The notes beneath the pieces are model-generated. The model was given only the letters and a program-made list of their open reading frames with translations, made no database searches and was not told where the DNA came from. A DNA stretch of 64,000 bases, from positions 24,822,941 to 24,886,940 of the forward strand of contig NC_088654.1 in assembly GCF_964019385.1 (NCBI RefSeq), in the 5' to 3' direction. Position numbers and translations under genes: made by a program. The DNA is from Sycon ciliatum (lineage: Eukaryota; Porifera; Calcarea; Leucosolenida; Sycettidae). Of this stretch, positions 1-64,000 are shown in pieces (position 1 is the stretch's first letter; each line of letters begins with the position of its first letter).

Positions 1-80
1 TTGACCTCGTACTCAGTCAATATTCGATACTAATCTTATCAGTTTTCTTAGCCTAGTACCTCAGAACTACGAAGTGTTGA

Positions 81-197
81 AATCCAGTCGTGTCACTCAA
101 GTTTGCGCCTTGCACTGTTTCGCAGGCCAGTGTTCGCAGGTCTACGGCTGCGGAATGCCCAGCGCGTAGAGACCTACCCGAGTGACACGACTGGATT
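81..197. repeat. Short inverted repeat (18-bp arms)
   Basis: An 18-bp segment at 81-98 recurs as its exact reverse complement at 180-197, giving a perfect hairpin with a loop of about 80 bases. No gene signal is present. It may be a very short foldback element or the edge of the adjacent MITE's target. Confidence 0.6.
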
Positions 198-200
198 TGA

Positions 201-546
201 GGGCTTGAAAGTGATGATGTCAAAAACGGCCTGGGAGTAGTAAGTTGACATCAGATTTCTATTTTGGACCCACTAAGGTGTGACTTTGCTATTGCCTCAG
301 TATGTGGGTCCATAGCAACCCGCTCATGTCGTATGCAGGTGCGACTTTTACTTCGCCAACAGTTGTCACCCCGCCCACACTAGCCAAATCAGTCAGCTTC
401 ACTGGCTACATTACCTTGCGGTGAGTAAGATCGCTTGAAATGTGCTTGGATCCATACAAAAACTGGATCCAGGTGGATCCAGTTTTTGAATTTTTCAAAC
501 TGTTGCTATGCCATTGCTATGCTGTGACGTAGCACTTTCAAGCCCT
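201..546. mobile_element. MITE, family 1, copy 1
   Basis: The element starts GGGCTTGAAAGTG and ends with the reverse complement (CACTTTCAAGCCC), so it has terminal inverted repeats of about 13 bp. A second copy at 1113-1450 aligns over the whole length with scattered substitutions. It has no coding capacity. Two matching copies less than 1 kb apart prove that it is a mobile repeat. The superfamily is uncertain; a TA at the ends of copy 2 suggests a Tc1/mariner-like or similar DDE element. Confidence 0.8.
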
Positions 547-1112
547 ATAGTACATAACGGATTGCGATTGTACAATGTAGTCTACTGTCTGTATAATTTA
601 TAGCTAGCAACGTACATCTACCAAGGCTCAAACTCAAAGCAGGGAGTGCAACAATGTATTTTGCTACTCAGTGGCTCAAACCGCGGTAGATCTACACTAC
701 ATCCCATGCATGGTATACACTCTACAGTTATGCAAAGGCGGAAGTTAGTAGTAGTATGGAGTCTGGTTCGCTGTCCCTTGTTATATAATAGCGCAATGCC
801 AATGTTGACTGCTACCAGCAAGTGATACAGTAGACTGTGGAAGGCGGCTGGCAGTATATCCAGGCTGTTAGTAGTGTTACCCATTCGTTCGTCCGGATTT
901 GATCCGGGTCAAACGTGGTTGGCGGGCTTGGATCCGAAATGGTGTGATTTATAAACTCTCTGCTACAAAGCTTGCACTTTCGAAGAATGATCTTTCCTTT
1001 CGCATCCTTTCGTGTAGGAAGCAGACAATGCATGATGTGGAGGCAAGCGCCATGCACACGTTCAGTGTGCCATACGAGGGTGGCTGTTCGCACGTCTGTT
1101 CGGCCCTGTCTA
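547..1112. other. No recognisable feature
   Basis: This is the spacer between two copies of the same MITE. I see no homology, no splice-flanked exon and no long open frame that resembles a protein. Confidence 0.5.
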
Positions 1113-1450
1113 TAGGGCTTGAAAGTGATGACGTCAAAACGGCCAGGGAGTAGTAAGTTGACATCAGATTTCTATTTTTGGATCCACTAAGGTGTGACTT
1201 TGCTATTGCCTAAGTATGTGGGTGCATAGCAACCCACTCATGTCGCATGCAGGTGTGACTTTTATTTCGCCACCAGTTGTAACCCCGCCCCCAGTAGCCA
1301 AATCAGTCAGTTTCACTGGTAACATCACCTTGCTGAGAGTAAGACGGCTTGAAATGTGCTTGGATCCATACAAAAACTGGATCCAAGTGGATCCAATTTT
1401 TGAATTTTTGAAATTGTTGCTATGCTGTGACGTAGCACTTTCAAGCCCTA
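1113..1450. mobile_element. MITE, family 1, copy 2
   Basis: This is the second full copy of the element at 201-546, in the same orientation, with the same TAGGGCTTGAAAGTG-type inverted termini. The flanks read TA on both sides, compatible with a TA target duplication. It is noncoding. Confidence 0.8.
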
Positions 1451-3189
1451 TTGGATCCGGTGCGCAAGCTGTGCGTGCGTGTGTGTGGAGTTTACAAGTC
1501 AGCCTTGCACCCTAACACGAGCGGAAAGGCGCGCTGCTGGAGAACAGAGTCCGCACAAGTGAGAAGTGGCTGCCACTTCTACTCAGTGCTAGAGTCTGCA
1601 CTGTCTACAGTCCAGAACGGACTCGGTGTAGACAAGCCCTGGCCTGCGTGTAGGTGAGATCGAACTGTGCGCCAGCGTCTACATAGTGCGAAAGCCACAC
1701 TAGTTCAGAGAGCAACCGCTGAACTTTCTTGTACACACAAAACTGAGGCACCAGTCGTTTTTTGTGCTTGCAGAGAAAGCGGTTTTCATCTTTGGTATTT
1801 TTGGCGTGGACAAGAGAGTTTTCTTTGCTGTTTGTTTCCGAGAAGTCAGTAGTAACGGTGTCCTCGGCTTATCGGCAGGGAAGCGTGCTTCCCCTGGCGT
1901 CGCGGCGCACATGCAGCACGCCAGAGTGACGTCGAGTCTCGCCGAGAAGAACAGGCGATGCAGAAGCAGTGAGCGGGCCGGGAAAACGGTACGTGAGGTC
2001 ACAAACAATTTTTTGGAAGATGTTTTTTTACTTGTTTGTGTGTCTGGGGGCTACGCACACAGATAGAAGCAGTCGAAAATACACTAAAAGTGTCATGCTT
2101 GTAGCGGTAGAACTTCGGCCAGTGTAGGTTTTGCTGCGTCACATGTAAGAAAGACATTTTGGCCGGTGTTTGCTTGTGATGTGGTAGATATTACTTTCAA
2201 AAGCGTTCCCACTTGTACTATCCCGGACTGCTGGCATTGCTTACATGAACCCAGCTCTGGCCCAGGCTTAGTGTTGGGGCTCTGTAGGACCACACTTCTG
2301 CAGTGGTGGTCTTGTAAACATGACGGGCCTGGTCAATGCGTATGGGCCCATGGGGGGGGGGGGGGTAGTGTGGAGGAGTGTGGCCCTTCTAATGGACTGT
2401 GCAGTGAAATATGACTGCACTATTCATGATGGTGTATTTCCATGACTCCCCACTCCAGTAGCTTGGCAGGCACTGTTCATGATGGCAGGTTGTGCCTGTC
2501 AGCCATAAACATTGGCAAGATTTGGATTACCCATGAGAGCGACGTTCGTATACCACCCATGTACCACCCACGCGCAATGCTGCTCAATGAAATCAGATTG
2601 CGTGAGTCAAGTTTGCGCCCTGGACCAGAAAATATCCCAGTGTTTGCATGTATCGGACTGCACAGTGCCAGCGTGCTTGGCTCATGCTATCGGACTTCAT
2701 TGACCAGCAGTTTACAGTGGCACGGCTTGCCATTATGTTGAATGTTGCTTGCTTGACTAAAAAAACACATACATATACTTCAACAGATTTCATGGCAAAG
2801 CAGACATTCACAAAGCTTTGCAGCTGTTGGGCACACAGCTGGTAGCAAGCCTTGCGGAACACACCAGGGATAAGTGCTGTGGCATAAGTGGTATGGTATC
2901 ATTGGTATGGTATTCTGTATTTTACTTCATCACGCGAACAGGCAATGATGCCTTCTCACCAGACAATGACTGTCTCTCACAGAATGATGATTTCAGAAAT
3001 ATTTATTGGCATTTGTAAACCAGAAATCGGAAAAAATCCTTCTGTGGTAGAGCACAATGCAGCTCTGCAGGACCTGACAAATGCATGTTGCAGTAGTGGC
3101 GATAGCTCAGCACAAAGATATGTGACATCGCTCCTTTGTGTGCTTGCTTTCCCGCCTCGAGAACGGATTCTGTTTGTGCACAGAATAAT
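1451..3189. other. Unrecognised intergenic or intronic sequence
   Basis: No repeat shared with the rest of the window and no protein-like frame was recognised. The only compositional feature is a run of 14 G at 2352-2365. Confidence 0.4.
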
Positions 3190-3570
3190 CAGGGGCGTAG
3201 GAGGGGTTTTGGAAGTGGTACGACCGAAGGTGGGCGCGGCCGAAGGCCGTGTTGGAGGGGGGTCGGGGGGACCTCCCCCGGGAAAATTTTGTAAAAAGAC
3301 ACAAAATCCTGCGTTCTGGGAACTTCTGGCACACTTCACACACACTTCTGGCGCAGTGTGCATGCAGTCGAGTCGAGTACAGTAGATCCGACTGCAGATG
3401 CATAACAGATCTACGACTCGTAGATCTACGAGTCTAGAAAAAGGTCAAAGTCTGATGCGCATATGCATCGATGGATCCTGATTTTGGTTTTGCACGTTCC
3501 GGACGGACCACACTTTTCGAAAAGTGGTACGGCCATGGTCGTACCAGTCGTAGCGGGTGCTACGCCCCTG
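3190..3570. mobile_element. hAT-like MITE (CAGGGGCGTAG ends)
   Basis: The left end reads CAGGGGCGTAGG and the right end GCTACGCCCCTG, the typical inverted termini of nonautonomous hAT elements. Near the right end is the imperfect palindrome GGTACGGCCATGGTCGTACC, found in related forms in the copies at 18473, 44033 and 60003. The interior is GC-rich and noncoding. I do not see a clean 8-bp target duplication, so one flank may have diverged. Confidence 0.7.
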
Positions 3571-3817
3571 ATACTTCAAAGCATCTGTGACCCCTCAGTA
3601 CGCTCTTCAGGGCGTGCATATACACAATGGCAAGGGGGGGGGCAAGATTACTGCCCATGGCCACCCCATTATTGTGATGGGACACCTTAGCCCCAAACTT
3701 GAATTAATTCACTGTGTTTGCTCCCACTTAAACAATTCCCTTTCAACTCGTAGAAAGACAGGTTATAGTTTCTTAGTATTATTACAGAAAGGAATTTGGC
3801 ATGGAGAACGAAGAATA

Positions 3818-4061
<244 letters not shown>

Positions 4062-4243
4062 GGGTGGACAAGAACCACTGGAGCATGTGCTTTTCTATAC
4101 CTGATGGATTCTGATTACTATGGGAAAGGAGGTGGTAATACGAATAGTCAGTACAAAGTACTGTAGAACGTGTAATTCTAGCGACTATTAATTTTAGCGT
4201 TTTCTCATTGTCAACCGGTTAGGGACGTTTTATTTTAGCGAAT

Positions 4244-4751
4244 TAGCATCCCCCACCTCACAACACAGCAACCAAGTTTTGCATTAAGCTGGGAGTGCCG
4301 ATTCGAGCAACTGGTATAATGGCTCGCAGCTGAGCCAGCAAATGACTCCGCTTGGAGCAGGCGAATGACTCCGCATGGAGCCGGCAAATGACTCCGCATG
4401 GAGCCGGCAAATGACTCCGCATGGAGCCGGCAAATGACTCCGCATGGAGCAGGCGAATGACTACGCATGGAGCCGGCAAATGACTCCGCATGGAGCCGGC
4501 GAATGACTCCGCATGGAGCCGGCGAATGACTCCGCATGGAGCCGGCAATTGACTCCGCATGGAGCCAGCGAATGACTCCGCATGGAGCCGCCGAATTACT
4601 CCGCATGGAGCTGCCAATTACTCCGCATGGAGCCGCCGAATGACTCCGCATGGAGCCGCCAATGCCTCCGCATGGAGCCGCCAATGACTCTGAATAGAGC
4701 CGCCAAATGCTAGATATATAGAGATGCATAACCAGTTGAGAGCATATATTC
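4244..4751. repeat. Split direct repeat A, with 22-bp minisatellite
   Basis: This is the outer copy of a repeat of about 508 bp, matched nearly base for base by 5007-5515. Its core (about 4335-4700) is a 22-bp tandem array with consensus AATGACTCCGCATGGAGCC plus three variable bases. Because 22 is not a multiple of 3, the array stays open in several frames; these are not genes. Confidence 0.9.
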
Positions 4752-4806
4752 TCATGGACTATACAGATACCGTCATGTGTGCGCCAGAAACATGAGTTGA
4801 GCTAGT

Positions 4807-4821
4807 GGGTGGGAGGGTGGG
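4807..4821 (+). promoter_or_regulatory. G-quadruplex motif in repeat spacer
   Basis: GGGTGGGAGGGTGGG satisfies the strict four-tract G4 pattern with 1-nt loops. It lies between repeats A and B of Ngaro element 1. The second Ngaro element has a G4 motif in the equivalent spacer (54535-54551). The function is unknown. Confidence 0.55.
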
Positions 4822-4824
4822 AAG

Positions 4825-5006
4825 GAAATTGTTTCGGGAACACCTGTTCCGCAAGTTGCACGCTCGAAAGTCCAAACAGCAATGACATGAAAGAGACATT
4901 GTACAGGATATTGAAGGGCGCGTGCCCACATGACTCGCCCATGCGTGCAGGTTGGGCCAGCTCGCTGGGCTGGCTCCTAACTCGCGTTAGCATGCTAACG
5001 CTCATT
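4825..5006. repeat. Split direct repeat B (internal copy)
   Basis: This is a 182-bp segment repeated in direct orientation at 8712-8893. It ends with the palindrome GTTAGCATGCTAAC followed by GCTCATT. Confidence 0.9.
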
Positions 5007-5515
5007 TAGCATCCCCCCACCTCACAACAGAGCAACCGAGTTTTGCATTAAGCTGGGAGTGCCGATTCGAGCAACTGGTATAATGGCTCGCAGCTGAGCC
5101 AGCAAATGACTCCGCTTGGAGCAGGCGAATGACTCCGCATGGAGCCGGCAAATGACTCCGCATGGAGCCGGCAAATGACTCCGCATGGAGCCGGCAAATG
5201 ACTCCGCATGGAGCAGGCGAATGACTCCGCATGGAGCCGGCAAATGACTCCGCATGGAGCCGGCGAATGACTCCGCATGGAGCCGGCGAATGACTCCGCA
5301 TGGAGCCGGCAATTGACTCCGCATGGAGCCAGCGAATGACTCCGCATGGAGCCGCCGAATTACTCCGCATGGAGCTGCCAATTACTCCGCATGGAGCCGC
5401 CGAATGACTCCGCATGGAGCCGCCAATGCCTCCGCATGGAGCCGCCAATGACTCTGAATAGAGCCGCCAAATGCTAGATATATAGAGATGCATAACCAGT
5501 TGAGAGCATATATTC
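5007..5515. repeat. Split direct repeat A' (internal copy)
   Basis: This is the internal partner of 4244-4751, with the same 22-bp minisatellite and only a few substitutions and a one-base length change in a C-run. The near identity implies recent retrotransposition or gene conversion, in contrast with the strongly decayed coding region. Confidence 0.9.
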
Positions 5516-5689
5516 CATAAATCGGCACTCCCAGAGCGGATCACAAAGTGCAGCTACCTGTGATATTTGTAAGCAGTGCAAGCTCGGTAACGATTGACTA
5601 ACAGGAACTCGATATCATGGGCTGAGGCCATTGCCACAGCCACCCATGCTTTGGCTGCTGGTGGCCTCTGAATGTTACTCGGGCAGACA

Positions 5690-5760
5690 TGGCTTTCCAC
5701 CTTCCCGCCTCTCTGAATATCGAGTCCGGCAGCTGATTCGAAACGAGTGGCCGGTGTATG
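5690..5760 (-). pseudogene. Tyrosine recombinase C-terminal remnant (Ngaro 1)
   Basis: The minus strand encodes a short stretch ending YTGHSFRI (HSFR at 5738-5749), the conserved HxxR box of DIRS/Ngaro recombinases. A shifted frame about 10 codons on reads GRWK (near 5694-5705), matching the following Trp motif. The spacing is shorter than usual and the frame shifts, so this is a deleted relic. The N-terminal half of the enzyme and most of RNase H are missing between about 5760 and 5950. It shows that this lineage once carried a YR gene. Confidence 0.6.
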
Positions 5761-5949
5761 ACGCCAGGCCATAGCCACAACTGATGAGCAAGATTTTCGC
5801 AGTTGCTGCAAAACCGATCGATTGGCATCTGCTGCTGGTGCCGCTAGCTTTTCCAGGTGCTGCCACAATTGCAAACCACTCTTTGCGATTGGCTGGTCTG
5901 CTTGATTGACTGTCCATTGCCCTATCCCCGGTTGCAATTGTTTGCGCAC

Positions 5950-7000
5950 CAGCCAAGTGCACCACTTGCATCAGTGAATAGCAGCAAGTTGGGGGACGGC
6001 GTGCACTTAGGGTGTAGGAAGAAGGACCGGCCGTTCTACTATTCCAGGAGCTAAGGCCATCAGCGAAGGTATTTGAGGCACTCTTCGGAGAGCTTGATCA
6101 GGTAATACGGCTGCCGGTACCAGTTGGCAAGTGACCACAATCTGCAATGTGCGTCCTGGGACTATCACTCTTGTAGCAAACGAGAGCTTTCCCAGAAGAT
6201 ACTCGAGTTGACATTGGGTAGTTGAAGCTGTGTTGAGAGTGGCCCGTAGGAGGTCGTGAAGCTTGGCAAGTTCGTCCATCGGCAGACTGATGTGAGCGCG
6301 CGGGTGTCCAGGATGACGCCGATAAACGTCAGGACGTGGGCTGGACCCTCCACTTTTGCTGACGCCAGAGAAACACCGAGGTATGTAAACACACGGCGCC
6401 GAGTAGCGAGTTGCTGGCGAGCTAACACAGGTCCAGAGCATACATCGAGGAAGCACTTTTGCTGACGCCAGAGAAACACCGAGGTATGTAAACGCACGGC
6501 GCCGAGTAGCGAGTTGCTGGCGAGCTAACACAAGTCCAGAGCATGCATGGAGACAGAAACGTTAGTCGAGGTATTTCCCGTAATGGGAAGATGCCAATAA
6601 CGTCAGGACTTGAGCTGGACCCTCCACTTTTGCTGGGGCCAGAGAAACACCGAGGTATGTAAACGCTCGGAGCAGAATAGCGAGTTGCTGGCGAGGTAAC
6701 ACAAGTCCAGAGCATGCATTGAGGAAGTAACATTAATTGAGGTATTCCCCGTGATGCAACAGGCGTGGGAGTGCGAACTGCCCGCACACAATCCATTCAC
6801 TGGCGGATGCGACAGAGTTCCATATAGCTGGCCTGGAGCGTAGTACAGTCTGAAGGGCAGGACGCTCTCATAACAGTATTGATCCTGCCAGCGGTTCAAC
6901 AAGGGCCACTCCTCCGGGCAGACGGGAATTCGGCAGAATGCACTTTTAACATTGAGCTTAGCAAGATACAGCGGGGCGAGCAATTGTCTAATCATGTTTG
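5950..7000 (-). pseudogene. Reverse transcriptase/RNase H remnant (Ngaro 1)
   Basis: Minus-strand fragments in several frames align with the better preserved RT of 56102-57274: a segment around LAKLNVKSAFCRIPVCPEEW (about 6890-6960), FTYLGVSLASAKVEGP-like copies, LLGKLSFATRVIVPGRT (about 6160-6215), and the RNase H start LFTDASGALG (about 5955-5985). Frameshifts and stops are abundant. One RT segment has been tandemly amplified (see 6351-6720). It is not functional. Confidence 0.7.
6351..6720. repeat. Amplified segment of RT (about 100-bp units, 3 copies)
   Basis: Three imperfect copies begin near 6351, 6454 and 6627, each with the sense text GAAACACCGAGGTATGTAAA and an AGTAGCGAGTTGCTGGCGAG-like tract. 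On the minus strand each encodes the RT segment containing FTYLGVSLASAK. The first two are adjacent and the third is separated by about 70 bp. Confidence 0.75.
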
Positions 7001-7424
7001 CAGCATTGTCATCTTGACATTGTGGAGAGACACGGTCTGCTGGAATGTAATCGTTGACACTTCGACCCTCCAGGCTTTACAAAGGGTGTGTCGTGTGTAA
7101 CTTCCCGTTCGACTAGGAACCGCATCTACGCCGGAACAGCACAGAGGCGAGAAAGGGGGTGAAGAACACGGGCCAGCTGTTTCAAGCCTGCTGCAAGAAA
7201 CGGATCGGCCAGCTGTTTCAAGCCTGCTGCAAGAAACGGATCGTTGCGCAGAAATATAATCTGGGTTAGCATGTGACCGTGTTAAATTCAATGGATCCCA
7301 GTTAGTTGAGTGGTTGCCGATGAAACCTACCACAACCCCACAATTACGACCATGTGCAACATACCTCCGGAGCATAGGATCAGGATGTGAGTCCAGTAAT
7401 TTTGAGAAGTGAGAAACTGAGTGC

Positions 7425-8600
7425 TTACACAGTTACTGATGAGGCCTTACACTTTGCCCTGGGATGCTCCTGTCGGCACTGGAGGTAGCACTGCCTGAGC
7501 TGACGCGTGCAAGCGCCGTACTCGTAGTAGCGGCATACGGTTGCGGTACGTGATGCGGATCTGTACTGGTGAGTAGGACGAAATGCGCACGGAAATGCTG
7601 GCGAGTGCACTGAGCTGCACTGCTGGCAGGCGGGTCGTGCTGTTCCAGTACACCGCGAGGCGCAGTTGCCACAAGTTGATATTGATAACCTGGCTTTGGA
7701 GATTTATTATATTTTCCATTGCTATCAGGTTCGGCTTAATTCCCTCTGTGCTGCGCTGATGAGTCCACAAAGGACGAAACAGTTGTCCGCAGATTGAGTA
7801 TTGATAACGTCCAGTTTCTAGGTGGCAAAAACTGGCGATTGGCCGCGACGATCGTGGCCAAATACGTCCACAGGCACTCGTGAAACGCGGTGAGGAACAG
7901 TGGAACACAGACCATTCATGAACACTGTCCAGGTCTCAACTCAAGTGCTACCGTCATGCAGCCTACGAAGCGCAGTTCTGGGTTCGGATTCAAATAAATG
8001 CTAGTGCGCCAGAAGAGCAACATATGAGGGGCTACGGAGTTGGAACGTCGCCGGAGCTGGACTGACTGCAACTGTATCGGGCAGCAGGAAATCGAAGTCC
8101 ACGAACTCGCCTCTCTGGACGCGATCGAGAAGGGCCCGTATAGGACAGTCAGGTTCACCTGCTGTTGGTGCTGCATGCGCATATGGCGGTCGTCACTGCA
8201 CCGGGCTCCCAGTAGGGTCCGGCCTGCTGGCGGCGAGCGGCGATACGGATCCAAGTAGAGCGAGGAGAAGCTGGGTGGCGTTGGTGACGGCAGTGGACAA
8301 CTCCCGTTGTTACTTCCAACAGAAAATCAAAGTCCACGAACTCGCCTCTCTGGATACGAATTACGATCGTCAGGCTCGCGCCTGCTGTTGCAGTGGTGGT
8401 GCTGCGTGGCGGCCGTCGCTGCGTTCGCAGTAGGCGGGCGGCGGAGCCAGGTAGAGCGAGGCGATCCGGAGAGGCTGGACGCTGGTTGGTGACGACGACA
8501 TTGTTTCAAGGCACAAACAAGGGTCGCTGAGATCGCGTGGAGGTACTTCATTTCAGGAAACCTGATGATGGCGCAAGCTAAAAAATCACAGTCGACGTTC
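7425..8600 (-). pseudogene. Gag-like remnant with zinc-knuckle (Ngaro 1)
   Basis: Minus-strand fragments match the gag of the second Ngaro element. VININLWQL (about 7690) corresponds to its VIDINMWQM, and a Cys-rich segment beginning VCRYYEYGAC (about 7450-7540) corresponds to its ICRNFNAGRC zinc-binding region. The matches switch frames, so the gene is dead. The 5' part (about 7910-8600) is only tentatively assigned. Confidence 0.5.
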
Positions 8601-8711
8601 CACTGTAGACGACGGCATTGTTTCAGGCACCAACAGGCACCAACAGGCGTCAATGAAGTCTGAATTGAAACGCAGAGATACGAGAATGCAAGCTTGAAAG
8701 TCTAACGAAAA

Positions 8712-8893
8712 GAAATTGTTTCGGGAACACCTGTTCCGCAAGTTGCACGCTCGAAAGTCCAAACAGCAATGACATGAAAGAGACATTGTACAGGATATTG
8801 AAGGGCGCGTGCCCACGTGACTCGCCCATGCGTACAGGTTGGGCCAGCTCGCTGGGCTGGCTGCTAACTCGCGTTAGCATGCTAACGCTCATT
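8712..8893. repeat. Split direct repeat B' (terminal copy)
   Basis: This is the 182-bp direct copy of 4825-5006. It forms the 5' terminus of Ngaro element 1, which reads on the minus strand. Confidence 0.9.
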
Positions 8894-9420
8894 TTGACTG
8901 ATTCGCTAAATTGTACCAGTATTTATTTACTACTAATACTAGTACTAGTATTTGGCACGTTGTGTGGATGTTGTTGTGAGTTCACACTGTCACTGTGCAA
9001 CTGTACACCATGTACACTGTTGTAGTCTAGTGTAGACCGAGGCTGTGGTGCTACCGGTAGTACTACTACTACAATGTACATGTACTATGATGTAGTACTG
9101 CATTGTACTCACGGATCACCAGTGCAATACTAATGTCTCAACGGATTAGCGACTTGAAGCTTTAGCGAAAATGAGTCGATCGCTAAATTCTCTAGGGTTT
9201 TCACCTTGTACTGCATGGATGTTTTAGTGTAAGTAGACCTGAGGCTGCTAAAACAGAGAGGTTCCAGGCAGAAATCATCATTCCGCCACAGACAACACGA
9301 GAAGGACACTCTCCTATCGCAGTACGTCTGCGCCAAGAAGGATGAAGGGAAGGCATGCACCATTCAATGGGCAGTCCACCGCAAAGCAGTGGCCTACAGC
9401 AACAACAGCAAAAGGTGCAA
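8894..9420. other. Host repeat with TTTAGCGA motifs, otherwise unassigned
   Basis: Both flanks of Ngaro element 1 (4160-4243 and 8894-9200) carry several copies of the octamer-like motif TTTAGCGA or its complement. They look like the two halves of one older MITE split by the insertion. Nothing coding was recognised. Confidence 0.35.
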
Positions 9421-10982
9421 CTAAGAGTTCATAACCCCAAGACTGTGCAACTCCTGACCAGTCCCTGTATGGAAGTCCGCTCGGCGGAATTCCTTCTGTA
9501 CGTCATTTTTGGTGCAGTGCGATGAGTCTTGCCTATGAATTCTTCTAAAATTTGCAGTCGAAACAGGATGCTTCCTCAGGTTAAACTGCCTAAACTGTGA
9601 TTTGATGTGAAGTAAAACAAAGCGCGCGATCCTCAAATAACTAAAAGACAAAACTGTTTTTTTCCGACGCCAATGCCCGGAACGGCGACTCTTCATCACC
9701 TTGTGCTTTCGCCAGTGCAGTGCGCCCATCCAGTCTCCTTGAAACTAATTTTCCCCTTGAACTCAGCATATGTCCGTGCTTTCCTCGAAGATAATTTCAA
9801 ATGATTGAGGGAATTGAGAATGCGTCGAAGGAGCATTTCTCGGCTGAGTTTCAAAGCTATCAGAATGTTTATCCTCGACGGCAATGCAATATTTTTGCCT
9901 CGCCAGTTGGCAAAAGCTACACTTCAAGTCTTCGTCCTCACTTCTTCCTGTCATTGATGTCCAGAGAGTCTTGGAGAAAGGGTTGGTTTCTGAGAAAGTA
10001 CAACTTGTACGTCTGAAAGGTCTTCAAAACGCTTCGAAATGATGGGGCTACAGCCTTGATTTAGCAGCGGTTCCGGGTATGGTTTCCAGAAATCGCAAAA
10101 AGCCCAAATTTAAATCCGAGGACAAGTTGCGCATGACGTAATGTAGGAATTTCACCGTGCGCTGGGGGATTGCCAGTTGCACACTCTTAGGGGTTATGAA
10201 CTTTTGATGCAACTTATGCCTGGCAGAAAAAAATGGCCATTGCGCAAACACCCAAGCACATCTGTGTCCAAAAGAAGAGTGACCTTTTGTCAAAGTGTCG
10301 CCACGAGAATTATCTGATTTCTTGCTGATCACTGACTCCTTCTTTCCCACCTTCTTGAGCTGTTCTCGATCAGAGTGAGACATGTTGGGAGATGATACAG
10401 GTGAGGTTTTGTACAGGCCATTGCTTCACGTTTGAAGCTCGCGAGATTGAATTCTTCATCCTTTCACTGCTTAGGGCCTTTTTGGAAGCCGTGTGCTTTA
10501 AGACACCAGGTCTTGGGGTCACATTTGCCGGGACCAGCGTTGGCAACATCAAGGTGATTGTTCGTTGACAACGAGGGGAGTACGCCTTTCTCAATTCCCA
10601 CCTCCACATCCTCCACAATACTCTGGTTGGCTTTGCTAGATGACGGAACGAAGCCCGGTCCATGCCTAAGGAGATCCAGCGCCACAGCTGAGACACGATT
10701 GCCTAAGTCAAGGACACATTGTGAGCGACCCTGTGCCTTGAGATTGTTGTGATTATCTGGCACAAGGTGACTGGAGGGGTGTGCGAACGTTGTGCACCAT
10801 AGACTCTGTACTTTACGAAAGAGCAGCCGTCGGGTGTCAAGTCGCTCGCATGGCAAAAAGTTCGATGCACAAGTCGTGCAGCCAAATATAGTCCTGCTTG
10901 GAGTGTGGGCATATCTCGGCTCTATGCGACGTGAACTGTCCATAGCGGTGTGCCTTCCACTAAAACTTCTCTTGGATGGCAT
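9421..10982 (-). pseudogene. Possible decayed retroelement ORF
   Basis: A minus-strand frame around 10500-10760 contains CVLDLGNRVSAVALDLLRHG and then FVP. This resembles the N-terminal NLS-x-LLxxGxxFVPTP region of Penelope-type and some other RTs. Downstream minus-strand frames (10370-9421) are broken and I do not recognise further RT motifs. The assignment rests on one short similarity and is weak. Confidence 0.25.
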
Positions 10983-11105
10983 CTTTCAAAAGGCTCCGAA
11001 TATAGACATCACTGCTGAACCATCAATACTAATGATGATACGATATCAGCTTGGCTGCAGGAAGAATGTTAAAACAGATAAGGCGAGTTGCCTGCAAACA
11101 AATTA

Positions 11106-12149
11106 CAGTAAAACCTGTGACTACCGACCACCCCTTGGTGCCAGCAAAAGCGGTCTTTAGTAGCAGGTGGTCTTTAGTTAGAGGTTTGCACCGTACGACC
11201 ATAATTATATGGATCCAATCATATGATATGTATATCAAAATGCAGCTAATACAATTCCCCAGGACTTGCGCAATGCCATTCTTAATTCAGGTCAAACAAC
11301 ACTTGGAGAGAAAGACGGAGAGATGGAGAGAGACAGAAAGAGAGAGAGAGAAGATTAATTTGTTTTGCAGACATCAAATTCAGCTGCTACTTCTGAAGCC
11401 AGGAGTCAAACGTTCCCTGTGGAAGTTTCGTTTTGCGCTGAGCTTCGAATTTGTTCATGCGATCAATCGTACCGACTATCCTTGTTGTGACTTCTTGATT
11501 GTTTGAACGCGATCCTTCAGCATCAGGACCTCGCGGTGCTGCTTTGTTTCTGGATTCCTTGACGCCATCGTTGATTCCTTTGTATGACTGGGGTGACAGA
11601 GCCGCTCAGTCTTCGTTTCTCCTCCGAGTAGTAACATGGAGCAGAGAGCGCTTTCGATGCGCTCTCCAAGACGTTTCCTATCATGTTTATCCTTGACAGC
11701 GCTTGAAATTCTGACAGGTGTAGTGCAGTCCACACGGACTCCACAGTCAAAATGGCCTGCGTTCATTTGTTCAGCTGTAGTACCGAAAGATTCCTTTCAG
11801 GTCCTTGGAAAATCAGCAAAATTTCAAGAAGGAACTTCGAGAAACATTTGATTTCCTACATCGCGGTCGCTAGCTACGGGTCAAAAATCGTCTTTGGGAC
11901 AAGAAAAGGCGGTCGCTGGTCGCGTTCAGCAGGTAGTCGCTAGTCACAGTGAATTTTGAATGTGAGACCGTCCGTGCCTGGCCAAGTGGTCTGTAGTACC
12001 AGGCTGGTCGCTAGTCACGGTGGTCTTTAGTTACAGGTTTTACTGTAGTACCAGGCTGGTCGCTAGTCACGGTGGTCTTTAGTTACAGGTTTTACTGTAG
12101 TACCAGGCTGGTCACTAGTCACGGTGGTCTTTAGTTACAGGTTTTACTG
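11106..12149 (-). mobile_element. pogo-like element (CAGTAAAACCTG ends)
   Basis: The left end CAGTAAAACCTGTGACTA is mirrored by TAGTTACAGGTTTTACTG at the right end, with TA on both outer sides, as in pogo/Tc1-mariner insertions. A transposase N-terminal fragment lies on the minus strand at 11476-11568. The right inverted repeat with its subterminal region is triplicated (11995-12150). The transposase catalytic core is absent. Confidence 0.75.
11476..11568 (-). pseudogene. pogo transposase N-terminal (HTH) fragment
   Basis: The minus strand encodes about 30 residues, beginning with Met and ending LMLKDRVQTIKKSQQG before a stop. This matches the start of the CENP-B/psq-type helix-turn-helix of Tigger/pogo transposases. 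The frame closes before the rest of the DNA-binding domain. It sits inside an element with pogo-type termini, which supports the call. Confidence 0.5.
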
Positions 12150-12150
12150 T
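11995..12150. repeat. 52-bp tandem repeat, 3 units
   Basis: Three consecutive 52-bp units start AGTACCAGGCTGGTC at 11995, 12047 and 12099 and end in the terminal inverted repeat TTTTACTGT. They are tandem copies of the right terminus of the pogo-like element. Confidence 0.9.
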
Positions 12151-12336
12151 ATGTGTACTGAAGCTGTGTGAGGAGTCTTTCAGGATTTTTTGAAACCATT
12201 AGTGGTACTAACTATTCACTGCCTACTGAAAACCGGATAATAGATTGAAAAAATTGAATCTTCTGCTAACACATTTAATTATTCTCCCTGCGTATGCTTA
12301 AACTTTTATTCTGTATGCCTCTTACTTTAGCTGATC

Positions 12337-12880
12337 ATGGAAGGTGGAACGTGCAGGAGTATTTACAGCACTGCTTTCAAACTGCGCCTAAAGCAAGTGA
12401 TGATTTTGCTTCTCCTCATCAACGTTGTTAAGCCAACAAGAGGGTCAGCATGGACTCACTCCCGGACTACGACAGAGTCGTACACCATTGTTCTTGGTGC
12501 AGGTATCATCGCAGCTACTACCAGTTGTCTTGCAAACAGTGAGACTGGAGGGGTCAGTGAAAAAACAACCAATCCACCAGTCAGTATGCCCGACAGTGCA
12601 CCAACCAGCCCTTCAACCAGCCCACCAACCAGCCCACAAACCAGCCCACCAACCAGCCCACCAACCAGCGCACCAACCAGCCCACCAACCAGCCCACCAA
12701 CCAGCCCACCAACCAGCCCACAAACCAGCCCACCAACCAGCCCACCAACCAGCGCACCAACCAGCCCACCAACCAGCCCACCAACCAGCCCACCAACCAG
12801 CCCACCAACCAGCCCACCAACCAGCCCACCAACCAGCCCACCAACCAGCCCACCAACCAGCCCACCAACCAGCCCACCAG
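12337..12880 (+). CDS. First coding exon: secreted mucin-like protein
   Basis: From the Met at 12337 the frame runs 181 codons and stops just after 12880, where CCACCAG|GTCAGT gives a good splice donor in phase 1. The N-terminus has basic residues and then the hydrophobic run [10 protein letters not shown], a likely signal peptide (a second Met, residue 22, could be the true start). After about 85 residues comes a Pro/Thr/Ser array of PTSP units, expected to be O-glycosylated and extended. A possible acceptor (TTACTTTAG) lies just upstream at about 12330, so a 5' UTR exon is likely. A phase-1 donor would join directly to the phase-1 CCP exons downstream, suggesting a secreted or membrane stalk protein. 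The exon structure is inference without transcripts. Confidence 0.5.
12598..12880 (+). repeat. 12-bp coding minisatellite (PTSP)n
   Basis: About 23 tandem units of CCAACCAGCCCA with rare variants (AAA, GCG codons) encode [12 protein letters not shown]. In other frames it gives HQPA and WWAG repeats, which are shadows. Confidence 0.95.
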
Positions 12881-13015
12881 GTCAGTGACTGCTCCAAAGC
12901 CGGGTCAGCCGGTTCAGCAACCCGGTGAGGGGGAGGGAGATACTTGGAATCGTTTGGAAAAAGAATACCGGGTCACTTGTGCCCGGTGGGGAGTCATGTT
13001 GAGTACTGTTTTTAA

Positions 13016-13726
13016 CTCTTTGCAGGCGGATGACGTGTATACACTTGCCTGAACCCTATGCCGGTTCTCTGATGACGTGTATACACGCGCTTCGGTTTGC
13101 GTCGTTTATCGTGGTGAATAGACCGGTGTACAAACTTTCTTTACTCTGTGTAAGAGCAGCTGATCTCCACAAACGACACACCGTTGGAAGGGTATTGAGC
13201 CCAGCTTTCCAAAAATATTCTGTTCTTTGCGATAGGATAGATATTGACAGAGGGGCAACAAAATGAACACGGAAATCACGGCATGGAGTGATCGCGAATT
13301 TTTTGTTCGTGACTATGCAGTTTGGAGAATGCCAGGGATTTCCCTTTTGCCCAGCGCATGCGTTATGGACATCGAAATAAGCACATGGATCTCAGCTTTG
13401 CAAAGCAGTTTGAATCATGAAAATCAGTTGAATTTGAGCAAGGATCCGAAAATGAATGTGTGACTGAGTTGTTGTTTTGTTCCGAGGTGTGGTGGGCCAG
13501 TTTGGAGAGGTCGTGAAATTGGCCCTGGTGGGGCTATGGAGCTGAGAACTTCCAGGATGGATATTCTTAGTTCTGATCTTTCCAACAAGCCCAGGATGAT
13601 GAAATTCCACCCAGGGGAGCTGAAATGAGAACATGTCGTCCTGATCAGTGCTCCCACGCTCCACCAGGAGAGTCCGTGCGCTGGAAAGCAAAGATTACTG
13701 GGGGAAACAGGCCAGCATGCAAAGGG
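13016..13726. mobile_element. piggyBac-type MITE, copy A
   Basis: It is flanked by TTAA at 13012-13015 and a mutated TTGA at 13727-13730. Inverted ends read CTCTTTGCAGGC on the left and GCATGCAAAGGG on the right. The interior aligns with copy B (15634-16320, opposite orientation) and copy C (53455-54070). No transposase motif is visible. TTAA targets and CCYTTTG-type ends are typical of piggyBac. Confidence 0.7.
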
Positions 13727-13730
13727 TTGA

Positions 13731-14280
13731 GGGTTGAAACGACTGACCTAAATTCCTTATCGACTAGATTCAATTCTATCGACTGACTATCGACTGGTTA
13801 TCAACTGACATTGCCATCATACATGAACACAAATACAGCAAATTTACGCATGTCTTTCATCGTAAGCAATTACGGAACTTGATAGGCGTGACATACCCCA
13901 ACATCATGTCCAATGAGCAGCTATATATTATAAAGATGCACTGAGGAGCCGATATCCGCAACCGTGGAGAATGCCCATTTGCGCATGCTTGGCCATGCTC
14001 TCCCTCTCCCGGATTATGCACCTGCGAGGCAAGCGATGCATAGATACATCACCATTGGCCAACGCGGAAGGAGATGTGTGGCCTCGAACCACACTGCCGA
14101 GTGTTCTGCACAGTGACGTGACTCACAGGAAGGCCCACAGCACGGCATGCATCATCCGCTGGACTGTGAATGGCATACGGCGGAGTTCAAATAGGCCCTC
14201 CGGAGTGATGAATGCTGTTTTATGCTGGTCTTTGCCCTCCACTGGCACCTGTCAGTAGCCCTACTGCAGTTCTTATGTGG
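13731..14280. other. No recognisable feature
   Basis: This spacer lies between a piggyBac-type MITE and a tRNA-derived sequence. No shared repeat or protein-like frame was seen. Confidence 0.4.
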
Positions 14281-14291
14281 AGAAGTATTGT

Positions 14292-14450
14292 GCCCGGGTA
14301 GCTCAGTCAGTAGAGCATGACACTCTTCATATTAATCGCAGGGTCATGGATTCGAGCCCCACGTGAATCGCCAAATGTCGTCCACTAAAAAAGGACAAGC
14401 TACAGTCCTCTTGCGCGACTGCGCCACACAATAAAAGGCCAACTTGTTTG
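14292..14450 (+). repeat. tRNA-Lys-derived sequence (SINE head or pseudogene)
   Basis: 14292-14373 follows the cloverleaf text of eukaryotic tRNA-Lys(CUU), with an A box (TAGCTCAGTCAGTAGAGC) and a B box (GATTCGAGCCC). About six extra bases sit in the anticodon loop and the anticodon stem has mismatches, so a functional tRNA is unlikely. The acceptor 3' strand has lost complementarity. The following 80 bp could be a SINE body. Confidence 0.55.
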
Positions 14451-14499
14451 CTTAGAGAGAATATTCTGATCTTGCTTTCATGAGACTAGGGCACAACTA

Positions 14500-14960
14500 A
14501 CATCGAAACAAGACGAGACAGGGGAATATATTATGAAGACATAAGGAAAAGTGCGGCGGTGGATACGAAATTGGTGCCCGAGCGTAATACAACTAGTCCC
14601 GAATGGGAAGTGAGGCCAAGACGGCAGACGACCAAATATAACTGAGACAAGACGGCAAACGGACGAATACAACGGGGACAAGACGAGAAAGTGCGCATCC
14701 AACGGGGACAAGATGCGACAGTGCGTATACGGAGGGGACAGAAGACGGTGCAGCCGCATGTACACAGCAGTCAAAGACAGCGCAGCAGGGTGTACCGCGG
14801 TTCAGCAGCATGTACAACAAAGATACACAAACGCAGCGGCAGGTACGACAAAAATACTTCAAGTACACAAATGCAGCAGCATGTGCGAAAAAGAGCTACA
14901 TGCGCAGCCGCATGTACAACGAAGAGCTACAAGCCCAGCCACATGTACAACACTAATGCG
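14500..14960. repeat. Degenerate short tandem repeats
   Basis: Recurrent GGGGACAAGA/GACAAGACG words at about 32-bp spacing occupy 14500-14760, followed by ATGTACAACA/GCAGC words up to 14960. The units are too diverged to define a clean consensus. Confidence 0.4.
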
Positions 14961-15067
14961 CAATAGCATCATCCTCCCATTCAATAGAACTCCTTGTTGA
15001 TGCTGCCTTCAAAGTTCAATGCATTGCAACTCACTTGGTTTGTTGACGTGGACCTATTGCATTATAG

Positions 15068-15252
15068 GAGATTGTGAGCAGTCACCACACACAACTCATG
15101 GTGCCTATCTGATTGCTGGTCCTACGACAGAAGGCAGTAGTGAGATGATAGTGTGCTCCAAGGGTAATGACATTAATCCTAACCTTGAAACTCCCAACAT
15201 CAAATGTCAATCCAATGGTAACTGGACTGTACCCGGTGTAACGCCTAGTCTA
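15068..15252 (+). pseudogene. Sushi/CCP domain exon, 3' end disrupted
   Basis: After the acceptor ...ATTATAG the frame reads GDCEQSPHTTHGAYL and continues to NGNWTVPGVTP with three of the four CCP cysteines and the conserved W. The expected final Cys and splice donor are missing: the text changes to CTAAGGCTGCGGTCACACCG, which looks like the start of an inserted repeat. The entry phase is 1, as in the other CCP exons. CCP modules mediate protein-protein contacts in secreted and cell-surface proteins. Confidence 0.65.
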
Positions 15253-15629
15253 AGGCTGCGGTCACACCGAAACCAGCCCCCTTCGGGCTTGTTATCACTG
15301 GCGCTCAGCTGGCTTGCGTGTTCCCTGCCGACCGGTCACAACAGATCTTGAGTGGAAAGATCTGTTGGGTCTTTTGCATCTGCGACTGGCTACTGAGTGT
15401 TGTGATCAGCAATGTTACCATGGGAGAAAATACGAGCGCAAGGATCTGTTGGGTCGTGTTGTGCCGTGCCGGTGCGAGAACCCTAAGTGCATGGCAAAAT
15501 AGAACTGTTTCATCCACAATGCAGAATGTCTTGCGGTACATGGCATTGATGACTGAACATCTCGCCAGCTCGCCCAAATGGGGATCATGCCCAAACGGAG
15601 GAACAAGACACTCTGAACATGCAGTCTTC
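15253..15629. other. Unassigned insert after broken CCP exon
   Basis: The segment begins GGCTGCGGTCACACCG and contains two copies of GATCTGTTGGGTC about 85 bp apart. It probably derives from a transposon, but I cannot define its right end. Confidence 0.3.
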
Positions 15630-15633
15630 TTAA

Positions 15634-16320
15634 CCCTTTGCATGCTGAGCCCCTTTTCTCCAATCCACTGGCTTTCCAGCGCACTGACTCTCTTGGTGGA
15701 GTATGCACTCACAGCTCGGAACGAAATTTATTCTCATTTCACTCCACCTTGATGGATTTTCATCGTCCTGGGCTCGTTGGAAAGGTCAGGACCAAGCGAA
15801 TCCATCCTGGCAGCTCTTAGCTCCATAGACACATCAGGGCCACTTCCACGTCCTCTCCAAACTACTCCACCGTGCCTCGGAACGGCACCACGACTCAATT
15901 TCACATTCTTGTTCGGCTTCTTGCCCAAATTCAACAGATTTTCACAATTCAAACTGCGCGGCAAAGCTCAGATCCAAGCGCTTCATTTGATGTCCATCAC
16001 GCATGCGCCGTGCCAAAGGGAAATCCCCTGGCACGCTCCTCAACAAAAAGAATTCATGAACAAAAAATTCGAGTTCACTCTGGGCCGTGATGTCCGTGTT
16101 CATCTTCTCGCCACTCAATGAATTCGTATCCTATCGCGAAGAACTTTATATCCCCGGAAAGATGACGCCAAGACCTTTCCAACGGTGTATTGATTATCGC
16201 GGTGCGTTCATGTTTGACGAAGTTACGAAAGTTTGTACACTGGTCTATGCACTGCGATATATCGCGCGAATCTTTTTGCGAGTTAACTTGTACGTAGTGG
16301 ATCAGGTCATGCATAAAGTG
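15634..16320. mobile_element. piggyBac-type MITE, copy B (truncated right)
   Basis: The left end is TTAA (15630-15633) followed by CCCTTTGCATGCTGAG. The interior is the reverse complement of copies A and C. The text at about 15722-15745 (AATTTATTCTCATTTCAC) is continuous here, whereas in copy C it is split by Ngaro element 2, so this is a paralogous empty site. Confidence 0.7.
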
Positions 16321-16344
16321 TCACGTTCAAAAACTAGCTCGATC

Positions 16345-16400
16345 GCGAGTGAGGTTGCCCCTGTGCTCGAACCCAGTATAATAAGGGGATCGGTCTATTG
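16345..16400. repeat. Short dispersed repeat
   Basis: About 50 bp ending AGGGGATCGGTCTATTGA recurs in reverse complement at 47586-47640, where it interrupts a CCP exon. Confidence 0.55.
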
Positions 16401-16677
16401 AAACGCCATCTGTCGCCGAGATATTATATTTACAGTCCACATGAAGATGACAACAAAGTGATGTTGCCAACTCACAAACGCTCCTTATTCAGTTTCAGTG
16501 ACTCACTCCGATAAGCACATTTCTAGGCAAATCTTTGGTGCTATTTTGAGTTTGTGCTGGATTGTTGACCCATGATCCATTTTGTTCCCAAGCTCTTCAA
16601 AGTCATGTCACTAGGGAAATGTGTAATCCTGCCACTTATTTCTGAATTTGTGTAAATCTATCCTACTGGACACACAG

Positions 16678-16837
16678 TGGACTGTGGAGCACCACCAACT
16701 AATATTCCTGGTGGTAAATTTCCATCTGGAAGTCTAACAACAGCTGGTACGACCCTCACGATAAAGTGTACTGATGGATATACACCTCAAACTGGCAAAT
16801 GGCAAATGGACACCTACACTTCATATACCTTGCATTC
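16678..16837 (+). pseudogene. Sushi/CCP exon with internal deletion
   Basis: An acceptor (CACACAG) leads into VDCGAPPTNIPGG and IKCTDGYTPQ, clearly a CCP module, and the 3' end reads PCIR|GTGAGT in another frame. The exon is 160 bp, against 174-192 bp for the intact ones. It has lost the segment with the third Cys and is frameshifted around a duplicated TGGCAAA. It is a decayed duplicate of the neighbouring CCP exons. Confidence 0.7.
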
Positions 16838-16858
16838 GTGAGTATTTATAAAGTTTTA

Positions 16859-17600
16859 ATTCCCGTAGCTATGCAGAAGACGTTACTTCAGTAACGTCTG
16901 GCGCTAGCCAGGGTCCATACAGCTTTAATTTGGTGTTTGTTTGTTTGTGTGTTTGTGTCACGCCTGGCGCTATCCCGTGTCTGTCCCGTACCGTACCATC
17001 AAACGCACCTGGCCACATACAGCTGGCCGCACTATTCAAATAGGGCTTTCAAACGCAAGATCATAACGTGAAGCAACTTGGAAGAATGAGTATGAATGCG
17101 AAGTGTATGGGGGAATGCATGTAGGGCGATAGTGCGGGTTCGAATTCCAGGTAATGCCTGAAAAAAAGTAGGAAAATTGAAAATTTATAACATCCCTATT
17201 CTTTTTTTCCCGTCAACAAGGCGGTAGATGGTGTCGTATTACCCTCGACCGTACCTGTCCCGTACCTGTTCCGTACCTGTCCCGTACCTGTCCCGTACCT
17301 CTCCCGTACATGTCCCGTACCGTACCGTACAATCAAAGACGGCTGGCCAGAATGCATATTCAAAATAGGGCTTTCAAATACAAGATCATAACGTGAAGCA
17401 ACTTGGAAGAATTAGTATGTATGCGAAGTGTATCGGGGGATGCATGCAGGGCGATAGTGCAGGTTCGCATCCCAGGTTATGTCAAAAAACAAAGAGTAGA
17501 AATTTATAAGAATATATAACACCCATTCCCTATGCTTTTTTTTCCTAGGTCATCAAGGCAAAAAAGCATAGCGTAGGGCCCTGAGCTTCCAAGCTCTCTC
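16859..17600. mobile_element. 0.7-kb repeat R, copy 1
   Basis: One end carries the 22-bp palindrome AGACGTTACT-TC-AGTAACGTCT and the other the palindrome GAGCTTGGAAGCTC. The interior holds two direct copies of a 160-bp module with a tRNA-like B box (GGTTCGAATTCC and GGTTCGCATCCC) around 17130 and 17455. Other copies are at 26602-27288 and 61465-62642. It is noncoding and the class is unresolved. Confidence 0.75.
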
Positions 17601-17644
17601 GTCACAGATACACGATAATTGAATGATATATAAAAATAATAATA

Positions 17645-17880
17645 AAAATTTGAAACTCGGATGTTGAGCCATAAATAAATGGAAGGCTGTCGGTTAGCGC
17701 TACGGAGATGTGTTGAAGCCAGGTGTCAGGACGTCGAATGTTTCAGTACTCTGTCAGTTTTGTGCCTAGTTATTGCACTTTCTGACTGTATATCATGTTA
17801 CAGTGATGGAGAGTTACTCTTAACTCGTATCCATATGTCTTTTTTCTCTTCCACAATAATATAAATAAAAATAATAATAA
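17645..17880 (+). repeat. (AAT)n-tailed element E, partial
   Basis: This contains the start ACTCGGATGTTGAGCCATAA and the terminal 190 bp of element E (compare 33590-33762), ending in an AAT-rich tail. No protein was recognised. The element looks like the 3' end of a retrotransposed RNA. Confidence 0.65.
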
Positions 17881-18177
17881 TAATAATAGTACAGTGGAGA
17901 TTGGATATAGCGACACTCATTCGGGAGAAAGCAAAATGTCGCTATATTCGATCTGTCACTAAACCCGATCTTCACATTTAGTATGCAATATGTATATCAA
18001 AATGACAGAAATGTATTGTAGATATACATGTACATGTGGATAACAGATGTGTATGACTGTACGTATATCTTGCATGCATTGTACAAGGACGGTAAAGTCG
18101 CCCTGCACTGTGGCTACAACGTACACTGACACATGATTGAGTGACCCGGAGGTCCGGGCAAGTGGCACAACCATGTA

Positions 18178-20556
18178 CAGTGCGGATCGGCTATAGGGTT
18201 GTCGGCTATTGTAATATACCTCTTATAGTGATTGTATTCTCAAATTCATTTTCGTAAACCACCCCAATCTATACATATCGGATCGGCTATAGTAATAATC
18301 GGCTATAGTAATATATCGGCTATAATGATACGATTTCTTTGTCAAAATGATTTTATTGCATACATTTTTCATCGGCTAAAGTGATGATCATAAAAAATTA
18401 TACATCGTACATGGCGCGGCAGTCAGGAGGCGCTGGTACGACTATGATATCCCTCGGAGGAAATTCGAAATGCAGGGGCGTCACAGGGTGGTCGAGAGTG
18501 GTACGACGGGGGGTGCGGGGTGTCCCCCGGAGAAAAAATTCGGATTTTTCGGCCAACAGGGCACGTTTTAGCACTCTAGACAGAGAGCTGAGACCGAGTC
18601 TCGACTGCTAGACTAGACTAGACCAGACTAGACTAGACTAGACTGAAGTAAAAGAGAGAATGAGAGCTTCTTTTATAGGCTGCTTCAGAGATATATGGCG
18701 TGATCATTGCGAGGTAATTCGAGGAAATAGCAGAACAAGTCAAACCGGAATGTGCTCAGCCAGTCAGCAGAAATGCAGAATATACGTACGGTGATCATTC
18801 GAGAAGAAAGAGAAAGAAAGACATCGAGAGAAGAAAGACCAAATTGGGACGTGGAGAGCCCGCTCACCCACGTCAGAGTACAATGTGAGTATATGAGGGT
18901 CACGTTGGGGAGCCCGCTCACCCAACGTGCCATAGTTCAGTGGCTTCTTATGGTAAGTTCTGCTGCATTCTTGGTCTTGCTTGCTTGATACTCTGACCTC
19001 TCGTGCGGTCACTGCGGTGACGGTTTTGGTTCTTGCACACGTCTTGGCTCTGCACTCTTTGCACTTAGCTCGGTTGGTTAGTCTTGGCTCTTTGGACAAA
19101 GGACCGAGGCATCGTGGAAACCTGTAGAACGTCGTAGTGACGTGGTTTTGCACAAAGCTTGGAGTCGCATTTCCAGGAAGTGAAGCACTTCCAGGAAACG
19201 TACAACGCGAGAACCTACCTGACCAGGTTCCGGCCTTGGATCACATGACGTGTCATGCCAAGAAGGCATGTCACCTACGTGGGAAAGCGCGTGTCGCTCA
19301 ACCTACACGCTAAGCACTGGGACTAGACACTGGCCAAACCACGTTGTACTAAAAGGGCGTGACAGCTCAGCACAGAGCTGCTCACTACGTAGATCCTGCT
19401 GTCACAGGACTATCAGGCAGCAGTTGTCTTATCCTGGGACGTGACAGATGTGATGCATTTTCGCATCAGCTTGCAGTAGATCGTCAGGAGCCAGAGGTAC
19501 TAGGTAGGTGTCGTTGTGGAAAGAATGTTGTAGCTGACAAGTGACATGCTTGTAGTGTCTCTTGACCGTGCTGATCGCCATTGTAACATGGCAGATCTTG
19601 GAAAATTTTAGTTCTGGACCCAGTGATCGCCGCCAGCACTGTTTCCGTCAAGTTTGCAGCGAATGTGTCCGTGAGAAATCCATCATCTGGTTGTCTCTAC
19701 CCGTGACTCCAACGGCCTATCGCAATGGATAGCCGCCTGGAGTCTTGGGGTGCTAGCTGCTAGGCATCAAGTCTGAACCAAATAATTGTATGCTCCTTGA
19801 AATGAAAGTTGTGATGTTTTGTACAAGTCCGGAGATCCTTGAATTTTTTTATTGCTTTTTTGGATGAATTGGGTGGACCATCCTGGACGAAAAGTGGTAC
19901 GACCATGGTCGTAGTGGTCGTACCGTGCGTGACGCCCCTGCATTTTTTGGCGTTGGCTGTGCTTGTTGTTCCGGGGCATCCTCGAGCGAGAGCGGAGGCA
20001 GCAATGAGTACTAGCACTGAAGTGCTACCGTCGTCTCCGCTGAGATGTTGGAGAAGGCATTCAGGTAACAGCGAAGACGATCAGGGACACGGAGAAGCTT
20101 CTCCGTGACATACAACATCACGCGTCGATCGACCTGCCACTTGGTATGGTTTCAGCGGTGATGAGTCGAGCGATGGCGACGCAGACTGAGACTCTACTGA
20201 GTCTACTCCCACTAATCGATCCTGTACTCTGTAGATATTGTTGATATGTCGATTGAATGTGTTGAAGTGTTTCTCTTCCAAAAGAACACATTTGTTGAGC
20301 ACAACAACTCCTTGCAAACTCATGTCAAAAAGTCACGAAGTTTTTTTTTCCGCAGGAAGTAGCTCTGCACTGCGCGTACTGCACAGTCACATGCACAGCA
20401 CGCTTCTGCACGCTTCTGCACGCTGCACTGGTTCGAATGACACCATACACGCATGTGTCAGGCATACCTAAGTATGCAGATCGCCTGTAGTAATATATCG
20501 CCTATAGTGATATTTTCACGAAAATCAAACACCAACGCTATAGCCGATCCGTACTG
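18178..20556. mobile_element. pogo-type element, second level of nest
   Basis: The ends CAGTGCGGATCGGCTATAG and CTATAGCCGATCCGTACTG are inverted repeats with one mismatch, flanked by TA on both sides. Subterminal copies of ATCGGCTATAGT recur near both ends. Right of the nested hAT element (20010-20345) are frames rich in Ser/Asp that may be a transposase C-terminal relic, but no DDE motif is visible. Confidence 0.75.
18473..19940. mobile_element. hAT-like element, innermost level of nest
   Basis: The left end CAGGGGCGTCAC matches the right end GTGACGCCCCTG as a 12-bp inverted repeat. A GGTACGACCATGGTCGTA palindrome lies near the right end, as in the shorter hAT MITEs of this window. The 1.47-kb interior includes an (AGACT)n tract at about 18605-18645 and two copies of GGGAGCCCGCTCACCCA-like text near 18855 and 18907. 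No hAT transposase frame is recognisable. Confidence 0.65.
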
Positions 20557-20805
20557 TACCATGTTCCAGACATGCCAGTCTGTCTGATACACGAGGAAAG
20601 TCGTTATATCCAATGTATTTTCACTGTTTTTCAGGTCTTCGGGTACCAAAAAAGTGTCAGTAAATTTGATCTGTCGTTAATTTCAAGGTCGTTATACCCG
20701 GTTTATAATGTACAGAAAGGACTTGCTAAACGCCTTGGGCAACAGAATTGTGTCGCTAAACTCGATTTGTCGTTATACCCAAGGTCGTTATATCCAATCT
20801 CCACT

Positions 20806-20846
<41 letters not shown>

Positions 20847-20902
20847 TTGGAAAGGATGGGAGAACTTCAAATTCAAACTGATCCTTTGAATAATAATAAT
20901 AA

Positions 20903-21301
20903 TAATTTGAAACTCGGGTATTGAGCCAATAATAAAAGTAGAAAGGAAAAGGACATATGGAAACGAGTTAAGAGTAACTCTCCACCACTGTAACTAGATA
21001 CTATATACAGTCAGAAAGTGCAACAACTAGGCACAAAACTGACAGAGTACTGAGACGTCCTGACACCTAGCTTCAACACATCTCCGTAGCGCTAACCGAC
21101 AGCCTTCCAACTTGGAAGGTTCAAGGTTATGGAAAGACCAAAGAGGGGAAGGCAAGCGCAACGAAAACGAGCACAAGCTACAGTCCCAACGGAACAAAGA
21201 ATGTCGATTGTCACTGGACGATGACGAGACCAGTAGGCGATTTGACAAAGCGGTCTAACTACAATTCTCTTTGGTCTTTCCATAACCTTGAACCTTCCAA
21301 G
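20903..21301 (-). repeat. (AAT)n-tailed element E with snap-back end
   Basis: This is a reverse-strand copy of element E (compare 32885-33272). Its far end (21269-21301) is the reverse complement of its own internal segment 21109-21143, so the copy folds back on itself with arms of about 33 bp. It is noncoding. Confidence 0.7.
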
Positions 21302-21503
21302 TTATATCCGATGTATTTTCACTGTTTTTCAGGTCTTCGGGTACCAAAAAAGTGTCAGTAAATTTGATCTGTTGTTAATTTCAAGGTCGTTATACCCGGT
21401 TTATAATGTACAGAAAGGACTTGCTAAACGCCTTGGGCAACAGAATTGTGTCGCGAAACTCGATTTGTCGTTATACCCAAGGTCGTTATATCCAATCTCC
21501 ACT
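21302..21503. repeat. Duplicate of pogo shell right end
   Basis: This matches 20610-20806 almost exactly, including the terminal CCAATCTCCACTG followed by TA and AAT repeats. The left end is truncated at the junction with element E. Confidence 0.8.
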
Positions 21504-21526
21504 GTAATAATAATAATAATAATAAT

Positions 21527-23247
21527 ATTAACTGGTTTTGAGGGAAAGAGACAAATGGGAAAAGTCTGAAGAAAAAATTGACTGTCACCACCAGGACTCG
21601 AACCAGGGACCCTCACTTGTAGCCAGCGATGCTCTAACCACTGAGCTATGGTGTAGTCGTCATCCAAGCAGAGACCGTTCAATGTTTTCTTCAGACTTCG
21701 TAACTCACACTTCCTGTGAATCCACACAGGCGGGTGGGACGCAGCCCTCACTGTACCCACACACTTCACGTACAAACTAGCACGCGGGGAGCCCCAAGTC
21801 ATAAAATATTAACTGGTTTTGAGGGAAAGAGACAAATGGGAAAAGTCTGAAGAAAAAATTGACTGTCACCACCAGGACTCGAACCAGGGACCCTCGCTTG
21901 TAGCCAGCGATGCTCTAACCACTGAGCTATGGTGTAGTCGTCATCCAAGCAGAGACCGTTCAATGTTTTCTTCAGACTTCGTAACTCACACTTCCTGTGA
22001 ATCCACACAGGCGGGTGGGACGCAGCCCTCACTGTACCCACACACTTCACGTACAAACTAGCACGCGGGGAGCCCCAAGTCATAAAATATTAACTGGTTT
22101 TGAGGGAAAGAGACAAATGGGAAAAGTCTAAAGAAAACATTGACTGTCACCACCAGGACTCGAACCAGGGACCCTCGCTTGTAGCCAGCAATGCTCTAAC
22201 CACTGAGCTATGGTGTAGTCGTCATCCAAGCAGAGACCGTTCAATGTTTTCTTCAGACTTCGTAACTCACACTTCCTGTGAATCCACACAGGCGGGTGGG
22301 ACGCAGCCCTCACTGTACCCACACACTTCACGTACAAACTAGCACGCGGGGAGCCCCAAGTCATAAAATATTAACTGGTTTTGAGGGAAAGAGACAAATG
22401 GGAAAAGTCTGAAGAAAAAATTGACTGTCACCACCAGGACTCGAACCAGGGACCCTCGCTTGTAGCCAGCGATGCTCTAACCACTGAGCTATGGTGTAGT
22501 CGTCATCCAAGCAGAGACCGTTCAATGTTTTCTTCAGACTTCGTAACTCACACTTCCTGTGAATCCACACAGGCGGGTGGGACGCAGCCCTCACTGTACC
22601 CACACACTTCACGTACAAACTAGCACGCGGGGAGCCCCAAGTCATAAAATATTAACTGGTTTTGAGGGAAAGAGACAAATGGGAAAAGTCTAAAGAAAAC
22701 ATTGACTGTCACCACCAGGACTCGAACCAGGGACCCTCGCTTGTAGCCAGCAATGCTCTAACCACTGAGCTATGGTGTAGTCGTCATCCAAGCAGAGACC
22801 GTTCAATGTTTTCTTCAGACTTCGTAACTCACACTTCCTGTGAATCCACACAGGCGGGTGGGACGCAGCCCTCACTGTACCCACACACTTCACGTACAAA
22901 CTAGCACGCGGGGAGCCCCAAGTCATAAAATATTAACTGGTTTTGAGGGAAAGAGACAAATGGGAAAAGTCTGAAGAAAAAATTGACTGTCACCACCAGG
23001 ACTCGAACCAGGGACCCTCGCTTGTAGCCAGCGATGCTCTAACCACTGAGCTATGGTGTAGTCGTCATCCAAGCAGAGACCGTTCAATGTTTTCTTCAGA
23101 CTTCGTAACTCACACTTCCTGTGAATCCACACAGGCGGGTGGGACGCAGCCCTCACTGTACCCACACACTTCACGTACAAACTAGCACGCGGGGAGCCCC
23201 AAGTCATAAAATATTAACTGGTTTTGAGGGAAAGAGACAAATGGGAA
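21527..23247 (-). repeat. 281-bp satellite built on a tRNA-derived SINE
   Basis: There are six full 281-bp units (starts 21527, 21808, 22089, 22370, 22651, 22932) and a 35-bp partial seventh. Each holds a 172-bp tRNA-derived SINE in minus orientation plus about 109 bp of linker. Units 3 and 5 share variants (TCTAAAGAAAACATTG, AGCAATG) absent from units 1, 2, 4 and 6, which indicates amplification as 562-bp dimers. The 80- to 94-residue frames repeated across it are satellite artefacts. Confidence 0.95.
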
Positions 23248-23300
23248 TAATCATAATAATTTGGAAAGGATGGGAGAACTTCAAATTCAAACTGATCCTT

Positions 23301-23335
<35 letters not shown>

Positions 23336-23710
23336 TTGTAAGAAAGGTTTGCTCCCCACACCGGAGCTCGCGCTATTCCGCCGACTTTACTTGACACTTG
23401 ACTGACTCACGACTGCCATCCAGAGCACACGAGAAGTCCATCGAACCTTCGACTCGGCAAACCTGCAAGAAAGCACCACTCCCTGCTCAATACACAGTGT
23501 TTCGGGGAATTCACCCCTCATCAGTTGAGCTTGAGTAGGCTGAGGAAGATTGTGCCTGAAGAGCACCACTTATATAGTGCTCTCCAGGCACAAACATCAC
23601 CAGGGATACAAACTTACAGAGACGCTCCGCTTCCAGCGCGACAAACACCTCGTGAACACCAGATAGTAGCGTGAGTCAGTGTCGCTCCTGGACGGTGAGA
23701 CTCACCTTTT
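23336..23710 (-). mobile_element. Retrozyme copy with hammerhead, minus strand
   Basis: This is the reverse complement of the right-hand part of the retrozyme at 34165-34836, covering one hammerhead and about 200 bp upstream, 5'-truncated, with AAT tracts on both sides. The sense strand has TATATAAG (about 23570-23577) some 40 bp before the ribozyme. It contains no protein-coding frame, as known for retrozymes, which are nonautonomous and spread as circular RNAs. Confidence 0.75.
23485..23530 (-). ncRNA. Hammerhead ribozyme, type I
   Basis: On the minus strand the order is stem I GCUCAA, core CUGAUGA, stem II GGGG/CCCC with a 6-nt loop, core GAAA, stem III ACA/UGU with loop CUG, cleavage triplet GUA, then stem I' UUGAGC. 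All invariant core bases, the 10.1-11.1 G-C pair and the A15.1-U16.1 pair are present. It is identical to the copy at 34639-34684. Confidence 0.9.
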
Positions 23711-23733
23711 TAATTATTATTATTATTATTATA

Positions 23734-23857
23734 CGAAGTCTGAAGAAAATGTTGAACGGTCTCTGCTTGGATGACGACTACACCATAGCTCAGTGGTTAG
23801 AGCATCGCTGGCTACAAGCGAGGGTCCCTGGTTCGAGTCCTGGTGGTGACAGTCAAG
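23734..23857 (+). repeat. tRNA-derived SINE, 3'-truncated
   Basis: The text matches the SINE at 33801-33974 from its 5' end through the tRNA-like domain (A box TAGCTCAGTGGTTAGAGC, B box GGTTCGAGTCC) to GACAGTCAA, where it joins a Penelope 3' fragment instead of its own tail. Confidence 0.85.
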
Positions 23858-24246
23858 TGGAGAACACAAGGCAAGGAGACGCAGGAGGAAGCACAGGCAC
23901 GGCACAGAACGAATCAAGGAGAGGGAAGCGGTGTCGCGAGGAGATGGAGACTGATGACGACGAATACGAGTGCGATGGGATGGACGGCGGCATTGGAATG
24001 GAGGTGGAGGATGAGAGTAGTGATGAGGAGGAGTTTGATGTTGACAAGAGGAAGTCTGCAGTGTACAAGCATTTGGTGTCCAGTCCAGAATGTCGTAAGG
24101 TGTTTGACGATTCCTGGTTTAGTGTTATTCGTTGCGCACGTTTCTTCAAGCAATTGCAGGTGTTGGAAGCTGTGTATATTCGTACTCGTGACCCTGTGCT
24201 ATGTAAACAGAAAGAAAACGTTGTATCACTCACACTCTTCAAGTAA
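23858..24246 (+). pseudogene. Penelope-like element ORF, C-terminal fragment
   Basis: The frame has an acidic tract and then KSAVYKHLVSSPECRKVFDD, FSVIRCARFFKQLQVLEAVYI and PVLCKQKENVVSLTLF before the stop. This is the conserved end of Penelope GIY-YIG ORFs and aligns with 51797-52273. The reading frame is open back through the preceding SINE, forming a chimeric 191-codon ORF by chance. RT and the GIY-YIG motif are missing. A hammerhead remnant follows about 200 bp downstream, as in the Penelope copy at 48-52 kb. Confidence 0.75.
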
Positions 24247-24443
24247 TACACACGCACCATTACATTCATTCACACAGTATCACATTCATCTGCCACTACC
24301 TTTCTCACATACACTATATTCACACATTGCAAAGGTGCAAACTTCGCTTTTTGTACTTGTTAGCTGCTGTATTTCTACCTGAAACCATATTAGCTACATG
24401 TATATAAGTGTGTGTTTTAGTTATTACATTTTTATGTGACGGC

Positions 24444-24481
24444 GTTCCACTGATGACAGTCACAAGAAAACGTTATGGAAC
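24444..24481 (+). ncRNA. Degenerate hammerhead ribozyme in Penelope 3' region
   Basis: Stem I GUUCCA/UGGAAC is perfect, the CUGAUGA and GAAA cores are present, and AACGUU forms the short stem III. Stem II (CAGUCACAA) lacks the G-C closing pair, so self-cleavage is doubtful. The layout equals that of the intact retrozyme hammerhead. Confidence 0.6.
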
Positions 24482-24733
24482 TTGACTTTCTTCATTTTTG
24501 CTGTTGTTATGAGTGCACAATTTATCTTATTTATTGCCATTTTACGACTATTGTCTCCTCGTCGATTGTTTAAATTAAAGAGAAAATTAAAAATAAGAGG
24601 TTCTGTGTTCCGGCTCTCTGCCTTCTCCGCGAACATAAGAAAACTAGAGGAGAACAAACAAACACAAGAAGCAAGAATGACACGAAAAGCAGAAATTATG
24701 AGAACATGGTATAAATGAGCACGACCATCAACC

Positions 24734-25678
24734 TCAACAGGCGATAGCCGCCTCGGCAACAACAAGAGCAGCTGAGTCCGCGGCAAAGACCGGTGCATAG
24801 AGCCGCCTAGCACCCCTCAGGCACATCACACTGGATCGGACCAAGGCAAAGCTGATCTGACACCGGATCGAAGCCATCACGGCACTGTAGGCCTCTCCGG
24901 TCTTGTCGGCGATGAGGGACGCTATCCTCTTGTACAGAGAGGTGGCAGATTTCCCCATGCCTCCCGTAGTGGAAAACACGGCGGGAACAAAGCTGCAGTG
25001 TTCCACTTCTCGGATTCTCTGCTCATAGGCACGGCGCTTGGCTTTTTCGTGACAGGTGTAGCTAGCAGCAAGTGAGTTGAGGTCATTCGAGTACGCAAAC
25101 GGGTTAAACACCCGGACATCAATGTAGGTGCGCTCGAACCGCCCTCCCCAAATACCACTAGCCACCACGTCAAGGCGGGCTTGGTCGTCGCCCACAGCAG
25201 TACGGTACCGGAGCTGCTCTCCAGTGAGCGGCTGCAGATGTGGCTCAATAGCCACCTGGTGGCCAACACGCTTCGCAAGGCGAGCTGTCACGTCGCGTAC
25301 CTCGTTGTGGCGGAGGGTTGGGAAACCGCGTAACGGGCAGGAGAGGGCATGGCTGACGGTGAACTGCTGTCCACAGAAACATGATGTTGGCAGTCGTACT
25401 GGGTGCCAGCCATACCGGAGGTGCACAGCATTGCGGAACTCAGCCTTCGTGAGGGTGAAGCCGTGGGCCTTTAGGGGCCGGCAGGTGAGCCAGCTGGATG
25501 CCCCCTGCTCCGAAGCAAGGTCGATGGTACGTTTAACCTCTGGAGGTGCGGCAGAATGCAGAGCGACGGCCTCGGCTTGGAGTGATGCCTTCGCCTTCGC
25601 CCTCATCAGCTGCTTGTTCTTCCGCACTTTCTGCAGGGCATCACCAAGCGTGGCAGTCTGCTGCTGAATGAGCCGCAC
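24734..25678 (-). CDS. Open 314-codon ORF: zinc-knuckle plus nuclease-like domain (probable non-LTR element C-terminus)
   Basis: This uninterrupted minus-strand frame has a Cys/His cluster CFCGQQFTVSHALSC (about residues 99-113) followed by RHNEVRD. About 55 residues on comes RLDVVASGIWGGRFERTYID, i.e. an Asp, 13-14 residues and a second Asp in a predicted beta strand. This order (CCHC-like knuckle, then PD-x(12-14)-D) is that of the restriction-like endonuclease at the C-terminus of R2/NeSL-type non-LTR retrotransposons. No RT motifs lie upstream (25679-25930 has none), so the copy is 5'-truncated or the module stands alone. The start at 25678 is the first Met of the frame; translation may be accidental. 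The open frame in a sea of broken elements suggests a young copy or constraint. Confidence 0.55.
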   Translation of the reverse strand: MRLIQQQTATLGDALQKVRKNKQLMRAKAKASLQAEAVALHSAAPPEVKRTIDLASEQGASSWLTCRPLKAHGFTLTKAEFRNAVHLRYGWHPVRLPTSCFCGQQFTVSHALSCPLRGFPTLRHNEVRDVTARLAKRVGHQVAIEPHLQPLTGEQLRYRTAVGDDQARLDVVASGIWGGRFERTYIDVRVFNPFAYSNDLNSLAASYTCHEKAKRRAYEQRIREVEHCSFVPAVFSTTGGMGKSATSLYKRIASLIADKTGEAYSAVMASIRCQISFALVRSSVMCLRGARRLYAPVFAADSAALVVAEAAIAC

Positions 25679-26601
25679 AAAGGGTCCAAAAGGGTACCTG
25701 AACTGGGGTTCGAACCGTACAATGCACTGTTGTAGGCAGGGTCAAACGGCCTGCATTTTGATGGTTTTCCCCATTCAGTGCTGGCCGAAATCCTATTCTT
25801 GCCACGGCTTGCTTTTTGGAGAAATAGACTTCAGAAACAAAAAAAATTCTAAAAACCCCCAACATTTGACCCATCTATGGCCAAAGCTAGAAGTCCATCT
25901 TTTTCTGAATGGACTGTAAGTTAACCTGCCATGTACTATCAAGCCATAAAGCTCTCCCTGCCATGCACTAACCTATACTCGAAACGGCAAGACGTTGACC
26001 TGAATAGAGCTACCAGTAATTCACAAGAGGCAGATATCACAAGAATGTTTTGTGAGGGACATGGTTGTCCTCGGTCCGCCAAGTTAACATTGGCGCTTAT
26101 CTATGCACTTGATTTCTTGGTGTTCTGCCTGCATCATACGGCATGGAACCACTGATTCACGATCCGAACATAACCATTGACCATTGCATCCGACAACAGG
26201 ACAGCACAAACCATCACAGAAGTTGCGATCGGTTCGTTTTAGTCGTTTGACTTGAGCATTTCCGTCAACACAAGACGATTTCCAGTCCGTAAAAGAAGTC
26301 TGAATGTTTCCACTCCAGGGCGATGGAGAATAGTTCCTGCCTACTTGTGCCGGTGGCTGATATCAGTGATGGCAAGGATTGTTTACCCCAGGGAGGTATA
26401 GTCTCATTAGAACAGTTGAAAATATGCTTCTGGAGCTTGAATTTCAGTGCTCGTACAGCGCCTAGTGAATAGTTATCGCCAGAAAATTGCTGAAGAAGAA
26501 ACTGCAGCTAATGCCAGCACTAACATCTCCAGAATGTGAGAAAAATCCGGCGGACACGCTCTGAAACTCACCGAGGACCTGGCAAGGGAGCTGATCTAAA
26601 C
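25679..26601. other. Unassigned sequence
   Basis: 25679-25930 is upstream of the nuclease-like ORF and shows no RT similarity. From 25930 to 26600 no repeat copy or protein-like frame was recognised. Confidence 0.35.
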
Positions 26602-27288
26602 GAGAGAGCTTGGAAGCTCAGGGCCCTACGCTATGCTTTTTTGCCTTGATGACCTAGACAAAAAAAAAGCATAGGGATGTTATAAATTCTTTAAAAAAAT
26701 TCCTTTTTTTAAAGACATAACCTGGGATTCGAACCCGCACTATCGCGCGCCCTGCATGCATCCCCCGATACACTTCGCATACATACTAATTCTTCCAAGT
26801 TGTTTCACATTGTGATCTTGCATTTGAAAGCCCTATTTGAATATGCATTGTGGCCAGCCGTCTTTGATGGCACGGTACGGTAGGGGATAGGTACGGGACA
26901 GGTACGATCGAGGGTAATACGAAACCGTCTCCCGTACCGTACCATCAAACACAGCTGGCCACATACAGCTGCCCGCAATATTCAAATAGGGCTTTCAAAC
27001 GCAAGATAAAAACGTAAAGCAACTTGGAAGAATGGGTATGAATGCGAAGTGTATGGGGGAATGCATGTAGCTACGTAGGGCGATAGTGCGGGTTCGAATC
27101 CCAGGATATGCCTTAAAAAAAAGGAGAATTGAAAAATGTATAACATCTATGCTTTTTTGCCGTCAGATACGGATAGCGCCAGGCGTGACACAAACAAAGA
27201 AACACACAAACACCAAATTAAAGCTGTGTGGACCCTGGCTAGCGCCAGACGTTACTGAAGTAACGTCTTCTGCATAGCTACGGGAATA
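26602..27288. mobile_element. 0.7-kb repeat R, copy 2
   Basis: It starts with GAGAGCTTGGAAGCTC and ends with the AGACGTTACT/AGTAACGTCT palindrome, i.e. inverted relative to copy 1. The two tRNA-like modules (26705-26850 and 26980-27115) are head-to-head inverted here, whereas in copy 1 they are direct repeats. 26890-26915 provides the empty site for the insertion in copy 3. Confidence 0.75.
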
Positions 27289-27751
27289 AACAGCGAATCA
27301 TGGGGGCCCTCTCGTGAAACATACTTTTCGGAAAGCTCGTGGAAAAGAGCTTCTCCTGCTCCAGAGCGTCTTTGCGACACTGGTGCAAGGTGTTAGGTGC
27401 AGCAACCGGACTGAGTTGCTTGCTGACATGTAAATCATCCTGTGGCCGGATATCTGCAAAAATGGACCTTCCGTGAAAATTTGGCAAAAATGAGTTTTTG
27501 ATGGAATCTTGTTCAGTGTCATTACCCGGTACCAGAGCAATTTTCGGGTCATCGTCGGAATCTCGACCCAGCTCAGTCGCATCATTTCGAGTGATCCCAG
27601 CAGCGTAAAATTCCTCGTCGTCGGGACTGAGCAGAAGAGCATCGTCAGGCAGAAGCCTGACGACCTCCTGAACAATAGATCGCAGCTCGGTAGCTATTGT
27701 CGATCTCAAGAGGTGACAAGTGACAAAACAGCGCGAAGCTTTGCGTGCCAA
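27278..27751 (-). other. Open frame of unknown nature (157 codons)
   Basis: A minus-strand frame beginning MARKASRCFV is rich in Asp and Leu (LLPDDALLLSPDDEEFYAAG). I recognise no family or catalytic motif. Its 3' end overlaps repeat R. It could be a transposon fragment or chance. Confidence 0.15.
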
Positions 27752-27975
27752 CGTGGCACAAAAAAATGTCCCGGCAAAAAACGAGCTTCACTCCAAATGA
27801 ATAATCTTCACGGAAGGTCGAATCTCGCAGAAAACCAGCCATGTGTACGTAGTGTTTTCTGATCGTGGCATGCTTCAAGTGTTTGTATTTTCTTCTTGAG
27901 ACAAAGATAAGCGCCAATTTTAACTTGGCGGACCAAGTTTATGGCTGTATTCTTTTTTGCTGCTTCTATTTTCAG

Positions 27976-28227
27976 CAATACTTCCGACTGTGACATACAA
28001 CACCACTTCAACTTCAATAACTGCGAATTTTTCTAATTATGAACCAATGACTGGACAATTCTGTGTGAAACACAATCGATCCTTGACACCGGTCTGTGAG
28101 GAAACGTTTAGTGTACAAATAACTGGCCTCCGGCCATACACAAACTACTCATTGTTTTCCTACACAAAAACAGATGCCCTACAATCACTGAATACTGCTA
28201 CTGTGATTGTGAGGACCAACGCTTCGG
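27976..28227 (+). CDS. Fibronectin type III-like exon
   Basis: Acceptor TATTTTCAG|CA and donor TTCGG|GTAAGC bound 252 bp (84 codons) with phase 1 at both ends. The translation starts ILPTVTYNTTSTSITANF and ends with VQITGLRPYTNYSLF and TATVIVRTNASG. The GLxPYTxYxxxxY pattern followed by a VTVRT strand is the hallmark of FN3 repeats. The usual N-terminal Trp is absent, so a divergent FN3 or another Ig-like fold is possible. The symmetric phase allows it to splice between CCP exons of the same gene. Expected location is extracellular. Confidence 0.6.
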
Positions 28228-29254
28228 GTAAGCCACCTCGGCAAAATATATGTCAATCATTTGCACTTCAACTCAGCACCTCTGTGCATGTTGTACACTT
28301 CAATATATTTGCAGGTAGGTTTCCTTTGGGGTGTAGATCGACTGTACGAAGCCTTTGAAAAAGTTTCTGACCGGAACCTTGAAATTGGCATACCCCTCAA
28401 AGATGGTCAAAACATCACATGATTTATGGGTCTACAAACAAGCCACGCTACAGCGTACACGAACAAGCTACAAACAAAACTCCATCAAGCCAACATTGCC
28501 TCACCGTAGAAGAGTTCCTAGGGCAGCACAGCTTAGCCACACCAGCACCCCAGAAGACGAGGACCATCACCCCCTGACTACACGACTGATTGTCTTGAAA
28601 ATAGCCAAATTACAAGCGCTGGTAAAACAACGGGCTACGTCCTCAACTAGCAAGAACTACACACCAGCAGATAGCTCTTGCGTCCCCAAAATACTTCGGT
28701 ATGACGTATGATGCCAGATGGTCTGAAGTTTTGCGGGCAGTTTTTGAAATTTGCGGCAAGAGAAACGATGACATCACGGGTTACTTCTGGATAACCCTTA
28801 TTCACTCACTATTACAGTTTGGTCCATTGACCCCCAGTGTGGCTTGGATATTGGGCAAAATCCACAAAACGGCTAAAATACGCCCTGAAACAAGGTACGA
28901 GAATGAGGGGTCACTGCTGCTCACAACAACACAGTACAGCCAAACAAACTACAGTATGTTTGCACGCCATTCCAAGTTACCTTGTATTGCTCATTGTCAG
29001 AGTTGAATCTCTAACATGGCACAAAGTCTAAGGTTTTAGCGAGGAAAATCCATCGTTAAAGAAATGTTACTGGAGTTCCACTTCTCTCTTCTGCACTACG
29101 ACGAGTGAGTGATGGCAGGGCCGTTAATTGTGCCCGGCAAGTTGGGAATTTAGCAAATGTGGCCATCTTTCTGTGACGGTACGGTGCAGGACATGCACGG
29201 GATAGTGGGCCAGTCATGGCGCATCACGTGATGATGGTCCTACCACACACACAG
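28228..29254. other. Intron-like sequence, nothing recognised
   Basis: Open frames of 60-118 codons at 28355-29006 show no family similarity and lack splice-site support. Confidence 0.35.
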
Positions 29255-29337
29255 ACATACGAAATAACGCGGTGTGGACCCTGGCTAGAGCCAGGCACTA
29301 CTAAGGTAACGTCTTTTGCATAGCGTCGGGAATAATC
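29255..29337. repeat. Fragment of repeat R terminus
   Basis: The text GTGTGGACCCTGGCTAGAGC through TAACGTCTTTTGCATAGC matches the palindromic end of repeat R (compare 27225-27288), diverged and truncated. Confidence 0.65.
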
Positions 29338-30365
29338 AAGTTTGGAGCTCTCCAACAACCGTGCACGAGCCGCATCTAACCTCGTAGCAGGAAAGCACAC
29401 ACGGATCCATATGCATTTTCACAAGGCTACCAGCACTTAGGCATCTTGGGAATAATCCTTGCCGCACAGGAGCTCAAATGAAGCCGCCACAAAGCATCAC
29501 TTACTGAATAACAGCACATGACGAGAAAGAAGAACAGGTCCACAACAAAAATCAGTATGGACTGCACCAGTAGCGGAAGATCCCGCAGAAAATCCTCGGG
29601 TACTGGGCAGCTACTTCGGGCAAGTGCTGTGAGGATGTAGGGTCATAATGGATAGCCAAAGTGGAGTCTGCGCATCTTGATAAATGTACCAGGTGGTGAA
29701 ATAAGTAAAAAGTTAAAACTGTAAACCCCTTGTTGAAAGTCTTCGGTGAAGCATGTGCTCTGGCACTGCACATACTCTGCGAGCAAATGATCAGACGGCA
29801 GTGTTTCTCCTTTTGCAAAACCTGGTGAAGAAGTGCCTTGGTCCTAGTGGTGACTCAACGAGGCCTATTGCACAGCGTGGATAACGCCGTGTATGCACAT
29901 TGCTGTAAAAAGTGATTGGTGGCACCCTAATATTCCATGGACAGCTGGTCCTGGAGAGGAACAGCCGACAGAAAATCTTATCTCAGGAGCGCAACCGCAC
30001 TAATGCACCAGAGATGATGCTCAAAATGAAACAGTACTAGCCACAACGCAAGCAAAAACCACATCTTCTGGTACCAGTGTGGTCAGACATAAATGTCTCA
30101 CAGGGGCTTCGGAAGGTATTTTTGTGTGGCATGGTCAGCCATCTGAAGTACAAGTTACTCATGGGGGAGCGGTGGATGAGCCAAAAACTTCGCAAATTTA
30201 GAGCCCAGGTCAGTGTATTTTTTCGTTCATGGGGTATTGATGGTGAGAAGGAGAGCTCTGTGCTAGAATAACGTTGCAGCCTAGTGCGCGTGTGAGGGCA
30301 GGTGTGTATTTACCACCACACTGCCAGGTGTGTTTTTATCACCATTTGAATCAATCATGGGGTAC
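29338..30365. other. Intron-like sequence, nothing recognised
   Basis: No repeat with a second copy in the window was identified, apart from TGTGTATTTACCACCA-like text at about 30301, related to the 93-bp repeat near 59.4 and 59.7 kb. Confidence 0.35.
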
Positions 30366-30422
30366 CGGGGCAAAGAGTGGTACGGTCAATACCGTGGTGA
30401 CTGTACCGTGTCTGACTCCCCT
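30366..30422. repeat. hAT MITE end fragment
   Basis: GTGGTACGGTCAATACCGTG and the end GACTCCCCTG match the palindromic subterminal region and terminus of the CAGGGG family. The left end is not found. Confidence 0.45.
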
Positions 30423-30560
30423 GTCTCAGTGTGCCTTTCCAAATGTCCCGATGGAACAAGCAGTCCTCATTCTGTGGTTGGTCATGAACTGAAATCACAA
30501 CATTAATCAGAATGATTTTGCCGAATTCTCTTCATTTAATGTTTTTCTCTGCCGTCAAAG

Positions 30561-30734
30561 ACTGCGGTGTCCCCAAGAATCCAACTGGAGGTACCTACGT
30601 GTTTACGTCTACAAAGCAAGGAGCTACTGCAACAGCTAAGTGTAATGACACATGGTCCCTCAAACCTACCTCCGGCAACTCTATTTCATGCACAGTAGCT
30701 GGTATGTGGTCACCTCTTGATTCACCTTGCATTC
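30561..30734 (+). CDS. Sushi/CCP domain exon (intact)
   Basis: The acceptor GCCGTCAAAG precedes 174 bp reading DCGVPKNPTGGTYVF, then four cysteines in CCP spacing, an MWSP motif near the end and PCIR, split by the donor GTAAGT. Phase is 1-1. All four Cys and the conserved Trp are present in 58 codons, typical of CCP modules. The domain is expected to be extracellular, one of a set of single-domain exons on the + strand. Confidence 0.85.
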
Positions 30735-32149
30735 GTAAGTAGTCAAAACGTCATTATTGGTATGATATTACTAAGCCTTTGAGAGCCTTAATTGGGAGTT
30801 TCTGTATAAACGATGAAACAATAGACATTCATGATTTCACAGCAAAGACTAAAATTTTCATGCACTACTTCCTCCGTATACAAAAACTTCGTAACGTTTT
30901 TCAACGTTTTTTTAGCAACAACCTGCTCAACGAACCGCGCCAAAGGCTATCATCGACAACCCACATTCATGTCGAGGTAAGTTTGGTTGATCTCGAACAG
31001 ATTCTCCACGGAAGCCATGCTCGTGAGGTCGTTGCCGGAGGAGGAACTCACGAGTCGATTGAAGAAAAAACTAACACTTACTAGCTCGAAACTGACGCAG
31101 TGACGAAGTGTAGCTCGTGGCTGGAACACAGAGTCACGCGGCACTCGCTGCCCTGAAGCTAGCCGGGCACGTAGGTCTACGTACAGTGCACGGCCTGCAG
31201 CGTGAGACCATAAGACTGTTCCTCTCGCACAGCAAGATGAAACATTTCAGTCGTAGTGCAACCAGAGCAGACTCCGGATCGGAATGTCGACGACCTGGCT
31301 TTCTTCGCCCCTCTCTCCAGTCAGACGTCTCCTTTGTCGCGAAGGAGAATCGCAGGGACCTCCTCGAAGCCGTTGTACAATGCTGGGAGGAGTATACTGC
31401 TGAGAGCCTGTGGATGTGCTTGTACGACTCATTTCACGGCATTGTTGAGGTCGCGGGCTGGAACGACTGAATAGTCGACGTCAATTCGTACGCAGCTCTG
31501 GAGATGAAGAGGAAGTAGCCAGAGTGCCGTGTCGAATCATCACTCCGCTGACAAGAAGCTGAACGAAATGCGAGCGGAAGCAGCGACTGTTGGCGATGGG
31601 GAGTCAGAGTCGTCAGGTGACAATGACACAAGAGACGAAGACTCTGAATAGAATCAATCTCATTCGTCTGAGTTGCTTTTTTCTTTGTATATAGCTTGCA
31701 AACAGGTTAGACAATGCCACGAGTGTTATTCCAAGTCAAACGGAACAATTCCAGAGCTATGTGCAGTCTTCCAAAGAAAGTAAAAAAAAGAAGGTCAAAG
31801 GTTTAGTATACGGAGGAAGTAGGATGGCAATAAACAGAATCAGCTGAAGCGACATGTTGCGCCTGTTCAAATGTTCATGTACTGAATGATTAACTGGTGG
31901 ATTTCTGTCACCGGTGTTTGCTACTACATGTATGTACAAGATAAATACAAATTTGTTATTGCATTTTGCAACTTTGTAACTGGGGACTACATGAAACCAA
32001 AGTGATGAGAACTTATATAATTTCAACCCAGAAAAGAAAGGGGAACAGACAAGGAGTATATGGTTCATGCGAAAAGTCAAAAAATGTTACTGTTTGTACC
32101 AGGCTGGCTTCTGAACAGACCCGCCAGATCGTTTCAGCTGCTTCTGCAA
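30735..32149. other. Unassigned; possible transposase tail at 31548-31649
   Basis: A frame at 31548-31649 encodes KLNEMRAEAATVGDGESESS and further acidic residues before a stop, the type of tail seen on some DDE transposases, but no catalytic region is visible. 31820-31860 (GATGGCAATAAACAGAATCAGC) resembles the arms of the inverted repeat at 32650. Confidence 0.3.
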
Positions 32150-32272
32150 ACTTTCAAGCTGCGGTTTTATGTCCTCGGACGGTGGGAACAGGGATGGGAG
32201 GTCAGGGAGCTTGTTCATGATGAGCCTGGCCTTAAGCCGCTCACAGTCCAGAAAAATGCTGGGGAAAGTCAA
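32150..32272 (-). pseudogene. Ngaro RT fragment
   Basis: The minus strand reads MTFPSIFLDCERLKARLIMN followed by KLPDL, closely matching the end of the RT domain of Ngaro element 2 (LTFLGIILDCEKMEARLPDD). It is about 40 codons and isolated. Confidence 0.6.
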
Positions 32273-32649
32273 GGATCTCGCAGTCCTAATTTATACATAC
32301 TAATAGTTACAGTGGAGATCTGCAACTACAATCAGCTTCTACTTTGCAACATTAACGGATTAGTCCCCTTTTGTCGATTGATGGATCAATCGGTAGATTC
32401 GGCTCTGTTCTTCTTTCCTTTCGTTCTTGTTTTGAATTGTATGCTGAACTCATTGGATTTCTTTGTATTCTGTATCTCGTTATCGTTATATTTTCCTCTA
32501 GCCCTCTCGCTTAGGATGAGCTTTCTTTTTTAATTTTTTATGGCAGCTTAAGCGAAGGCTATATACCTGCTTTATGCAGGTTGATGCCAACGCGAACAAG
32601 CAAAATAATAATAATAATAATAATTTAAAAATTCGACGAGGAGACAATA

Positions 32650-32870
32650 ATTTTAATATGGCAATAAGTAGGACGAGCTGAAGCGACATGTGGACTACTT
32701 TATTAACAATGTAAGCGATGGAGACGATGCAAGAAACAATCTAAAGGGTAAATAAAATACATGTAAGAAGAAAAAGGGCAAAGGAAAAAAAGATGATTCC
32801 ATCGCTTACATTGTTAATAAAGTAGTCCACATGTCGCTTCAGCTCGTCCTACTTATTGCCATATTAAAAT
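32650..32870. repeat. Perfect inverted repeat, 73-bp arms
   Basis: 32650-32722 and 32798-32870 are reverse complements over 73 bp with a 75-bp spacer, bounded by AAT tracts on both sides. The arm text (GGCAATAAGTAGGACGAGC) is related to the 3' region near 24530. Confidence 0.9.
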
Positions 32871-32884
32871 AATAATAATAATAA

Positions 32885-33272
32885 TTTTAAACTCGGATGT
32901 TGAGCCATAAATAAATGTAGAAGAGAAAAGGACATATGGATACGAGTTAAGAGTAACTCTCCATCACTGTAACATGATACTATATACAGTCAGAAAGTGC
33001 AATAACTAGGCGCAAAACTGACAGAGTACTGAGACATTCGACGTCCTGACACCTAACTTCAACACATGTCCGTAGCGCTAACCGACAGCCTTCCAACTTG
33101 GAAGGTTCAAGGTTTTGGAAAGACCAAAGAGGGGAAGGCAAGCGCAACGAAAACGAGCAAAAGCTACAGTCCCAACGGAACAAAGAATGTCGATTGTTAC
33201 TGGATGATGACGAGACAAGTACGATATTTGACAAAGCGGTCTAACTACAATTCGAAGCAGCAAAGCAGCACA
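32885..33272 (-). repeat. Element E, left arm of inverted pair
   Basis: This pairs with 33403-33762 as a nearly perfect inverted repeat of about 356 bp, with a 130-bp spacer. It is noncoding and AAT-flanked. The extra bases 32885-32916 (ACTCGGATGTTGAGCC...) are missing from the other arm. Confidence 0.85.
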
Positions 33273-33402
33273 CCACCCAACTTGGGTGGGTCATAAATAT
33301 CAAAGATAAGTAAAGAAAGGGAAGCTTTGCGAAAACGAATTGTACAAGCCGAAAGCCAAACTCCTACAGTACTCCTCATGCATGACATTGTGATGGACTA
33401 GT

Positions 33403-33758
33403 TGTGCTGCTTTGCTGCTTCGAATTGTAGTTAGACCGCTTTGTCAAATATCGTACTGGTCTCGTCATCGTCCAGTGACAATCGACATTCTTTGTTCCGT
33501 TGGGACTGTAGCTTTTGCTCGTTTTCGTTGCGCTTGCCTTCCCCCATTTGGTCTTTCCAAAACCTTGAACCTTCCAAGTTGGAAGGCTGTCGGTTAGCGC
33601 TACGGACATGTGTTGAAGTTAGGTGTCAGGACGTCGAATGTCTCAGTACTCTGTCAGTTTTGCGCCTAGTTATTGCACTTTCTGACTGTATATAGTATCA
33701 TGTTACAGTGATGGAGAGTTACTCTTAACTCGTATCCATATGTCCTTTTCTCTTCTAC

Positions 33759-33762
<4 letters not shown>
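33403..33762 (+). repeat. Element E, right arm of inverted pair
   Basis: This is the plus-orientation copy of element E ending CTTTTCTCTTCTAC before a long AAT tract. It is the best reference for the element's 3' end. No protein or ribozyme was recognised in it. Confidence 0.85.
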
Positions 33763-33800
<38 letters not shown>

Positions 33801-33802
<2 letters not shown>

Positions 33803-33974
33803 GAAGTCTGAAGAAAGCGTTGAACGGTCTCTGCTGGGATGACGACTACACCATAGCTCAGTGGTTAGAGCATCGCTGGCTACAAGCGAGGGTCCCTGGT
33901 TCGAGTCCTGGTGGTGACAGTCAATTTTTTCGTCAGACTTTTCCCGTTTGTCTCTTTCCCTCAAACCAGTTAAT
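33801..33974 (+). repeat. tRNA-derived SINE, full length with (AAT)n tail
   Basis: Its 174 bp comprise a 5' leader, a tRNA-like domain (33845-33918) with A box TAGCTCAGTGGTTAGAGC and B box GGTTCGAGTCC, a body ending TCTCTTTCCCTC, and an AAT tail. A 5-bp anticodon stem TCGCT/AGCGA is intact but the loop lacks U33, so it is not a tRNA gene. AGTCTGAAGAAA in the leader pairs with TTTTTTCGTCAGACT after the tRNA part, closing the whole domain in a stem. Confidence 0.9.
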
Positions 33975-33996
33975 AATAATAATAATAATAATAATA

Positions 33997-34391
33997 CGAA
34001 GTAGTGGTTGCGACTTCGGCGATGATTTGTAAGAGAGGTTTGCTCCCCACACCGGAGCTCGCGCTATTCCGCCGACTTTACTTGACACTTGACTGGCTCA
34101 CGACTGCCATCCAGAGCACACGAGAAGTCCATCGAACCTTCGACTCGGCAAACCTGCAAGAAAGCAACTGATGAGGGGTGAATTCCCCGAAACACTGTGT
34201 ATTGAGCAGGGAGTGGTGCTTTCTTGCAGGTTTGCCGAGTCGAAGGTTCGATGGACATCTCGTGTGCTCTGGATGGCAGTCGTGAGTCAGTCAAGTGTCA
34301 AGTAAAGTCGACGGAATAGCGCGAGCTCCGGTGTGGGGAGCAAACCTTTCTTACAAATCATCGCCGAAGTCGCAACCACTACTTCGTACTG
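33997..34391. repeat. Palindrome centred on a hammerhead
   Basis: 33997-34166 is the reverse complement of 34208-34391 with few mismatches. The 40-bp centre holds the first hammerhead core of the retrozyme. The outer ends read TACGAAGTAGTGGTTGCGAC and complement. Confidence 0.85.
34165..34204 (+). ncRNA. Hammerhead ribozyme, stem I shortened
   Basis: The core (CUGAUGA at 34168-34174, stem II GGGG/CCCC, GAAA, ACA-CUG-UGU, cleavage triplet GUA) is identical to the intact copies, but the 5' side is AAGCAA, so stem I has only three pairs (CAA/UUG). The change lies at the palindrome junction. Activity as a monomer is doubtful. Confidence 0.75.
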
Positions 34392-34592
34392 TTGTGCCCA
34401 GCGCGGGCTTGCGACTAGTTGGTTTGGAGGTGACAGCGTTGCGAATGACCGAGGGTCCTCGACGTCTGTCTCACCGTCCAGGAGCGACACTGACTCACGC
34501 TGCTATCTGGTGTTCACGAGGTGTTTATCGCGCTGGAAGCGGAGCGTCTCTGTAAGTTTGTATCCCTGGTGATGTTTGTGTCTGGGGAGCAC

Positions 34593-34600
34593 TATATAAG
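34593..34600 (+). promoter_or_regulatory. TATA-like box of retrozyme
   Basis: TATATAAG lies 39-46 bp before the second hammerhead. The minus-strand copy has the same element at the same distance. Its position suggests transcription starting just before the ribozyme. Confidence 0.45.
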
Positions 34601-34638
34601 TGATGCTCTTCAGGCACAATCTTCCTCAGCCTACTCAA

Positions 34639-34684
34639 GCTCAACTGATGAGGGGTGAATTCCCCGAAACACTGTGTATTGAGC
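34639..34684 (+). ncRNA. Hammerhead ribozyme, type I (intact)
   Basis: The 46-nt motif comprises stem I GCUCAA/UUGAGC (6 bp), CUGAUGA, stem II GGGG-UGAAUU-CCCC, GAAA, a 3-bp stem III ACA/UGU with loop CUG, and cleavage after GUA (A34678). Every conserved core residue is present. Very short stem III is typical of ribozymes in Penelope-like elements and retrozymes. Confidence 0.92.
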
Positions 34685-34850
34685 AGGGAGTGGTGCTTTC
34701 TTGCAGGTTTGCCGAGTCGAAGGTTCGATGGACTTCTCGTGCGCTTTGGATGGCAGTCGTGAGTCAGTCAAGTGTCAAGTAAAGTCGGCGGAATAGCGCG
34801 AGCTCCGGTGTGGGGAGCAAACCTTTCTTACAATAATAATAATAATAATA

Positions 34851-35291
34851 CAAAAAAAAAGTATTGTCTACGCATGCATCTACGCAAGAGTCACCACCAG
34901 CCAATTAGGACATGTGTCAAAGTATTGAACGTTTTCGTTCCCTTCTTGTCAAAATACTACAGGGAATGATGGAAATAAGCTAAAAGACTACAACTATAAG
35001 GAAAAGAAGTTCAGAAATATATCACTCCAATTATGTGTAGAAGTGACACGAAAAAAATAGATGTGAAGAATCAAGAAAACAGCATGTAAATCCAATAAGT
35101 GACAAAAACGTAGTGACAAGAAAAAGAGAGAAATATCAAGAGATCTATTTCGCACCTTCACGACGAACAGTGCCAAACAACTGCAAAGACAACAAGGGAA
35201 GGAAACGAAAACGTTCAATACTTTGACACATGTCCTAATTGGCTGGTGGTGACTCTTGCGTAGATGCATGCGTAGACAATACTTTTTTTTG
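34851..35291. repeat. Inverted repeat, about 90-bp arms
   Basis: 34851-34940 is the reverse complement of 35202-35291 (CAAAAAAAAAGTATTGTC on the outside), with a spacer of about 260 bp. It has AAT tracts on the left and, after about 30 bp, on the right. Confidence 0.85.
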
Positions 35292-35341
35292 TAATATTTT
35301 CTGCCTCCGTCCTACTTTCAAATAATAATAATAATAATAAT

Positions 35342-36363
35342 AGTTACAGTTCTCAAGTCACTCATGGACAGGTCCATGGGTTTAACGCACCTGTCAATGA
35401 AATCCAGCCAGAAAAATCTACAAAATGCATTTTAGTATTGTTAGAACTTATTCAGAAAGTGGTGGACATCACGCAACTGCATTGTAAATAAAACAGGGTT
35501 TGTCAACTGACAACCGCTCTATTCGGTTGCAATTCACTCTTGGCGCATGCGCTGGATGAAAATTCTTTTACTAGTGATGTCGAAATATTATTGATGTTTC
35601 GGGCAAGTCACCCATCGTCAGAACAATTTACAAGGGTCGAACCTGGCCTTTTATAACGAAAGCAAGCGAGAGCGTATGTATATCCATGTACAAAACAAGT
35701 GAAACACACAGTAGTCCCACGAAATTGAGTGTATGAATTCGCATGTACAACAGACAAAGAGAAGTGCGCTGACAGAGTGGGTATGCAAGAGCTCAGCAGA
35801 TAACGCCCAGGAAATGTGTGTATGAAGGTGTATACCACAATCATTGTGTGTACAACCCTGTACAGACACAGCAAGATTTAGCAGTTTCAATGTGAGGGTG
35901 CTAGCACCTTCAAAGGCCATCCGAAGGCGATATTGATCTCCGGATGACACTGTCGAATCTCGATCGACTCCCTGATTTTCTTCTGGCCATCCGTGTTCCC
36001 ACAGCCAGTACTTGGGCCTCAATGAAAATCACATATGTGCTCCTGATGGTTCCGTGCTGCTGGTAATCAGTAGCCATGTGTTTACCCCACGGTTTGTTGA
36101 GTATCCTGTGACGTGCTTCGTAGTGGTGTTGAGTATCCTGTGACGTGCTTCGTAGTGGTGTTCCTCGAAACGGTTTCTTGCGACCCTTAAGGTCTCACCG
36201 CTATGTACAGGAAGCCTAGTGACAGTGGCGTCAACGTGGACTTTCATTCCCAAGTGCCTCGCTCCGTCAAGTATGCGGTCGGTAAGCAGCACGTCATCAG
36301 AGCTCGAAAACATTCGCCGATGAGAGTCTCGATATGACGAAGAAATTGCTGGGAAGCAACAAC
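35342..36363. other. Unassigned; hammerhead-like core on minus strand
   Basis: Minus-strand 35590-35620 contains CTGACGA, a GGG/CCC stem and GAAAC, like a hammerhead core, but flanking stems I and III do not pair convincingly. A direct repeat of about 41 bp (GAGTATCCTGTGACGTGCTTC) sits at about 36098 and 36129. No protein family was recognised. Confidence 0.3.
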
Positions 36364-36365
36364 TA

Positions 36366-37159
36366 CCGTATTTTCCGGGGTATAAGCCGCACTTTTTTTG
36401 CCTAAAAATCGGACCAAAATCGCCCCTGCGGCTTATACACCGAATATGCTTGGGCGAATGAATGCTTAGCATACATCAGTATGCATGCTAACGTCATGTG
36501 ACATGTCATTCGACTCAGCTTCACGCCTGTGTTGCTATCCCGGCACTTTTACTAGTTTTAGTGCGCGGGCTACACCATACAGTACGCGATACGGGGACTC
36601 TATTTTGCGTACTGCAAGTGCCGGTTTACACCAACAGGCCGTATGAAGAAACCATCAATTTCCTAAGTATGCAAATGGGTGGATGAGTCATGGAAGGCCA
36701 TCCCAACTACAATGGTCGCCAAATCATTCAAAAAGTGCTCAATTTCAAATGCACTGGACGGCACTGAAGATGACATGATCTTTGAGGACCACAATGATTC
36801 AGACTCCGGCAGCCATTAAGACGGCGACGGCATCGCTGCAGAGGTAGCTTTGATCAACATCAGTGGCAGCGAGACTGAAGATAGTGCAGATGACATGGAG
36901 TGATATGTATTCAACACAGCAATACACCAACATCTCTGCAGCAACCTGCGGTGCACTAGCACTTCATAATCTGATCTAACATGGTATTTAGCTCCATAAC
37001 CATAATAAATTTGTAGAAAGGCCATTTGTGAATGAGTGTGAAAAATCTTGGTTTGTGGGTGCGGCTTATACTCCGAATACCAACTTTTAGTCAATATTAT
37101 GCCTCAAAAAGGGGGGTGCGTCTTATACCCCGGTGCGGCTTATACCCCGGAAAATACGG
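36366..37159 (+). mobile_element. pogo/Tigger-type deletion derivative
   Basis: The ends CCGTATTTTCCGGGGTATAA and complement are flanked by TA. Plus-strand 36680-36905 encodes AIPTTMVAKSFKKCSISNAL followed by DGTEDDMIFED, the C-terminus of Tigger/pogo transposases, with a later stop. The HTH and most of the DDE domain are deleted. Confidence 0.8.
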
Positions 37160-38559
37160 TACACACTGACCAACCACCAAAATCTCAATCCCTTGACAAG
37201 GCATCCAGAATCCCTGGATTTCTCTCAAAATCCCTGAACGGCACAAAAACAAGCGAAAAAGAGCTTTTCCCGCCAAAAACCACGTTCGACTCTGCAGATC
37301 TGCGTACTTGTACTGCACAGTTCGACCCTGCAGTGCAGTTCGATCAGTCGGCACCCGCCTGTCAGTGTAGATCTTGCAGCCTATTGTAGGCTGTTCAGAT
37401 CTTGAAAGTGCCGTGCACAGTTCGAAGTGCGAGTGGGCACCGTACATAGTAATTTTTTGAAAAAACCGGGACATTCGAGTAGAATCCATGGAGTTTTCAG
37501 GAAAATCCTGTATCAGACAAAACTGTGACTTTTCCGGGAGTTTGCTTGAAATCTCCACGACCTGGAAGTAGTGTGGATTTCCCGGGATTTTCCCCGGGAA
37601 AACCGGGAGTGTTGGCCAGTATGCAACTATCCCGAGGCAATCGAGATTGCTCGGATAAGTTGCCACACTGCCCAACGACGTGAGCCATACTGAAGCTACC
37701 CTTTCGCTCAGAAGACATTCAGCGGAAAGGGAAGCATTTAGTCGAGCGTTCGGGGTTCCCGGTCAATGTCGTGCCTGAACACACTCCCAACCTCGAAGAT
37801 GCCCTCGTGAAGTCAGCGCTGAATCCAGCCAATTGCAGCGTGACGCAAGAACGAGTAAGGCGCCGACAACAGCGGAGGCGGGGAAGACGGCTCAACCCCT
37901 GCATTTCATGCTCCTCTGGTTTGCTGAGCTGCATGCGTGTTTCCCCGGGCATTATCTATATTATTTGATATGAAGTGTGCAGTTGCTTGTCATGAGAAAT
38001 GCTCATGACAAGCAAGGTCCCGGGTTGGAGTCCTGGTGGGGTTGACAATTTTTTTTCGCTTTTCTGGCATTTAACCACTTCCATTTCTCTTGCAATGTGT
38101 TCGTGTTAACATAGGGCGCGTTCGAATTGTCACCCTTTGACTTTTCGATCATCTTTTTTTTCTGCGGAGGTGGCCTTATTGGCCTCTTCAGAAAAATGAA
38201 GCTCCTCGAAACTCCTCGAAACTCCACAACCTCACCCGATGGGAGAGGTGGATTAGTTTCGAAGAGTTTGGAATAGCTACATGAGCCGCAATCAGCGAAA
38301 ACGACCCTTAGAGGTTTCGTAATTTTTTCAAGAAAAAGGTCCATTTGTGACGTTCAACGATTTTTGATCGCGCTGCGAACAGCGCGTTGAGTTCTTCTTG
38401 AACTCCTTGCTTGAATTTATTTGAAGTTGGTTAGTTGAAGTGGTGTCGAGTGGCGACTCGAGTGTACCTTGATCTTGTTGCGATGGCTGCGGACGCCAGA
38501 GCTGTTCGCAGAGCACACGCGGCAGTCATTGTGTACAGCTAGCTCGAGCCTGGTGGGGA
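37160..38559. other. Unassigned; tRNA-like SINE fragment at about 37987-38060
   Basis: 37987-38013 is a hairpin (CTTGTCATGAG/CTCATGACAAG), followed by GGGTTGGAGTCCTGGTGGGG, a B-box-like SINE fragment. The rest shows no recognised gene; 37440-37620 is rich in GGGAAAACCGGGA-like words. Confidence 0.35.
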
Positions 38560-38763
38560 GTGGATGCTGAAGTAGCCGCTGAAGTTCAGAGTGAGGATGA
38601 GACATTCTTTGGTTCCGACATCGATGTCGACAGCGAGGCGGAATCGCAGCCGTCATCTCCTGCTGCGTTGCGGCTCAAGGTGGTCGATGACTCATCAGAG
38701 TCGGAAGATGAGGAGTCATCACCTGAAATAAATTCTGCATGGCCAGGAATCGAGGACATCTGA
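38560..38763 (+). other. Acidic open frame of unknown nature
   Basis: 67 codons beginning MDAEVAAEVQSEDETFFGSD are Ser/Asp/Glu-rich and end GIEDI. They could be the acidic end of a transposase, but no other domain is visible. Confidence 0.2.
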
Positions 38764-40520
38764 GAGTTGTAATTTTTGTACTCCTCCGAGGTGTGATTTT
38801 TGGCGTGCTGGGCCAAGTACAAGGAAGCTATCTGCAAAAAAACTGCAGAAAGGTTTGTTGTTTGATCCTTTGGTGTAATCTTTGTTTCTAGTCGAAGCTA
38901 GTTGCTGTTTGGAGCAGAAACGCTGAAATTGACTATTTTCTGCATGTACTCATACATGTACTCATGTACTCAGGCATGCAGTCTCACTCGTATTTTAGCT
39001 CTTTTCTCTGGAATAGATGCTGCTCTGCGCCCCTTGGTGAACATTTCCTGCGCTCGTGGAGCAGCTGAAAAGGACCACTGGTATGTCTGGTTCCTGGTTT
39101 GAAAGTGGAGAGTCGACTTTTGTGTCTTGAAAAAGGAGTAGAGAGCGATAAAGGTACGTCTGTGGCTGATTTTTGAGTGCTCCTCGTACATTTTTGATCG
39201 TGATAGAAATTTTCAGCCCAAAGTCAGACCAAAGTCAGCGCGATGATGGTCGTACAGTTTTCTTGTGGATTTTTTAGTTGTTTCATCTCGTATCTATGTC
39301 AGTATCGTGATGGTGAAGTGGAGAGGGTGATTTTCTTCCTCTAGGCTTCGTTCGGCCGACTTTGCTTCGTCCTCGTTGAAAAGTGATCCTGAAAAAAAGG
39401 TCGATTCGCAAAATTATGTTGATTTTCAATGTACGTGATGACATGCGATTGCTGGCTATGGAGTCTGGGGCTAGTGACAGCAGCGACGTCGTGTCGTCAG
39501 CTGCGGAGGAAGAAATGAAAGACATTGCGGAACGACTCCACGCAGGATGCAGCTGCAAATAAGTTGATCATGTCTCCGCACTCTTCAGCTATTCTTTGTC
39601 ATTCTAGCTGCTTACTGCACTATTTCAAAGGTATTCAAGCTGCCTACCCAACTTAGAATGCTGAATATTTATTGTAAACATACAATGTATACATACATTG
39701 CACCAATTTGGAGTACACCTGTTATATTGGTGTATACACCCGTTTTGAATCGGAATATTGAACTTTTTCTTGGCTGAGGTCCTTCAGTAGATGTGTTTCA
39801 ACAAATTTCTAACCAAAAAGGAATTTTGAAAAATTTGACCCTAAGGGCTGTTTTCGCTGGTTGAGGCCCACATCACGTAGTGCGTGGAGATGGTCGATGT
39901 GATCGGACGTCATCATCGCCATGACAATTCCACTGAAAAACTCTAAAAATGATAGAAACCGTTCTAATGGGACACTTCAACTAATTTCTTTATAAACTTT
40001 GTTTGAACAGTTGATGAAGACAATTCAAACGCACCCATAATGTGCTAGTGCTCCCTCTTTTTCTGCAAGTATGTCTTACTGTTGCGCTAATTATAGCTAC
40101 ATTTGCAATGAAGTTGTCATCTAATGTTGTAGCCTCGTAATGCTCTTTCTATAAATTGCCTTTGTTATTGAGTCTCAGTGACAATATTTGCACTCGTGAT
40201 TGTCACTTGAAAACGTCAGTTTTAGAAAAAATATTTGTACTTACCTCAATGTCCCTTTGTGGCTGTTGGTATTGCGTCTAACAAACTGTTGGTACTATTG
40301 ACTGCTTATAGTACGAAAAGAAAAAAAGGTTCGCCAGAAACCGAATCAAGTCGATACTGTGAGGTGCTGTACGAAAGTAGTGAGAAGAGTCGGGCTCTGC
40401 ACATAATACAAAAGTTGCTAATTGCTCTGTGTATCGCTGTACTACCTCTGACAAGCGAAACTTGGCGCATTTGTTTGCTTGTTATGGTGGTGCCACAACA
40501 AGGCTACAAGGTACGACCTA
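38764..40520. other. Unassigned sequence
   Basis: No repeat copies, splice-flanked exons or protein families were recognised. A short frame near 39430-39555 encodes MESGASDSSDVVSSAAEEEM, too little to classify. Confidence 0.35.
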
Positions 40521-40700
40521 CCCTATTCCCCCAATTGTAAGTCGCACCTTTTTACACTAAGCGTCAAGGGCAAAGAAGGGGGTGCAATTTACAATCGAGT
40601 GTGTCTTCTTACTTATGTGAATGCATGGAGACGATTTGTTCGGACGTGAGAATGGGCTGCGGCTTATAATCAAGTGCGACTTATAATTGGGGAAATATAG
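40521..40700. mobile_element. Short pogo/Tc1-type MITE
   Basis: The ends CCCTATTCCCCCAATTGTAA and TTATAATTGGGGAAATATAG are imperfect inverted repeats containing AAGTCGCAC, flanked by TA. It is 180 bp and noncoding. Confidence 0.65.
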
Positions 40701-41974
40701 TACTTGTTGCTCAATGTTTCCCGGTACAGGAAGCCAAACGACAAGCTGGTGAGTGGAACATGGCGATTCTCAGGCACGAGAGGTTCACAACACGTTTGCT
40801 GAGGCAGACCAGTCTCCCCTGTACCCGCACAATGGTGGTCGCCTCCCTACTGCGAAGGAGAATCGTCGTGCTTCCGCGTGTCAAAGCACAACCATGTAGT
40901 TCTCTCTCTATATCTATCTATCTATCTCTCTCTCCCTCTCCCTCTCTTGCTCTCTACGTAGCGACTTAGCCAGCACAGAGCCCAGATGTCCATGTCAACG
41001 ACCTGGAGTCTTTCAATGGCCTCCACAGCCATGCGTCTCTGGTGGCTGAGGAAAATCGTCAGGGATTCCTGCCAGCAATTTTGGGCTCATGGTTGCCTAC
41101 CCTCGACGTCGTAGCTTGATCACAGCACCCAGGAGTGATATCAATATTTGCAGAGTGATCACAGCAGAGGCTCTTGCTGCAGCCGAATCCGCTATAGTCG
41201 CACTTTCGTCCGGTGTGAGCGACAATTCCTCTCCTCAAGAAGCTGCTATCACCGAATAGCAGGATTTATTCAGACTAACTGATGGTTCAAATGCCCTTGT
41301 TGCGAAATACACAGTGTATTCGGATGAGTTACTCATTACTGTTATTTTCGATTGTGAAATGCGAGTTATTAACGAGGAGCCATCACAGGCCCGGCGGAAG
41401 CAATTGTTGATTGGTCCGGCCAAGTTTCTTCGCCATCACAGCACTTGCGCACGTGTGAAACAACACAACGTCTCTTTGCTCATCGTAGGTCAACCAAGAC
41501 CATGTCTTGAAATATAACGCCTGACAAGAGAGCTTCACCACTGTCTTTTTCCCAAATTCCCGCCGAGGAAACGCGAAGGAAGTGGTTGGGTGGACTGGCA
41601 CTTCTGGCACAGATATTTCGCTGGAAGAAGCCATAGCTGCTAAGCATGATGCACTGCGGCTAAGCTGACCAGACAGCGAGAAAAATTTGAAAAACTACTT
41701 CGTTCAGTAAAAGAATCTGAAGCACTCGACGAAAAACCCTCAAGACTACAAAATGTAGAATCCATCATGGCACATGCTTTCAGGTCGCTCGACTCGCGCC
41801 ACAGGCCCACACTCGTACTCCCACAGCCACAGGCCACAGCTAGCCCTCAACTTCAGCTCAAGCGCAAACGCGTGCACGGCAAGATCAGTGCGAGATCGCA
41901 AGTGCGCGTACATGCATGTACAATCGATGATCACAACAAGTAACAGTTACATAACGTTACTGCGTCGAAAAAAA
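40701..41974. other. Unassigned; small TC-rich microsatellite
   Basis: 40903-40955 is a TCTC/TATC microsatellite. A plus-strand frame at about 41655-41940 (LTRQREKFEKLLRSVKESEA) is open but not recognised. Confidence 0.3.
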
Positions 41975-42044
41975 TATCGTCGGTGGCCGAAAAGTTGGTC
42001 CGGCCATGGCCGGACCGACCGGAGCGGCTCCGCCGGCCCTGCCA
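41975..42044. repeat. hAT MITE right end next to Gypsy
   Basis: GGTCCGGCCATGGCCGGACC is the subterminal palindrome of the hAT family; the segment ends CCGGCCCTG at 42044, exactly where Gypsy coding sequence begins. The left part was not delimited. Confidence 0.5.
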
Positions 42045-42670
42045 TCAGATGCAGTACGCATCGAGGCTGTATCGTCTGTAGTCTCTACGCTAGATCTCCA
42101 TGTTCAAGGCAAGTGTGTAACAGCGTTAGTTGACTCTGGTTCCTGTGTTTCTATGTTGCATGAGCAAACATGTTTGTCCACGTATGGTGATGTGCTCTTG
42201 CAAGCTGCTCCTCGTTTGTGTGCGGCTAATGGCGAGGGACTCCAGGTTCTAGGTGCTGTGGATATTGAATGCTGCTTTGGAGAGCGCTCATTCTTGCATA
42301 TATTTGTAGTGTCTCCTGATATCCGCCGTGATATGATATTGGGATCTGATTTCTTGTTTGAGCATGGAGCATTGTTGAACATTGCTCAAGGCACACTAAC
42401 TTTTAATAATCTGTCAGTCCTGCTAGGAGTGAAAGCTACTCGTGTTGGTCCATCAGAGCCCAGTCCGGTTGTTGCGGCGGACGCTGAACCGCTATCTGAC
42501 TCTTGGAGTAGTGATAGTAAGACCCGGGCACGAACTATTCTCGTGTCACTGTTTGTAGTAAATAATAATTATCTCTGCCTGCCGGCTATGTCGTGCTGGT
42601 CAAATGCAAGTTGGTGCGAGAGGCATCTGTGACTGTGGATTGTGTTGCTGTTCCACTGGACTCATTCTTG
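42045..42670 (+). pseudogene. Gypsy aspartic protease region
   Basis: The frame contains VTALVDSGSCVSML (catalytic Asp in DSG at about 42132) and, about 75 codons on, DMILGSDFL followed by GTLTF, the standard retropepsin plan. The frame shifts near 42580 and is cut by TTAA plus a piggyBac-type end at 42671. Confidence 0.75.
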
Positions 42671-42674
42671 TTAA

Positions 42675-43331
42675 CCCTTTCAGTGCCAGGCCAGATGTAC
42701 GCTGTTGGCCGGGCCATTTTCATAAAAAAATCTGATTTTTTTTCAAATTATTCGTATCAACTCAAACCAACTTGTTGTCCTGCGCTGGCGCAGCTTGTGC
42801 TGCTGCGCCCTGCTCAAACTTGACATTGACACCTCCTATCCTCGACCAAGGCAGTAGGTACGACATCGACCACGGCAGACTCGTCCGCGAAATTTGTTCT
42901 GTCACGATCGCGGACGGCTATGTCCGCATCCGAGTCATCGCATTCACTATCGCAGCTCCAGTCATGAATGTCCGAGTCCATGATGGACTGGAGCACCTCT
43001 TCAGCCGATATTCGGCGACTCGCCGTGCCTTAGTGACAGCCAGAGAGACCTAAAGTATGTTCCCTCAATCTAATTGTTTCTGAATCGAAATATGTTTTTC
43101 GCCCGAGCGCTCTGAACATATGCTCCCGCGCCCTTACTTACTCAAACACGGCGAGAGAGGTCTTGTTCAATAGGGGAAAACCCCTAGTTTCCCCTCGAAG
43201 AGCCACAATCGGCCAAGGTAGATTGTAGTGCATGGCCAGTGAGATATAGTAGTGCGCACTACGAGGACGAGATATCTCGTCCTTGGCCAATTGCGTGGGG
43301 GTCTGTAAGACGAGTTATCTCGTCCCTGGCA
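42675..43331. mobile_element. piggyBac-type element, right terminus eroded
   Basis: TTAA at 42671-42674 is followed by CCCTTTCAGTGCCAGGCC. Near 43320 the complementary CCTGGCACT appears without the outer TTAA, so the right end is degraded. The interior is noncoding; GAGATATCTCGTCC palindromic text occurs near 43265-43325. Confidence 0.5.
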
Positions 43332-43819
43332 CTATTATTTATATTATTATATTAAAAGCATGTCCGCGTAGGTGGCGGGGGTGCCACTTTCGCTTATGCC
43401 ATTCAGGATTGATGTCTGAAGAGTAATACGATACAATGAAATGACAGAACTGACGTCAACAAAAGCCGTTAGCAACAATACCAATAGGACTAATGGAAAA
43501 TTTCATCCAAAGTATAAAATAATGTAGAATATGCATACAACATGCCCGGCGGAATAAAGTGGATCACGAGAATCAGTCCTGTTAGGTGGGGCAAGCTCCA
43601 CGCCATGCCTGTCGGTCCGCTGCCATTGTGCGGACTGCGTCAGCATCTAGCGGCTGGTGGATGGTAAGTCCATGCCATGATGACAGTTCCGTCTGCAAGA
43701 CCGTTACCAAAGTCGTCCGAGGTCGACCCCTGAAGCGTTCAGTGCCCTCGTCGTCCTTGGCAGATGTGTCTGTGACCCCCAGTGTGGTTACGGTTTGATC
43801 TGGCAGGTCCGGTGCGGTA

Positions 43820-44365
43820 GTTGTGTTGGAGAATCACTCTGACTATCCAGTACAAATTGCTAAAGATGTTGGTATTGCACAATTATCTCCTGTACCCGAT
43901 AACTTGATTGGAGAGGATGATGATCCTGCTGATTCATCTGTTGCGGATATGCAACCGTTTGTGCTATCCCCTGAACGTGCCGAGATAATCCGTACGTATG
44001 TTGAGTCTCGGAATCATCTGGCAGTACCTGAACAGGGGCGTAGCAGCCGCTCCGGCTGGTCCGGCCAAAGCCGGACCACTTTTTCGCCCGACCACGACCA
44101 CCATAGTAAAACAATGCCAAAAGTGCCCAGAATGCAGGATTTTGCACATTAATTTCAAAAACATTCCGCGGGGCAGATCCCCTCCCGACCCCCCCCCCCC
44201 CCCCCTGGCCGGACCACCGCCAACGGCGGTGCTACGCGCCTGCTGAAAAGAACAGGCTGACAGAGCTTCTTCGTGAGAATCATGACTTGTTTCTCTTGCA
44301 GGAGGGTGATTTTGGTTCTTGTGATGTTTTGCCACATAGTAGTAGTGCTGGTGATGTACAGCCAG
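43820..44365 (+). pseudogene. Gypsy protease-RT linker, split by a hAT MITE
   Basis: The frame VVVLENHSDYPVQIAKDVGI to ERAEIIRTYVESRNHLAVPE (43815-44032) resumes after the MITE as KNRLTELLRENHDLFLLQEG (from 44248). Both are typical of Gypsy polyproteins between protease and RT. Without the 210-bp MITE the two parts would be contiguous. Confidence 0.65.
44033..44242. mobile_element. hAT-like MITE inside Gypsy
   Basis: The ends are CAGGGGCGTAGCAGC and GTGCTACGCGCCTG, with the GGTCCGGCC/GGCCGGACC palindrome and a C-run near the right end. Flanks share CTGAA, a partial target duplication. Confidence 0.75.
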
Positions 44366-44369
44366 TTAA

Positions 44370-45368
44370 CCCTTTGTCCTTTCGCCCATACTTGAACCGT
44401 ACACCTGTGTACGGTTCAACCCACGCATGTTCAAAGCGACCTGGAAGCTACGCGGATCACCCGATCCACATGAAAATTCACGTGCACACAGCCTATGCTA
44501 TGTAGAGGATGATACATGGGTCGCTGGGGCTAGTTGCCATTTGAAAAATTTCAGGAAATCAAAGCCGAAGTTTGCTTGCGCCGTAACTTCCGACATGGCA
44601 GCACGCAGGTGGCTTGATGCAGATGAAGCGCTTGTTTGAGGATAGCTAGAGTGACCCAAGCGACAATCCTATGTCCTCTGATGAAGAGAACTAACTGGAC
44701 GAAGCCTTAGTTGAAGGTGTTGATTCTGATTTTGATGACGACGCGGATTATTGTGTCGTAACCGTCGACCCAACTGTCGGACATGTCGACCGCTCCGATT
44801 TAAGTGCAGGATCGGCAGAACAGCACTCGAGTGGTGAAGAGAGTGTACCACCGCTGTGTCTTATCCGTCGTGGAGCGGCAGGGACAGCTAGAGTGCCGCA
44901 GCACGTGGAGCGGGAGCGTAGTCCGATCCCAGAGAGGTCCAGATCTCCGTCACCTGCGCGCCGTCAAACTCATGGTCGACAGCCGCGCAGAGCGAGGAGA
45001 GTAGCCGCACGGGGCCGAAATGTCGAGCATTTCGCCACTGGCACTCCTCTGGCTAATGCTCCGTGTTTGCCCAACATGCCAGGGCTTCTACTCCAGGTCA
45101 TACTTGTACAAATTGCACATTATTATACATAGGAAAGAACTTGAACTTTGAAATTTCGCAGATTTTTGCAAAAAAATCATTTTTGATACTCTTGTTTAGC
45201 CACGCCTATCTGAGGAATTCAACCTAAACTGCATTTTTAGTTCACAAATATCATAAGCTTTCAGGAAAACATAAAGTGTACATACAAAATATCAGCTGCT
45301 TGGGTATGGTGAGTGGATTTGTTGAAGCAGGTACCCCTCACATACATTTTGGGCAAAAGGACAAAGGG
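44370..45368. mobile_element. piggyBac-type element inside Gypsy
   Basis: TTAA at 44366-44369 and 45369-45372 flank the element. The ends CCCTTTGTCCTTTCGCCCA and complement differ by one base over 19. The interior has Asp/Arg/Pro-rich frames (DFDDDADYCVVTVDP, RSPSPARRQTHGRQ) like the acidic/basic N-terminus of piggyBac transposases, but no DDD core. Removing it rejoins the Gypsy text at a single TTAA. Confidence 0.8.
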
Positions 45369-45372
45369 TTAA

Positions 45373-46840
45373 GCAGCCTACGCGCTCTTTGCAAGCTTTG
45401 CTGGATGGATGATCTGTTGTCCCGTGGTATACTTACCGAGTCTATTAGACCCTGGGCGTCGCCCATAGTTCTTGTTCCCATGAAGGCCGTTTCTCTCCGA
45501 TTATGTATCGACTACCGCAAGTTGAACAGTATTGCGGAGCCAGATGCGTATCCTATCCCACGTATTGATGACATATTGGACTCACTCTCTGGCTGTTCAT
45601 GGTTCACTTGCCTGGATTTAGCGTAAGGATATTGGCAGGTTCCTAAGCACGAAGACGATACGGCAAAGACTGCCGTTACGACACCGTTGGGTTTGTGTGA
45701 TTTCTTGGTTATGTCTGGCTGTAGAAATGGTCCAGCGACGTTCCACCGTGTAATGGAAGCAGTGCTTCATGGTTTATGTAGTGTGTCTAACCAACCATTC
45801 TGTCAAGTATTCTTCAACAGTGTATTGAATGCCAGCTCTACGTTCACTGGACAGCTCCAGATCCTGCAGTCTGTATTTGGCCGGGTTCGTACTGTTGGTC
45901 TAAAGGTAAACTTGGAAAAATGTTCTTTTTTCCAATGGAAGGTGCTCTTCCTTGGCCATGAAGTTTCGGCTGAAGGTTTGGCTCCGGATCCCACCAGGGT
46001 TGAGGCTATTGTGAAGTGGAACGTACCCCAGTGTGAACGAGGTGTACAGGTGTTTCTGGAGTACGCCGGGTTTTACCGCCGCTTCATCCGTGGTTTTGCT
46101 CAGCGCTCCGCTTCACTAAATGTATTAGCAGGCAAGGGTGCAAGCTTTACATGGACTAAGAGTAGTGATGCGGCGTTGACGTCTATGAAGCGGTCACTGA
46201 CCACAGCCCCAGTGTTAGCATATCCTGACTTTTCTGTTTCGTCTGACAGCTTTGTTCTAGATACTAATGCAAGCAAGGTGGCCATTGGAGCTGTCCTCAG
46301 TCAAATTCAAGATGGCGAGGAACACCCATTGCCTTTGGCAGCCGGGTATTGACGAAGGTAGAGAGGAAGTACGCGTCAGACCGGGAAACACTTGCCCTTG
46401 TGCTTTTTGCCAATCAGTTCCAGCACTATTTGCTAGGTCGGAATTTCATTGCCCGTACTGATAACACTGCCCTCACACCGTTGATGTCCATTAAGAAACC
46501 ACGCGGTCGCAAAGCTCGGTGAGTGGAGCAACTCTTGGAGTATAGCTTCACTTCTGTTCACCGGCCTGGTCGGCAGTACTTGAATCCAGATGGTCTGTTG
46601 CGTACCTTGTTGCCGGAGGCGCATCGATCCCATCTCGAGACTTCTGCAGATCAGCCGGAGCGAGCCAGTTCCCCTGCCGCAACGGCATCTGAGGATGTCG
46701 CAACTCCTGTATTAGCTGGCCTCTCCGAAACTGAGTTGGCTGCTGCCAAAGCTGTGGATGTCAACCTCTCAGTGGTTTTGCCCAGGTACAATGTGGTGAG
46801 TGGAAAATTTGTTCGCCCTCCGGAAGGTTTCTGGCACTAG
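45373..46840 (+). pseudogene. Gypsy reverse transcriptase and RNase H
   Basis: RT motifs: LLSRGILTESIRPWASPIVL, LRLCIDYRKLNSIAEPDAYP, FTCLDLA, GPATFHRVMEAVL, LKVNLEKCSFF and FLGHEVSAEGL. The YxDD catalytic box, expected between CQV and FFNSVL, has been deleted and an in-frame stop follows LDLA. RNase H: FVLDTNASKVAIGAVLSQ, then a frameshift to RETLALVLFANQFQHYLLGR and TDNTALTPL. It is nonfunctional. No integrase follows. Confidence 0.85.
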
Positions 46841-47083
46841 TCGTACCATGCGTTCTCGGCTAATGCAGTTGGATCAGAAGGAATATTCGGTTCTCATCTG
46901 ATGCCTCACGGTGCCTGCTCTGCAAGCAGTTGACCATGACCCTAGTTGTAGCCTGCTGTCGTCAGAGCCCATCTCGCTCGCAATGCTGGACTGCCTGCTC
47001 GGTTTTGCTATGTCCTGAGTTTTTTTCTCTGTTTTATTTCTCTATTCACGAGGGCGCGAATTTTTGGTAGAAGTAGGATAGTG

Positions 47084-47462
47084 TAGCATGGCTACTTCAT
47101 CACACGTAATTTGTATACACATAAATAGTACACCGTAGGAATGCATGGATAGCAGTGCGCATACTTGCACTGCCCTTGGTCTTCTTCTTCTCCTTGTGAG
47201 ACAATGAACGAATGATAACTACAAACGTAACTACAAGTATGTGCTTTGAGTGCTGAGACTGTATATCAGTTACACAAGTACCTACTTCATTCCTGATGAT
47301 GATTATTTTATAACCAAAACGTTGAATCTTTTCCCTGAAATGAATTTGTGAAAAGCAGAGATTGAGTGTGAGCCAGTGTTGCTCACAAGCCAATTTTTAT
47401 CTATGGACATTATCTTTCAAAACAATTTGAACTATTCCATTGCTTTGGAACTGGATTGTTAG
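47084..47462. other. Unassigned; degenerate hammerhead-like motif at 47289-47330
   Basis: ATTC-CTGATGA ... AAAACGTT-GAAT keeps the order stem I, core, short stem III seen in the Penelope hammerheads, but G12 is replaced (CCAAAA). It is probably a Penelope 3' remnant. It ends at the acceptor of the next CCP exon. Confidence 0.35.
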
Positions 47463-47585
47463 GAGACTGTGGAGTGCCCACAAATCAAACTGGAGGTACA
47501 TATCCGATAGGACGTGATACAACCACAGGAAAATCCAAGACAATAAGTTGTTCTGATGGATATGCCGTCAATCTCAAAACAATTG
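47463..47585 (+). pseudogene. Sushi/CCP exon, 3' half replaced
   Basis: The acceptor TTGTTAG precedes GDCGVPTNQTGGTYPIGRDT and ISCSDGYAVN (Cys 1 and 2), in phase 1, close to the intact exon at 30561. After about 41 codons the sequence becomes a dispersed repeat (47586-47640, complement of 16345-16400), so Cys 3, Cys 4 and the donor are lost. Confidence 0.75.
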
Positions 47586-47840
47586 GTTTAATTAATAGAC
47601 CGATCCCCTTATTATTGTCTGGGTTCGAGCAAGGGGGCTATTCCGCGGTTGCATGGATCCTACTTCACACACGCGACCTGAATCACCTCGACTGGGCGTG
47701 ACTTCTCACATGCGAAGTGCAGAACACGGGAAATGAGAATTATGGAATTTGATGCGAGTCAAGATTTTTCCCGAGCTTAAAGGGTAAAATAATATGTAAC
47801 TAATCATGATTTTTGTATTTCAAATCCGCTGCACACACAG

Positions 47841-48032
47841 GGGACTGTGGATCACCACCAGGCAATATTCCTCATGGTACATTCCCAACTGGAAGTCCAA
47901 CAACGGCTGGAAGTAAACTCACGGTGATGTGTGATACTGATTCTGGATATACAGCTAATACTACGACACCACAGAACATATCTTGTGGCACTGATGGTAA
48001 TTGGACACCGATGCTTACGAATCCTTGTATCC
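47841..48032 (+). CDS. Sushi/CCP domain exon (intact, duplicate 1)
   Basis: Acceptor CACACACAG and donor ATCC|GTGAGT bound 192 bp in phase 1-1. The translation begins GDCGSPPGNIPHGTFPTGSP, includes four cysteines, NWTP and ends NPCIR. It differs from the exon at 58555-58746 by only a few bases (M/T and T/A changes). Expected in a secreted or surface protein. Confidence 0.88.
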
Positions 48033-48524
48033 GTGAGTATTTCTAATGTTTTAAGGACACATGCCCAATAAGCACATATAGCATAGCGTCTTGCATCAAT
48101 TAACCCTCTGCGTGCTGAGTACGAGTTCAATAGCGCTTTATGCATGACCTGATCCACTACTTGGTCCGCGTCAGCGATATTGTCGCTCATCTTTCAGCTT
48201 TGTTTATGTGTCGCCAATGCTTACTTGGCCGCCCATTTCATCCCAATTTTGGTTAGTAAGTTAGTTTACTAGTACTGTATAACACCTTTATTTCGGTGTA
48301 ATTTAAATTTCGGTAACTTCGGTACTGGTCCTAGATCACCTTATTTAACATTACACCTAAATTTTCCGAAATACCAAAAATATGTAAAAATCATGAAAAT
48401 CATTGTCAAATTTAAAAAAGAGTCGGCGTGGAGAAAGCAATTTTATTAGTGCAATTAGGAGTATAATCGATGCAGACATGGCCAAACAACAACGAGTTCA
48501 TGGAATTTTTAAGGATTTTTATGT

Positions 48525-48564
48525 TATTCAAAATCGATTTTCGTGTTCCGCTCATCAGTGAATA
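48525..48564 (-). ncRNA. Hammerhead-type motif in Penelope (minus arm)
   Basis: Reverse complement of 52474-52513, identical in sequence, about 200 nt after the ORF stop. Confidence 0.7.
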
Positions 48565-48764
48565 GTATCGGAACTGAGGGTACTGTGTACAAAAATAGAA
48601 CATTTTATAACAGCATAATTAATTAAAAGTGTGAACAACAAAGGAAGTGCTACAGCATTACATAATAGGTGTCAAACATAGTGCTAACGTATATAACTGA
48701 GTGCAGCCACAAAGCAAGAGGTGATACAGTGCAACATGACACAACATTTACATCTGATAACCAG

Positions 48765-50109
48765 CTACGAGAACAACTTTAGCGCGACTACATGCTTCTT
48801 TTGTTTACAAAGAACAGGATTATGCACACGAATACATACAGCTTCCAGAACCTTCAACTGCTTAACATAACTTGCACGGCACAAAACAGAAAAGTGAGAA
48901 TCATCGTACACACTACGACAATCTGGACGTGATAACAAGTGACAAAATACAGCTGACTTTTTGCTCACGTCGCTCTCTTCCGTCTTATCCCGCTCCTTTC
49001 CTTCGATCTCCTCCGCCTTATCCTCGTCCTCCGTCTCATCTTCATCATCATCGTCCTCATCACCACCATCATCATCATCAGTCACTTCCTCATCATCCGT
49101 TTGATGCTCAGTCTCACTGCACTCCTTATCAGCCTCCAACATGGCTCCATCATCTCCACCAGCATCACAAGTCGTTTGACCGCTGCTCCGCGTCACCGTT
49201 GCTGGGTTCTCTGTTACTGCACACCCATTTCCACTGTCCATTTTGCGTGGGCCAAGTCCATTCCGTTCATAAATTTCAAGTGAATAGTTTGCTGTGCTTC
49301 TTCTGGGTCTATGGGTGAGGATATTGGTTTCATTTTGGTTTGTCGATGATCTCCCCCTCTGTCCAGACACAGTCGGCACCGTGGATCCCAGCACCGGGGG
49401 GACCACCGTCTCGGTAGTCACCAAAGGTAAAGGGGGTGGCTCAGGCGGAGGCAAGGGCAACTGCCGATTTGAAGGTTCAGTGTCTCTCGGTGGCCCCTCC
49501 TCCATTCCAGGACGATGATGTTGTGCTAGAGTAGGCTCCGCTGCCGTTTGCAGTGGGTCGAGAAGTGGTGGCCAGGTCAATGATGGCAAACCCACCCAAG
49601 CCCCAGCCACCCACGGCACCCCAGGTGGTGGGGCCGGTGGTGGCACGGGAACAGCCGGCGCTGTCGGCACAGCGTGTTTGTCTACTAAGCTAACTGGGTT
49701 CTTACACGGCCTACCACGCTTTGGCCGCTTTGCTCTGGCTGCTGGTGGTAATAAGTGCAACGGCACATGTTGTCTGATACGTGCGTTCAGGTGTTGAAGA
49801 GTCCTACCAACGTACCGGGCAGCACAATTCCGGCACTCAAAGAGATAAACCAAATGGCTTGAAAGCTGGGGAGGTAGGACATCCTTCCTCACCATGAACG
49901 CACGTACCGCGGTGAACACGGGGATGAAGTGGGCAGCAAAGTATGTTTTATTGACTAGGGTCTTGATAGCTCTGGACATGCTGACAGACGCGTTGCCTTT
50001 CCAAGGCAGGCATAAGTAGATAGGACACTTTCGAGGACCTGTGAATGTATCTTTGTTATTAGATTCTTGCTTCAGTATTTTGTTCAATAAGTCATGTGGG
50101 TATCCATTC
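48765..50109 (-). CDS. Penelope ORF, C-terminal part with GIY-YIG endonuclease
   Basis: The frame continues the RT of 50856-51711 and stops at 48765. About 70 residues in, HLVYLFECRNCAARYVGRTL and NARIRQHV form the GIY-YIG core (VYLF...YVGRT). The conserved end SAVFCHLLSRPDC ... KQLKVLEAVCIR ... PVLCKQKKHVVALKLF closes the domain. Between them lie over 200 residues of Pro-rich then Asp/Glu-rich sequence, including PKRGRPCKNP, an AT-hook-like motif. In most Penelope proteins this gap is short. The frame is open for 440 codons from its first internal Met (50087). Confidence 0.8.
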
Positions 50110-50113
50110 TTAA

Positions 50114-50851
50114 CCTCTTTAGCGCGAGCGTCGTACTAGTACGACGCACATGAGTTGCATGCCCCACGGCCGTCGTACTAGTACGACGCGCGCTGTACAC
50201 TGTACAGTGAACCTGCATCTCATAGTCGTGGGGTCCGTGTTGAGTCCATAGTGACTTGTTCAAACTATCGCAACTCACTCAATACTTGGTCGATTCTCAC
50301 AATCGAAACATGTATCTGCAAGAGAAAACTCTCAGCTGGCGATAGAAACAATCGCCGAAGCGATGCGACTACCGGTTGTTGAGATATGCGACTCGACACG
50401 GCAAATTTCAACTCGATTTTTTTGCGCAGTCTGCAGAACGCGTATTTTCCATCATGGATCCTTTTTGCGCTACCTGCTGCCATGGAAACAAGATTCAAAT
50501 GATGGTAGTGGATCCCGTGAGTCCTCACAAAAAATTTGAGCTCGATACGAGCAAGGAGACCGAAATGGCAGCTGAATATTTGAGCTTGGTTAGTTTTGGC
50601 CGTGCTCAAGTCTGTCGAGCGCGTGGATGAAGTTTGCCAGACTGTAGCACGGGGTTTTGGTTTCGCTCCGAGCTGGGTTTGATACCAGTTTGTCCCTCGT
50701 CTCACGACCTTTCCAGGAAGCTCAAGATCGTGGAATTCGTCCAAGGGAAGGTAAAGTTATCGATCCTTGAGCAGCTAGTACTTTCATGGGAAAATGCGAC
50801 TTTTACAGGTGTTGACGTGGGGCGCGCTCAGGTAGCGTCGTGCTAAAGAGG
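50114..50851. mobile_element. piggyBac-type MITE inside Penelope
   Basis: TTAA at 50110-50113 and 50852-50855. The ends CCTCTTTAGC and GCTAAAGAGG are inverted repeats, and GTCGTACTAGTACGAC palindromes follow the left end. Collapsing to one TTAA restores the Penelope frame across the junction (...SIFL|KNGYPHD...), so the insertion is exact and younger than the Penelope copy. No transposase is visible. Confidence 0.85.
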
Positions 50852-50855
50852 TTAA

Positions 50856-51711
50856 GGAATATTGATCTGAGAAATTCCAGCTCGTCGTTGAGCTTCGTTT
50901 CAGAGCAGAGCCGCTTTGCTCTCCCCACCAGGTTACGCACCAGGTTCACCTTGTATTGATGTGAGCAATATGAATCATAGACGATGTACTGCCCAGTGAA
51001 AGTGGGCTTTCGGTAGACTGATGTTACGACACTGTTATTAGATTTTTCTACCTGCACATCCAGAAAGGCGAGTTTGTTGTCATGCTCATGCTCACATGTG
51101 TATCTAAGCGCTGGGTGTAGGCTGTTTAGATGATGAAAGAATGTGTCACATTGCTCAACGGAATCAAAATATGTAAAAGAATCATCGACGAAACGAACGT
51201 ATACCTTAGGCCACATCGACTCATTGATCAAGCATTCACAGTATCCAACGAATATATTTGCCAAAACGGGTCCAAGGGGGGACCCCATGGCCACACCGTC
51301 CACCTGCCGATACATTATGTCGTTGAACGAGAACTCTACGCCAGTAGTGACCAAGGACATTAACTTACGGAAGGCTGTCTCCGACAACCAAGGAGTATCT
51401 ACCGAATCATTTCGATACAGTACATCAGCACAAATATCGATTGTCTCATCCAATGGTACGTTCGTGAACAATGATACTACGTCAAATGAACACATATGAG
51501 CACTAACGGGAACCTGATGAGAGCGCAAGATATCTACAAACTGGAAACTGTCTTTCACTGTGCGCGTACAGTAATAACTTTGTACGACCCCGAGAATAAC
51601 ACAGAGCCACTTAGAAATGCTGTACTGTGGAGATGAAACCATTGATAGTATCGGTCGCAAAGGACAATTGGTTTTATGTATTTTTGGCAAGCCATAAAGT
51701 CGTGGACGGAC
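50856..51711 (-). pseudogene. Penelope reverse transcriptase, N-terminally truncated
   Basis: The minus strand reads RPRLYGLPKIHKTNCPLRPI, SFDVVSLFTNVPLDETI, VDGVAMGSPLGPVLANIFV, YVRFVDDSFTYFD (catalytic FVDD intact), LAFLDVQV and VYRKPTFTGQYI, the Penelope RT signature in order. The fingers region before RPRLYG is missing at the junction with the inverted arm. The ORF is cut after SIFL by the piggyBac-type MITE. Confidence 0.9.
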
Positions 51712-52602
51712 GAATATCCTCACCCATAGACCCAGAAGAAGCACAGCAAACTATTCACTTGAAATTTATGCACGGAATGGACTTGGCCCACGCAAAATGG
51801 ACAGTGGAAATGGGTGTGCAGTAGCAGAGAACCCAGCAACGGTGACGCGGAGCAGCGGTCAAACGACTTGTGATGCTGGTGGAGATGATGGAGCCATGTT
51901 GGAGGCTGATAAGGAGTGCAGTGAGACTGAGCATCAAACGGATGATGAGGAAGTGACTGATGATGATGATGGTGGTGATGAGGACGATGATGATGAAGAT
52001 GAGACGGAGGACGAGGATAAGGCGGAGGAGATCGAAGGAAAGGAGCGGGATAAGACGGAAGAGAGCGACGTGAGCAAAAAGTCAGCTGTATTTTGTCACT
52101 TGTTATCACGTCCAGATTGTCGTAGTGTGTACGATGATTCTCACTTTTCTGTTTTGTGCCGTGCAAGTTATGTTAAGCAGTTGAAGGTTCTGGAAGCTGT
52201 ATGTATTCGTGTGCATAATCCTGTTCTTTGTAAACAAAAGAAGCATGTAGTCGCGCTAAAGTTGTTCTCGTAGCTGGTTATCAGATGTAAATGTTGTGTC
52301 ATGTTGCACTGTATCACCTCTTGCTTTGTGGCTGCACTCAGTTATATACGTTAGCACTATGTTTGACACCTATTATGTAATGCTGTAGCACTTCCTTTGT
52401 TGTTCACACTTTTAATTAATTATGCTGTTATAAAATGTTCTATTTTTGTACACAGTACCCTCAGTTCCGATACTATTCACTGATGAGCGGAACACGAAAA
52501 TCGATTTTGAATAACATAAAAATCCTTAAAAATTCCATGAACTCGTTGTTGTTTGGCCATGTCTGCATCGATTATACTCCTAATTGCACTAATAAAATTT
52601 AA
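51712..52602 (+). repeat. Inverted copy of Penelope 3' end
   Basis: This 891-bp reverse complement of 48437-49327 contains an open frame (51797-52273) for the acidic tract and conserved C-terminus of the GIY-YIG ORF and the plus-strand hammerhead. The near identity of the arms implies a recent origin. Confidence 0.9.
52474..52513 (+). ncRNA. Hammerhead-type motif in Penelope (plus arm)
   Basis: Stem I UAUUCA/UGAAUA (6 bp), CUGAUGA, stem II starting G-C but otherwise weak (GCGGAACAC), GAAA, short stem III AAU-CG-AUU, cleavage position U52507. The layout is the same as in the retrozyme; the weak stem II may limit activity. Confidence 0.7.
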
Positions 52603-52713
52603 AAAAATCAACTATTACTTGTATACTGGTATAGTACATGTACCGGTATACTACATATTGTAACAAAATGATATGTGGAGCCTAGCCGGAGATATTACCG
52701 GTAGTGCAAGAGC

Positions 52714-52748
<35 letters not shown>

Positions 52749-52840
52749 GTGCCATGCATACCGAATTTATCCTTATACCGAAAGGTCAGGGGCTGGCTTT
52801 TACCGAAATTTTACAACACCGAAAATAAGGTGATATACAG

Positions 52841-53226
52841 TACCTGAAAGGTCTAGCTAGAGTTCGAGTGGATTTCGAGAGCGATAGGTTGGTGATTCTG
52901 ATTGATACAGCGCCGCATCAAAATAGATAATCGTGTTACGCTGTGCAGGTAAGAGCAGCGCAAGCCACAAAAAAAGTAAACGGCTACTCGGAATCAGCTC
53001 CATTTTGCTGAACGGCCAAGATCGCTCACCTCAGTGATCGCTCAAGCTGAGATCGCAGCTCCTATACCTCCAGCTCAATGCTCGGAGTATCCAGCGCATC
53101 GTGGAGATTTGCAAGTACTGTACGAATCGTCGTCGTCGTCGTTCAAAATATAATCTTGCAAAGAACGGCGTCTGATTTGAACCACAAAGGCTGTCGTGCT
53201 GCCCACGCGAAGTCCTATAGAAAAGG
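52841..53226. repeat. Segmental duplication, right part of copy 1
   Basis: 52843-53226 matches 58987-59369; together with 47785-48274 (matching 58500-58986) it is one duplicated block of about 870 bp containing the CCP exon. Copy 1 acquired the 4.57-kb nest at 48275-52840. Confidence 0.85.
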
Positions 53227-53454
53227 CGACCGTCACGATCGACTTCTCTTTAGAAAATTGCCAGGCAGCGTCAATCCCGAGCAAAAATATTTGTCACCAT
53301 CGCCGAGAGCAGCGACGAGGAGGACCGAAAAAGTAGGAATCCTTCCTTGGACAATAAATTCCTCATAGCTAGTTGTCATTCTATACCTTACCGTCCATCC
53401 TACCAAGTTGTATCACTTCAAGTGCACGCGTTCATGTCCAAAGTCTAAGTTCAT

Positions 53455-54070
53455 ATTGTCAAAAGATAAGCGACAATATTGCTGACGCGGACCAAGTACG
53501 TACGAGTTAACTCGCAAAAAAATTCGCGCGATATATCGCAGTGCATAGACCAGTGTACAAACTGACGTAATTTTGTCAAACATAAACGCATCGCGACAGT
53601 CAGTACACAGTTGGAAAGGTCTTGACCTCATCTGTCCAGAGATATAAGGTTTGTCGCGATAGGATAAGAATTCATTGAGCGGCAAGAAGATGAACACGGA
53701 AATCACGGGCCAGAAGGAAAGCGAATTATTTTGTTCAAAACTCCTTTTTGTTGAGGAGCGTGCCAGGGGATTTACCTTTGGCACGGCGCATGCGTGATGG
53801 ACATCAAATGAAGCGCTTGGATCTCAGCTTTGCAGCGCAGTTTGAATTGTGAAAATCGGTTGAATTTGGGCAAGAAGCCGAACAAGAATGTGAAATTGAG
53901 TTGTTGTGCCGTTCCGAGGCACGGTGGAGTAGTTTGGAGAGGATGTGGAAGTGGCCCTGATGTGTCTAACGTTATGGAGCTGAGAGCTGCCAGGATGGAT
54001 TCGCTTGCTCCTGATCTTTACAACGAGCCCAGGATGATAAAAATCCATCAAGGTGGAGTGAAATGAGAAT
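53455..54070. mobile_element. piggyBac-type MITE, copy C (left part)
   Basis: This matches copies A and B and is interrupted at 54070 by Ngaro element 2; about 87 bp of it continue at 58416-58502, where GGGG precedes TTAA. The left end could not be placed exactly. Confidence 0.6.
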
Positions 54071-54522
54071 TAGCGCTTGCACCCGAATGCATCAGAGCAG
54101 TGTATAGGAAATGGGAGAGCCAAGTGACTACATGCAATGGAAAGTCACAGAGCAAAGCTGCATGCATACCCACGTATTCTCACAACACCGCACAAGGATG
54201 ATTGGGGTACACCAGTGTGCTGGTTTCGATCAACTGGTGAAGCGATTGGCGTTGCAAACAGCCAAAGTGATCGCTCACGACTGAGCTGCAGCAGTACCCG
54301 CGACCGGGTGCAAAGTTCCCTGATCGACGTTGCAAACAGCCAACCAGGGTGAAGCAGTTGGCGTTGCAAACGGCCAAAGCAATCGCTCATGCTTGAGCGG
54401 CAATAGTACCCGCGACCGGGTGCAATGACTACTGATTGGCGTCGCAAACAGCCGACCAATAGTATGCAATTTTAAGCAGAGATAGTAGCAGCAAAGCAAC
54501 CAGTTGAAGGAAGCTGTTCCCA
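54071..54522. repeat. Split direct repeat A (terminal)
   Basis: 452-bp direct copy of 54765-55216 with two or three substitutions. It contains recurring GCGTTGCAAACAGCCAA words and TACCCGCGACCGGGTGCAA. Confidence 0.93.
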
Positions 54523-54534
54523 CCTATATAATGT

Positions 54535-54551
54535 GGGAATGGGAGGGTGGG
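54535..54551 (+). promoter_or_regulatory. G-quadruplex motif in repeat spacer
   Basis: GGGAATGGGAGGGTGGG lies between repeats A and B, the same place as the G4 motif of Ngaro element 1, preceded by CCTATATAATG. It is absent from the terminal B' copy. Confidence 0.55.
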
Positions 54552-54554
54552 TGG

Positions 54555-54764
54555 CAAACAAATTCCGGTTGCTGCTCAGTGACACTGCAAAGGAAAGCGC
54601 AAGCCAAAGTCAGCGCAGCAAAAGCTACCCAAGGCGATTTGGGCGCGCATGCGCAGCAGTTGAGTGCACGTGTAAAGCCAGCTCGGTCGCAGCTAGCATG
54701 AGATAGAGAGCAGCGCATCGGTCTTATCGCTAACTAGGGTTAGCCCAAAAGCTAACCCAACATT
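54555..54764. repeat. Split direct repeat B (internal)
   Basis: 210-bp direct copy of 58206-58415, ending in a hairpin-prone GGGTTAGCCC ... GCTAACCC tract and CATT. Confidence 0.93.
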
Positions 54765-55216
54765 TAGCGCTTGCACCCGAATGCATCAGAGCAGTGTATA
54801 GGAAATGGGAGAGCCAAGTGACTACATGCAATGGAAAGTCACAGAGCAAAGCTGCATGCATACCCACGTATTCTCACAACACCGCACAAGGATGATTGGG
54901 GTACACCAGTGTGCTGGTTTCGATCAACTGGTGAAGCGATTGGCGTTGCAAACAGCCAAAGTGATCGCTCACGACTGAGCTGCAGCAGTACCCGCGACCG
55001 GGTGCAAAGTTCCCTGATCGACGTTGCAAACAGCCAACCAGGGTGAAGCAGTTGGCGTTGCAAACAGCCAAAGCAATCGCTCATGCTTGAGCGGCAATAG
55101 TACCCGCGACCGGGTGCAATGACTACTGATTGACGTCGCAAACAGCCGACCAATAGTATGCAATTTTAAGCAGAGATAGTAGCAGCAAAGCAACCAGTTG
55201 AAGGAAGCTGTTCCCA
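54765..55216. repeat. Split direct repeat A' (internal)
   Basis: Internal partner of 54071-54522. Confidence 0.93.
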
Positions 55217-55390
55217 GAAAACCAGCACACGGCACCCCAGCAAGCGTTCACCACCAATGCACGAGAGCTAAGAACAAGTGATTAAGGCACGAGATGGATA
55301 AAGGTAGGCATGCAGATGGATGAAATCCAACGCAGGTTCTCAATACGGCAATTTAGCAATGACAATCGGTACCTGTATGTCAAGGCTATA

Positions 55391-57274
55391 TTACATCGAC
55401 TGGGATGGCAGCACTGCTCGGTCTGGTTGTGCTTGAGCAGCTGGGGCGAGACGTCGGAATTCCTCCATGCGGAAACGAGACAGCGAATCGGCAATGCAGT
55501 TAGACTGGCCAGCAATGTGAGCAGCAGTGACGGTGAAATTGAAGCGGGCGCACACAAAGAACAGCTCCCTGATCAGGGTCATCACTGGCGGTGACTTGGA
55601 TGTGCCGGAGCGGATGCAATCTACCACAGCCTTGTTTTCGCAGTGCATTGTGATACAAAGCTGGCGCCATTCCTTGGCCCACGTGCAGCACGCTGTGACC
55701 AACGCGTAGAGCTCCTTCCACTCAATGCTGTGAGTGAGTTGCTCAGGCGACCAGGTCCCTTGAAGCCAGCGGCCGCTGTTGAATGCGCCCCAGCCCAGGG
55801 TGCCACTGGCATCAGTGAACAGCTCCAAGTCCGGAGATGGTGTCCAATCTGGGAACAGGAAGAATGATTTTCCGTTCCATTGTTCCAGGAGCCGTAGCCA
55901 GCATTGGATATCTTCCTGGCACTCGGTAGTCAGACTGATGCGGTAGTGAGGCTGCTGGTAGCGACTGCAAATAGACCACAGGCGCCGCATAAATGTCCGG
56001 CCGGGTACGATGACTCTTGCAGCGAAGGAGAGTTTCCCCAGAAGAGATTCGAGTTCACGCTGAGACATGGTGGGGTTGATGCTCGCTGCAGTCAACAGGC
56101 GCTAGATGTCGGCCAATTTGTCGTCAGGGAGCCGGGCTTCCATCTTCTCACAATCCAGGATAATGCCCAGGAATGTCAGGGTACGAGACGGGCCTTCCAC
56201 CTTTGCAGGCGCGAGCGGGACTCCGAGGTATGAGAATGCACGGAGAAGAATGGCCAGCTGCCGATTCGCCACTGCCTGGCCCACGCTCACGCACAAGTAA
56301 GTGTCCAGGAAATGCAGCAAATTAGGGATGGAGAATTCGTGGTGCATTATCCATTCGATGGTGGCTGCCACTGCATCAAATACCGCCGGGCTAGAGCGGA
56401 GCCCAAATGGCAAGACACGGTCGTAGTAGTACTTCCCCTGCCACAGGATGCCGATGAGATGCCAATCCTGTGGGCGGACAGGTATTTGACGAAAAGCACT
56501 CTTCACATCGAGTTTAGAGAGATAGACAGGAGACGGGGAGGACATAATGATGTTAATGGCTTCATCAATGCTGATGTACTGCAAAGAGAAAGGCTCGGCA
56601 GGGATCCCGTCGTTAACGCTGGAGCCGGTAGGGCTGGACAGGTGGTGTATCAAGCGTAGCTTGCCATTCTTTTTCGGAACAGCGCCAATGCCAGAGCAGT
56701 ACATAAATGGGAATGGGGGCGAGTCAAATGGGCCAGCCGTGTAGCCGGCGTTGCAGGAAGCGGTGAGCTGTGCAGACACAAATGCAAAGTGCTGGAATGC
56801 TGATGAGAGGTTGGACGAGTGCTGGTTAGTTATGCGGTTGCCGGTGAAGCCAATGTCAAAGCCGCAGCGGAGGCCGTTAATAACATACGAAGCCAATGAA
56901 CTGTCAGGGTGGTTACGGAGCAGTGATTCGAAGCGAGAAACAGAGAGGGGTGTGTGGACAGCAGGACATGCGCTTGTGAAATCAGTAGAACGTGAAGTGC
57001 AGGGAGAAATATGTACAATCGCGGGAGCTGCAGCCAAAGCAGCAGAGTTACTGGTGCCTACCGCACTTAGATCCGTTGTGGTCCTTGGACCCGCAGCGGT
57101 TGCAGACATGGGCGTACTTGCACGTGCTGAGACTGCAACGCCCAGCGTTGAAGTTCCGGCAGATCGGTTGGCCATTAGACACCGTACGGACTCCATTGAA
57201 GGCGTGCTGGTTGTTACGTTGCGGACGAAAGGGACACTGGCCGCCTCCGGGTTGGATGAGGCGGCAGGACTCAC
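55391..57274 (-). pseudogene. Ngaro RT-RNase H ORF with one stop
   Basis: RT part (57274-56102): GIGAVPKKNGKLRLIHHLSS, VYLSKLDVKSAFRQIPVRP, VLPFGLRSSPAVFDAV, then FLDTYLCV where family members usually have FLDDY, so the second catalytic Asp is missing, then LTFLGIILDCEKMEARL. One TAG (about 56100) separates this from RNase H (56095-55391): LELFTDASGTLGWGAFN, HSIEWKELYALVTAC, HIAGQSNCIADSLSRF. Otherwise the frame is fully open. The RT start overlaps the gag end in a different frame, implying frameshift or reinitiation. The stop plus the FLDT change argue that this copy cannot act in cis. Confidence 0.88.
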
Positions 57275-58139
57275 ATGTGGGCCTTGATCGGCTAGTCACG
57301 GACATTTGCCACATATTTATGTCGATGACGTCAAAGCGCTTGCCTGGCTGAGCAGAAATGGCAGAGCGAAACTGGGTGTCGTACGACAGCCAAGCCTCCG
57401 GATAGTATTGCCTGTTGGCTGCAACTATGGTGGCTTGGTAGGAGAGCATCTCCTGCAGGCGGGACGGGTTGGCAGAACACACGACGTTCATGAAGAGAGT
57501 CCATGCCTCCAGCCATGTCGGCAAGTCGTGGACGCGTCGACGAACGGGCTGCGCCGCTCCACCTTCCACCACCTCCAGAGACTGGCCGCCACTGCTGAAC
57601 TGCAGCTGAAGCTGGCGTGGGGCAGAATACGAGGTGGCGATAGTATCGGGCAGCAGCTGGGTGAAATCTACAAAGTCACCCTTCAATATTTTCTCTCGTA
57701 TAGTCTGGGGAACGGAGAGATTACCAGCGTTGGAAGACTCAGCCGAAGGTTGAGTTCCAGCGGATCCAGGGGCAGTGATGGTGGCCAGCATTGGAGCGAT
57801 CGCCTCCGACAAGGCAACGGTGACGGCGGAATGTACTTCCTGCCGCACAAACTGGCGCAAATCGTCATTCCTGCTCCGGTCCGGGATCTGGGGAGTCGGA
57901 GAAGCTGCTGCAGCACTCTCCAGATCCTGCTCGTGCTCCTGCTCGTGCTCCTGCCGCAAGGATGGCGTGGCCGACGGAGATCGAGGTTCCCGTGCCGCCG
58001 AGCTCGACGTGTCCTGGATACTGAGCAGCAAACGGGCAAGAAGCTGGGGCTTTGTTCCGCTCGAATTCAGCCCACGGCCTTCCAGCTCGGCCCGCAAGTC
58101 CGACACGTTCATACGGCGTGCTTCAGAGGCAGACAACAT
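57048..58139 (-). CDS. Ngaro gag-like ORF with SAP and zinc-knuckle
   Basis: The frame is open from a Met at 58208 to a stop at 57048. I prefer the Met at 58139 (MLSASEARRMN), since the upstream Met is at the edge of the terminal repeat. Residues 10-40 (NVSDLRAELEGRGLNSSGTK) match the SAP DNA-binding motif. The middle is Ser/Glu-rich, then a conserved block (DLPTWLEAWTLFMNVVCSAN ... RFDVIDINMWQM). The C-terminus has CESCRLI, ICRNFNAGRCSLSTCKYAHV and CNRCGSKDHNGSKC, a CCCH plus CCHC zinc-finger set. The presumed role is the nucleoprotein of the element. Confidence 0.8.
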   Translation of the reverse strand: MLSASEARRMNVSDLRAELEGRGLNSSGTKPQLLARLLLSIQDTSSSAAREPRSPSATPSLRQEHEQEHEQDLESAAAASPTPQIPDRSRNDDLRQFVRQEVHSAVTVALSEAIAPMLATITAPGSAGTQPSAESSNAGNLSVPQTIREKILKGDFVDFTQLLPDTIATSYSAPRQLQLQFSSGGQSLEVVEGGAAQPVRRRVHDLPTWLEAWTLFMNVVCSANPSRLQEMLSYQATIVAANRQYYPEAWLSYDTQFRSAISAQPGKRFDVIDINMWQMSVTSRSRPTCESCRLIQPGGGQCPFRPQRNNQHAFNGVRTVSNGQPICRNFNAGRCSLSTCKYAHVCNRCGSKDHNGSKCGRHQ

Positions 58140-58205
58140 GTTTGTCGTGCAGTAAACGGCTGCGAGGAATCTACAAGGAGTCTGAATAATTAATTCTATT
58201 CTCAA

Positions 58206-58415
58206 CAAACAAATTCCGGTTGCTGCTCAGTGACACTGCAAAGGAAAGCGCAAGCCAAAGTCAGCGCAGCAAAAGCTACCCAAGGCGATTTGGGCGCGCA
58301 TGCGCAGCAGTTGAGTGCACGTGTAAAGCCAGCTCGGTCGCAGCTAGCATGAGATAGAGAGCAGCGCATCGGTCTTATCGCTAACTAGGGTTAGCCCAAA
58401 AGCTAACCCAACATT
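58206..58415. repeat. Split direct repeat B' (terminal)
   Basis: Terminal copy of 54555-54764, forming the 5' end of Ngaro element 2. Confidence 0.93.
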
Positions 58416-58554
58416 AAATTTCGTTCGGAGCTGGAATTTGATGCGAGTCGAGATCAAACAGTTCAGTGTGCGTACAGTTTTTTCCCCTGCATAAAGGGGT
58501 TAATAATATGTAACTAATCATGATTTTTGTATTTCTAATCCGCTGCACACACAG

Positions 58555-58746
58555 GGGACTGTGGATCACCACCAGGCAATATACCTCATGGTACATTCCC
58601 AACTGGAAGTCCAACAACAGCTGGAAGTAAACTCACGGTGATGTGTGATACTGATTCTGGATATACAGCTAATACTACGGCACCACAGAACATATCTTGT
58701 GGCACTGATGGTAATTGGACACCGACGCTTACGAATCCTTGTATCC
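58555..58746 (+). CDS. Sushi/CCP domain exon (intact, duplicate 2)
   Basis: 192 bp between CACACACAG and ATCC|GTGAGT, phase 1-1. The translation starts GDCGSPPGNIPHGTFPTGSP and ends NPCIR, with all four Cys and NWTPT. It is nearly identical to 47841-48032, including the flanking intron, so it arose by a recent segmental duplication. It could be an added CCP repeat in the same protein or part of a duplicated gene. Confidence 0.88.
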
Positions 58747-59369
58747 GTGAGTATTTCTAATGTTTTAAGGACACATGCCCAATAAGCACATATAGCATAG
58801 CGTCTTGCATCAATTAACCCTCTGCGTGCTGAGTACGAGTTCAATCGCGCTTTATGCATGACCTGATCCACTACTTGGTCCGCGTCAGCGATGTTGTCGC
58901 TCATCTTTCAGCTTTGTTTATATGTCGCCAATGCTCACTTGGCAGCCCATTTCATCCCAATTTTGGTTAGCAAGTTAGTTTACTAGTACCTGAAAGGTCT
59001 AGCTAGAGTTGGAGTGGATTTCGAGAGCGATGGGTAGGTGATTCTGATTGATACAGCGCCGCATCAAAATAGATAATCGTGTTACGCTGTGCAGGTAAGA
59101 GCAGCGCAAGCCACAAAAAAGTAATCGGCTACTCGGAATCAGCTCCATTTTGCTGAACGGCCAAGATCGCTCACCTCAGTGATCGCTCAAGCTGAGATCG
59201 CAGCTCCTATACCTCCAGCTCAATGCTCGGAGTATCCAGCGCGTCGTGGAGATTTGCAAGTACTGTACGAGTCGTCGTCGTCGTAGTTCAAAATAAAATC
59301 TTGCAAAGAACGGCGTCTGATTTGAACCACAAAGGCTGTCGTGCTGCCCACGCGAAGTCCTATAGAAAA
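58747..59369. repeat. Segmental duplication, copy 2 intron
   Basis: Matches 48033-48274 plus 52843-53226 without the nested transposons. It includes the TTAACCCTCTGCGTGCTGAG piggyBac-like end near 58815 (also at 48102). Confidence 0.85.
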
Positions 59370-60002
59370 GGCGTGTGTTTACCGGCATATTGCCCGGTGT
59401 GTCTTTACCACCATATTTATCAACCATAAGTACAGCTGCAGTGATGTGTTCAACTTCATTCTCCCGAGTCAAGCTCCGTATGAAGACATCCAAGAAGAAG
59501 ACTGCTTGATGAGTCCAGCGGGGACGAAACGTACGTCGCAACCGAGCTATGTCGTTGCTGTGTCATCATCTATGTGCCATGCGCTACTTGATGTAGCAGC
59601 CTGCTATGCCGGATACCGCCAGCCATGCATCGACCAGGCGCCAGGTGCGAACTGATGGTGGTGGTGGTGGTGAGAAGGAGAGCTCTATGCCAGAACTTTG
59701 CAGCCTAGAGAGCTTGTGTGGGCAGGCGTGTGTTTACCACCATATTGCCAGGTGTGTCTTTACCACCATATTTATCAACCATAAGTACAGCTGCAGTGAT
59801 GTCTTCAACTTCATTCTCTGGATGTGAGTAGATGAAGAAAAATACAGATTTCGAATCTGACACAAGAATTCAAAATTTGCAATTTTGAACCAATTGGTTC
59901 GCCTCAAATATGTGACAATATGACCATAACCCTGGTATATTGTTGCTCTTCATGTACTGAGACAACGCTTATGAAGTTGTTTTGTCCCTATGTTCCCGGT
60001 AC
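59370..60002. repeat. 93-bp direct repeat pair and unassigned sequence
   Basis: 59373-59464 and 59728-59818 are near-identical (GTGTGTTTACC ... CAACTTCATTCTC); a diverged relative is at about 30301. The rest to 60002 shows nothing recognised. Confidence 0.6.
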
Positions 60003-60244
60003 CAGGGCCGGCGCCACTGGTACAGCCGGTACGGCCATGGCCGTACCAACTTCCCAAAAAGTCGGTCCACGTGGAACGTCCAAAACCGGGGAGAAAAAGT
60101 TTCGATGTATGATTTTGTACAGGGAGTCGCCTAGAGTGCAGGATTTGCCGTCTAAATTCCTAAAAATGCTGGAGGAGGACCCCGGACCGCCCTTAAAGAT
60201 GGCCCTTCGGCCGCACCGCTCCACGGAACCTGCCTCCGGCCCTG
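60003..60244. mobile_element. hAT-like MITE
   Basis: The ends CAGGGCCGG and CCGGCCCTG are inverted, and the subterminal GGTACGGCCATGGCCGTACC palindrome is perfect. GGTAC occurs on both flanks (partial duplication). Confidence 0.6.
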
Positions 60245-60621
60245 GGTACATGAGCACAAACTAATTCTCAGTCTATTTGTTTGTGATACCCTGGTTGGTC
60301 AGAAATATGCACAATTGGCGCGTATTTTGGGTATTCCACCTGTGGCCTTCATATACTACTACATGCCGTACCAATATCCATGCTTACCTGGGTGCAGTGA
60401 TACATCTGGAGTCAGGAAAACACAACTTGCTTATACAAAAGTTGTCTAGATTTCATACCATGGTTGCTTCTTTGGCTGTGATCGCCCCTTACATACATTA
60501 GATGGGTGGTACATGAAGGGTTCAGGAAACATGCCCAATAAGCACATAAAGCATAGTGTCTTGCATCAATTAACGGGGAAGTAAAGCCTAAAATCAAATT
60601 GTCACCAGTTATAGTCTTCGG
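60245..60621. other. Intron-like; third copy of CCP 3' flank
   Basis: 60526-60575 (CATGCCCAATAAGCACATA ... TGCATCAATTAA) resembles the sequence after both duplicated CCP exons (48060-48105, 58770-58815), but here the TTAA is not followed by the piggyBac-like end. Confidence 0.5.
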
Positions 60622-61384
60622 GGTGCTGAGTCGAATGGTCTTGGTCCGAGGAAGCTGAGACATTTCCCTTCTCCTTTATTTCCAATCGAACTCGCACCCT
60701 TCCACCGAAACTGGGTGACTGCGCCCTACTAGATGGCGATTTGTATGCAAAATGTCACTAAAAACGCCATTTCGTTCTTATAAAAGCACTAATTACCGCA
60801 ATTGGCCCATATTTTGTAGTCTTTTGGATGCTGAGTCTATTGGTTTTGGTCGAAAAAGGCGGCGATGTACTATTCGGCCCTTATTCCCAATCGAACATGG
60901 CTGAACAAGCGGTCACGTGCTCATGCGTACACCAGTCACCTGGTCACCGTGCCAGCAGGCGACAACTTTCACACCAAGTTTCAACTCAAAGGTTCAAAGG
61001 TTCGACTCGAGTGACGTAAACTCGACCAAACATGCTGTAAGCTGTAGCCTGCAGGCACGGTGACCAGGTGACTGGTGTACGCACGAGCACATGACCGCTT
61101 GTTCAGCCATGTTCGATTGGGAATAAGAGCCGAACGCTGTATCGCCGTCTTTTCGGACCAAAACCAGTCGACTCATTGTCCAAAAGACTACCAGATATGG
61201 GCCAATCGCGGTCATTTGTGCTTTCATAGGGACCAAACGGCGCTTTAGTGACATTTTGCATGCAAATCGCCATCTAGTAGGGTGCAGTCACCCAGTTCCG
61301 GTGGAAGTGCGCAAGTTCGATTGGGAATAAAGGAGGAAGGGAGAGTCTCAGCTTCCTCGGACAAAGACTATTCGACTCAGCACC
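60622..61384. repeat. Long inverted repeat (about 330-bp arms)
   Basis: 60622-60950 is the imperfect reverse complement of 61049-61384, joined by a spacer of about 100 bp. Both arms contain CACCAGTCACCTGGTCACCG or its complement near the centre and GCTGAGTCGAAT at the outside. Mirror-image frames (SQSNMAEQAV) on opposite strands reflect this symmetry. Possibly a foldback transposon. Confidence 0.85.
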
Positions 61385-61464
61385 ATCCCTCACAGGACAT
61401 GCTCCTTTTCAGTAATGCCACTACCCGCTGTATTATCATTTCCTTTATTGGCCTAACTGGCTTA

Positions 61465-62642
61465 ACGAGAGAGCTTGGAAGCTCAGGGCCCTACGATATG
61501 CTTTTTTGCCTTGATGACCTAGACAAAAAAAAGCATAATGATGTTATAAATTCTTTAAAAAATTCCTTTTTTTAAGACATAACCTGGGATTCAAACCCGC
61601 ACTATCGCGCCCTACATGCATTCCCCCATACACTTGGCATTCATACCCATTCTTCTAAGTTGCTTCACGTTATGATCTTGCATTTGAAAGCCCTATTTGA
61701 ATATGCATTGTGGCCAGCCGCCTTTGATGGTACGGTACGGTAGGGTTAGGTACGGGACAGGTTAGGCCTTGACGGATTATGCTAATAGTTTCGTGAAATT
61801 ATGCTTTTCGCATTGCTGAAAAATGGCAGAATTATGCTATTTTTATGCTAAAAGTTATCATATTATGCCGCATTATGCTCACATATGCTGCTAATGTATG
61901 ATGGTTCTGTGCAAAATAACAGGGGGATTTTTTGTATGGGGCTTTGTACTGTAGTAGCAAAAGTTCAACGGGGTCAACGCGCCATCCGACCTACAATTGT
62001 ACCTACGACCGTCACTGATTGTAGTGGACTGGACATGTTATCAAGGGAGTCGTAAACCTACGACTTCCTGGTGCACCTACTTGTACTTGTACTTGTAGAA
62101 CATGTACAGCTGTATGGAATTTGATGCGAACAGGCGGATTATTCCAATTTATGCGATTCGTATGCAATTTGCCTCGAATTATGCGATTATTCGATTTTGG
62201 TAGGAATTATGCGAAAAATTATGCTAGCATAATCTGTCAAGGCCTAGGACAGGTACGATCGAGGGTAGTACAACACTGTCTCCCGTACCGTACCATCAAA
62301 CACAGCTGGCCACATACAGCTGCCCGCAATATTCAAATAGGGCTTTCAAACGCAAGATCATAACGTGAAGCAACTTGGAAGAATGGGTATGAATGCAAAG
62401 TGTATGGGGGAATGCATGTAGGGCGATAGTGCGGGTTCGAATCCCAGGATATGCCTGAAAAAAATAGGAGAATTGAAAAATGTATAACATCCCTATGATT
62501 TTTTGCCGTCAGATACGGGATAGCGCCAGGCGTGACACAAATAAACAAACAAACACACAAACAAATACCAAATTAAAGCTGTGTGGACCCTGGCTAGCGC
62601 CAGACGTTACTGAAGTAACGTCTTCTGCATAGCTACGGGAAT
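61465..62642. mobile_element. 0.7-kb repeat R, copy 3 (interrupted)
   Basis: Same orientation and inverted module order as copy 2 (26602-27288). It is interrupted by the 484-bp element at 61763-62246. Confidence 0.8.
61763..62246. mobile_element. hAT-like MITE with ATTATGC subterminal repeats
   Basis: The ends TAGGCCTTGACGGATTATGC and GCATAATCTGTCAAGGCCTA are inverted with one mismatch. GGACAGGT flanks it on both sides (61755-61762, 62247-62254), a perfect 8-bp duplication; copy 2 of repeat R has one uninterrupted GGACAGGT at about 26897. At least eight ATTATGC or GCATAAT words lie inside. Confidence 0.9.
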
Positions 62643-62651
62643 AAAACTTTA

Positions 62652-62830
62652 TTACCCACTCTACTCAGTATCATTACCCACTCTACTCAGTATCATTACC
62701 TTCATTACCCACTCTACTCAGTATCATTACCCACTCTACTCAGTATCATTACCCACTCTACTCAGTATCATTACCTTCATTACCCACTCTACTCAGTATC
62801 ATTACCCACTCTACTCAGTATCATTACCTT
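62652..62830. repeat. 22-bp minisatellite
   Basis: Tandem ATTACCCACTCTACTCAGTA units, some separated by ATTACCTTC, about eight copies. Confidence 0.9.
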
Positions 62831-62920
62831 CACTGGCCTTTTTATACTTTATCCTCCTTTTTAGTCGATATCATGTGATCAGGCTAATTTGCCTGTTTGT
62901 TCTTCGACTCTAAATATACA

Positions 62921-62926
62921 AACAAC

Positions 62927-63001
<75 letters not shown>

Positions 63002-63002
63002 C
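62921..63002. repeat. (AAC)n microsatellite
   Basis: About 27 AAC units. Poly-Asn/Gln/Cys frames across it are artefacts. Confidence 0.95.
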
Positions 63003-64000
63003 CCGAACACTCAGTGTGTTTGCTTTCAACACATCCTGTCACGAAGTTTGCGCATCTCCAAGCGACGGGACCTTTGGTCCGTCGTTTCTTGTTGTCATCA
63101 TAGCCGTAACCAGGGTGGTGCAATTCGAGGGCTGCTTGAGTAACCCTTCGAACGTGGCAAACTTCGCTGTATTCTCTGCTATTTGTAGTTGCAGTCACAT
63201 AATCTGCCAGACATGGCATTTCCTCTGGGCTGGACTCATCTTCCCCCTCGAACATAAAGTCCCAATCATTATTGACGGATCGGTCTGCTTGACAGACTCC
63301 CGGACGCCTGATCGAATCGGGACATAAAGGTCTTTATGGAAGTGAACATCTGGCCTTCTGATAACTCCAACTTCTGGAAACGCTCTAGCAAAACAGATCT
63401 GGGTTTAGTGACCGATCTGGCGGGCGATTTCCTACTAACACTTGACATGGATCCGATATCTGCCGCCGGTATACTCACCTCGCTGTCCATCACCAGCACA
63501 GGATCAGCTCCCTCAGAAGTGGAAGGAAAACTGAAGATATTCCAACGCTAAACGAAGACACATGATGCGCAGAAAGATGCGCAGAAGAGGAGTTTTTGAT
63601 TTCCTATCGAGCTACCTTAACCCTTTGTGAGTCCACTGGTTTTGGAGAACATGATCAAATTTCCATTCCGACAATAATCCTCTGTAACTCCACAGTTTTT
63701 GAGAATTTGTAGTTACAAGTTGTGTTTTTCTGAATGGAATCGTTCAGCTGAATCCAAAAAAAGTATGTTAAAATGTTGCCATGGTTACCAATGTTACCAT
63801 ATTAGGCACCGTATTGTCATTATCAAGAGTATAGCCGCGTTATTTTCAGAATGCTCCATAGGAAGGAAATAAAACAATACTTTATGTACAAATATACAGT
63901 AGGCTCACAGCACTGGGATGAGACATCCTTCACAGGTAGTGGCGTGCATGGAAAGCGGCTTAGCAGTCGCGGTCACTCGTGATGTTGAGGTGAACATCGC
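63003..64000. other. Unassigned; piggyBac-like end at 63617
   Basis: TTAACCCTTTGTGAGTCCAC at 63617 is the left end of another piggyBac-type repeat running toward or beyond the window edge. The frame 63336-63551 (LVTDLAGDFLLTLDMDPISA) is open but unrecognised. Confidence 0.35.

What the first reader, a model, noticed from the sequence alone, without database searches (positions are those of the whole stretch)
34165..34836. Retrozyme dimer with textbook type I hammerhead ribozymes
Seen: two direct hammerhead cores; the second (34639-34684) has all invariant bases, a 6-bp stem I, a 4-bp stem II, a 3-bp stem III and a GUA cleavage triplet. The predicted cut sites are exactly 477 nt apart and no protein is encoded. 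Known: metazoan retrozymes are tandem hammerhead-bearing units copied through circular RNA, probably by Penelope RT. Inference: this locus can yield a 477-nt circRNA, transcribed from the TATATAAG about 40 bp before the ribozyme.
Basis: partly seen in the sequence, partly recalled or inferred. Interest (0 to 1): 0.85.

Follow-up and report, generated by a model that had tools for sequence, protein, structure and literature searches.

The report
Mirror-image ribozyme retroelement copied from RNA rings
A tiny non-coding jumping element carries a self-cutting RNA, and its copies look as if an enzyme of the Penelope family copied one RNA ring round and round from both sides of a DNA break, which would explain how such elements spread in animal genomes.

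Summary
In detail: a 477-nt direct repeat with two type I hammerhead cores, the second complete. It belongs to a retrozyme family with 4,553 hammerhead-pattern sites in this 538-Mb genome. In the 39 best-matching loci plus the window, 36 distinct copies are head-to-head arrays (<- | ->), mostly in (TAA)n, with target-site duplications. Their outer ends fall at two unit positions about 32 nt apart: 32 of 36 have one of each, none two of a kind. PLEs here carry a 31-nt tail on just one of two inverted ends (11 of 11 examined, a chosen set), and published biochemistry shows a PLE starting reverse transcription at two internal sites flanking such a tail, on both DNA strands. Units share one genotype across both arms (27 of 31; re-paired mean 34%). 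I conclude that PLE machinery mobilises the retrozyme: each strand of a staggered cut primes at one of two sites on one RNA ring, rolls round it, and the cDNAs are end-joined. The window copy is probably not a source: its first ribozyme has a broken stem I and its TATA box lies after it. Rfam does not recognise the ribozyme; no RNA data were available.

The parts
33995..34166 (-). Inverted arm of the element: unit positions 16-187; outer end at site B (unit 187)
34165..34833 (+). Direct arm, 1.40 units (unit 441 -> 155); outer end at site A (unit 155)
34165..34204 (+). Hammerhead 1: intact core, stem I only 3 bp because the head-to-head junction cuts it; predicted cut after 34201
34639..34684 (+). 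Hammerhead 2, type I, stems 6/4/3 bp, GUA; predicted cut after 34678
34202..34678 (+). 477-nt unit (cut site to cut site), the predicted ring; circular fold -194.5 kcal/mol, z=-6.4 against 60 dinucleotide shuffles
34593..34600 (+). TATATAAG, putative promoter; lies after hammerhead 1 and before hammerhead 2
34357..34388 (+). A-to-B 'tail' segment between the two inferred internal RT start sites (unit 155 and 187); holds hairpin CGAAGT(34365)...ACTTCG(34386)
33971..33996 (+). (TAA)n target, left side
34834..34851 (+). (TAA)n target, right side
23331..23701 (-). Second, single-armed copy (unit 267 -> 160, site A) with an intact hammerhead (core 23524-23500, cut at 23491)
48420..52594 (-). Head-to-head PLE with 890-nt arms 100% complementary (48439-49328 / 51710-52599); B (tail) end at 48420, A end near 52594, 12-nt TSD candidate AAATTTAAAAAA at 48408-48419 and 52595-52606; candidate helper family
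50803..51750 (-). PLE reverse transcriptase frame (PF00078, E=1.2e-7)
48765..50135 (-). PLE C-terminal frame; GIY-YIG PF01541 E=0.0013, 19.4 bits, below the curated cut-off of 22.6

Best explanation
A non-autonomous retrozyme mobilised in trans by PLE machinery through two-site, two-strand target-primed reverse transcription of an RNA ring. Steps: (1) arrays are transcribed from the internal TATA box [inferred]; (2) hammerheads release 477-nt monomers, which a host ligase closes into rings [inferred from the motif and from published animal retrozymes]; (3) a PLE RT-endonuclease makes a staggered cut, leaving a TSD of about 11-15 nt (microhomology included), in AT-rich DNA, preferably (TAA)n [TSD and target shown from genome sequence; enzyme inferred]; (4) the 3' end of each DNA strand primes at a different one of two internal RNA sites, A and B, about 32 nt apart [the A+B rule is shown; priming is inferred]; (5) both reverse transcriptases run round the same ring, for up to about 7 units per arm [shared genotype shown; one ring inferred]; (6) the two cDNA ends are joined through microhomology or with short inserts, leaving a head-to-head array [junction pattern shown; process inferred]. 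Internal initiation removes the puzzle of how an RNA without a 3' end can be target-primed.
For: Outer ends: of 36 distinct two-armed elements 32 are A+B, 0 A+A, 0 B+B, 4 other. Of the 4, L058 is A+B when its interruption is bridged and L051's second element is cut by the end of the fetched stretch; L032 and L060 are real exceptions with one canonical end. A second sample, chosen only for an exact hammerhead pattern, 8 loci: 6 A+B, one diverged subfamily (L095) with a tail offset of 33 nt, one exception, L093. Inner ends scatter, 1 of 72 within 3 nt of the ribozyme cut. Orientation flips among the first 100 listed C1 sites: 16 head-to-head, 0 tail-to-tail. PLE: 11 of 11 copies examined carry the ~31-nt tail on exactly one end, clean TSDs of 12-14 nt in 6 (chosen set, see report); among 126 listed PLE RT matches, neighbours within 7 kb flip '-+' 10 times, '+-' 0. 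Genotype: both arms agree fully in 27 of 31 elements; 2000 re-pairings mean 0.34, largest 0.54; of 76 variants at sites covered by >=4 units, 57 are in one unit, 12 in all (8 of these across both arms), 7 in some. 155 of 156 unit joints at the cut site exact. Targets: (TAA/TTA)4+ beside 24 of 36 elements against 35 of 1560 background positions; AT 0.87 against 0.54. Published biochemistry: a purified PLE cuts and extends both strands and starts RT at two adjacent internal sites that bound the tail (PMC11167929).
Against: No RNA or ring data; species unnamed; helper protein not tested. The letters at A and B are not alike in the retrozyme and the window's PLE; only the geometry is. The published PLE accepts linear unprocessed RNA, its hammerhead is dispensable in vitro, and no start-site difference between strands was seen. 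Arms disagree in 4 of 31 elements (L035, which looks composite, L051, L057, L069); variants shared by only some units occur in L035, L040 and L042; 11 of 50 single-unit variants recur in another element. Rfam does not recognise the ribozyme. Gene conversion between arms could mimic a shared template. Three of four PLE pairs that I did not fetch have one alignment that stops short of A.
Confidence: 0.78

Rival explanations
1. PLE machinery copies linear multimeric read-through transcripts rather than rings; arrays grow because the parent array is copied as such.
For: A published PLE uses unprocessed linear RNA in vitro; PLE loci are transcribed as repeats.
Against: 12 variants are in every covered unit of an element, 8 of them across both arms, while the family majority lacks them, which needs a one-unit bottleneck; L046 has 11 of 11 units with 387T. 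139 perfect 47-nt hammerheads stand in the fetched arrays and should cut multimers.
Confidence: 0.12
2. The head-to-head form arises by snap-back self-priming, as was proposed (on an antisense template) for rotifer Penelope elements.
For: PMC3846280 argues for self-priming from palindromes at the inverted junction (passages). Snap-back would give both arms one genotype.
Against: Snap-back predicts near-equal inner positions and one initiation site; inner positions of the two arms often differ widely, arm lengths are hardly correlated (r=0.14), outer ends are A on one side and B on the other, and TSDs are direct.
Confidence: 0.08
3. The arrays are an ordinary satellite or DNA-level palindrome that expanded by unequal crossing-over; the hammerhead is a passenger.
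For: Tandem arrays of up to about seven units; a segmental twin of the window locus exists (L031).
Against: Scattered over many contigs with fixed outer ends and TSDs; scattered inner junctions; uniform genotype per element.
Confidence: 0.02

Closest known systems
Metazoan non-LTR retrozymes (Cervera and de la Pena 2020, PMC7229834)
   Same: Type I hammerhead in short non-coding tandem repeats; predicted highly self-paired ring; thousands of sites; PLEs present in the same genome; PLE named there as candidate mobiliser.
   Different: Unit 477 nt and 53% GC (published repeats 150-450 bp, GC<50%); head-to-head arrays with a two-site end rule. The word 'inverted' does not occur in that paper's main text.
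Penelope/Poseidon PLEs (PMC3846280; PMC11167929)
   Same: Head-to-head inverted ends, tail of about 31 nt on one end, TSDs, AT-rich targets, internal initiation at two adjacent sites.
   Different: The retrozyme has no RT or endonuclease; PMC11167929 does not treat rings or retrozymes ('retrozyme' 0, 'circular' 0 in its main text); both papers call the tail optional.
Plant LTR retrozymes (PMC4918200, search listing only; described in passages of PMC7761336)
   Same: Hammerhead-released RNA ring as intermediate.
   Different: Type III hammerheads, LTRs, PBS and PPT, 4-bp TSD.

Membership tests
Metazoan non-LTR retrozyme | Type I hammerhead in the repeat unit | tested here: met
   Descriptor scan; 139 perfect 47-nt hammerheads in fetched arrays; but Rfam's model is negative and cleavage was not assayed
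Metazoan non-LTR retrozyme | Short tandem, non-coding repeats | tested here: met
Metazoan non-LTR retrozyme | No primer-binding site or polypurine tract | not tested
   not searched
Metazoan non-LTR retrozyme | TSD longer than 4 bp when present | tested here: met
Metazoan non-LTR retrozyme | Descriptive range: 150-450 bp, GC<50% (given in the paper as a description, not as a criterion) | tested here: not met
   477 nt, 53% GC; treated as variation, hence 'new variant'
Metazoan non-LTR retrozyme | Linear and circular monomer RNA in tissue | not testable with these tools
   no RNA data
PLE (as the element itself) | ORF with RT and GIY-YIG | tested here: not met
   no frame of 120 aa or more in the unit; so not filed as a PLE
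PLE integration signature (works like) | Head-to-head ends, tail of ~31 nt on one end, AT-rich target, TSD | tested here: met
PLE (window element 48420-52594) | RT plus GIY-YIG, inverted ends with tail | tested here: inconclusive
   RT met, ends met, GIY-YIG below cut-off

The most novel reading that the evidence does not exclude
Bidirectional rolling-circle target-primed reverse transcription: two PLE reverse transcriptases occupy two mutually exclusive start sites ~31-32 nt apart on one and the same RNA ring, each primed by one strand of a staggered cut, and chase each other round the ring; autonomous PLEs may do the same on rings of about 3.5 kb, which would explain their pseudo-LTRs, tails and head-to-head tandems such as C1:30314860-30324080 (RT spacing 3551 in both arms).
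Probability: 0.5. Interest if true: 0.87.

Novelty: new variant of a known kind. Interest (0 to 1): 0.75.

Why it matters
Which enzyme moves animal retrozymes, and how a reverse transcriptase can start on RNA without an end, were left open in the 2020 paper (passages). Here genome anatomy points to an answer and links it to the 2024 PLE biochemistry: internal start sites make a ring usable as a template. It also gives a quantitative rule (one A end and one B end per two-armed insertion) that any model of PLE integration must explain, and an assay that a PLE laboratory could run at once.

Tried and rejected
Rfam scan for the hammerhead: negative at the three settings tried; control on the 7756 hammerhead positive though under gathering score. 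Single-strand fold of the 46-mer: uninformative. Search of the genome with Rfam RF00163 did not complete. Hammerhead conservation in the two diverged copies L093 and L095 (0 of 25-75 differences per arm in 47 positions) is VOID as evidence: these loci were picked by an exact 40-nt hammerhead pattern. I replaced it by a count with a neighbouring 40-mer; the second neighbour did not complete. Ends of three other PLE families (L098-L103): my guessed stretches showed no inverted match, so they neither support nor contradict. Likeness of the retrozyme's A/B region to the window PLE: only eyed, none seen; no systematic search for a PLE family that shares the retrozyme's end was made. Strand of the TAA target against A/B: no clear association (TTA: BA 7, AB 3, Ax 1; TAA: BA 6, AB 6, xB 1). 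RT run-off from a linear monomer at the cut site is rejected by the inner ends (1 of 72). Papers: PMC7229834 parts 1-3 of 6 plus passages; PMC11167929 parts 1-3 of 4 (60-62) plus a word search (69); PMC3846280, PMC7761336 and PMC8490949 passages only; msu232 not held (59). Searches behind 'not seen in print': (open-licence library only; subscription journals largely missing).

Full report
WHAT IS THERE. The motif is far beyond chance: four structured type I motifs in 64 kb against a mean of 0.025 in 40 resamples. Rfam does not report the retrozyme's hammerhead, although it scores another hammerhead in the window at 7756 (30.6 bits, under its gathering score of 34); I rely on the invariant core and the three stems. 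On conservation: the hammerhead 40-mer has 4553 sites with up to 2 mismatches, the adjacent 40-mer (unit 10-49, nearer the 3' end and so if anything expected more often) 4058; the first 100 exact sites listed reach C1:16.28 Mb for the hammerhead and C1:30.42 Mb for the neighbour, i.e. exact hammerheads are about 1.9 times as dense. One neighbour only; suggestive of constraint, not proof.

Immediately upstream of the first core lies an inverted partial copy, 33995-34166. The junction falls inside stem I of the first hammerhead, leaving 3 bp. The TATATAAG at 34593 lies after that hammerhead. So the locus itself is unlikely to release a 477-nt monomer from that promoter; 30 of 46 distinct element records have an arm with TATATAAG followed by two or more intact hammerheads.

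THE FAMILY. The hammerhead pattern has 2311 forward and 2242 reverse sites, backward control 0. The DNA search listed 152 matches, a lower bound. I fetched 39 loci around them, the highest-scoring ones, and analysed them with two window copies. Among the first 100 exact pattern sites listed on C1, neighbours within 1.5 kb are ++ 15, -- 10, -+ 16 and +- 0; same-strand spacing is 477-480 in 21 of 25. Of the 59 clusters there 35 are single sites and 16 hold a head-to-head flip, so many copies are short and the fetched sample is biased to long ones.

ENDS. One search found 41 two-armed elements, 37 with one outer end at unit 145-165 (A) and one at 178-195 (B). After three loci that repeat others (L031, L045, L050; five elements) were dropped, 36 remain: 32 A+B, none with two of a kind, 4 others. 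A ends have modes 152, 155 and 160, B ends 187 and 183. The four others: L058 is A+B across an interruption, L051's second element is cut by the end of the stretch, L032 (34 and A) and L060 (117 and B) are exceptions. As a check on ranking I fetched 8 of the first 11 head-to-head clusters in coordinate order on C1 (the three left out are 5951732, 5961718 and 10560276): 6 are A+B, L095 is a diverged subfamily with 36 nt against 3 nt between arm end and a 7-nt TSD candidate, L093 departs. Of ten single-direction rows, six are plain single-armed copies and use either site (WIN2, L041, L047, L064 at A; L033, L034 at B). Inner ends spread over the unit (72 ends, 1 within 3 nt of the cut, chi-square against uniform p=0.05); of 36 inner junctions 18 overlap by 1-7 nt, 4 are flush and 14 hold 1-59 extra nt.

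TARGETS. (TAA/TTA)4+ lies within 30 nt of 24 of 36 elements against 35 of 1560 background positions; flanking AT 0.87 against 0.54. Outside microsatellites TSD candidates of 11-15 nt are visible (for example L053, L059, L065, L067); the lengths include microhomology and are upper bounds.

ONE TEMPLATE. Units differ by 0.0034 per site within an arm, 0.0024 between opposite arms of one element and 0.0083 between loci. At 13 diagnostic sites both arms agree fully in 27 of 31 comparable elements; re-pairing arms of different elements gives a mean of 0.34 and at most 0.54 in 2000 trials (L031, L045, L050 and the diverged L060 piece dropped). Variants at sites covered by at least four units are found in one unit (57), in all units (12; 8 across both arms, 4 in one-armed L041 and L064) or in some (7: four in L035, whose right arm is only 95% identical and looks like an older separate piece, two at one site in L040, one in L042). 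Eleven of 50 single-unit variants (L035 left out) recur in another element, some as family-level alleles. 155 of 156 unit joints at the cut site are exact. A single-unit bottleneck, i.e. a ring, is the simplest source; gene conversion is not excluded.

THE HELPER. The window holds a head-to-head PLE, 48420-52594, with an RT frame (PF00078 E=1.2e-7) and a GIY-YIG match below cut-off. One search shows 14 further inverted pairs of this PLE's 3' end. I fetched the ends of 10; with the window copy, 11 of 11 have one end that stops at or beside GCACTAAT and the other with a tail of about 31 nt (counted by eye); clean TSDs of 12-14 nt in 6, microsatellite flanks in 4, imperfect in 1. The set was not random: of the four pairs left out, one (C2:40283844) has the same two end points in the listing, and three (C9:8996676, C4:40642502, C8:7536769) reach the tail on one side but stop short of A on the other (query 948, 910, 925), so they may be exceptions. 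Among the 126 listed PLE RT matches, neighbours within 7 kb flip -+ 10 times and +- never, and tandems occur. Many listed frames are open and over 1000 aa, so helpers may be active.

LITERATURE. PMC3846280 (passages) describes inverted ends, TSDs of 8-10 bp and a 31-bp tail optionally on one inverted end. PMC11167929 shows with purified protein that a PLE cuts and extends both strands, prefers ATT, and starts at two adjacent internal RNA sites that bound the tail, in an AC-rich stem loop. The retrozyme's A-B segment folds into CGAAGU-loop-ACUUCG (-5.5 kcal/mol); the window PLE's tail hardly folds (-0.4), hence I do not build on the hairpin. PMC7229834 proposes PLEs as mobilisers from co-existence and shared hammerheads and leaves the priming open. 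Nothing that I read describes head-to-head retrozymes or the A+B rule; the library is open-licence only.

MECHANISM AND VERDICT. Shown from sequence: architecture, the A+B rule, targets, TSDs, shared genotype. Inferred: transcription, cleavage, ring closure, the PLE as enzyme, one ring for both arms. I hold retrozyme identity as near certain, PLE mobilisation as very likely, and one ring copied from both sides as likely. The unit is larger and richer in GC than the published animal retrozymes, and its arrays are inverted: a new variant of a known kind with a mechanistic lesson. The withdrawal of the hammerhead-conservation P values does not change my odds, since they rest on the ends and genotypes.

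Noticed in passing
window 7750-7793 (+): Another type I hammerhead with a GUC cleavage site (Rfam Hammerhead_1 30.6 bits, E=1.7e-6, below gathering score); no second copy among the repeats of 6500-9500.
   Followed up: partly
window 21519-23247: Tandem array of a 281-nt tRNA-bearing unit, 6.1 copies at 99%; dispersed copies at 23781 and 33849, the latter next to (TAA)n beside the retrozyme.
   Followed up: no
window 33000-33675 and 34853-35290: Two foldback elements with 273-nt (98%) and 93-nt (99%) inverted arms; the second lies next to (TAA)n.
   Followed up: no
L031 (C13:25384900-25387600): Near-identical twin of the window locus about 529 kb away with the same inner junction and ends: probably a segmental duplication rather than a second insertion.
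   Followed up: partly
G000 C1:30314860-30324080: PLE RT genes in a head-to-head tandem (--++), spacing 3551 in both arms, as if a ring of ~3.5 kb had been copied from both sides.
   Followed up: partly
window 23656-24246: Frame that looks by eye like the C-terminal part of the window's PLE, no Pfam match; perhaps a second PLE family.
   Followed up: no
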